Positions 1 through 35,400 of a stretch of DNA of 35,400 bases are shown here, piece by piece. The DNA comes from Armatimonadota bacterium (GTDB lineage: Bacteria > Armatimonadota > Fimbriimonadia > Fimbriimonadales > Fimbriimonadaceae). The translations under genes were made by a program, and so were the position numbers. Each line of letters starts with the position of its first letter. The first letter of the stretch is position 1. The stretch covers positions 1 to 35,400 of the forward strand of contig JAKOXK010000062.1 of the NCBI GenBank assembly GCA_029781035.1. The letters are read 5' to 3'. A model generated the notes under the pieces. The model did not search any database. It had not been told where the DNA came from and worked only from the letters and a program-made list of their open reading frames with translations.

Positions 1-66
1 AGTCGCAGACCCTGATTCTACCAGGACGACCGGACTCGCGAAAGGCCGGGATGAACAGAAGCTCGG

Positions 67-99
67 GACGCCCTTGTCGACACTCCGGACAAGGGCGTC
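67..99. terminator. Perfect hairpin after amt
   Basis: A perfect 12-bp stem (GACGCCCTTGTC at 67-78 paired with GACAAGGGCGTC at 88-99) with a 9-nt loop lies 10 nt beyond the amt stop codon. Three T residues follow on the plus strand and there is no long U-tract on the minus strand, so it may act in either direction. Positions 1-66 hold nothing I recognise; they may be the 3' flank of a gene lying to the left. Confidence 0.65.
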
Positions 100-109
100 T
101 TTCGTCGAC

Positions 110-1336
110 TCAGACGTAAGCGACTTCGCCGTGAAGCGACTCGTCGAGGCCAGTCGCCTCGTCTTCTTCACGCACGACGACCGGCGTCACCAGATTGATC
201 ACCTTGAGGACGACCCACGTGAATCCAAAGGCATAGATCGAGGCTCCGGCCACCGCAGAGAGCTCCTTGAGGAGGAAGCTTCCTCCGCCGGCCAAGAGAC
301 CATCGGCGCCACCAGCTGGATTGACGAGCTTGGACGCGAAGACACCCAGGCAAATCGTGCCGAGCACGCCTCCCACGCCGTGAACGCCCCATACGTCAAG
401 CGCGTCGTCCCAATGCAGCTTGTTCTTGAGGGCGACCGCCCCATAGCACACGACCCCCGACAAGGTGCCGATGATCACGGCGCTTGGCAGGGTCACGAAG
501 CCTGCGCACGGCGTGATCGTGGCCAGTCCGGCAACGGCGCCCGTCAAGAGGCCGAGGAACTTCGGTTTGTGCTCGAACGCCCACGCCATGATCAGCCAGG
601 CAATGGCGGCGAAAGAAGCGGCCGTGTCCGTGTTGAGAAAGGCCAGTCCTGTCACTCCATCGACCTTGAGCTCACTGCCCGCATTGAAACCGTACCATCC
701 GAACCAGAGCAGCCCGGTCCCTAGTGCCACCAGGGGGATGCTGTGCGGACCGTGGTCGGGCGCCCGGCGCTTGCCCACATAGAAGACCGACGCGAGAGCA
801 GCGAACCCAGCTATCGCGTGGACGACGATTCCCCCCGCGAAGTCGAGAACGCCCCACTGTTGCAGGATTCCGCCGCCCCAGACCATGTGAACCATAGGGA
901 AGTACACGCACAGCAACCACAGGCACAAGAAGATCAAATAGGCCTTGAAGTTGACCCGGTTCGTGAACGCACCCGTGATCAGGGCTGGTGTAATGATGGC
1001 GAACATCATTTGGTAGACAATGAAGACCATGAGGGGAATCTTGCCGTCTCCCGTGAACATCGTCATCGGGTCGATACCGTGGAGAAAGGCGTTGTTGAAG
1101 TTGCCGATCACTCCCCCAAAGTCACCGTGTCCGAAGCTTCCACTGAAGCACATTGAATAGCCGACGAGCACCCAAAGCACGGTTGTGACGCCCATCGAGA
1201 CGAAGCTTTGCATCATGATCGCAAGAACGTTTTTCCTGCCGACCAGTCCGCCGTAGAAGAATGCGAGCCCAGGAGTCATCAACATGACCAGGCTCGCCGA
1301 GAGGATCATGAAGGCTGTGTTTCCGGTGTCAAGCAT
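110..1336 (-). CDS. amt: Ammonium transporter (Amt family)
   Basis: Integral membrane channel for ammonium/ammonia uptake, about 408 residues, the usual Amt length. The N-terminus carries the family signature TPGLAFFYGGLV followed by RKN, and the rest is a chain of about 11 hydrophobic segments with Amt-typical stretches such as GGIVVHA, GFNAGS and VHGVGG; GVHGVGG carries one of the conserved pore histidines. I chose the ATG at 1336 because AGGTGA (minus strand, 1344-1349) sits 7 nt upstream and the protein then begins MLDTGNTAF like other Amts. Longer forms starting at 1354 (ATG) or 1381 (TTG) add residues unlike the family. A CATACT box (1359-1364, minus) could be its -10. No glnK/PII gene lies beside it, which is common but not universal. 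It is divergent from the tyrA-like gene. Confidence 0.95.
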   Translation of the reverse strand: MLDTGNTAFMILSASLVMLMTPGLAFFYGGLVGRKNVLAIMMQSFVSMGVTTVLWVLVGYSMCFSGSFGHGDFGGVIGNFNNAFLHGIDPMTMFTGDGKIPLMVFIVYQMMFAIITPALITGAFTNRVNFKAYLIFLCLWLLCVYFPMVHMVWGGGILQQWGVLDFAGGIVVHAIAGFAALASVFYVGKRRAPDHGPHSIPLVALGTGLLWFGWYGFNAGSELKVDGVTGLAFLNTDTAASFAAIAWLIMAWAFEHKPKFLGLLTGAVAGLATITPCAGFVTLPSAVIIGTLSGVVCYGAVALKNKLHWDDALDVWGVHGVGGVLGTICLGVFASKLVNPAGGADGLLAGGGSFLLKELSAVAGASIYAFGFTWVVLKVINLVTPVVVREEDEATGLDESLHGEVAYV

Positions 1337-1485
1337 CGATGCTTCACCTACCATGCCGAGTATGGGACGATGCTGGGCCAAGGGAGGGACCGGATCCGGA
1401 CTGCTCCGTCAAACAAGCCGCGACCCTGTGCATGAAACCGTCCGTCGAGACCGGAACAGCGAACCAATCGAGTCGTCTCCACCAG

Positions 1486-1491
1486 TATCCT
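1486..1491 (+). promoter_or_regulatory. Putative -10 box of the tyrA-like gene
   Basis: TATCCT lies 7 nt upstream of the ATG at 1499 and no Shine-Dalgarno is visible. The spacing would put the transcript start at or next to the start codon, as in leaderless genes. It is a weaker match than the other boxes in this window. Confidence 0.35.
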
Positions 1492-1498
1492 TTGCTCC

Positions 1499-2578
1499 AT
1501 GGACTGTGTCGTCGTTGGATCGGCTGGGACCGTGGGCCGCACCTTGGTTGAGCACCTAGGCCACCTCGGGCATACGGTCACAGGAGTCGATCTTGGTACA
1601 GCGCCGGCCCTCGGAGCAGCCGCTGCTCAAGCCGACGTCGTGTTCGTGGTGACGCTCCCGATCGAAGGCGTTGGGCGCCTCATGTCGGAAGCCAGTTCGG
1701 TCATGCCGCCAGGGTCCCTCCTGGTGCACGGCACTTCGGTCGAGAAGCCGGTCGAGCCCTATTCCATTCCTGTTTCAGCAGCAGTCGCAAGAGGGATCAC
1801 GGTTAGTCACCTGCACTTTCACTTTCGCCCCGAGCGTCCGTTGCGCCGTACGCTTTACGGGCAGAACGTGTCGGTCAGCACCCAGGGGCCCGAGGCCGCA
1901 CAATGGGCCTCGTGGCTCGATTCCTCCTTCACGTCGTTCGGTCCCGTTGTGAGCCGCCTCGAGCCTGGTGAGCACGACCAACTGACGTCGATCAGCCAAC
2001 TCGTCCACATGGCGGTCTCGACAATCGTGGCGAGGGTTTGGCGACACATGCCGAGGCAAAACGTGCAGCAAGGCATCCGGTTGGGTGGACCCCCTTGTCG
2101 ATCTCTGGTACGGACCGTCCTCCGTACGGCAATCGGGTCGGGCCCGACAAGCAGCATTCTCGTGAACCATCCATCGAGCACCCAGGTACTTGACCTGTTG
2201 CACCAAGCTGTGGCGGAACTCGAGGTAGACGTGCTGGAACGCAAGGACGCCAGCATCAAGGCGTCTTTGGAGGAGTCGCGCTCAGTCCTCGACTCCGAAG
2301 ACCTTGTCGCTTGGGACGCTGAGACAAGCCAGCTGGCCCGATACGAGGCGGACATGCGGAAGGGACACCTTCGGTTTGAATTCACGGGGGAACAGAACCA
2401 GGTCGGCCTTCTGGGCCGGATCCTCCAAGAGTTCGACAGCCGGGGGATCGACAAGACCTCGACGATCGCACAAGTCAATCCGGATGGAGGTTGCACGATC
2501 CTGGTCGGCGTCCGGGAGAAGTCGTCCGCTGTGGAAGAAGCGGTAATGGCGGTCATGCGTTGGAGCGGGGGAATCTAG
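1499..2578 (+). CDS. tyrA: Prephenate dehydrogenase-like protein with C-terminal ACT domain
   Basis: Probable NAD(P)-dependent prephenate (or arogenate) dehydrogenase of tyrosine synthesis, 359 residues. The N-terminal Rossmann fold starts CVVVGSAGTVGRTL, a GxxGxxG-type dinucleotide loop, followed by ADVVFVVTLP and a stretch (LLVHGTSVEKP) placed like the TyrA 'DVGSVK' strand. A helical dimerisation domain follows (about 165-285). The last 70 residues (from about 290, RFEFTGEQNQVGLLGRIL) look like an ACT domain that would bind tyrosine for feedback control. The conserved HPM-G segment of TyrA is replaced by LHFHFRPERP, so the enzyme is divergent; another TyrA-fold dehydrogenase is possible. 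A short membrane-protein gene follows 95 nt downstream and may be co-transcribed. Confidence 0.75.
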   Translation: MDCVVVGSAGTVGRTLVEHLGHLGHTVTGVDLGTAPALGAAAAQADVVFVVTLPIEGVGRLMSEASSVMPPGSLLVHGTSVEKPVEPYSIPVSAAVARGITVSHLHFHFRPERPLRRTLYGQNVSVSTQGPEAAQWASWLDSSFTSFGPVVSRLEPGEHDQLTSISQLVHMAVSTIVARVWRHMPRQNVQQGIRLGGPPCRSLVRTVLRTAIGSGPTSSILVNHPSSTQVLDLLHQAVAELEVDVLERKDASIKASLEESRSVLDSEDLVAWDAETSQLARYEADMRKGHLRFEFTGEQNQVGLLGRILQEFDSRGIDKTSTIAQVNPDGGCTILVGVREKSSAVEEAVMAVMRWSGGI

Positions 2579-2672
2579 GTGCTGCAATAAGGGCCCACAG
2601 TCCCAGGGAGCTTGAATCCCCGTGGGGAACCGGCTCCTCTCAGGTCACATGGGCCCAGGCCCGAGCACCGCC

Positions 2673-2912
2673 ATGAACACAGTCCAACTCGACGGCACCG
2701 CACTTCCCAAGTCGACGCTAAGGTCCAGTGTCAGCCGTCAGACACATCTTGTTGCTGGCCTGATCGTGTTGATCGGTCTGGCACTGACACTCACCGTGAG
2801 CCCACTGTGGATCATCTTCATGGCCCTGCCTGGCCTCGGGCTGATGCTGGATGCCCTGACCGGCGTTTGTCCGATGACACTGATCCTCCGTCGGATGCCA
2901 TGGAACCGCTGA
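2673..2912 (+). CDS. Small DUF2892 (YgaP-like) inner-membrane protein
   Basis: About 79 residues with two adjacent hydrophobic segments (LVAGLIVLIGLALTL and PLWIIFMALPGLGLML) and then the short motif TGVCPMTLILRRMPWN. This layout, including the CPM after the second membrane helix, is typical of the DUF2892/YgaP transmembrane domain, whose general function is unknown; in YgaP it is fused to a rhodanese domain, which is absent here. I chose the ATG at 2673; an upstream GTG (2622) and ATG (2649) are in frame but add non-conserved residues. No clear Shine-Dalgarno is seen. A hairpin with a T-run follows the stop codon at 2956-2984. Confidence 0.75.
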   Translation: MNTVQLDGTALPKSTLRSSVSRQTHLVAGLIVLIGLALTLTVSPLWIIFMALPGLGLMLDALTGVCPMTLILRRMPWNR

Positions 2913-2955
2913 CGGCACTCTTCTATTGCTTTCATTGACAAGTGAACCTGCGCGT

Positions 2956-2984
2956 GGGCCCTGCTGAGTCGGGGCCCCCTTTTT
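2956..2984 (+). terminator. Rho-independent terminator after the DUF2892 gene
   Basis: GGGCCC (2956-2961) pairs with GGGCCC (2972-2977), flanked by further G/C bases, and is followed by CCTTTTT. It lies 44 nt after the stop codon and before the secreted-protein gene at 3101. Confidence 0.55.
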
Positions 2985-3100
2985 GGGGGGCTCAAGGGTT
3001 ATCGCGAAAGTTCTTCCGCAGGATGCCGGGAAACTCACAGTTTCCTCACAAGCCAAGGCAACACTTACGGCAACCGAGAGAACTCGGCCCAAGGAAAACA

Positions 3101-3946
3101 ATGAGACTCACTCAACTAGCTCGAGCGGCCTCCATCACGCTGCTGGTGGGCGCCGCGATCCTCCCAGCGATGGCTCAGCAGAATGGTGGTCCCGGCTTCG
3201 GGCCGGGCCGCGGACAACGAGGCGGCATGGGCGGAGCCATGATGATCGTTCACATGGGCTCTGTCCAGAAGGAACTCAAACTGACCCAAGAGCAGATCCA
3301 GAAGATCGAGGAAATGCGTCCCCCGATGGGCCCGGGTGGTCCGGGTGGTCCGGGTGGTCCTGGTGGGCAGGCCGGACCTCCACAAGGTGGCCCGGGGGGC
3401 CAACCCGGTGGTCAGGGTGGCTTTGGCGCAGGCCCGGGCGGCCCTCCTGATCAAGCGGGCCCCGGTGGTCAGCGAGGACCAGGATTCAATGAGGATGGTC
3501 CCCTCGCGCAGATCTTGGACAAGAACCAGTTGGAGCGACTGCACCAGTTGATGTTGCAGTTCGACGCACCAATGTCGTTCCTCCGTCCCAACGTCGCGGA
3601 GAAGCTTCAACTGACCGAGGATCAACGGCAGCAGATCGACCAGATCATCCAGGAGAAGATGCCCCGGCCACAAGGTGGTCCTGGTTTTGGGCCCGGCTCG
3701 GCCAATGGTCAGGGTCGCGGGCAAGGACAAGGCTTCGGCCGTGGCCAGGGTCAGGGTCAGGGCAACGGCTTTGGCCAGAGGCAGGGCCAGCCTCCGATGA
3801 TGGACTGGGCGAAGACACAGGCGGCGAAGGCCGAAGCTTTCAAGGCCGCTTTTGCCATCCTCTCGCCGGAACAAAAGGCCGAGTGGAAAGACCTGACGGG
3901 TAAACCGTTCACGGCTTGGGAAGAGCCGAAACGACCGCAGGGCTGA
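3101..3946 (+). CDS. Secreted Gly/Pro/Gln-rich Spy/CpxP-like protein
   Basis: About 281 residues. Residues 1-26 form a Sec signal peptide (basic start, then a hydrophobic run ending PAMAQQ). The mature protein has LTxEQ-type motifs (KLTQEQIQKIEEM near 60 and LTEDQRQQIDQII near 170) as in periplasmic Spy/CpxP/LTxxQ proteins, which bind metal or chaperone unfolded protein. Between them lie low-complexity Gly-rich segments. One (about residues 77-120) is collagen-like, with repeated G-P-G/G-G-P triplets; the other is rich in GQGQGFG. The C-terminus is helical (LSPEQKAEWKDLTGKPF). AAGGA at 3091-3095 supports the ATG at 3101; the frame is open upstream but lacks a signal peptide there. The function is unknown; the family assignment rests on motif pattern only. 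Confidence 0.7.
   Translation: MRLTQLARAASITLLVGAAILPAMAQQNGGPGFGPGRGQRGGMGGAMMIVHMGSVQKELKLTQEQIQKIEEMRPPMGPGGPGGPGGPGGQAGPPQGGPGGQPGGQGGFGAGPGGPPDQAGPGGQRGPGFNEDGPLAQILDKNQLERLHQLMLQFDAPMSFLRPNVAEKLQLTEDQRQQIDQIIQEKMPRPQGGPGFGPGSANGQGRGQGQGFGRGQGQGQGNGFGQRQGQPPMMDWAKTQAAKAEAFKAAFAILSPEQKAEWKDLTGKPFTAWEEPKRPQG
3332..3367 (+). repeat. 9-bp tandem repeat encoding a collagen-like segment
   Basis: The unit CCGGGTGGT is repeated three times (3332-3358) with a fourth imperfect copy. It lies in frame within the secreted Gly-rich gene and encodes Pro-Gly-Gly triplets. Such arrays can change copy number by slippage without breaking the frame. Confidence 0.8.
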
Positions 3947-3956
3947 AACGAATGAC

Positions 3957-3986
3957 GGGCCCTGGCTGCCTGACGAGCCAGGGCCC
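3957..3986. terminator. Shared bidirectional terminator hairpin
   Basis: A perfect 11-bp stem (GGGCCCTGGCT 3957-3967, AGCCAGGGCCC 3976-3986) with an 8-nt loop lies between two convergent genes, 11 nt from each stop codon. A modest T-rich tail (GTTCTCTTGTCT) follows on the plus strand. Confidence 0.8.
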
Positions 3987-3997
3987 GTTCTCTTGTC

Positions 3998-4723
3998 TCA
4001 GCCCTTCAGAGGAACGATCCATATGTTCCGGTAACGGACTGGACACCCGTGGTTCTGCAACATGATCGGTCCGACCTTTGGCCTTGGGCCCTCAATCCCG
4101 GCGCGGGTTGGACACTTGTCGATCTCCACATTGTCGTGGATCTTGACGCCGTTCTGAACGACCGTGATCCTCGGCTTCGCCTTCAGAGTGCCGTCCTTGT
4201 TGAACCGAGGCGCACGGAATGTGATGTCGTATTCGTTCCAGTGCTCCGGCGGCTTGATCGCGATCTGGTCCGGATCCTTCTGTTCATAGATCGCTCCACA
4301 CCCTCCAAACTCATAGGTCGGGTTTTGGTAGCTGTCCAGGATCTGGACCTCATAGCGTCCCTGGTTATAAACGCCGCTGTTCGCCCGGCCCTGGCTCGTC
4401 TGATCGGACATGAGCGGCAACCAGAACTCCACATGAAGTCTGTAATCGCCGAAGTCCTGCTTGGTGATGAGGTCGGTGGCGCCCGGCTTGACGACGAGGG
4501 CACCGTCCTCGATCGTCCATTGGCAAGGTTCATTGGACCCGCGTTGCATCCAGGACGACGTGTCTTTACCGTCAAAAAGCACAAGGGCGCCTCGCGGAGG
4601 CTTGACCGGCTTTTCGTCGTAGTGGTCTTTAGTCTGGACAGACGTGACGGACGCGAGTGCCAGACCCGACAAGCATAAAACTACGGCTGTGAGCACGGAA
4701 CCAGCCGTTCTTGCGCGGCACAT
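3998..4723 (-). CDS. Secreted DUF1080 (3-keto-disaccharide hydrolase-like) protein
   Basis: 241 residues with an N-terminal signal peptide (hydrophobic run about 8-25). The mature part matches the DUF1080 beta-sandwich layout: LFDGKDTSSWMQRGSNEPCQWTIEDGALVVKPG, then DFGDYRLHVEFW, then RANSGVYNQGRYEVQILDSY, then HWNEYDITFRAPRF and a C-terminal GPIMLQNHGCPVRYRNIWI. DUF1080 is a concanavalin-like fold; some members hydrolyse 3-keto-glycosides and many are secreted carbohydrate-binding or hydrolase proteins. The substrate here cannot be told. The ATG at 4723 has no Shine-Dalgarno but a TAGACT box lies 6 nt upstream. It stands alone as a transcription unit, convergent with the Gly-rich gene on its left. 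Confidence 0.9.
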   Translation of the reverse strand: MCRARTAGSVLTAVVLCLSGLALASVTSVQTKDHYDEKPVKPPRGALVLFDGKDTSSWMQRGSNEPCQWTIEDGALVVKPGATDLITKQDFGDYRLHVEFWLPLMSDQTSQGRANSGVYNQGRYEVQILDSYQNPTYEFGGCGAIYEQKDPDQIAIKPPEHWNEYDITFRAPRFNKDGTLKAKPRITVVQNGVKIHDNVEIDKCPTRAGIEGPRPKVGPIMLQNHGCPVRYRNIWIVPLKG

Positions 4724-4729
4724 GAGGTG

Positions 4730-4735
4730 AGTCTA
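4730..4735 (-). promoter_or_regulatory. -10 box of the DUF1080 gene (leaderless type)
   Basis: Minus-strand TAGACT with only 6 nt (CACCTC) before the ATG at 4723. The transcript would begin at the start codon. The same box is found upstream of ubiX. Confidence 0.55.
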
Positions 4736-4775
4736 CCGCTGGGTCGGCGATATCCGGCGACGGGGCGTTCAAGAT

Positions 4776-4810
4776 CAGAAGGACGCCAACCAGAAGTCGG
4801 CGTCCTTCTG
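4776..4810 (-). terminator. Perfect hairpin after the second Gly-rich gene
   Basis: A perfect 12-bp stem (CAGAAGGACGCC 4776-4787, GGCGTCCTTCTG 4799-4810) with an 11-nt loop lies 17 nt beyond the stop codon at 4828. No U-tract is present on the minus strand. Confidence 0.65.
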
Positions 4811-4827
4811 CCTGAATCCTCCCCGAC

Positions 4828-5565
4828 CTAGCCCGCGTCTTCGTCGAACTTGAATGGAGCTCCAGCCATTGACTTGAGCTTCGCTGCTTGATCCGTCGTC
4901 AAGATCTTGCCAAGTTCATCACTCAGGATCTTGTCGTTCTTGGTCATGATCCCGCCCACTTCGGTGCGGTCGATCTCCTGGTTTCGGACCTTCTCCATCA
5001 ACGCTTGCTGCGCTTCGCGTTGCTTAGCTTGAAGATCGGCCACTTTTGCTTTCTGGTCGTCAGTGAGCCCGAGGTCTTTCTGGAAGTCTTCGCGGAGCAG
5101 GACACGGTTGCCCGCCCGCTGGACGTAGAGTTCTTTGAGCCTCTTGGCTTGGTCGGCGGTCAAAATGTCGAGGTATTGCTTTTCCCTCTCCATCATGCGC
5201 TGCTGAGCTTGAGCCGGGTCAAATCCACCCGCGCCCGACCTCGTTCCGCGGTTCTGGCCGCCGCCGCCTCCAGCGTTTCCGCCACCGGCCGCACCGCCGC
5301 CCGCGTTTCCACCTCCACCCGTTCCGGCTGCACCGCCACCTGTCCCGCGGTTACCGCGGTTCCCTCGCGCAGGACTGAGGGCCTGGAGCTTCGATTTCTG
5401 GTCGTCTGTCAGTTTGAGTTCTTTCTCGACATCGGGCCGATTGAGCAAGCCCGTCATGCTGGCCGTGTTGTTCCGACCAAAGCCTTGCCTGCCGCCGCCT
5501 CCGTTGTTCTGGGCTTGGCCGCCAACGGCAAGCGCCAGGATAGCAATCACTAAGAGTCTTTTCAA
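4828..5565 (-). CDS. Secreted Gly/Ala/Asn-rich protein with LTxDQ repeats
   Basis: About 245 residues. The start is the TTG at 5565: a strong AAAGGAGGA lies about 11 nt upstream and it gives a clean signal peptide (KRLLVIAILALAVGGQAQ). The open frame extends further upstream but without a signal sequence. The mature protein has four LT-x-DQ motifs: LKLTDDQKSKLQ, ILTADQAKRLKEL, GLTDDQKAKVADL and ILTTDQAAKL, spread over helical segments. A Gly/Ala/Asn low-complexity linker (about residues 72-112) separates the first from the rest. It resembles the Spy-like gene at 3101 in design but not in detail. Function unknown; a periplasmic chaperone-like or metal-sensing role is possible by analogy to the LTxxQ family. 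Confidence 0.7.
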   Translation of the reverse strand: MKRLLVIAILALAVGGQAQNNGGGGRQGFGRNNTASMTGLLNRPDVEKELKLTDDQKSKLQALSPARGNRGNRGTGGGAAGTGGGGNAGGGAAGGGNAGGGGGQNRGTRSGAGGFDPAQAQQRMMEREKQYLDILTADQAKRLKELYVQRAGNRVLLREDFQKDLGLTDDQKAKVADLQAKQREAQQALMEKVRNQEIDRTEVGGIMTKNDKILSDELGKILTTDQAAKLKSMAGAPFKFDEDAG

Positions 5566-5685
5566 GATTAGAGAGTCCTCCTTTTGCGCAGAGACGCCCC
5601 GGGTGTTCGGCGGTTCAACTGGAACTTGAGAAAAGGTAACAAATTCGCAGTAGGGGGTAGGGCAGCAGGCACTCCAACGGGAATA

Positions 5686-5722
5686 GCTCCCTCCGCGAGT
5701 CCAGGTGAAACGCGGAAGGAGC
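5686..5722 (-). terminator. Hairpin after the cytochrome c gene
   Basis: GCTCCCTCCGCG (5686-5697) pairs with CGCGGAAGGAGC (5711-5722) with one C/A mismatch and a 13-nt loop. It lies 22 nt beyond the stop codon of the minus-strand cytochrome gene. Confidence 0.6.
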
Positions 5723-5744
5723 CGCAAGACCGATCTCGTCGTGC

Positions 5745-6140
5745 CTAGGATCCGAGGGACTTCAACTGCCCGATGAGTTTGGTCTTCACGTCGTCTGGCA
5801 GCGGCTTGCCGCGGCGCGGAGGCATCTTGCCACCTTCCACCATGATCTCCATCTTCGAGAGCATCGCTTTGTTCGCCTTGGCGTCGTCGTTCGTCTTGAG
5901 GATCGACATGTCGACGCCACCTGCAGGGTTCCCGCCGGAATGACAACCGACGCAGTACTCTTGAATCACCGGTTGGACGTCTTTGACAAAGTCCACAGTC
6001 GTGGTGCTGCCATTGCCTGGAGCGGTCGATGTCGTTGTATTCGGAGTGGAACTGCCGTCGCTGGGACTGCTACTGGAGCTCGAACATCCTGAGACCATAA
6101 CACCGACAGCCAGAAGAGCAAGCAAAACCTGATGCCGCAT
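5745..6140 (-). CDS. Lipoprotein with a single cytochrome c haem motif
   Basis: 131 residues. The lipoprotein signal peptide ends in the lipobox VSGC (Cys19), so the protein should be lipid-anchored. A Ser/Thr/Gly/Asn-rich linker (20-48) precedes a small cytochrome c domain: DFVKDVQPVIQEYCVGCHSGG has the haem-binding CxxCH (Cys63, Cys66, His67), and GGKMPPRRGKPL supplies a likely distal Met (Met106) in the usual KMPP context. This DVxPI/CxxCH/KMPP layout is that of the planctomycete-type (PSCyt1-like) and related cytochrome c domains. It probably carries electrons at the periplasmic face; the partner is unknown. The ATG at 6140 has no Shine-Dalgarno; TAAACT lies 7 nt upstream. Confidence 0.88.
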   Translation of the reverse strand: MRHQVLLALLAVGVMVSGCSSSSSSPSDGSSTPNTTTSTAPGNGSTTTVDFVKDVQPVIQEYCVGCHSGGNPAGGVDMSILKTNDDAKANKAMLSKMEIMVEGGKMPPRRGKPLPDDVKTKLIGQLKSLGS

Positions 6141-6147
6141 ATCGCGG

Positions 6148-6153
6148 AGTTTA
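6148..6153 (-). promoter_or_regulatory. -10 box of the cytochrome c gene (leaderless type)
   Basis: Minus-strand TAAACT 7 nt before the ATG at 6140. It lies in the 128-bp gap shared with the divergent tricorn-like gene, which has TAAACC (6251-6256) 12 nt before its own ATG as a weaker candidate. Confidence 0.55.
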
Positions 6154-6268
6154 CTGTTTCGGGCCGCCGAAAGTTCCGTCGTGCCCGTCGCACTGGTCGC
6201 GATGTAAGTGTTGAGGAGCGATGGGACTTGCCGACAAGTTTCCGACAGGGTAAACCAGCGGCACTCAC

Positions 6269-9200
6269 ATGACGGCGTTACCCGTTCTACTCGCCCTGAT
6301 CGCTCAGCCGACAGGAAAACCGTTCCTCCGTTATCCAGACGTCCACGGTGACCAGGTGGTCTTCAGTTGTGAAGGTGACCTGTGGTTGGGCGACCTCAAG
6401 TCGGGGCATGCCGACCGCATCACTTCCGATGCCGGGTTAGAGGACTTTCCCGCTTTCAGTCCTGACGGGACGATGATCGCCTTCAATGGCGAGTACGACG
6501 GCATCCGCGGCGCCTACGTGATGCCCACCACGGGAGGGGCTCCCAAGCGGATCACCTACGCGATGAACTATCGCGCGGTGACTGGTTGGACACCGGACGG
6601 AAAGTCCGTTGTCTTCCGGAAAGCGGGCACTCCGACCAGCTACGAGTATTGGACAGCCCCGATTGGCAAGGGCGTCTTCGAGCGCATTCCCCTCGAGTTC
6701 GCTAGCCACGTGTGGTTTGGCCCTGACCGTGACACTTACTGTTTCACGCGGTTCGCCAGGTGGTACTCCGCGTGGTTCTATTACATTGGCGGCATGGCCA
6801 ACCAAGTGTGGGTGCACAAGGACGGAAAGTTCACGCAAATCACCAACGTCGACGGGACGAACGAGTACCCCGTCTGGTGCGGGGAAAGGATCTACTTCGC
6901 CAATGAGAGAGACGGCCACTGGACACTGATGTCGGTCTCACCGTCTGGTGGAAAAGTCAAGACAGAAGCCGGGCCGTACGACGTCGAAGTCCGTGAGCTT
7001 TCAACCGATGGCCATCGAGTCATTTACGAGAAGGGTCGGGACGTCGAGCTCTTCGACCCAGCGACAAGCAAAGCGGCCACGGTCTCGTTCGATCTCCAAA
7101 GCGATTTGATCCACACCCGCACGTACCAGGTCGACTCGCAGGACTATATGGCTGCAGCGAGCCTCTCGCCAACCGCGAAGCGCGTGCTGGTCGAGACGCG
7201 CGGTCAGATTGTGAGTCTGCCGGTCGGAGAGGGCGAGGCCCGTCTCTGGAAGGCTCAGGCGGGAGTCCGCTTCCAGCTTCCCGAGATGTCTCCCGATGCC
7301 AAGAAAGTCGCCTACGTCTGCGACCAAAGTGGTGAACAGCAGATATGGATCTCGGACGCGGACGGCAGCAATGCCAAGGCTCTCACGACTGGGCAGCGCC
7401 AAATCAAGTCGCTGAAATGGTCTCCAGACGCGAAGTGGATCGTCTATTACGATTCACGCATGCGCTTGGGCGTCGTCAACGTGGCGACTGGCGAGGACAA
7501 AGAGATGGCCCACCTGACGGCCGATTGGACGGGACCTGCCCCCAGCTTCTCGCCGGATTCCAAGTGGGTGACCTTTTCCGAAAGCATCGAGCACACGACG
7601 GTCTCGGCCATCCAACTGTATGAGTTGGAAACGGGACGCAAGATTCAAGTCAGCGACGGCACGGCGGATGACACTGCTTCCGCATTCAGTACCGACGGCA
7701 AGTGGCTGGCTTTCCTCAGTGGCCGTGTTCTGTCTGCCAGCCACGACCCGATCCTCAACCAGCTCGACTTTGCTAGACCCGTGACGGCGTACGTGATCCC
7801 GCTTCAGGCGGACACGAAGAGCCCGTTCACGATCTCAGACCCCGTCGAGGGAGAAGCCAAGCCCGCCGAAGAGAAGAAGGACGCACCTTTCAAGATCGAT
7901 CTGGAAGGCCTTTATGGTCGGCGCATCGCTGTCCCCGTCGAACCCGACGCCTACCAGCAGATTGTGATGGTCAAGGACCGGATCCTGCTCGGCAGCGGCC
8001 GCCAGATTACTTTCTACGATCTTTCAGGCAAGAAAGGAGGCACCTTGACGGCGGGCGGCATCATGGACGTGAGCAAGGACGGTTCGAAGTTGCTCATCGG
8101 AGGACGGCGCACACTCCGTGTTGTCGACTCGAATGGAGCCGACCTTCCGCCGACTGCCGGAACAGTGTCCTTTGGCGGCCTCAAACTTGAGATCCAACCA
8201 GTGGCAGAATGGCACCAGATCTACTGGGATGCGTGGCGGCTCCTCCGCGACTACTTCTACATCCCGAACATGAACGGGGCCGACTGGCAAGCCGTGGGTG
8301 CGAAGTACGCAGCTATGCTTCCCAGCGTCCGCAGCAGAAGCGAACTGGACGAACTGATCCGGTGGCTGCAAGGCGAACTGGGTTCCTCACACCAGTACTT
8401 GATGCCGGGTGACATCCGGAACATCAAGCCCAAAGTGCCGCCGGCCTTCCTCGGCATCGACCTCGTTGCCGATGGAGACCACCTGAAGATCGCGCACATC
8501 GTTCGTGGCGACGGATTCCAGCCGAGCGAACGGTCGCCTCTGGCCGATCCACAGTTTGGATTCAAAGACGGGGAGTATTTGTTGAAAGTCGGCGGCGAGG
8601 ACGTCTCGAGTGAGATCCAAGTCTATGACCTTCTTCTCGGCAGAGCAGGGCAAGTCGTTTCCGTGACGGTGAACGACAAGGCGAGCTTGGACGGCGCCAA
8701 AACTGTGTTCGTGAAGCCAGTGGCCGACGACTCGCGCATGCGCTACGTCGAGTGGGTGGCGAACAACCGCGCGTATGTGGACAAAGCCAGTGGGGGCCGC
8801 GTTGGGTACCTCCACCTCGCTGCTATGGGTGACAACGACATGGAGGACTTTGCCAAGCAGTACTTCCCTCAACGCAACAAGGAGGCGCTGATCATCGATG
8901 ACCGCTACAACAACGGCGGCTACATCCAGAACTTCATCAACACCATCCTCAGCGAGAAGGTGACGGGCTACTTCAATATGCGCAACAGCCGGGAACCTTG
9001 GGGTCGTCAGAGTGACGCGTTCATCGGCCCGAAATGCTGTTTGATCAACGAGTTCAGCATTTCGTGCGGCGAGGAGTTCCCTCATCGTTTCCAAGACCTC
9101 AAGATTGGCCCACTGATCGGTCGCCGGACCATGGGCGGCGAGGTCGGCTCGTCGCCAGGTTGGCCGCTGGCCGATGGTGGCGAAGTCGATGTGCCGGACT

Positions 9201-9406
9201 ACGGGATGTTTGTTCCTGGAAAGGGTTGGGTCATCGAGGGCGCGGGTGTGTCTCCTGACATCGACGTGCCTTCGGACCCGAACGCTTGGGTGGAGGGTCG
9301 CGATCCGCAACTCGATGTGGCGGTCAAGACGATGTTGGACACCCTGAAGAAGAACCCCGTGGTGTGGCCGCAACAGCCACCGGACAGGGTGCGCATCAAG
9401 AAGTGA
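6269..9406 (+). CDS. Tricorn-like protease (TolB-type propeller, PDZ, S41 peptidase)
   Basis: 1045 residues, the length of bacterial tricorn homologues. A short hydrophobic N-terminus may be a signal peptide. Residues about 20-500 hold propeller repeats of the PD40 type (FSPDGT, WTPDGK, MSPDAKKVAY, WSPDAKWIVYY, FSPDSKW, FSTDGKWLAF). Residues about 640-730 are a helical C1-type domain, followed by a PDZ-like region (about 735-820) and an S41-type peptidase core. By alignment from memory to archaeal tricorn, the tetrad would be Ser707-His708 (SSHQYL), Ser932 (SISCGEEF) and Glu990 (WVIEGAGVSPD). The residue after the nucleophile is Cys933 where tricorn has Asp. Tricorn degrades peptides to short products; a periplasmic location is inferred. 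No Shine-Dalgarno is seen at the ATG. The gene stands alone, divergent from the cytochrome gene. Confidence 0.93.
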   Translation: MTALPVLLALIAQPTGKPFLRYPDVHGDQVVFSCEGDLWLGDLKSGHADRITSDAGLEDFPAFSPDGTMIAFNGEYDGIRGAYVMPTTGGAPKRITYAMNYRAVTGWTPDGKSVVFRKAGTPTSYEYWTAPIGKGVFERIPLEFASHVWFGPDRDTYCFTRFARWYSAWFYYIGGMANQVWVHKDGKFTQITNVDGTNEYPVWCGERIYFANERDGHWTLMSVSPSGGKVKTEAGPYDVEVRELSTDGHRVIYEKGRDVELFDPATSKAATVSFDLQSDLIHTRTYQVDSQDYMAAASLSPTAKRVLVETRGQIVSLPVGEGEARLWKAQAGVRFQLPEMSPDAKKVAYVCDQSGEQQIWISDADGSNAKALTTGQRQIKSLKWSPDAKWIVYYDSRMRLGVVNVATGEDKEMAHLTADWTGPAPSFSPDSKWVTFSESIEHTTVSAIQLYELETGRKIQVSDGTADDTASAFSTDGKWLAFLSGRVLSASHDPILNQLDFARPVTAYVIPLQADTKSPFTISDPVEGEAKPAEEKKDAPFKIDLEGLYGRRIAVPVEPDAYQQIVMVKDRILLGSGRQITFYDLSGKKGGTLTAGGIMDVSKDGSKLLIGGRRTLRVVDSNGADLPPTAGTVSFGGLKLEIQPVAEWHQIYWDAWRLLRDYFYIPNMNGADWQAVGAKYAAMLPSVRSRSELDELIRWLQGELGSSHQYLMPGDIRNIKPKVPPAFLGIDLVADGDHLKIAHIVRGDGFQPSERSPLADPQFGFKDGEYLLKVGGEDVSSEIQVYDLLLGRAGQVVSVTVNDKASLDGAKTVFVKPVADDSRMRYVEWVANNRAYVDKASGGRVGYLHLAAMGDNDMEDFAKQYFPQRNKEALIIDDRYNNGGYIQNFINTILSEKVTGYFNMRNSREPWGRQSDAFIGPKCCLINEFSISCGEEFPHRFQDLKIGPLIGRRTMGGEVGSSPGWPLADGGEVDVPDYGMFVPGKGWVIEGAGVSPDIDVPSDPNAWVEGRDPQLDVAVKTMLDTLKKNPVVWPQQPPDRVRIKK

Positions 9407-9412
9407 GACCTC

Positions 9413-9446
9413 TCGCCGGCCCTCGTGTTTGTGGACGGGCCGGCGA
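9413..9446. terminator. Bidirectional terminator between the tricorn-like and TlpA-like genes
   Basis: A perfect 10-bp stem (TCGCCGGCCC 9413-9422, GGGCCGGCGA 9437-9446) with a 14-nt loop, followed on the plus strand by AGTCTTTTATT. It lies 7 nt after one stop codon and 9 nt before the other (convergent genes). Confidence 0.85.
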
Positions 9447-9455
9447 AGTCTTTTA

Positions 9456-9971
9456 TTACCGGCCCGTCACCAGTTCAGCGGCTGACTTCTTGATGCCAGG
9501 TTTCAACTGATCACCGTAACCCACTTGGACTCGGGTGATCTGCCCGTCCCTAGCCACAAACACGATCGTGGGCAGGGCGGTCACCGACCATAGCGACATG
9601 AGGCCATCGTTCGAGTGGGTGAACGTGTAGGTGTACACGTGCTCTTTCGCATAATCGCTCGCCGGTCCGGGCCCCTTTGTGTCCTCGAAGCCGTCTGCGC
9701 CGATGAGGGTCAGTCCTTTGGGACCCAACTCGTCATGGAGTTCCTGCATGACCGTCGACAACTTCTTGCATGGGCCGCACCACGTCGCCCAGAAGTCGAT
9801 CACGAATGGCTTGCCCTTCAGGGTCTTCTTGGAGATCTTCTTGCCGTCGACCGTGGTCATCTCGAAATCGGGAACGGGCTTGCCAACCATCTGTGTGATC
9901 GAAAGGGTTGAGCCCTTCTGCAAAGTCTGGCAGAGCGTTGTCGACAAGGCGATGAGTGCAGGAACGACCAT
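9456..9971 (-). CDS. TlpA/ResA-like thioredoxin-fold protein
   Basis: 171 residues. A short hydrophobic N-terminus (MVVPALIALSTTLCQT) suggests a signal peptide. The thioredoxin domain has the TlpA-type entry VGKPVPDFEMTTVDGKKISKKTLKGKPFVIDFWATWCGPCKK, with the redox-active pair in WCGPC (about Cys74 and Cys77), and the cis-Pro loop ALPTIVFVARDG near the C-terminus. Such proteins keep periplasmic cysteines reduced, for example in cytochrome c maturation, which fits the nearby cytochrome lipoprotein, but no maturation genes are adjacent. The ATG at 9971 is preceded by TATACT 12 nt upstream; the frame stays open further up but without homology. Divergent from the GT-C-like gene. Confidence 0.93.
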   Translation of the reverse strand: MVVPALIALSTTLCQTLQKGSTLSITQMVGKPVPDFEMTTVDGKKISKKTLKGKPFVIDFWATWCGPCKKLSTVMQELHDELGPKGLTLIGADGFEDTKGPGPASDYAKEHVYTYTFTHSNDGLMSLWSVTALPTIVFVARDGQITRVQVGYGDQLKPGIKKSAAELVTGR

Positions 9972-9983
9972 GGTGCTTGGTTC

Positions 9984-9989
9984 AGTATA
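9984..9989 (-). promoter_or_regulatory. -10 box of the TlpA-like gene
   Basis: Minus-strand TATACT, 12 nt before the ATG at 9971; it would leave a 5' leader of only about 5 nt. Confidence 0.5.
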
Positions 9990-10048
9990 ACGCGGCCAGA
10001 AAAGCTCTCGGCCTTCGGTGGCGATCGGCGGAGTGTCAGAATCCGGGC

Positions 10049-11419
10049 GTGAGGAGGTGGCTGCCCTGGTTCCTGCTGCCCGTTCTGGCGTGCCTCGGCA
10101 TCTGCGCACACAGGTGTACTGATCCCTCCTTACTCCTGGACAGCGACACCAGCGTCCTCATCCAAGCCCTTCGTGCGCGTCACGCGCCACTGTCGTGGTT
10201 TGCTGGGGACTGGCCCCTCCAAAACCACTTCTATCGCCCAGTCTCAACATTGACCTTTGAATTGGATCAGTGGCTGCACCCGGGCGATGCGGCTGGATTC
10301 GGGCTTACGAACGCCCTCCTGGCCATGGCGTGTGTCCTCCTCCTTTTCTGGCTCGTTCGAGAATCAGTGGGAGTGCCTTGGATCGCAGGCGTGAGTTCTG
10401 GTTTGTTTGGGCTCTGGCACTTGGGGGGAATCCTGCTCGCGCCACTCGAAGCCTTGACGACCTTCTTGGCTGGGCTTTCTCTGATCGGATTCTTTAGGGG
10501 TGGCAAGGCGACTGTGTTGATCGGCGCGCTCGGTCTGGCGTTCTTGAGTCAACTTTGGGAGCCTACGATGGCCTTCGACTCAAGAATCGTGTCGTGGCTG
10601 CCAGGGCGGACGGCCTCAACGATGCTGGTGTTCGCTCTCACATCCATGGCCTCCTACGCCCGCTACGAGCGCTTGTCAGCTCCCCGCTTGAAGCGAAAGG
10701 CGTCACCGACCGACCTACCTGCGACCAAAGGCACGGAAGTTGTGACGGAAAGGGCCCGATCGTCGGCGTGGTTATGGCTCGTCGCAGCCGTGATCGCCGA
10801 GGTGTTCGCTTTGGGGGCCTACGAGCAAGCTGTGATGCTTCCGCTTGCTTTGCTTGGGTTGGCGCTGCTGTTCCGCTGGCAGGACAGGACGCCGCGGTGG
10901 AAGCACCACTGGGTTTTCTGGGCCGTCTTTATGCTCTATGCGGCGCTACGCTTGAGCCTCGTTCCGTCGGTTCCCTCCGGTTACCAACTGCAGCAGTTCC
11001 GCCACGGCTCGGGCGTGGTCGTGGCCTTGGCCGACTACCTGATTCCTGCCTGGAACTGGCTTCGAGAGCTTGGTGCGGCCCTGACCGTTCCCGACCCTTG
11101 GATCCTATGGTTGACCATCACCCCTTGGGCGCAGATAGCCGTCTCGGTCGGCAACATAACGACCTGGTGGCAAGTCCGGCGAGACGTTTTGTGGGCGCCG
11201 ATCGTGTCGTTCTTCGCTTTGGCGACCTTGACGTTCCTGCCGATGGCCTGGCTTCAGCCATTCGGGCACTATCACTACTGGCCATCAGCGATGAGGGCCG
11301 TGTTCGTAGTCGGGCTCGCGGCAGCCTCGCTTCGTGGATTCGCTAGCGCAGTCTCGCTCCCAGCTCTGCAAGCGCCGCAACGACGGCGTCCCGCACCTGG
11401 TTCGCTTCCTCGTCTGTGA
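10049..11419 (+). CDS. Polytopic membrane protein, GT-C/TMTC-like
   Basis: About 456 residues with roughly ten hydrophobic segments. After the first helix comes a lumenal-type loop with an acidic pair (LLLDSDTSVLIQALR) and then NHFYRPVSTLTFELDQWLHPGDAAGFGLTNALLAM, which recalls the 'YRPL...D...GFHLTN' signature of TMTC-like and GT39-related GT-C glycosyltransferases. By family it would move a sugar from a polyprenyl carrier onto protein or glycan; this is an inference from motif pattern. A polar linker (about 205-235) divides the membrane part. I chose the GTG at 10049 (VRRWLPWFLLP), which puts the first helix at the N-terminus; CAGAAT lies 6 nt upstream. The 3' end overlaps the convergent pheT by 77 bp, so the last about 25 residues are read antisense to pheT. 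Confidence 0.7.
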   Translation: MRRWLPWFLLPVLACLGICAHRCTDPSLLLDSDTSVLIQALRARHAPLSWFAGDWPLQNHFYRPVSTLTFELDQWLHPGDAAGFGLTNALLAMACVLLLFWLVRESVGVPWIAGVSSGLFGLWHLGGILLAPLEALTTFLAGLSLIGFFRGGKATVLIGALGLAFLSQLWEPTMAFDSRIVSWLPGRTASTMLVFALTSMASYARYERLSAPRLKRKASPTDLPATKGTEVVTERARSSAWLWLVAAVIAEVFALGAYEQAVMLPLALLGLALLFRWQDRTPRWKHHWVFWAVFMLYAALRLSLVPSVPSGYQLQQFRHGSGVVVALADYLIPAWNWLRELGAALTVPDPWILWLTITPWAQIAVSVGNITTWWQVRRDVLWAPIVSFFALATLTFLPMAWLQPFGHYHYWPSAMRAVFVVGLAAASLRGFASAVSLPALQAPQRRRPAPGSLPRL

Positions 11420-13361
11420 AATTCCCGGCCTTGCGGAACTGGAGCGCTATGGCTAGGCTGTGGTGTCCCGGCTCTATGCCCTTGCCTTCGTAGACGTCAA
11501 ACAGCCACTGCCGCTCGAGCGCATCGCCACAAGCACTTTGGATGGCGCGCTCAACATCGCGGTAGAGAACCGTCTTGTCCAACACGACGGCAATGTCCCT
11601 TCGGGCTGCTGGATGGCGATGCACTGCCCGAAAGTGCAAACTTTCTGATCTCTTCTTGTACAGATCATCTAGATCGATCTCGGCCAAAAAAGTCTCTTGA
11701 GGCAACCCAGTCTCTTCGGCTATGGCCGGGTGGATTTGGCCGAACACTCCGACGTCCCCAATTGCTGCTTGCCTGGTGGGATGAAACCGCGGGTCCACGG
11801 GTTGCAGCGGTCCGACCTCCACGCAAGCGCTGGCTGCCCGAGCTAATGCCTCGACGGTACCTTTCATGCTGAAGAAATCGGCCCGTTCGGACGAGCTTTG
11901 GTTCCAGTGCAGGCCATCGAGCGATCCGGTCGAAAGCAGTGCCAATTGAAGCGACTCTCTTCCTGCTTCAAACACCTTGCCCGTCTCGTATATGTGGAGG
12001 TCTTTGCCGCCGTTCCTGAGTGCAGCGTCCGATAGGCAAGGCAAGAGACTGTTCCGCAAGTTAGCGATCTCAGGTGATGGAGCAGAGCGGACCTGTACGC
12101 GCCCTGTGCGCCTGTCCAGAGGATGGAGTTCGCGCAACGAGTGGCTCCACATCTGGCTGAACCCACACCGGAGTGCTTCTTCTCGAACTCGGTCCGCCAT
12201 CGCTTCGAGCCCATGGGCACCTCCCACAGGCGTGCTTCCGATCGGGGCAGCTTCAGGGATCTTTTCATATCCGTGGACGCGCCCGACTTCCTCGACATAG
12301 TCGTCTTCCCGCACGAGGTCGATGCGCCATGTGGGCGGAGTGACTCGAAACGTGTCGCCGCTTCGTTCAAGTCTATTGCCTAGTAACTTAAGATAGCGTT
12401 CTATCTCATCGGACGAGACGTCCATTCCCAGTAGATGGCAGACTCGTTCCCGCCGGACTGTGACGGTGTCTCGCACAGGCTTGACGGGATAGCAGTCGAT
12501 CACACCGGGCACGGGATCGGGCCCGCCTGCCGCACGAAGCAGGTCGGCAAAGCGGTTGAGCGCCCGAACGACCCCTTCCGGGTCGCAATAACGCTCAAAT
12601 CGATAGCTCGCATCGGTCTGGAGCCCGAGCTCTTTGCGGGTCTTGCGTACAGAGCGATGGTCAAAATGGGCGGACTCGAGCAGACATCGGGTCGTCGAAT
12701 GACTGACCTCGGTGTCAGATCCACCCATGACTCCGGCAACCGCTACGGGCCGCTCGGCATCACAGATCATCATCTGGCCGGACTTGAGCTTGTGCTCCTT
12801 GCCGTCGAGCGTCGTCATCGGTTCGCCGTCGTGAGCCGACCGGACGATGATCTGGCTGCCTTTAATCCGGTCGAGGTCAAAGGCATGGAGCGGCTGTCCC
12901 GTCTCGAACATCACATAGTTCGTCAGGTCGACGAGCAATGAGATTGGGCGCTGACCGATCTTGCGCAGACGCTCTTGGACCCAATCGGGGGAGGGACCGT
13001 TAGTGAGGCCCTCGAAGACCCTGCAAGCGTATCGTGTGCAGTACTCCGTCTCAATTGCGACCTTCGCGAGCCTGGAAACGGCTTCGTTTCCTTCGTCTCC
13101 GGCAACGTTCCCCGCTTGAAGCTTCTGGGTGAGCTCGGTAGGCGTTGAACCAACGTCCTTGGCGAGGATCTCGCGAGCGAGGCCGATCGAAGACGCGCCA
13201 TCGCCTCGGTTGGCCATGACGTTGATGTCCAAGACCTTCTCACCTTCAACGACCGTTATTTCTTCGAGCTCGAACCCGGTCATGGTCAACAAGTCCGCGA
13301 TCTCCTCGGCGGACTTGCTGGTCGTGACTAAGTCACGGATCATCGACTCGGTCAGCTTCAT
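11343..13361 (-). CDS. pheT: Phenylalanyl-tRNA synthetase beta subunit lacking the tRNA_bind domain
   Basis: 672 residues; joins PheS to charge tRNA-Phe. The B1 N-terminus (MKLTESMIRDLVTTSKSAEEIADLLTMTGFELEEI) runs almost directly into the segment VLDINVMANRGDGASSIGLARE, equivalent to 'LEIDITPNRPDC..IGLARE'. The roughly 110-residue EMAP/OB tRNA_bind domain that bacterial PheT (about 785-800 aa) carries between these points is absent. The B3/B4 editing region (CTRYACRVFEGL to about 290, with NYVMFETGQPLHAFDLDRI), B5, the core and the C-terminal FDX-ACB domain (HRHPAARRDIAVVLD to the end) are present. pheT lies 138 nt downstream of pheS and has its own TAAACT box 10 nt before its ATG, so it may be transcribed separately. 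No Shine-Dalgarno is seen. Confidence 0.96.
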   Translation of the reverse strand: MKLTESMIRDLVTTSKSAEEIADLLTMTGFELEEITVVEGEKVLDINVMANRGDGASSIGLAREILAKDVGSTPTELTQKLQAGNVAGDEGNEAVSRLAKVAIETEYCTRYACRVFEGLTNGPSPDWVQERLRKIGQRPISLLVDLTNYVMFETGQPLHAFDLDRIKGSQIIVRSAHDGEPMTTLDGKEHKLKSGQMMICDAERPVAVAGVMGGSDTEVSHSTTRCLLESAHFDHRSVRKTRKELGLQTDASYRFERYCDPEGVVRALNRFADLLRAAGGPDPVPGVIDCYPVKPVRDTVTVRRERVCHLLGMDVSSDEIERYLKLLGNRLERSGDTFRVTPPTWRIDLVREDDYVEEVGRVHGYEKIPEAAPIGSTPVGGAHGLEAMADRVREEALRCGFSQMWSHSLRELHPLDRRTGRVQVRSAPSPEIANLRNSLLPCLSDAALRNGGKDLHIYETGKVFEAGRESLQLALLSTGSLDGLHWNQSSSERADFFSMKGTVEALARAASACVEVGPLQPVDPRFHPTRQAAIGDVGVFGQIHPAIAEETGLPQETFLAEIDLDDLYKKRSESLHFRAVHRHPAARRDIAVVLDKTVLYRDVERAIQSACGDALERQWLFDVYEGKGIEPGHHSLAIALQFRKAGNFTDEEANQVRDAVVAALAELGARLR

Positions 13362-13371
13362 GGAAGGGGTG

Positions 13372-13377
13372 AGTTTA
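13372..13377 (-). promoter_or_regulatory. -10 box of pheT (leaderless type)
   Basis: Minus-strand TAAACT, 10 nt before the ATG at 13361, inside the 138-bp pheS-pheT gap. It suggests pheT has its own promoter. Confidence 0.5.
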
Positions 13378-13499
13378 CCGGAGCCCCTGGATCACAGGCA
13401 GTCCGGCTTTCAGGGTTCCGGGCCGACAAGCGAAACAGTGCGACGCCAAGACCGGAAGGGTGCGTTCCCTCGCGCGTCCTGGTCAACGGGGTTGTCGTC

Positions 13500-14495
13500 C
13501 TAAGCGAACTGCTCAAGGAATCTGAAGTCGTTTTCCAGGAAGTAACGTAGGTCATCGACTCCGTAAGCCATCATCGGAATCCGTTCGACACCCAGTCCGA
13601 AGGCGAAGCCGGAGTACTTCTCAGTGTCGATGCCGTGGCGCTCGAGGATGTTGGGGTGTATCAACCCTGCACCACCCAACTCGACCCACTTGCCGCCAAA
13701 AAGCTTGGGTGTCGAGATCGCATAGTCCACGCCGGGTTCGACGAACGGGAAGAAATCAGGTCTGAACCGGACACGCACTTCGTCACCGAGCATGGCCCGG
13801 GCGAACAGGCCCAACGTTCCCTTGAGGTGTGCCATCGAGATGCCTTCGTCAACCATGAACACGTCAATCTGGTGAAACGTGTGGCCATGGGTTCGGTCCA
13901 CAGCTTCGTTGCGGTACGTCCTCCCAACAGTGAAGTACCGGAACGGGGGCTTGACGGTCTCGAAGACGCGGCCCTGTACCGCCGTGCCTTGAGTGCGCAT
14001 GACGAGATTGTCCGTAACGTAGAACGTGTCCTGTTCATCCATAGCAGGATGATCCGGCGGGTAGTTCAGTGCATCAAAATTGTATTTGAAGTGTTCAAGT
14101 TCAGGCCCATCATAATAAACAAAACCAAGCGAGCCCATGGTCTGTTTGATCTTGTTGAACGTCTGCTGGAGGATGTGTTCACGGCCAGAGCGGGGGGATT
14201 GACCGGGCATGGTGACGTCGATCCGCTCGGCCTCGTACTGCGCCGAACGCTCCATCTCTTTGAGGTCGGCGATGCGGGCATCGAGAAGCGACTGGAGACG
14301 GTCACGGGTCTCGTTCAGCGCAGCCCCGAACTTGGGCCGCTCCTCTGGAGGCAGCTGCCCGATGCCACGCATCAGTCCAGTCAGTTCGCCACTCTTGCCA
14401 AGATACTTGAGCTCGACTTCTCGGCAAGCGGCCGTCGTGCCGGCTGTCCGGATCGCCTCTTGCACGACCTTTTCAAGTTCGGCGATCTTGCCCAT
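13500..14495 (-). CDS. pheS: Phenylalanyl-tRNA synthetase alpha subunit
   Basis: 331 residues, normal for PheS. The N-terminal coiled coil (1-90: LEKVVQEAIRTA to LKEMERSAQYEAERIDVTMPG) binds tRNA; the rest is the class II catalytic core. Motif 2 is seen in FRYFTVGRTYRNEAVDRTHGHTFHQID, the Phe pocket region in GPELEHFKYNFDALNYPPDHPAMDEQDTFYV, and motif 3 in GFAFGLGVERIPMMAYGVDDLRYF. It pairs with PheT to make the alpha2-beta2 enzyme. The ATG at 14495 has no Shine-Dalgarno; CAAACT lies 9 nt upstream. It is divergent from fliL. Confidence 0.98.
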   Translation of the reverse strand: MGKIAELEKVVQEAIRTAGTTAACREVELKYLGKSGELTGLMRGIGQLPPEERPKFGAALNETRDRLQSLLDARIADLKEMERSAQYEAERIDVTMPGQSPRSGREHILQQTFNKIKQTMGSLGFVYYDGPELEHFKYNFDALNYPPDHPAMDEQDTFYVTDNLVMRTQGTAVQGRVFETVKPPFRYFTVGRTYRNEAVDRTHGHTFHQIDVFMVDEGISMAHLKGTLGLFARAMLGDEVRVRFRPDFFPFVEPGVDYAISTPKLFGGKWVELGGAGLIHPNILERHGIDTEKYSGFAFGLGVERIPMMAYGVDDLRYFLENDFRFLEQFA

Positions 14496-14504
14496 TGAGG
14501 GAGT

Positions 14505-14510
14505 AGTTTG
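14505..14510 (-). promoter_or_regulatory. Putative -10 box of pheS
   Basis: Minus-strand CAAACT 9 nt before the ATG at 14495, one base off the TANACT pattern seen at other genes in this window. Confidence 0.4.
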
Positions 14511-14672
14511 ACACGGAATCCAGCCAAGGCGTTGGAGCAGACGGCCGGTCCAGGCGCCGGACTAACTTCCGCCGCTTTGGTGCTCTGTGGGAAGTGACGT
14601 CCGAAGGACCGTCAGAAGCGCATGTGAAATCCCCGCCCAAATGCGGAACAAATGGAGTGGTGATCGTGCGTC

Positions 14673-15269
14673 ATGGCTGAAGCAAAGGCGGCTCCCGAGG
14701 GTGAGAAGAAGAAGAAAGGCAAGCTTCCGGTGATCTTGGCACTAGTGGCCATGTTGGGAGCTGGCGGATTCTTCGGCATGAAGCTCGGTGGGGGCAATGC
14801 GAAGAAGGAGCCCCCGAAACTGGAACTGGGCGAGATCGTCCCGCTCGGGGAGTTTCTTGTCAACCTGAACGACGGTCGGACGTTCCTCAAGGCCGAAGTC
14901 TCGGTTCAGTTGTCAAAGACAGGCAAACTCGAAGCCGATGCGCCCAAAGGCGAGGGGAAAGCCGAGCCACCGGCTCCAGTCAGGGACGCAGTGATCTCTG
15001 TTCTCAGCAGCAAGAGTCTGAACGAAGTCTCGTCTCCGGAAGGGAAGTCGGAACTCAAGAGGGAGATTGCTGAAGCTGTCAACAAGGCAGTCGAGAGCCT
15101 TGAACCCGAGAAGGACAAAGCCAAGGACGGCAAAGGCAAGGAGGATCACTCCGCCAAGAAGGACGAGAAAGGCAAGGAGATTCCAGCCGAGGTTGTGGAC
15201 GACACGTGGGACTCCCAAACTGGGCCGGTGCTCAAGGTCTACTTCACCAACTTCGCCACTCAGCAGTGA
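14673..15269 (+). CDS. fliL: FliL-like flagellar basal-body-associated protein
   Basis: 198 residues. A Lys-rich cytoplasmic N-terminus (1-17) precedes one membrane segment (LPVILALVAMLGAGGFFGM, about 18-36) and a periplasmic domain. LGEFLVNLNDGRTFLKAEVSVQL and the run VRDAVISVLSSKSLNEVSSPEGKSELKREIAEAVNK are close to the FliL signature, and the end VLKVYFTNFATQQ matches the FliL C-terminus (VYFTxFxxQ). An unusual charged Lys/Asp/Glu-rich insert (about 148-178) lies before the last strand. In other bacteria FliL surrounds the stator units of the flagellar motor. No other flagellar or chemotaxis gene is in the window, so it may be an orphan or may serve another stomatin-like scaffold role. ATG at 14673; Shine-Dalgarno weak (GGAG about 15 nt upstream). 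Confidence 0.88.
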   Translation: MAEAKAAPEGEKKKKGKLPVILALVAMLGAGGFFGMKLGGGNAKKEPPKLELGEIVPLGEFLVNLNDGRTFLKAEVSVQLSKTGKLEADAPKGEGKAEPPAPVRDAVISVLSSKSLNEVSSPEGKSELKREIAEAVNKAVESLEPEKDKAKDGKGKEDHSAKKDEKGKEIPAEVVDDTWDSQTGPVLKVYFTNFATQQ

Positions 15270-15298
15270 GGGCGCTCCAGGTTTGAAAAGGGGCTGGG

Positions 15299-16630
15299 TT
15301 AGGGGGCAGGGGGGTCGGAGGCCGAGTGTCTTTCCGGCCTTCCTGCATTTAAGCGGTCCCATAGGGCGGTCAGCCCTTGAGCAAAGTGCATCGACAAGAA
15401 GGGGAGAACCGGGAATGCAAACCGCGGATTGCCGAAGAACACGACGGAAAGCAAGGCTGAGTACAGCGTCAGGACAACACCCAGCATTGGAACTTCTCGG
15501 CGGAAGATCCAGCAGGCGACCAGTCCGGCGATGGCGCCCCAAAGGAGGACTCCCGTAGCCGCCCGGGAATAGGCTCTAAAACCGAGGAAAAGCGCCTTGT
15601 CGGCACCCATTCCCGGTACTTTCAAGACGCCCCGGGTCGTCTGGAACGCCCAGTAGGGGGCGTCCGTGCCACTGAGAAAAGTGCCTGCGAGCTTGGAGGG
15701 CCAACGGGCAATGGTCTCGCCCAAGTGAGTCCGCAAATAGTCCATGGCGAGCCGAGTTGCGGCTCGGTCACGGTCAGGCTCCGAGAGGCCGCGAAAATCG
15801 TGTCCCAAGGTGTCAGGGTTCCGGTAAGTTCCTCGAGCCAGCGGGTTGTTCCCGATCAGAAGGTTGTCGCCCCCGTTGGTGCTGACGAACACGGGCCGGT
15901 GGAACGTTCCGAGATTTCGAACAGTCCACGGCACAAGACACAGGAGAAGAGCGAGATAGAGCGTTCCTAACGCGATGGCAGACCTGAATCCGCCCGGCTC
16001 TGTCTTCCTGCCCCTCAGCCAAGCGCAGGCCATCACGAGGGCTGGGATCAGAACAGCCTGAGGCCGGACAAGGGTGTTCAGGCCGAACAGCAGTCCGGCC
16101 ATCCAGGGCCAGTGTCCACGGAGGGGCCATTTCATCCAGCAGAGAAGGGTGCCGGAGAGCATCAAGACCGTGTACAGCGGTTCCGATGCCAGGATTCCGG
16201 AGTAAGCCACAAAAGCCGGATGGATGGCAAGGATCAGGGCCGTGACGGTCGCGATACGGTCGTCCTTGAAGAGCCTTGACGCCAAAGTCCAGGACAACCC
16301 TATTGAGCCCAAAGTCAGGGCCGTGTTAAGGATCTTTCCGAGCAGCACCGACGCCCCAAAAAGCTGGAACCAAACGGCCAGGACGGCTGGATAGCCGACC
16401 GGCCAATAGGCGGTGAAGGCACCGTTCACCGCGTATCCGTTTCCATGTGCTATCGAAAGGGCGCGCTCGAAGTACCAGTTGAAATCCGTGACCGGTTGGG
16501 TGTCGACAGTGAGCAACCACCACACGCGGACGACTAAAGCCAACGACAGAGCAATCCAGAGGCCGATGGCCTGGACCCTCGCTCCCTTGGCAGGGGTCTG
16601 CATCGTCGGAGGCTCAGACTCGATGACCAA
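15299..16630 (-). CDS. Glycosyltransferase family 39-type (ArnT/PMT-like) membrane protein
   Basis: 443 residues with about ten hydrophobic segments. The first lumenal loop has the GT-C acidic motif (TQPVTDFNWYFERALSIAHGNGYAVNGAFTAYWPVGYPAVLAVWFQLFG), with Asp in 'TDFNWYFERA' in the position of the catalytic Asp of GT39/ArnT-type enzymes and the typical 'YWPVGYPAVLA' follow-up. ASEPLYTVLMLSGT is another family segment. It likely moves a sugar from an undecaprenyl/dolichyl-phosphate carrier to an envelope acceptor; the acceptor is unknown. The start is uncertain: TTG at 16630 (TAGTCT box 8 nt upstream) or ATG at 16603. Its start region lies 20 bp from the start of the divergent ubiX. The stop codon is 29 nt from the end of fliL (convergent). 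Confidence 0.88.
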   Translation of the reverse strand: MVIESEPPTMQTPAKGARVQAIGLWIALSLALVVRVWWLLTVDTQPVTDFNWYFERALSIAHGNGYAVNGAFTAYWPVGYPAVLAVWFQLFGASVLLGKILNTALTLGSIGLSWTLASRLFKDDRIATVTALILAIHPAFVAYSGILASEPLYTVLMLSGTLLCWMKWPLRGHWPWMAGLLFGLNTLVRPQAVLIPALVMACAWLRGRKTEPGGFRSAIALGTLYLALLLCLVPWTVRNLGTFHRPVFVSTNGGDNLLIGNNPLARGTYRNPDTLGHDFRGLSEPDRDRAATRLAMDYLRTHLGETIARWPSKLAGTFLSGTDAPYWAFQTTRGVLKVPGMGADKALFLGFRAYSRAATGVLLWGAIAGLVACWIFRREVPMLGVVLTLYSALLSVVFFGNPRFAFPVLPFLSMHFAQGLTALWDRLNAGRPERHSASDPPAP

Positions 16631-16637
16631 GTTGACG

Positions 16638-16644
16638 TAGACTA
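16638..16644. promoter_or_regulatory. Shared divergent -10 box (ubiX and glycosyltransferase gene)
   Basis: TAGACTA at 16638-16644 reads TAGACT on the plus strand, 7 nt before the ubiX GTG (16651). On the minus strand it reads TAGTCT, 8 nt before the glycosyltransferase TTG (16630). The whole intergenic gap is 20 bp, so both promoters would have to share these bases and reach into the other gene for any -35. Confidence 0.5.
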
Positions 16645-16650
16645 CTCGAC

Positions 16651-17250
16651 GTGGCGACGGGAAAACTTGTGGTCGGAGTCACGGGTGCTAGCGGCGCGAT
16701 TTATGCGCAGCGCTTTCTTCGGCAGGCCGCTTCTCTTTTCACCGATGTCTTCCTCGTCTTGAGCAGCAACGCAGTTGACGTGGCTCAGACCGAACTCGGC
16801 GTCGCCCCGGACAAAACGGATTTTCGAACCGACACCTGGCTCGGCTGCCGGTCCACCAGCATCCACCTTCTCGACGACAAAGACTATTTCACCCCTCCAG
16901 CCAGCGGCTCCTTTCGCCACGATGGAATGGTGATCGTTCCCTGCTCAATGGGGACGGTAGGGAGGATAGCTAACGGGGTGAGTGATGATCTGATGACTCG
17001 CTGTGCCGACGTTTGCCTGAAAGAGAAGCGGCCCTTGATCGTCGTCCCACGAGAGATGCCTTGGAGCCTGGTCATGTTGCGCAATCTGACCCTGTTGGCG
17101 GAAGCGGGTGCGACCGTTCTGCCCGCAAGTCCGGCCTGGTACCACAAGCCGCAATCGCTTGAGGAGCTTGCTGATTCCGTTGTGGCGAGGATTTTGCAGG
17201 CACTGGGCGTCGAACAGGGCTTGATGGCCCAGTGGATGGCCGAGGACTGA
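16651..17250 (+). CDS. ubiX: UbiX-family flavin prenyltransferase
   Basis: 199 residues; UbiX joins dimethylallyl phosphate to FMN to make the prenylated cofactor used by UbiD decarboxylases. The Rossmann-like N-terminus VVGVTGASGAIYAQRFL binds FMN; HDGMVIVPCSMGTVGRIANGVSDDLMTRCADVCLKEKRPLIVVPREMPWSLVMLRNLTLLAEAGATVLPASPAWYHKP carries the conserved S-M-x-T, L-x-x-R-A/C-A-D-V-x-L-K-E and VPRE-P motifs of the family. The protein begins with a GTG and has no Shine-Dalgarno; a TAGACT box lies 7 nt upstream. No ubiD is in the window, so whether it serves quinone synthesis or another decarboxylase is open. Confidence 0.95.
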   Translation: MATGKLVVGVTGASGAIYAQRFLRQAASLFTDVFLVLSSNAVDVAQTELGVAPDKTDFRTDTWLGCRSTSIHLLDDKDYFTPPASGSFRHDGMVIVPCSMGTVGRIANGVSDDLMTRCADVCLKEKRPLIVVPREMPWSLVMLRNLTLLAEAGATVLPASPAWYHKPQSLEELADSVVARILQALGVEQGLMAQWMAED

Positions 17251-17332
17251 AGCCCTGAACCAGCAGATCACCCAGGATTGGACCGTAAGGCCGCAATTTT
17301 CGGGGTGACGTCCATGAGGCTCACTGACCGAC

Positions 17333-17338
17333 CATAAT
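17333..17338 (+). promoter_or_regulatory. Putative -10 box of the TIGR01777 epimerase gene
   Basis: CATAAT 15 nt before the ATG at 17354, within the 103-bp gap after ubiX. It would give a leader of about 8 nt. Confidence 0.35.
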
Positions 17339-17353
17339 TCCCAGGATCTCGAC

Positions 17354-18298
17354 ATGGCAAGGATCGTTATTGCAGGTGGATCGGGCTACATTGGCCAGGC
17401 GCTCGTCACGGAGTTTTCTCTCGAAGGGTACGAAGTGGTCGTCCTTTCTCGGACTAACCGACCTGTTCCGGGCGCACGCGTCGTCGCCTGGGACGCGGCA
17501 TCGCCGTCGGAGAGTTGGTACCGTGAGATCGATGGAGCGGAAGCTGTGGTGAACCTGTGCGGAGAGCGCTTGCTTCAGCGGTGGTCCCCGGCAGCCCGTG
17601 CCAGGATTCGGGAGTCGAGGCTTGGCCCCACCTGCCTCATCGGAGCGGCCATTGCTGCCAGCACTGACCCAGCCCGGACCTGGGTGAACGCCAGCGCGAC
17701 AGGATGGTATGGCGACACCGGGGGCAAGGAGGTCAGCGAGGCTTCACCTGCTTCGGACGATTACCTGGGCCAGCTGTGTCGCGACTGGGAGTCCGAGGTG
17801 GACAAAGCCGAGACGCCTGGCACCCGAAGGGTCAAGCTTCGCATCGGCCTCGTGCTCGGCCGAGATAGCGAAGCCCTGAAGCGGCTTTCGCTTCTGGCAA
17901 GGGCCTTCATGGGCGGCCCCATCGGAAGTGGGCGCCAGTATATGCCTTGGATCCACGAGAGAGACTTGGCGCGCCTGTTCGCTTGGTGCGTCACGTCCGA
18001 CGTCTTGGGTGCGGTCAATGCCACCGCGCCCAATCCGGTCACAAACGCTGAATTCATGCGTGAACTGCGGTCGGCTGTTGGCCGGCCTGGAGCCCCAGGA
18101 TTGCCGTCAGGACTGGCCATGGCGGTCTGTGACGCCATGGGATGGGAGAAAGTCATGATGCTTGGCGGTACCCGGGCCGTGCCTGCCATCGCATGCGGCC
18201 GCGGTTTCGAGTTTCGATTCCCCACGCTGTCTGAAGCACTGCACGATCTTTTGTCCGAGGTGCCCAAGGCCTGGAAGACGCCAATGCTGGCGGCGTGA
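17354..18298 (+). CDS. TIGR01777-family epimerase (YfcH/SDR39U1-like)
   Basis: 314 residues, an atypical short-chain dehydrogenase/epimerase. The N-terminal NAD(P) motif is RIVIAGGSGYIGQAL. The family's hallmarks follow: AVVNLCGERLLQRWSPAARARIRESRLGPT (usually 'NLAGe.i..rW....K..i..SR...T'), NASATGWYGDTGGKEVSE and KLRIGLVLGRDSEALKRL, then GGPIGSGRQYMPWIHERDL. A C-terminal DUF1731-like tail (RAVPAIACGRGFEFRFPTLSEALHDLL) ends the protein. The physiological substrate of this family is unknown; in some bacteria it is linked to cell division or sugar nucleotides only by context. It sits between ubiX and tig on the same strand, but its own promoter box suggests separate transcription. Confidence 0.92.
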   Translation: MARIVIAGGSGYIGQALVTEFSLEGYEVVVLSRTNRPVPGARVVAWDAASPSESWYREIDGAEAVVNLCGERLLQRWSPAARARIRESRLGPTCLIGAAIAASTDPARTWVNASATGWYGDTGGKEVSEASPASDDYLGQLCRDWESEVDKAETPGTRRVKLRIGLVLGRDSEALKRLSLLARAFMGGPIGSGRQYMPWIHERDLARLFAWCVTSDVLGAVNATAPNPVTNAEFMRELRSAVGRPGAPGLPSGLAMAVCDAMGWEKVMMLGGTRAVPAIACGRGFEFRFPTLSEALHDLLSEVPKAWKTPMLAA

Positions 18299-18387
18299 CC
18301 CCACAGGTGCAGCGCACGCTGGGTCGGTGAATTTGACGGGTCCCAGCCGCGCACGCTCTGGATGGTGGTACGGGAGGCCCATCCAGG

Positions 18388-18393
18388 TACAAT
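18388..18393 (+). promoter_or_regulatory. -10 box of tig
   Basis: TACAAT 12 nt before the ATG at 18406; expected leader about 5 nt. The same hexamer precedes gatB. A TTGACG lies about 50 nt further up, too far to be its -35. Confidence 0.5.
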
Positions 18394-18405
18394 CCGCCTT
18401 CGCCC

Positions 18406-19755
18406 ATGAGCACCTCCGCGCCCGCCGACATGCAGGTCAAGCGCACCGACCTGAACCCTTGCACCGTCCAACTGGAAATCGTCTGCTCACCCGAGCAGGT
18501 CGAGCAGGGATTCAGTAGGGCCGCCAAGGAATTCGCCAAGCGGATCAAGGTGCCTGGCTTCCGGCCCGGTACAGCCCCGAAAGCTGTGATCGAGAAGATG
18601 ATCGACCCGTCAGAGCTGGCACGTTCAGCCGCGGAGGAGATCGTCAAGACAGTCCTCAAGAAAGCGATGGACCAAGAGGACCTCAAGCCCGACAATACTC
18701 CGGCGGTCAACCTGACGAAGTTCGAGAGGGACACATCGGTCTGTGAGTTCACGGCCAAAGTGCCGTTGCCTCCCGTTGTCACCTTGGGAGAGTACAAGGG
18801 ACTCACCGCGACGCGGCCTCCCATTGATGTGACAGAAGAGGAAGTCGAGCAGCAGATCGAGGAGATCCGAGGTCGGCGCGGCAAGCGGGAAGCAGTGACG
18901 GGGCGAGGGATCCAGGAAGGCGACATGGCCGTCGTCAACATTCGCCCGGACGGCGAAGAGGGCGAAGGTAAGACGTTCATGGTCATTGCTGGCCAGACGT
19001 TTCCTGACCTCGACAAAGCTCTGATGACCATGTCGGCCGAAGAGATCAAGCATGTGGCCCTCGAGTTTCCAGGGACCTTCCAGGAAAAGGACTGGGCCCA
19101 CAAGAGCTTCGAAGCGACGGTGACGGTCCGGTCGGTCAGCACGACCCAGGCGCCGAAACTGGACGACGAGTTCGCACAGTCGCTCAAGGCTTCAGACGTG
19201 GAAGACCTGCGGAACCGAGTGCGCGAGGGGATTCGGCGAGCCAAAGAGCAGATCGTTCAAGAAATGGTCAACGAGCAGTTGTTCGACCAGTTGCTCAAAG
19301 TCAGTCAAGTCCAGGTACCGGACACGACATGGGAGCAGGTGGCAGCGCAGCGGTTGCAGGAGATGGCCTACGAACAAGGATCGAAACAGCGAACCTTGGA
19401 GGACTATGCCAAGGAAAACGGGATGACCATCGACGAACTGGTCGCAGCACAGCAGGCCGAGGCGAAAGTCCACGTCGAGCGGGCCGTGCTGATCGAGCAT
19501 ATCTTCCAAAAGGAGGGAATGAAGATCAGCAACGACGACGCCAACCGACATTTCATGGAGATCGCCAACGAGAACCAGGTGCCCCAAGAGCAGTTGTCCA
19601 AGTTCGCAAAGAAGTTTGGTGGCTCGATCCGCAACGAGATCTTCTTCCGGACCATGCATGCAAAAGTCGTAGAGTTCCTCAACCAACATGCGACCTTTGT
19701 GGACGAGGCTCCGGCACCAACCCCGGCTCCGAAGTCTAAGAAGAAAGGTTCCTGA
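18406..19755 (+). CDS. tig: Trigger factor (ribosome-associated chaperone/PPIase)
   Basis: 449 residues, the usual length. The N-terminal ribosome-binding domain ends its signature with KRIKVPGFRPGTAPKAVIEKMI (the 'GFRxGxxP' loop that docks on ribosomal protein uL23). The FKBP-type PPIase domain follows (about 165-250; EGDMAVVNI to AHKSFEATVTVRSV), with the chaperone arms made by the long helical C-terminus. A basic, proline-rich tail (APAPTPAPKSKKKGS) ends the protein. There is no Shine-Dalgarno; a TACAAT box lies 12 nt upstream. clpP/clpX, which often follow tig, are not here; a 309-bp non-coding gap and gatB follow instead. A 6-bp stem (CTGAGT/ACTCAG, 19752-19768) over the stop codon is a weak terminator candidate. 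Confidence 0.97.
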   Translation: MSTSAPADMQVKRTDLNPCTVQLEIVCSPEQVEQGFSRAAKEFAKRIKVPGFRPGTAPKAVIEKMIDPSELARSAAEEIVKTVLKKAMDQEDLKPDNTPAVNLTKFERDTSVCEFTAKVPLPPVVTLGEYKGLTATRPPIDVTEEEVEQQIEEIRGRRGKREAVTGRGIQEGDMAVVNIRPDGEEGEGKTFMVIAGQTFPDLDKALMTMSAEEIKHVALEFPGTFQEKDWAHKSFEATVTVRSVSTTQAPKLDDEFAQSLKASDVEDLRNRVREGIRRAKEQIVQEMVNEQLFDQLLKVSQVQVPDTTWEQVAAQRLQEMAYEQGSKQRTLEDYAKENGMTIDELVAAQQAEAKVHVERAVLIEHIFQKEGMKISNDDANRHFMEIANENQVPQEQLSKFAKKFGGSIRNEIFFRTMHAKVVEFLNQHATFVDEAPAPTPAPKSKKKGS

Positions 19756-20050
19756 GTCGAGTACTCAGAGTCTTGGCCCTGCCCTCATTCAGAATCAAAG
19801 TCCACGCTTTTTTCATGAATGCTGGCCCCTCCCAGGGGTGTCCCAGAGTACGGGAAGGTGTGAATAATCCTGTGCAAAACCCCGTGTCTCGTACTCAAGT
19901 TTGTCCACACACGATCGTTCGCCTCGTGATGTGCGGCACGGCTGCAACACCATAACCTTTTGTTCACATTATGAGGTTCTGATGGAAATGCACGGGCTAC
20001 TTCGAAGGTCAGGGGTCGCCTTAAGGATCCGGCAATCACAACCTCAGCGG
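19756..20050. other. Non-coding gap tig-gatB with DnaA-box-like 9-mers
   Basis: No gene is visible. Within 110 bp there are four 9-mers matching the DnaA-box consensus TTATNCACA with at most one mismatch: TGTGAATAA (19859-19867, minus-strand exact), TGTGCAAAA (19871-19879, minus), TTGTCCACA (19901-19909, plus) and TTGTTCACA (19960-19968, plus). The first two point one way, the last two the other. A small CCCCT/AGGGG hairpin lies at 19826-19838. AT-rich patches are short (GCTTTTTTCATGAAT; ACCTTTTGTTCACATTATGAGG). It could be a regulatory region, a DnaA-titration site or part of an origin; see the finding. Confidence 0.4.
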
Positions 20051-20056
20051 TACAAT
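20051..20056 (+). promoter_or_regulatory. -10 box of gatB (leaderless type)
   Basis: TACAAT 8 nt before the ATG at 20065, no Shine-Dalgarno between them; the transcript would begin at or within 1-2 nt of the start codon. Confidence 0.6.
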
Positions 20057-20064
20057 CGCAGCCC

Positions 20065-21537
20065 ATGGTCCGGTATCTGCCCAGCGTTGGGATGGAGGTT
20101 CATGCCGAACTCAAAACGCGCAGCAAGATGTTCTGCCGGTGTCCTGTAGCGTTCGGAGGAGAGCCGAACACTCGAGTCTGCCCAGTCTGTCTTGGATTGC
20201 CGGGCGCTTTGCCGGTCCCGAACAGGGCTGCGGTGGAGATGGTGGTCCGGACTGCCCTCGCTCTCAACTGCCAGATCGCGTACGACAGCGTGTTTCACCG
20301 CAAGAACTACTTCTACCCAGACTTGCCGAAGGGGTATCAGGTGAGTCAGTACGGCGAAACGAACCCGATCGGTTACCAAGGTTGGCTTGGGATTCCCGTG
20401 AAGGGGGGCGGGACGAAGCGGATCGCTATCCGTCGCGTCCACTTGGAAGAGGACACAGGCAAGCTGATGCACTTGCCCAGTGGCGGAAGTGGAGTCGACT
20501 TCAACCGCGCAGGCGTGCCGCTGATGGAGATCGTGACAGAGTTTCCCCCCGACATCGAGAGCGCTGACGAAGCCCGTGACTACCTGGTCCAGTTACGGTC
20601 GATCCTCGTCTGGCTTGGGGTCTGCGACGGCAAGATGGAAGAAGGGAGCCTCCGCTGCGAGCCAAACATCTCAATCCGGCCGGAGGGTTCCGACCGCCAC
20701 GGCGTCAAGACGGAGCTCAAAAACCTGAACAGCTTTCGGGCCGTCCACCAAGGTGTCCTCTTTGAGGTCGCACGCCAGTCGGCCGTTCTGGACCGAGGCG
20801 AACGGGTCGTCCAGGAGACGCGGGGCTGGAACGAGTCCACCCAAACCAGCTTTGTCATGAGGACGAAAGAGAGCGAACAGGACTACCGATACTTCGCTTG
20901 TCCTGATCTCGCTCCGATGCACTTTGAAAAAGACTGGGTCGAACGACAACGTTCGGAACTGCCGGAACTGCCCCTCGCCATGCAGGAGCGGTTTCAGCGG
21001 CAGTTCGGGCTGAACGCAGAGCACTCTGGGCTCCTGGTCTCGGACAGGGACTGGGCTGAGTTCTTCGAGGAAAGTGTCCGCCTGGGCGGAGATGCCCAAG
21101 TCGTCTGCAACTGGATGAACGCGGACTTCGCGAAGTTGCTGAACGAGTCCGGGCAACGGGCCCGGCGTGACGCACAAGAAGACGACAGTACTGCGAGCCT
21201 CGTCACGCCAGCCCACCTTGCGGACATTTCGCGCCTCATTTTGAACGGGACGGTCAACAGCAAGGTAGCGAAGCAGCTTTTGGGTGAGGCCTTTGCGACG
21301 GGTGCCATGCCAAGCCGTCTTGTCGAGCAAAGGGGCTTGACTCAAGTCAGCGACGCTTCATTGATCCAAGACGCCGTAGCCCGCGTGATCGAAGACAACC
21401 CTGGGCCTGTCGATCAGTTTCGCTCGGGCAAGGAAGGGGTGATCGGATTCCTGGTCGGCAAAGTAATGAGAGAAACGGAAGGACGTGCCAACCCGTCTTT
21501 GGTTCAGGAAGAGATGCGGAGGCAACTCGAGAAGTGA
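20065..21537 (+). CDS. gatB: Asp/Glu-tRNA amidotransferase subunit B
   Basis: 490 residues. GatB is the kinase/amidation subunit of GatCAB, which converts Glu-tRNA(Gln) or Asp-tRNA(Asn) to the correct amide form. Signature segments are present: [19 protein letters not shown], the zinc-binding cysteines (CRC ... [13 protein letters not shown]), [26 protein letters not shown] (with the catalytic-site E-D pair) and a C-terminal YqeY-like helical tail from about 370 that reads the tRNA. Presence of GatB implies an indirect route for at least one amide aminoacyl-tRNA. gatA and gatC are not in this window. The ATG at 20065 has a TACAAT box 8 nt upstream. Its stop overlaps the next gene's GTG (GTGA). 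Confidence 0.97.
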
Positions 21538-22133
21538 GGACGAGCGGAAGTGTCTTGGTGCGCGCCATTGTGTCGGCGGCCCTGATCGGAGGGTTAGTGA
21601 CCCTCCCGGCTGGCGCCCAGCAGAACCCCGAGGATCGTCAGACGGCGGCCATCCTGTTCTCTGCCCGAGAACGGATGAGCCAGCAAAACGAAGCTTGGTT
21701 CCATGACGGCGAGTACTTGGCCGTCATCCAAAACCAAACGATCTTGGTCACTCTCGACCCTCACGACGAGGAGACCTTCTCAAACCTTCAATGGATGTAC
21801 GGAAACGTTGAGAAGTACGACTGGGAGTGGTCGATCGGCAAATTGTTCGCCATCCAGAACCCCACGTATTCCGATGCGCCCTATTACGAAGCGCAGTTCC
21901 TGTTCCTGCACCACGCCTACGCGAAGATCCCAGCCCTGCTGGAGCCGACCCTCTCGAGGCAACCACCACCCGACGCCAACATCTTCCGGTTCCTGGCCCA
22001 TAGCTACGACCGCCTGGGCTATGTCGAAGACTGCGTCCGAGTCTGGGACGCGATGCTCAAACTGCACCCAAACGATGGCCCTGCCAAGGCCAATCGTGCG
22101 AAGGCTGCCGCGAAGCTGAAACGGGACCATTGA
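21534..22133 (+). CDS. Secreted TPR-like protein, function unknown
   Basis: 199 residues. Residues 1-28 look like a signal peptide (basic start, hydrophobic run [20 protein letters not shown] cleavage-like end). The mature part is helical, with two or three TPR-like stretches ([78 protein letters not shown]), whose loop 'LDPHD' / 'LHPND' is typical of TPR ends. I do not recognise a named family. Its GTG start overlaps the gatB stop by 4 nt, so the two are likely translationally coupled although their functions seem unrelated. Confidence 0.75.
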
Positions 22134-22227
22134 GGGCACCAGGCCCCATCTCGGCCGGTAGGCTGGCGAACCCTGCCCCAAAAGGCAAAACCTTCATGGA
22201 CTTTCGAGCGTCATAAGAAGCGTACAC

Positions 22228-22232
22228 GGAGG
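22228..22232 (+). promoter_or_regulatory. Shine-Dalgarno deciding the TTG start of the DivIVA-like gene
   Basis: GGAGG at 22228-22232, 8 nt before TTG at 22241. There is no ATG in frame between it and the conserved protein start. Confidence 0.8.
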
Positions 22233-22240
22233 TACGACAA

Positions 22241-22735
22241 TTGGAAAAGGTCACACCCTTAGACCTTGAACACGCACAACTGCCCCGCGCGTTCAGGGGA
22301 TACAGCATGGAAGCGGTCGACCGCATATTGACGAGCGCCTCGCGACAGCTTGAGGCCCAGATCATCGAGATGAAGAGGCTTCAGACGCAGTTGAAGGTGG
22401 CTGACGATGAGCTTGCGCGATTCAGGGCTCAGGAAGCGACGTTGAACTCGGCCCTGCTGTTGGCGCAGAAAGCGGCTGACGAGACCAGGGCACTCGCGCG
22501 CAAAGAAGCGGATTTGATCGTCGAGGAGGCTCGGCAGGAGGCCAAAGGAGTCATGCGAGAAGCCCATGAAGCACTCCGCAACCTAAAGTGGGAAGCCGAA
22601 CGTCTGGCTCGCGAGAGCGAGGAGTTCAAGCGCCGCTTCCGGTCACTGACACAGGAGTGTCAAGCTCGAATAGACGAGCAGTTGCCGACCCATGCTGTCC
22701 TTCAGGTCGAGCAAACGGAGGCAGCCACTGGTTGA
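22241..22735 (+). CDS. DivIVA-domain coiled-coil protein
   Basis: 164 residues starting with TTG (good GGAGG 8 nt upstream). The first 55 residues match a DivIVA head: TPLDLEHAQLPRAFRGYSMEAVDRILTSASRQLEAQ, where 'F-R-G-Y-S-x-x-x-V-D-x-x-L' is the family core. The rest is a long, charged coiled coil (about 40-150: QTQLKVADDELARF, ADETRALARKEADLIVEEARQEAK). DivIVA-like proteins bind curved membrane at poles or division septa and recruit partners for division or wall growth. Its last 44 bp overlap the next gene, which suggests co-transcription with DUF167. Confidence 0.88.
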   Translation: MEKVTPLDLEHAQLPRAFRGYSMEAVDRILTSASRQLEAQIIEMKRLQTQLKVADDELARFRAQEATLNSALLLAQKAADETRALARKEADLIVEEARQEAKGVMREAHEALRNLKWEAERLARESEEFKRRFRSLTQECQARIDEQLPTHAVLQVEQTEAATG

Positions 22736-22988
22736 GATTCAGGTGCGAGTCACCCCGAGAGCCTCCCGAACCAAGATCGAGGCAGGGGATCCAGTAAGGA
22801 TCTATGTGACGGCAGCGCCTACTGACGGCGAGGCGAACCGGGCCGTGCTCGAAACTCTGTCTAAGGCCCTCGGAATTGCCAAGTCCAAGATGCAGATCGT
22901 GCGCGGCGAGACTTCTCGCGCCAAGACAATCGCTGTTCAGGGCCTTTCTGCCGCAGAACTTGCAGTGGCCATCGCCAAGCTGAGTTGA
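22692..22988 (+). CDS. DUF167 (YggU-like) protein
   Basis: 98 residues or slightly fewer. The family core is clear: EIQVRVTPRASRTKIEAGDPVRIYVTAAPTDGEANRAVLETLSKALGIAKSKMQIVRGETSRAKTIAVQG, including the A-P-x-x-G-x-A-N-x-A and the K-x-x-x-x-x-x-G-x-x-S-R-x-K motifs. The role of the family is unknown; it is often found next to division and DivIVA genes (as yggU/yggT neighbourhood), which fits here. The ATG at 22692 lies inside the end of the DivIVA-like gene; a later start at about CTG 22728 is possible, giving a protein beginning near LVEIQVRV. The 3' end overlaps the convergent DUF1289 gene by 52 bp. Confidence 0.92.
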   Translation: MLSFRSSKRRQPLVEIQVRVTPRASRTKIEAGDPVRIYVTAAPTDGEANRAVLETLSKALGIAKSKMQIVRGETSRAKTIAVQGLSAAELAVAIAKLS

Positions 22989-23161
22989 TTGCGCACGGTG
23001 AGTCGGGCCCTCGCCCTTTCACACGCCGCGCGACGCTCTTCGACGGTCAGATACGTCCAATCAGCTATCTCCTGGATCGATCGGCCACAACCCTGGCAGA
23101 CTAACGTCTCGTCAAGGCAGCACACCTTCACGCAAGGGGACTCACCGTCGTTCACGGTCAC
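22937..23161 (-). CDS. DUF1289 small Cys-rich protein
   Basis: 74 residues. The first half is a good match to DUF1289: SPCVKVCCLDETLVCQGCGRSIQEIADWTYLTVEERRAACERARARL, with the conserved cysteines (SPC, C..., C-x-G-C-G-R) that probably bind metal, and the following E-I-x-x-W motif. The family's role is unknown. The 3' end lies within the convergent DUF167 gene (52-bp overlap), and the tail after residue 55 is not conserved, so the true end may differ in relatives. No promoter box was recognised. Between 23162 and 23291 there is no other gene. Confidence 0.85.
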   Translation of the reverse strand: MTVNDGESPCVKVCCLDETLVCQGCGRSIQEIADWTYLTVEERRAACERARARLTVRNQLSLAMATASSAAERP

Positions 23162-23291
23162 AATAGTAAGACGCAGGGAGTAGCAAAAAGGGAGCCAACG
23201 GGGCGGCCTAGCGAAAGAAGTCCCGCCCGACCAGGGAGCTCAGAATCCCGAGACATGACGATTCTCTCCTAAACAAAGGAAGACGAGTTCG

Positions 23292-24794
23292 ATGAGGATG
23301 CCTCTGAAGAATTGCATAACAAAACGAGCCACAAGGGCGCTCTGGTTTTCAGCCTCACTGGGAGCAATCGCCCTTGTCTTTGCGACAATCGGGTGCCGGC
23401 CAGATGGGCACACGAAGTCTGATATGGTCGAGCCTCAGACTGTCCGAGCCACGATAGCGACCGTTTCCCTGGAGGACACCGATCAGAACTTCGAGGCAAC
23501 GGGCACGGTCCGGGCCAAGTTCAATGCCATCCTGGCCTCCAAGGTCATGGCACGGGTGACCGATGTTCGCGTCCGGGAGGGCGACGCTATCCGGGCCGGG
23601 CAGGTCTTGGTGTCCCTTGATCCGAGGGAACTGAGTTCGTCGGTCGATGTGGCCAGCGCGAACCTGCGTTCAGCCCAAGTCGGTGTCGGCAACGCTGAGA
23701 CCGTGGCCAGGATGCAGGAATCCACCTCGGCCGCAGGCATCGCCGAGGCTCAGGCACAAGTCACCCAAAGCGTGGCGGCCCTCAATGCTGCCCAGTCCAG
23801 GTTGGACTTGGCTCTTGCGGGACCGAGGCCCCAGGAGCGCATCCAAGCCAAAGTCGCCGTGGAGCGGGCGAAGTCTTCACTCACCTTGGCCGAGACAGAG
23901 CTCGACCGCGCCAAGAGGCTCTATGCCTCGGGCGCCATCGCCAAACGAGACGTGGACTACGCTCAAAACGCGTACGATCTGGCGCAGGGGCAATACGAGA
24001 CGGCAGTCCAGAGCCAGAAGATCGCCGAGGAAGGAACACGGCCCGAGGACATTCGAGCTGCGAGAGAAGCAGTCGCCCAGGCTCAGGCCGCGCACAGCCA
24101 AGCGCTTGCGGGGCTTCAAAAAGCCAGGGCCGCCGCGCTCGAGGCCCAGGTTCGCAAGGAAGACATCAAGTCAGCCCAAGCCCAGGTCAACCAGTCAAAA
24201 GCCGCGCTGCGCGCCGCGCAAGTCACCTTGTCTTACGCGACCGTGTTGGCTCCCTTTGATGGAAAGGTCGTCAAGCGGAACGCCGATCCGGGCGCCATGG
24301 CTGCTCCGGGTGTACCGCTCCTCGAAGTCGAGGGCGGTGGGCTTCGACTCGAGGCTCTCGTTCCCGAGAGCGTCCTCCCAAAAGTCAGCGTCGGTGAATC
24401 AGTCCAACTGATGCTGGATGCCATGGGCGATGAGGCCACGAATGGCAAGGTCGTCGAGATCGTGCCTCAGGGAGACGCCAGCACACACAGTTTTCTGGTT
24501 CGGGTCGAGGTCCCCGAAGGGAGCGGTGCCAAGTCCGGCATGTTTGGGCGAGTCCGGTTCCCGATCGGTCGCCATAAGCGGTTCTTGATCCCCTCAGACG
24601 CGACATGGGTTCGGGAAGGCCTTAACTATGTGTTCGCCGTCAACAAAGACGGGATCGCCCGGCTCCGTATCATTACGATCGGCGACACGTTTGATCGGCA
24701 GGTCGAAGTCCTTTCGGGGCTGGCCTCCGGCGACCGTATCGTCATCAAAGGGCGCGAGGGAGTCGCTGACGGCAACAAGGTCGAGGGACAATGA
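23292..24794 (+). CDS. RND efflux periplasmic adaptor (MFP), lipoprotein
   Basis: 500 residues. The signal peptide ends in a lipobox-like ATIGC (Cys35), so it should be anchored by lipid. The layout is that of an MFP/HlyD adaptor: N-terminal beta strand ([49 protein letters not shown]), a long alpha-hairpin (about 120-300, rich in Ala/Gln/Glu), the returning lipoyl half ([31 protein letters not shown]) and a beta-barrel/membrane-proximal domain. The alpha-hairpin is longer than in AcrA, with repeats such as [16 protein letters not shown]. It links the RND pump to an outer-membrane channel, which is not encoded here. A GGAAG lies about 10 nt before the ATG. The stop overlaps the permease start (ATGA). 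Confidence 0.95.
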
Positions 24795-27700
24795 GCGAGG
24801 GTCGGGTAGGGCTCGCCGGACGCCTGGCGATGGCGTTCGTCCAGAGCAAGCTGACGCCACTCATCATCGTCGCTTCTCTCCTCCTCGGCGTGTTTGCAGT
24901 GATGCGGACTCCACGAGAGGAAGAACCGCAGATCATCGTGCCCATGGCCGACGTACTCGTCCAGATGCCGGGGGCCACTGCCAAAGACGTTGAGCGCCGG
25001 GTCACGACGCCGATGGAGAAGCTCATTTGGGAGATTCCAGGGGTCGAGTACATCTATTCCACCTCAAGTCCTGGACAGGCGATGACCGTCGTCCGGTTCA
25101 AAGTAGGAGAAGACCAAGAGCGCTCGTTTGTCAGGCTGCGGGAAAAGCTACAGTCACACTTTGACGTCATCCCGCCCGGAGCGACGACGCCGATCATCAA
25201 GCCGCGATCGATCGACGACGTTCCTGTACTGGCGCTAACACTGCACAGCCGGACTTTGGACGGTTTCACTCTTCGCGAAATCGCCACCCGGGTCGAAGAG
25301 GGCATCAAGAGTGTCCCCGATGTCAGCGAGACCATGGTCATCGGAGGGCCACGACGCGAACTGCGCGTCACCCCGGACCGCGCGAAACTCGCTGCCTACG
25401 GGCTTTCGCCGGTCGTGCTCACTCAGGCCTTGGGTTTGGCGAACCAGAAATCTCAGGCTGGGGCCTTCGAAGGCAACAATGACCAGGTCGTCGTCAAGAC
25501 CGGTGAGTTTTTCAAGTCAGAGCGTGACGTCAAGCAAGTGATCGTCGGATCGTCGAACGGCAAGCCCATCTACGTCGACGATGTGGCGACGATCTCCGAT
25601 GGCCCTGAAGAACAGACCAACTACGTCTTCTTCGGCTATGGACCAGCCAGCAAAGATCCGGCCAAGCACTCCACCCTCGAGTCCGCCGTCACGATCAGTG
25701 TTGCGAAACGGCGTGGCACCAACGCCATGGACGTCGTGGACAAGGTCCTGGCCAAAGTCGAGACCCTCAAAGGAACGATCGTTCCGGGCGACGTGAAGAT
25801 CACGGAGACACGCAACTACGGCGAGACCAGTGCGGAAAAGTCCAGCGACCTCTTGTTGCACATGATGATCGCGGTCGTGTCCGTCACGATCCTCATCGCG
25901 CTGGCACTCGGGCGGAAAGAGGCGTTGGTCGTGCTGGTCGCGATTCCGGTCACGTTGGCGCTCACCCTCCTGATCTTCTACCTCTACGGATACACCCTCA
26001 ACCGGATCACGCTCTTCGCGCTCATCTTCTCCATCGGCATCTTGGTCGACGACGCCATTGTCGTCGTCGAGAACATCGTCAGACACCTGCGTATGCCGGA
26101 CGCCGAAAAGCAGGGCACGATCCGCACGGCTGTGCTGGCTGTGGACGAGGTTGGCAATCCCACGATCCTCGCCACCTTCACCGTCATTGCCGCCATCTTG
26201 CCGATGGCTTTCGTCGGCGGCCTCATGGGCCCGTACATGCGGCCGATCCCCGTCGGCGCGTCGGCAGCCATGATCTGGTCGCTGCTCATCGCGTTTGTCG
26301 TCACGCCGTGGGCGGCGGTGCGCCTTCTCAAGAACTCCGGCAAGCACCCCGCGCACGCAGCGAAGCACGAGGCTGGCTCCGAGGACACGCTGACCAAGCT
26401 CTACCGCAAAGTCATGACGCCGCTCTTGCGCTCGGGCATGGCGCGTTTTGGCTTCTTCACGCTCATCATCGTCCTGCTCCTCGGCGCGATGTCGCTCGTC
26501 GCCTTCAAAGCGGTGACGGTCAAAATGCTCCCGTTCGACAATAAGAACGAGTTCCAAGTGATCGTGGACATGCCGACCGGGACGACCCTCGAGCAGACCG
26601 CCGCCGTTGCGCGGGCCCTGGCCGACTACGGCTCGAAAGTGCCGGAAGTCACCGACTACGAGATCTACGTCGGCACGTCGAGCCCGTTCAACTTCAACGG
26701 CCTCGTGCGCCACTACTTCATGCGCAACACCAGCTACCAGGCCGACATCCAAGTCAACCTGGCCCCCAAGCATGAGCGCAAGGCGCAGAGCCACGACATC
26801 GTCAAACGCATCCGTGCCGACCTCGCCCGCATCGCGACCAGCATGGGCGCGCGCATCAAGGTCGCCGAGGTGCCGCCTGGCCCGCCCGTCCTCGAGACCC
26901 TCGTCTCAGAGGTCTACGGTCCGACCGAACAGGTCCGTCGCGAAGTCGCCCAAAAGGTCAAGGACATCTTCTCGACCACCGAAGGCGTCACCGACGTGGA
27001 CTGGTACCAAGACGACGACCAAGTCACCTATCGCTTTGACGTGGACCAGCAAAAAGCGGCCCTCGCCGGCGTGGACGTGCAGACCGTCAACGCGACGCTC
27101 CAGACCGCGCTCTCGGGCAGCCAAGCGGGGCTCTTGCACGACGAAGGAGCCCGCGAGGACGTGCCGGTCACTGTCCGTCTGCCGCGTTCTCAGCGCAGCG
27201 GCATCTCGGACCTCGAAGGCATCTCGGTCACCTCGCGGTCCGGCGCGCTCGTACCCTTGCTCGCGCTCGTCGATCCTGTCCAAATACCGACCGACAAGAG
27301 CATCTACCACAAGAACCTGCTCCCCGTCATCTATGTCACCGGCGACGTGACCGGCCGCCAAGAGAGCCCCGTCTACGCGATCCTCAAGATGAACGACCGC
27401 ATCAAGAAGACGCAGTGGCCCGATGGCGTTCCCCTGCCGGTGCTCACGACCAGCCTGCCCGACGACACCAACCACGCCAGCATGAAGTGGGACGGCGAAT
27501 GGCACATCACCTACGAGGTCTTCCGCGACCTCGGCATCGCCTTTGCCGCCGTCATCGTGCTCATCTACATCCTGGTCGTCGCGTGGTTCCAGGACTTCAA
27601 GACGCCCATCGTCATCATGGCGCCCATCCCGCTCACGCTCATCGGCATCTTGCCGGGGCACGCGCTCATGGGGGCGTTCTTCACCGCGACATCCATGATC

Positions 27701-28006
27701 GGCTTCATCGCGGGCGCGGGCATCATCGTGCGCAACTCCATCATCCTCGTGGACTTCGTGGAGCTGCGGCGCAAGCAGGGCCTACCGCTGGAGGAGGCGG
27801 TCATCGACGCGGGCGCCACGCGCTTCCGCCCGATGCTGCTCACTGCGGCGGCGGTCATCGTCGGCTCGTTCGTCATCCTCTTCGACCCGATCTTCCAGGG
27901 CTTGGCCATCTCGCTCATGGCGGGCGAGATCGCCTCGACCCTCCTCTCCCGCCTCGCCGTTCCGGTGCTGTACTTCATGTCTAAAAAGAAGGAAGCGGCG
28001 GGCTGA
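24791..28006 (+). CDS. RND efflux permease (AcrB/MMPL superfamily)
   Basis: 1071 residues, normal length. TM1 ([24 protein letters not shown]) is followed by the porter region ([36 protein letters not shown]), typical of HAE-1/AcrB relatives. TM4 carries the proton-relay aspartates ([26 protein letters not shown]). A second half repeats this: [46 protein letters not shown]. It exports drugs, metals or other toxic compounds with proton intake; the substrate cannot be told. It is translationally coupled to the adaptor (ATGA). The sequence becomes visibly richer in C/G-ending codons after about 26.2 kb, within the gene. Confidence 0.97.
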
Positions 28007-28018
28007 TGGGCTCCAGAG

Positions 28019-28058
28019 CCCCTTCCTCGTGCCGATGGCTTGCGGCATGAGGAAGGGG
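28019..28058 (+). terminator. Long hairpin after the RND operon
   Basis: CCCCTTCCTCGTGCCG (28019-28034) pairs with CGGCATGAGGAAGGGG (28043-28058): 16 bp with one G-U and an 8-nt loop, 12 nt beyond the stop codon. Only TT follows. It is the longest stem in the window. Confidence 0.75.
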
Positions 28059-28122
28059 TTGGGGATGGAGATCCGGGTCTTCCCCCGTCCTGCTTCAGCT
28101 CAAGCTGTCGTACACTGTCAGT

Positions 28123-28815
28123 GTGTCTTGTTTACGAAGAGGAGTCTTGCCTTTGCTCGCCCTGGCGGCGCTGGCCCCGGCGGCGGCGGCGTACACGCTG
28201 ATCGACGACTTCAAGGTCGGCGACTACCACTCCGTCATCAATTGGCCGAACAACCACGACGGCAACAAGCTGACGGGTCTCGACCGGGGCCACTCAGCTT
28301 TTGGCATCCGTGCCACGGACGTCACTGTCAATACAAACGCTGACCACGTCCCGGTCTACATCGACATGGGGGGCGGAATGGGCCGCATATCCTACGACTC
28401 TCCCAGCGGCGACATCGCCACCGACACGACGTTCCAATTCGGATACCCCGGGGGCCCAAACCTGGATCTGTCGCCGGAGTCGGAAATCTGGGTGGACCTG
28501 TACACTGAAAACCCGCCGAACCGGCTCGCCGACGAGTGGTCGGTGACCATCGCTGACGGAGACGGCCACAACTCCACGAACCCGGGCTTCATCTCCCGCT
28601 TTGGGGGCATCCGTTTCAAGAGGACGGGCTTCAACAACACCATCGACTGGTCGCGGATCAACCGCATCGCGTTCGAGCAGAAGTTCACGCCAGACTTCGG
28701 CGACGTCCCGATGGCTTACACCGTCACCAAGATCTACACGGTGCCAGAGCCGAATGCGGCGGCCCTGCTCGCCGCAGCGCTCGGACTGTTGGCCCTTGTC
28801 AGGAGGGCCGGGTGA
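28123..28815 (+). CDS. PEP-CTERM protein, copy 1 of a tandem pair
   Basis: 230 residues. A signal peptide (LPLLALAALAPAAAA) leads into a beta-rich domain starting YTLIDDFKVGDYHSVI, and the protein ends with a PEP-CTERM tail: VPEP, then a hydrophobic helix and RR. That tail is the sorting signal cut by an exosortase (not in this window), so the protein is likely exported and anchored or glycosylated. The middle 180 residues are unknown to me; they contain VTDV/ADHVPVYIDMGGGMGRISYDSP and IRFKRTGF, shared with the next gene. The start is uncertain: GTG 28123 or a later TTG. An ACACTG-T-CAGTGT palindrome (28112-28124) overlaps this GTG. It overlaps copy 2 by 4 nt (GTGA). Confidence 0.8.
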   Translation: MSCLRRGVLPLLALAALAPAAAAYTLIDDFKVGDYHSVINWPNNHDGNKLTGLDRGHSAFGIRATDVTVNTNADHVPVYIDMGGGMGRISYDSPSGDIATDTTFQFGYPGGPNLDLSPESEIWVDLYTENPPNRLADEWSVTIADGDGHNSTNPGFISRFGGIRFKRTGFNNTIDWSRINRIAFEQKFTPDFGDVPMAYTVTKIYTVPEPNAAALLAAALGLLALVRRAG

Positions 28816-29498
28816 CGACCCGCCTCCTGCCTTTGCTCGCCCTGGCGGCGCTCGCCCCGGCGGCTGCGGCGTACACGCTGATCGACGACTTCACGGTCGG
28901 CGACTACCACTCCGTCATCGACTGGCCGAACGACCACGACGGTAGCAAGCTCTCCGGGCTCGACCGGGACCACTCCGCGTTCGGCATCCGGTGGACCGAC
29001 GTGACCGTCGAGGCGAACGCCGACCACGTCCCTGTCTACATCGACATCGGAGGCGGAATGGGCCGCATCTCTTATGACTCGCCCAGCGGAAACATGGCGA
29101 CGAAGACGGTGTTCCAGTTTGGAGCACCGCTTGGGCCCAACCTAGACCTCTCGGGCGAGTCGGAGATCTGGATCGACCTCTACACAGAGGACCCTTCGAA
29201 CCGCGACGCGGACGTGTGGGACCTGACGGTCGCCGACGCCGACGGCCACGTGGACACCGACCCGGGCTGGATCCACCGGGACGGAGGCATCCGTTTCAAG
29301 AGATCCAGCTTCGCGGCCAACATCGATTGGACGAGGGTCAACAACATCGCCTTCCGGCAGGTCTTTACCCCGGACTTCGGCAAAGTGCCGATGGCGTACA
29401 CGGTCACGAAGGTCTACACGGTGCCGGAGCCTGGGGCGGCGGCCCTGCTCGCCGCGTCGCTCCTCGCCCCCCTCGGTCTTCGAAGGCGCTCACTGTAG
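28812..29498 (+). CDS. PEP-CTERM protein, copy 2 of a tandem pair
   Basis: 228 residues, a close paralogue of the upstream gene over its whole length: same signal peptide (LPLLALAALAPAAAA), same domain (YTLIDDF, DHDGSKLSGLDRDHSAFGI, ADHVPVYIDIGGGMGRISYDSP, MAYTVTKVYTVPEP) and a C-terminal VPEP-hydrophobic-RRR tail. The DNA around the signal peptides (28147-28240 and 28827-28921) is nearly identical, offset by 681 bp, so this is a recent-looking tandem duplication. GTG start with AGGAGG 5 nt upstream (28801-28806). The 4-nt overlap with copy 1 suggests coupled translation and equal supply of the two proteins. The domain family is not one I can name. Confidence 0.85.
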   Translation: MTTRLLPLLALAALAPAAAAYTLIDDFTVGDYHSVIDWPNDHDGSKLSGLDRDHSAFGIRWTDVTVEANADHVPVYIDIGGGMGRISYDSPSGNMATKTVFQFGAPLGPNLDLSGESEIWIDLYTEDPSNRDADVWDLTVADADGHVDTDPGWIHRDGGIRFKRSSFAANIDWTRVNNIAFRQVFTPDFGKVPMAYTVTKVYTVPEPGAAALLAASLLAPLGLRRRSL

Positions 29499-29508
29499 GG
29501 GCACTCCT

Positions 29509-29676
29509 GCTGGGTTTTTGTCGCTAGATCATCGGATTTAGTCGCTGCGTTCTCGAACGGAGCGATAAAATCATCGAATTCCATGGCGCCGTTCTCGAAC
29601 GGAGCGATTTCTTCATCGGATTTTGCGGCAAGATTCTCGAAATCCGTGGCTGCGTTCTCTGTTTTTGTGGCTGCGC
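29509..29676. repeat. Degenerate 21-bp tandem repeat array, about eight units
   Basis: Eight 21-bp units can be laid in register from 29509 to 29676. Two units are identical over 16 bp (TCTCGAACGGAGCGAT at 29551 and 29593, 42 bp apart), and others share the pattern CATCGGATTT...GTGGCTGCGT. Because 21 is a multiple of three, the array is a 7-residue repeat in translation. It begins 10 nt after the stop codon of the second PEP-CTERM gene. The minus-strand reading gives alanine/acidic heptads such as LAAKSDE and FIAPFEN, but has no usable start. I see no CRISPR-like spacers. Confidence 0.7.
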
Positions 29677-29677
29677 A

Positions 29678-29702
29678 CTCGCACGAAACTCCTCCGTGCG
29701 AG
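29678..29702 (+). terminator. Terminator-like hairpin next to the 21-bp array
   Basis: CTCGCACG (29678-29685) pairs with CGTGCGAG (29695-29702), 9-nt loop, followed by AGTTTTG on the plus strand. It may end transcription from the PEP-CTERM pair. Confidence 0.6.
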
Positions 29703-29743
29703 AGTTTTGCTGCAAAGCGACCGGAGGCCCCTCAATCCCCCAA

Positions 29744-29804
29744 CCTTCGACTTCGCTCAGAGAGTAACCCCTCCTCGTCTGCACAAGCATCTGACGAGGA
29801 GGGG
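29744..29804. repeat. Intergenic motif plus 12-bp hairpin
   Basis: CCTTCGACTTCGCTCAG (29744-29760) is followed by a perfect 12-bp stem CCCCTCCTCGTC (29768-29779) with GACGAGGAGGGG (29793-29804), 13-nt loop. The first part resembles the CTGAGC-GAAG-TCGAAGG elements that occur in many copies in some environmental genomes. Together with the array at 29509 it makes the whole 29499-29842 gap a repeat-rich, non-coding element. Confidence 0.5.
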
Positions 29805-29842
29805 GCTCCGTATTCTTCACTCTCCACCCGCCCAAGTCGGGC

Positions 29843-29848
29843 TAAACT
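29843..29848 (+). promoter_or_regulatory. -10 box of the GH116 gene (leaderless type)
   Basis: TAAACT 9 nt before the ATG at 29858 with no Shine-Dalgarno; the transcript would start about 2 nt before the ATG. Confidence 0.55.
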
Positions 29849-29857
29849 GCGTGCGGC

Positions 29858-32839
29858 ATGGCAGAACTGAGTCGACGGACGATGCTCAAGATGGCGGGGG
29901 GAGCGACGCTGGGGCTGGGGCTGCCGGGAAAGATCCTGGCCGTGCTCAAGGACGGTTCCATCGTGGTGCAAAACCATCAGATTCCAGCCGAAAAAGGGCT
30001 GACCGAGGCGTGGAAGAAGGCGCTGGTCGCCCGAGGCGAAAAGGAAGTGTGGACGGGCGAGGCGCTGGAGTCGATCGGCATGCCCATCGGCGGCATCGCC
30101 ACCGGCCAGCTCTACCTTCGGGGCGACGGCACGCTCGGCTGCTGGGAGATCTTCAACCACCACGAGTTCCAGAGCTACGGTTCGACCAGCTACGCCAAAC
30201 GCGCCATCCCGGACACGGTGAAGTTCGGCTTCACCTGCCTGGTGGGCGGCGGGGGCTGGGACCTGCACAAGGAGGGCTTCGGCAAGGTCAGCTTCAATGG
30301 CCAGTACCCGACCGCGACGGTGACCTACGAGGACGAGGGCAGCCCCGTGCGCGTGCGGCAGACCGCCTACTCGCCCTTCATCCCGCTCAACGCCAAGGAC
30401 AGCGGCCTGCCCGCGACACTTTTTGAGATCGAGGTCGAGAACACGTCCGGCACAGACCAGAAGGTGACGATGACGGGGTTCCTCGAAAACGCAGTCTCAC
30501 GTTCTGCGGGCTCCTCGCGCAAGACCTGGCTCAAAGCCGTCTCGGGCGAAGGAATGTGCGGCATCATGCACGGCGTGGACCCCGTTCCGGGCGAGTTCTT
30601 CTTGCCTGACAAGGGGCGCAAGACGGTGCCGATCGCGGACTTTGAGGGCAGCACCTACGGCGACTGGAAGGTAGAGGGCACGGCCTTCGGCCCCGGCCCC
30701 GCGCGCGGCACACTGCCCAACCAGAACGCGGTCACCGGCTTCGTCGGCAAGGGACTGGTCAACACGTATTTCGAGGGCGACGACACCAAGGGCAAACTGA
30801 CCTCGCCGGAGTTCACGGTCGAGCGCAGCTACATCAACTTCAAGATCGGAGGCGGGCGGCAGCCGGGCAAGTGCTGCATCAACCTGCTGGTCGATGGCAA
30901 AGTCGCGCGGACCTCGACCGGCCTCAACGACGAGAAGCTAATGTGGGAGTCGTGGAACGTCAGCGAGTTCGAGGGCAAGAAAGCGCAGATCGAGATCGTG
31001 GACGACGCGGCCGGCGGCTGGGCGCACATCAACATCGACCAGATCGAGCAGGCGGACACGGTGCGCTCGCACGAGGATCTGAAAGCACGCCACGGCGACC
31101 CGAACCTCGACAACGGCACCATGGCATTGGCGTACTTGGGACAAGGCGTGACGACGGACGCGGCCCGGCCCGGCCCCGAGCTCGGACGATTGGCTTCCGC
31201 CGAGACCACCGTGCGCGCCGGTGCCCGACACACGTTCGTGTTCGTCCTGGCTTGGAACTTCCCGAACCACCCGCGCGGGCACAACTATGTCAATTTCTGG
31301 AGCGACGCGGGCGAAGTCGCCCAATACGTGGCGCAGAACGCCAAGCGCTTGAGCCGCGACACCAAGCTCTGGCGCGACACCTATTACGACTCGACCCTGC
31401 CGTACTGGCTGCTCGACCGCCTGCACTCGACAGCGGGCAACCTCTGCACCGGCACGACGCAATGGTGGAAGACGGGACGGTTCTGGGCGTATGAAGGCGT
31501 GGTCTGTTGCTCGGGCACCTGTACCCACGTGTGGAACTACGAGCACAGCATGGCCCGGCTCTTCCCCGAGCTTGAGCGCAACGTCCGCGACCGGCAAGAC
31601 TTCGGCGAGGCGTTCGACGAGGCGACGGGGTTGGTCGGTTTCCGCAGCGACCGCGAATACGCCGCCGACGGTCAGTGCGGCACGGTGCTCAAGGCGTACC
31701 GCGAGCACCTTGGCAGCGCCGACGACAGTTTCCTCAAGAAGCACTGGCCGCGGATCAAGAAGTCGCTCGAGTATCTGATCGCCCACGACGCGAACGGCGA
31801 CGGCGTGATCGAGGACGCGCAGCCGAACACCTACGACATCGACTTCTTCGGTGCGAACACGTTCGTCGGCTCGCTGTACCTGGCCGCCCTGCGGGCCGGA
31901 GAGGAAATGGCGAAGCTCATGGGCGATTCGGCTTTCGCGACACAGTGCCGCGGGCTCTTTGAAAACGGAAGTGAGGCGAACGTCAAGAACCTCTTCAACG
32001 GCGAGTACTTCATCCAGGATGTCGATCAGAACAAGTACAAGGAGTTCCAGTACGGACCTGGATGCCTCGCCGACCAGTTGTTCGGGCAGGGTTGGGCCCA
32101 TCAGGTGGGTCTGGGTCACATCTATCCAAAAGATAACGTCGTGAGGGCGCTCCAGGCCGTGTGGAAGTACAACTGGGCTCCCGACGTGGCGGCACAGAAC
32201 AAGCGGTGGCCGCCCGAGCGCCCGTTCGCGGTTCCGGGTGAGGCGGGCCTGTTCATCTGCACCTGGCCGAGCGGTGGCCGTGAGAAGGAACCCGTCCGTT
32301 ACCGGGACGAAGTTTGGACGGGCATCGAGTACCAGGTCGCAGGCAACATGATCTGGGACGGGCTCGTGGAGGAGGGGCTCTCTATCTGCAGGGCCGTCCA
32401 CGAGCGCTACCACCCGATCAAGCGCAACCCCTACAACGAGGTGGAGTGCAGCGACCACTACGCCCGGGCGATGGCGTCTTGGGGGGTGTACACGGCTTTA
32501 TCGGGCTTTCGGTACGACGGGCCAAGAGGATCGATCGGCTTCGACCCTCGCGTGACCCCTGAGGACTTCCGGGCCGCGTTTACAGCGGCCGAAGGTTGGG
32601 GAACCTATTCGCAGAAGGCCGGGCCAGTAACCCACAATTCAACACTCAAGTTGGCCCATGGAAAGCTGCGCGTTACGGAGATCGTCCTGAGGCCACTCGT
32701 TGGTGGTCGGGCCCGTGTGACCTTGGGAGGCAAGCCGGTCCAATCGACGACCTCGCGCGAGGAAGGGCTGACGAGGGTGTCGTTCGACGCCCTGACGGTC
32801 AATGCGGGCGACACACTCGAGGTCCAGTTCTCGGAATGA
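29858..32839 (+). CDS. GH116-family beta-glycosidase with Tat signal and inserted module
   Basis: 993 residues. SRRTMLK (5-11) and the hydrophobic run after it form a Tat signal. The N-terminal beta domain (IGMPIGGIATGQLYLRGDGTLGCWEIFNHHEF) is that of GH116/GBA2-type glycosidases; the C-terminal two thirds is the (alpha/alpha)6 barrel. By comparison from memory, the nucleophile is Glu546 (GRFWAYEGVV) and the acid/base Asp660 (NTYDID). The enzyme likely cuts a beta-glucoside or beta-xyloside; the exact substrate is unknown. Residues about 261-400 (DFEGSTYGDWKVEG to GGWAHINIDQIEQAD) are an extra beta-sandwich of the kind usually attached to GH32 and secreted planctomycete-type proteins, here placed inside the N-terminal domain. 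TAAACT lies 9 nt before the ATG. Confidence 0.92.
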   Translation: MAELSRRTMLKMAGGATLGLGLPGKILAVLKDGSIVVQNHQIPAEKGLTEAWKKALVARGEKEVWTGEALESIGMPIGGIATGQLYLRGDGTLGCWEIFNHHEFQSYGSTSYAKRAIPDTVKFGFTCLVGGGGWDLHKEGFGKVSFNGQYPTATVTYEDEGSPVRVRQTAYSPFIPLNAKDSGLPATLFEIEVENTSGTDQKVTMTGFLENAVSRSAGSSRKTWLKAVSGEGMCGIMHGVDPVPGEFFLPDKGRKTVPIADFEGSTYGDWKVEGTAFGPGPARGTLPNQNAVTGFVGKGLVNTYFEGDDTKGKLTSPEFTVERSYINFKIGGGRQPGKCCINLLVDGKVARTSTGLNDEKLMWESWNVSEFEGKKAQIEIVDDAAGGWAHINIDQIEQADTVRSHEDLKARHGDPNLDNGTMALAYLGQGVTTDAARPGPELGRLASAETTVRAGARHTFVFVLAWNFPNHPRGHNYVNFWSDAGEVAQYVAQNAKRLSRDTKLWRDTYYDSTLPYWLLDRLHSTAGNLCTGTTQWWKTGRFWAYEGVVCCSGTCTHVWNYEHSMARLFPELERNVRDRQDFGEAFDEATGLVGFRSDREYAADGQCGTVLKAYREHLGSADDSFLKKHWPRIKKSLEYLIAHDANGDGVIEDAQPNTYDIDFFGANTFVGSLYLAALRAGEEMAKLMGDSAFATQCRGLFENGSEANVKNLFNGEYFIQDVDQNKYKEFQYGPGCLADQLFGQGWAHQVGLGHIYPKDNVVRALQAVWKYNWAPDVAAQNKRWPPERPFAVPGEAGLFICTWPSGGREKEPVRYRDEVWTGIEYQVAGNMIWDGLVEEGLSICRAVHERYHPIKRNPYNEVECSDHYARAMASWGVYTALSGFRYDGPRGSIGFDPRVTPEDFRAAFTAAEGWGTYSQKAGPVTHNSTLKLAHGKLRVTEIVLRPLVGGRARVTLGGKPVQSTTSREEGLTRVSFDALTVNAGDTLEVQFSE

Positions 32840-32856
32840 GCCGCTAGTGCGGAGCC

Positions 32857-33840
32857 TCACCGCGAAATATAAGACAGGCCGACCGACGTACAGTTGGGCC
32901 AGTAGACGGGCTCGGCGCCCCCTGCGACGGTGACCGTTGAAAACCGGGCCAGAGGCGTCTCGTTTCGAAGTGCAGGCGCAGCGGTCCCATTGCACTGGAA
33001 GTCACTGTCGGACAGGATGATCGGTCCGTCTGGCGGATCCGACTTAGCAAAGGTCGTCACTCGGAAAGCGGCGAAGACCGTTTGGGCGACGGCCCCCTTA
33101 TGGTGGACGCCCTTCACAGTTCCTGAACATCCGAGGAGGTCCAGGGCGCCATAGTCATCGTCCGTGTTGGCGTCGGACAGGTTGAGCCCGTCTACTGACT
33201 TGAACTTGAGGGCACAGTTGTCGAGGGTCGAAGCGCCTCTGCGTCGAGACTCGGTGATACCGGTGACCGTCACGCCTTGTGAACGGATCTCTTTGCCGTC
33301 TGGCTTCTGGCCCTCGTTGAAGTAAATGAGGTGTCCGGCCGGGCCACCGGAAAGGACGGCACCCGTGCCCGTCAGGTTCTTGGCGACAAAGTTCTGCTGG
33401 CCCAGGGCCATGAGGCCGAATCGGTAGTCCGAGAATTGGCAGTCTTCGATTTGGTTGCCGACGGCAAGACGGCCGTCCGGAGCGGGAATGCAAACGATGC
33501 CGACTTCGCCCTTGAAACTGCACCGCCTGATGGTGACGCCGCCACCAACAATGACGATACAGGCTTTGGACGTGTCGATGTGAGATGACCCGATCGTAGG
33601 TTTGGCAAGGTGCGCGTCACTGAACAGCCGCTCCAGGCTGTAGTCAGACTCGTACACGCTCGTCGGAGATGGCGAGTCGAAGACACAGTCCTGGATGACG
33701 GCTGGCCCGCAGACAAGCACAGGCGTGGTGTCCACTCGCGTGAAGTGTTCACCCGTCACTGTTCCACCTGCAATGACCCTCAGGTCGCCTGACGCCTGGC
33801 AGGCCAAGCACCACAGAAGGGCATAAAGCAGGAGCTTCAC
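32857..33840 (-). CDS. Secreted beta-helix-like protein, function unknown
   Basis: 327 residues. An N-terminal signal peptide (KLLLYALLWCLACQASG) precedes a chain of short repeats that look like parallel beta-helix turns: VIQDCVFDS, ACIVIVGGGVTIRRCSFKG, GNQIEDCQFSDYRFGLMAL, NCALKFKSVDGLNLSD, ALDLLGCSGTVKGVHHKG, PIILSDSDFQCNG. The turn pattern (x-I-x-x-C-x-F) is that of right-handed beta-helix proteins such as pectate-lyase-like and other carbohydrate-acting proteins. No catalytic residues can be named. The start is GTG at 33840. It is convergent with GH116, 17 nt apart, and could act on a related polysaccharide, but that is inference. Confidence 0.75.
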   Translation of the reverse strand: MKLLLYALLWCLACQASGDLRVIAGGTVTGEHFTRVDTTPVLVCGPAVIQDCVFDSPSPTSVYESDYSLERLFSDAHLAKPTIGSSHIDTSKACIVIVGGGVTIRRCSFKGEVGIVCIPAPDGRLAVGNQIEDCQFSDYRFGLMALGQQNFVAKNLTGTGAVLSGGPAGHLIYFNEGQKPDGKEIRSQGVTVTGITESRRRGASTLDNCALKFKSVDGLNLSDANTDDDYGALDLLGCSGTVKGVHHKGAVAQTVFAAFRVTTFAKSDPPDGPIILSDSDFQCNGTAAPALRNETPLARFSTVTVAGGAEPVYWPNCTSVGLSYISR

Positions 33841-34483
33841 GAGGTGTTGGACGGTTGTTGCACCGAACTGATTCGCTCCTTGTCGCGACTCAAGCCAGAA
33901 GGCCCAGTCATCGCAGGGATTGGAACAGCCGAAATGGCCATCCCACGACGGGCGTCGCCGATCCAGGCGGAGTCAACCGGGACAGTCGCGGCGCGGTCTG
34001 GGGGTGGGCCCGCAACGGACACACCGTTGACTTGTTTCGGGCTTGGCAGGCAGACCGACCTCCCCCTCTCCTCGCACAGGTTCAGGTCTTTGTTCGATCG
34101 TTAGAGAAATCAAAGGCGAACGAGAAGTGGTCACATCTCGAGTCGCACTGTGCCCAGTTTGAGCCTGGGGTCCAGATCTCAGGTCCGAGATTCCCGACCC
34201 GGGCCGGGTATCCAGGGCGGCTTCAGAAAGAGCACGGGCAAGCATGCCTGGGGGTGGAGGGTAGGATGGCCGAGACGGACTCTGACCATGGCGCCGATGA
34301 CCGCAGAGGTTTCGCGCTCCCCGTGCAGTCGAGCCCGTCCCGGGAGAGGCCAACCCTGAAAAGAGCCCTTATTGACGAGGTTCCGACGGGGATCTAAGTC
34401 GCACGGTCGGCACTTTTGCTGGCCGCACGCCGACAGGGTCTCGTTCCGGCGTTAGCGGGCGGAAACGTGACGAGGATGGATCG
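33841..34483. other. 643-bp stretch without a recognisable gene
   Basis: Open frames exist on both strands (for example plus 33855-34397 from a TTG, and minus 33837-34022), but none shows a signal peptide, a domain motif or a good ribosome site. The plus frame ends just before gnd (TAA at 34395) and contains rather mixed residues (NGHTVDLFRAWQADRPP). It may be a decayed gene or a long regulatory/leader region. GAGG at 34472-34475 near its right end is the gnd Shine-Dalgarno. Confidence 0.5.
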
Positions 34484-35400
34484 ATGAGAATTGGGATGAT
34501 TGGTCTCGGCCGGATGGGCGCCAGCATGGTCCGCCGACTCCTGCGCTCCGGTCACGAATGTGTTGTGACCGACTTGAACCCACAGGCCGTCAAGAGCTTG
34601 ACCGCCGAGGGTGCCCTTGGCGCCACGTCGATGGAGGAGTTTGTTAGCCAACTCCGTCCACCGAGGACGGCATGGATCATGGTTCCTGCGGCCGTTGTGG
34701 ATTCGACGCTGGAGCAACTCGTGCCTCATCTGGAGGCGGGAGACGCTGTGATCGACGGTGGGAACTCGTACTACCATGACGACATAAGGCGCTCCTCAGA
34801 ACTGACGACGAGGGGAGTGTCGTACATTGACGTGGGAACCAGCGGCGGAGTATGGGGCGCCGAGCGCGGATACTGCCTCATGATAGGCGGTGACGAGGGA
34901 ACGGTCAAGCGCCTCGATCCGATTTTCGCGAGCCTTGCGCCGACAATTGAGTCCGCGCCTCGCACCTCGGGCCGGTCCGACGGGGAGGGAACGGCGGAGC
35001 ACGGTTATCTCTACTGCGGGCCAAGTGGGGCCGGCCACTTTGTCAAGATGGTCCACAACGGGATTGAGTACGGCATCATGGCCGCCTATGCCGAGGGTCT
35101 CAACATTCTGCGCCACGCGAATGTGGGGAAGACCGACCGTACGATCGATGCGGAGACGACCCCATTGCGGGATCCCGAGCACTTCCAGTACGACCTGAAC
35201 ATTGCCGACATTGCCGAGGTGTGGCGCCGCGGGAGCGTGATCTCCTCTTGGCTTCTCGACCTAGCTGCAATGGCCACGGTCGGCAACCCTACTTTGGATA
35301 ACTTTGCAGGACGCGTCTCGGACTCCGGGGAAGGAAGGTGGACGATCAAGGCCGCCGTGGACGCGGGCGTTCCGGTCCCTGTCCTAAGCGCCGCTCTCTT
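34484..35400 (+). CDS. gnd: 6-phosphogluconate dehydrogenase (decarboxylating), 3' end outside the window
   Basis: At least 305 residues, cut by the right edge. The NAD(P)-binding loop is at the very N-terminus (MRIGMIGLGRMGASMVRRLL). Substrate and catalytic segments follow: AVIDGGNSYYHDDIRRS, YIDVGTSGGVWGAERGYCLMIGG and GPSGAGHFVKMVHNGIEYGIMAAYAEGLNIL with the catalytic Lys (HFVKMVHN), then DIAEVWRRGSVISSWLLDL and GEGRWTIKAAVDAGVPVPVLSAAL. It oxidises and decarboxylates 6-phosphogluconate to ribulose 5-phosphate in the pentose phosphate pathway. The short spacing and GLGRMG type suggest the GntZ/YqeC-like NAD-preferring branch, which is an inference. GAGG lies 8 nt before the ATG. The 643-bp gap before it has no clear gene. 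Confidence 0.95.
   Translation, partial: MRIGMIGLGRMGASMVRRLLRSGHECVVTDLNPQAVKSLTAEGALGATSMEEFVSQLRPPRTAWIMVPAAVVDSTLEQLVPHLEAGDAVIDGGNSYYHDDIRRSSELTTRGVSYIDVGTSGGVWGAERGYCLMIGGDEGTVKRLDPIFASLAPTIESAPRTSGRSDGEGTAEHGYLYCGPSGAGHFVKMVHNGIEYGIMAAYAEGLNILRHANVGKTDRTIDAETTPLRDPEHFQYDLNIADIAEVWRRGSVISSWLLDLAAMATVGNPTLDNFAGRVSDSGEGRWTIKAAVDAGVPVPVLSAAL

Follow-up and report, generated by a model that had tools for sequence, protein, structure and literature searches.

A diverged intergenic 21-bp tandem array in an Armatimonadota genome, possibly an orphan of arrays found upstream of a fibronectin-III gene family

Array A and its surroundings

The window, the 35,400-nucleotide stretch of Armatimonadota DNA analysed here, contains a degenerate tandem array (array A) in a 359-bp gap (29499-29857) between two plus-strand genes, a PEP-CTERM-like gene before it and a GH116 gene after it (Table 1). 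The PEP-CTERM profile scores 16.4 bits on the upstream gene, below the 20.7-bit cut-off. This gene belongs to a pair of tandem paralogous PEP-CTERM-like genes (28123-29498) that overlap by 4 bp. The G+C content is 0.50 in array A versus 0.61 in the window. An inverted repeat (CTCGCACG / CGTGCGAG, 29678-29703) abuts the end of the array and is paired in the predicted fold, and a perfect 12-bp inverted repeat with a 13-nt loop (29768-29804) lies between the array and the start of the GH116 gene; beside the latter, TTCGACTTCGCTCAG is similar to a REP-like motif.

Table 1. Array A and neighboring features, in window coordinates
Feature	Position	Strand	Basis
PEP-CTERM-like gene, upstream of array A and separate from it	28812-29498	+	ORF
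Array A, roughly eight units of 21 bp that also pair into 42-bp units	29508-29675	.	autocorrelation, shuffles, unit table
16-mer TCTCGAACGGAGCGAT, copy 1	29551-29566	+	exact match
16-mer TCTCGAACGGAGCGAT, copy 2, identical, 42 bp on	29593-29608	+	exact match
GH116 (DUF608) gene	29858-32839	+	ORF; Pfam PF04685, PF12215

The self-match of array A (29509-29676) is highest at lags 42 (0.58), 63 (0.49), 84 (0.48), and 21 (0.46). Its lag-21 value was reached by none of 5000 dinucleotide-preserving shuffles, and its best value over lags 10 to 63 by none of 2000. The initial annotation had described about eight 21-bp units, two of them identical over 16 bp at 42-bp spacing, and had named the joint absence of other copies and of a period-21 signal as the outcome that would speak against it; the periodicity and the two exact copies agree with that description, and this outcome did not arise. 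The search that it had suggested for dispersed copies of the 16-mer came back with these two alone, since the 3.42-Mb assembly (96% complete) holds no third copy at up to one mismatch. The eight units are 68% identical to their consensus, and weak similarity runs slightly past the array at either end. Array A is absent from the output of Tandem Repeats Finder even at score 30, because the unit copies are too diverged. Rfam at gathering thresholds gave no match in the window to a known structured RNA family; the folding z score is -2.98 for array A and -0.63 for array B (described below). The unit of array A is not palindromic (consensus dyad score of 5 versus a shuffle mean of 4.4, p = 0.40).

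Two of the six frames are stop-free through array A, the plus-strand frame that reads through the stop codon of the PEP-CTERM-like gene and one minus-strand frame, both as initially described; the remark that no start codon or ribosome site supports a gene on the minus strand also stands, as no start codon with a ribosome site was seen for that frame. The pN/pS ratio between units is 0.73 in the plus-strand read-through frame and 0.80 in the open minus-strand frame, and ranges from 0.73 to 1.21 over all six frames. The heptad frames of array B contain stops, and in 39 sister arrays the number of open frames out of three is 1.62 on the sense and 1.62 on the antisense strand (column-permutation null, 1.30 and 1.26). 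The sequence of array A gives no sign of coding, and a translated ancestor may be compatible with these tests.

Array B and the FN3-4H gene family

A weak BLAST match (E = 0.16) led to array B, an intergenic array of the same genome (contig C7, L025:5661-5786; unit consensus TTCGAGGTTTTTGCGACCGCG) that precedes a 215-amino-acid (aa) gene of a family with a C-terminal fibronectin-III (FN3) domain, for which we coined the name FN3-4H. The A-B alignment beats 2995 of 3000 column permutations, five being as good. When array A was compared with 44 arrays (400 permutations), the closest was array B (p = 0.005), followed by L169, which comes from another genome (p = 0.0075). To judge from these alignments, arrays A and B are likely, but not certainly, related. 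Among the 291 phylum genomes, unit pairs of the B type were present in one, namely this one, where the 16-mer and the A and B consensus sequences gave only short matches besides A and B themselves. BLAST matches in G071, G090, G072, G068, G012, and G000 C64 were discarded, being 20 to 33 bp long with no comparable array there. A B-type pattern scan of genome contigs, which may omit the own genome, gave eight matches, seven of them with a local lag-21 value of 0.38 to 0.52; L061, from the same scan (0.70), seems to be an Ala/Lys-rich coding stretch. The array A pattern had no match in viral contigs. Elsewhere in the own genome, a noncoding period-11 array (GGTTGTGGTTA, L025:9940-10150) lies directly before the start of a minus-strand GroEL-like ORF.

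A search of the 291 genomes with the heptad consensus protein returned 10 places in 8 genomes, comprising A, B, and eight others that are 21-bp-periodic with unrelated units; among these eight, the ones in G159 and G017 seem to be coding. The 400,581 bases sampled from the relative G037 contain 11 arrays, 8 of which have a period of 21, 42, or 84. None of these eight falls within an ORF of 200 aa, and three are on the two contigs picked because the search had matched arrays there. The nine other sampled genomes (besides the own genome and G037) yielded one noncoding array with a period that is a multiple of 21, in a G055 stretch chosen for it. Arrays without an FN3-4H gene exist in the G037 stretches examined; at least three are flanked by convergent ORFs, so that a promoter role is unlikely there, and one (L079:19576-19781) is at the end of its sequence stretch, with its neighbor beyond it. 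The orphan array on contig C180 matches the FN3-4H-linked array b of G037 at 83%, and the similarity stops near the array edges. Dyad-symmetric units were suspected by eye in the G037 arrays, which the test did not support (15 arrays combined, p = 0.72). Among the readings offered by the initial annotation, an intergenic repeat family is the nearest: the 21-bp period does recur, including in array B, but the units are mostly unrelated and the 16-mer is not dispersed.

The genes downstream of array B (215 aa) and array b (211 aa) are homologous, with 24% identity. The C-terminal half of FN3-4H is an FN3 domain: a titin FN3 fragment is matched by profile (E = 1e-12), and 5 of 19 members match Pfam fn3 at E = 0.01. 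The N-terminal half is rich in alanine and appears helical. Neither the 211-aa nor the 215-aa protein reaches a cut-off of Pfam or NCBIfam. Matches to the family occur in 37 of 291 phylum genomes, with up to at least 10 per genome among the matches listed, and a profile search of the window at E = 1 came back empty. For FN3-4H, the scanned libraries yielded no transposase match; PADLOC gave no match of any kind for 19 members, two queries had no match in viral contigs, and one protein had no match among plasmids and phages at E = 1e-3. PHROGs tail-protein and PDB matches were set aside, as the FN3 part either contains them or would be expected to produce them. In G075, a CRISPR-like array (L196:44-1268; repeat GTTGCAACCGAACCCTCGTTAAGAAGAGGACTGAAAC) adjoins an FN3-4H gene.

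Association of 21-bp arrays with FN3-4H genes

We examined 70 FN3-4H places (30 loci from the family search and 40 further ones), taken roughly but not strictly by score and with some near contig ends left out, and called an array when it had a period of 21, 42, or 63 and a score of at least 18. Upstream arrays, ending 61 to 303 bp before the protein match, were present at 39 of the 70 places, and downstream arrays within 700 bp at none; when the two genes from which the idea came are excluded, the upstream count is 37/68. The upstream arrays come from 22 of 30 genomes, and each of the three FN3-4H genes in the own genome has one. For the control ORFs an array had to lie outside long ORFs, a rule not applied in the count of 39/70; under it, FN3-4H has 29/70 upstream and 0/70 downstream. 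Control ORFs of at least 250 aa, from stretches of eleven phylum genomes, had an array within 700 bp upstream in 2 of 625 cases, both of them being one G037 array between divergent ORFs. Six of the eleven control genomes have FN3-4H matches, and there the figure is 2/423; the own genome has no array beside its 104 control ORFs.

The mean lag spectrum of the region 60 to 400 bp upstream of 69 members (lags 5 to 89) peaks at 42 (0.387), 21 (0.385), 63 (0.359), and 84 (0.356) over a median of 0.258 and has no signal at 10, 11, 31, or 32. The 31 of 70 members without a called array have z values of 7.1, 5.7, 4.2, and 3.5 at lags 21, 42, 63, and 84; because these are the same four lags, some of these members probably contain an array that has decayed as array A has. 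A Bacteroidetes-type -7 motif was seen in 2/15 spacers, 4/15 upstream stretches, and 3/15 arrays, too few to place a promoter.

In a second phylum (that of G297, presumably Bacteroidota), 27 of 395 genomes match, many only through FN3 domains of long proteins. Among 18 genes of FN3-4H size, 17 have an upstream array with a period that is a multiple of 21 and 1 has a downstream array, the strongest or nearest array lying 45 to 425 bp before the gene start. The weakest case is L249 (period 63, 425 bp), and the only array of L277 is 234 bp downstream. An upstream array within 700 bp was also found for 4 of 44 other ORFs, all four of which share the arrays of FN3-4H genes. The 22 loci of long FN3 proteins are without arrays, which is a weak control, since only 8 of them include the region upstream of the matching ORF.

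The period is conserved, but for the most part the sequence is not. Among the 990 pairs formed by 45 arrays, similarity z has a median of 0.15, and the arrays of the closest FN3-4H protein pair (85% identical) are unrelated (p = 0.30). Array similarity reaches p < 0.05 in 6 of the 22 closest protein pairs, more than expected by chance, so the arrays retain some memory. In the closest gene copies, DNA similarity spans about the start codon to about the stop codon, which indicates that most copies dispersed as single genes or that their flanks turned over. The exceptions are L186 and L233, with 872 bp downstream in common; L211 and L212, with 140 bp upstream; L176 and L214, with DNA outside the gene; and L270 and L272, with a longer weak stretch. 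Relative to column-permuted arrays, the mean folding z is -1.33 (sense) and -1.31 (antisense) and the mean z of A/T-tract phasing is 1.33, all of them away from zero; as the permutation also disrupts tracts and dinucleotides, we draw nothing from either.

Possible origins and comparison with known systems

Array A has the period of the FN3-4H-linked arrays and is likewise noncoding as far as its sequence indicates, but no FN3-4H gene lies about 60 to 300 bp downstream of it, so it is at most an orphan. We place it in the class as an orphan with moderate confidence; the chances that it is specifically a noncoding intergenic orphan of these arrays, either a relict or an unoccupied site, seem to us evenly balanced. 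A broader and more tentative proposal is a two-part module, present in at least two phyla, in which a dispersing solitary gene (a helical-looking N-terminal part plus an FN3 domain) is accompanied, at many or most of the places where it occurs, by an upstream 21-bp array whose sequence is mostly local, and array A would be a gene-less site; some process would then have to produce or preserve arrays with a two-turn helical pitch, largely irrespective of their sequence. As for how the class might come about, arrays could arise in place through successive tandem amplifications of DNA from beside the gene promoter, keep their pitch because 21 bp corresponds to two helix turns or to a fixed protein footprint, and act in cis on the neighboring gene. 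Array A would have decayed after its partner gene was lost, or the partner would never have arrived. This combination of in-place amplification, two-helical-turn pitch, and cis effect is the account of the class that we favor, though with low confidence. The GH116 gene is a possible target of such action by array A. The array ends 182 bp before the GH116 start, inside the 61- to 303-bp range of the FN3-4H arrays, which fits the orphan reading, but eight GH116-homologue loci of relatives have no comparable array. The merely moderate A-B similarity, the G037 orphans between convergent ORFs, and the 31 of 70 members with no called array also weigh against this reading.

Replication slippage produces arrays of this kind in many genomes, and array A could be a neutral minisatellite decaying in an intergenic gap, unlinked to the FN3-4H arrays. 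The absence of an FN3-4H gene nearby, units only 68% alike, and a moderate A-B similarity would all fit. However, noncoding arrays with multiples of 21 are rare in the sampled DNA of relatives except G037 (a single array from nine genomes), the periods are exact multiples of 21 only, and array B of the same genome is FN3-4H-linked, which leaves neutral slippage unlikely. For the class as a whole, the main alternative to in-place amplification is that the arrays are docking sites for a moving FN3-4H gene, array A being an empty one. That orphan arrays exist, and that the closest gene copies have the gene but not flanks or array in common, would be expected if so; yet the lack of arrays at the 104 control ORFs of the own genome implies few empty sites, array sequence is also common to 6 of the 22 closest protein pairs, some pairs have neighboring DNA in common, and neither a transfer gene nor a boundary sequence was found. 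We consider docking improbable.

Least probable, and very much so, is that array A is a decayed minus-strand gene for a heptad-repeat (coiled-coil-like) protein or a translated extension, both among the initial suggestions. Although the period equals seven codons, each strand has one open frame, and strain-variable coding 21-nucleotide tandem repeats are known (PMC3472980), the missing start, the pN/pS of 0.73 to 0.80 in the open frames, the stops in the array B heptad frames, and a sense strand no more open than the antisense strand in 39 arrays all count against a decayed gene. An extension of the PEP-CTERM protein is not supported either, given the tandem paralogue (28123-28815), which stops after the equivalent C-terminal motif without an array. 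The PEP-CTERM motif functions at the C terminus.

We return to the reading of array A as an orphan of the FN3-4H-linked class for the comparison with known systems. REP sequences and their RAYT transposases resemble this class in that the repeats are intergenic and occur both next to a partner gene and as orphans. REPs are palindromic and alike within one genome, whereas the units here run head to tail, have no dyad symmetry, and differ between loci; unlike RAYT, FN3-4H has no transposase match in the libraries scanned. In G071, repeated frames (CHPERQRRV / LRFAQND, L015:651-1016) look like REP-type dispersed repeats.

Changes in repeat copy number reportedly alter the expression of vlhA genes. 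In the vlhA family of Mycoplasma gallisepticum, GAA repeats lie upstream of the promoters (PMC6258824). The family resembles FN3-4H in being multicopy and in having tandem repeats a short distance before its members, but the vlhA unit is 3 bp with one sequence for all copies, whereas FN3-4H arrays have 21-bp, mostly unrelated units; the genomes compared here represent one per species. The RepMP1/DUF16 genes of Mycoplasma pneumoniae carry 21-nucleotide tandem repeats of variable copy number (PMC3472980). Their unit is exactly 21 bp, as it is here; there, however, the repeats encode coiled-coil heptads, whereas the present arrays lie between genes and show no coding signal, and array A does not lie inside a gene under protein constraint, as a DUF16-type array would.

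Among open-licence papers we found no description of the array or of the array-gene pairing, and as part of the tentative two-part proposal the pairing with FN3-4H would be undescribed. Tandem repeats near genes are common in general. Here, next to one gene family and in two phyla, the repeat sequence mostly differs between copies but its length remains 21 bp, and this calls for some process that fixes the length of the repeat largely independently of what the repeat says. The uncharacterised, often multicopy FN3-4H family thereby gains a recurrent genomic companion, of which array A would be a minor and decayed instance. Arrays of another kind, with a period of 58 to 59 and unlike the 21-bp class, occur in G008 (L108:313-1936).
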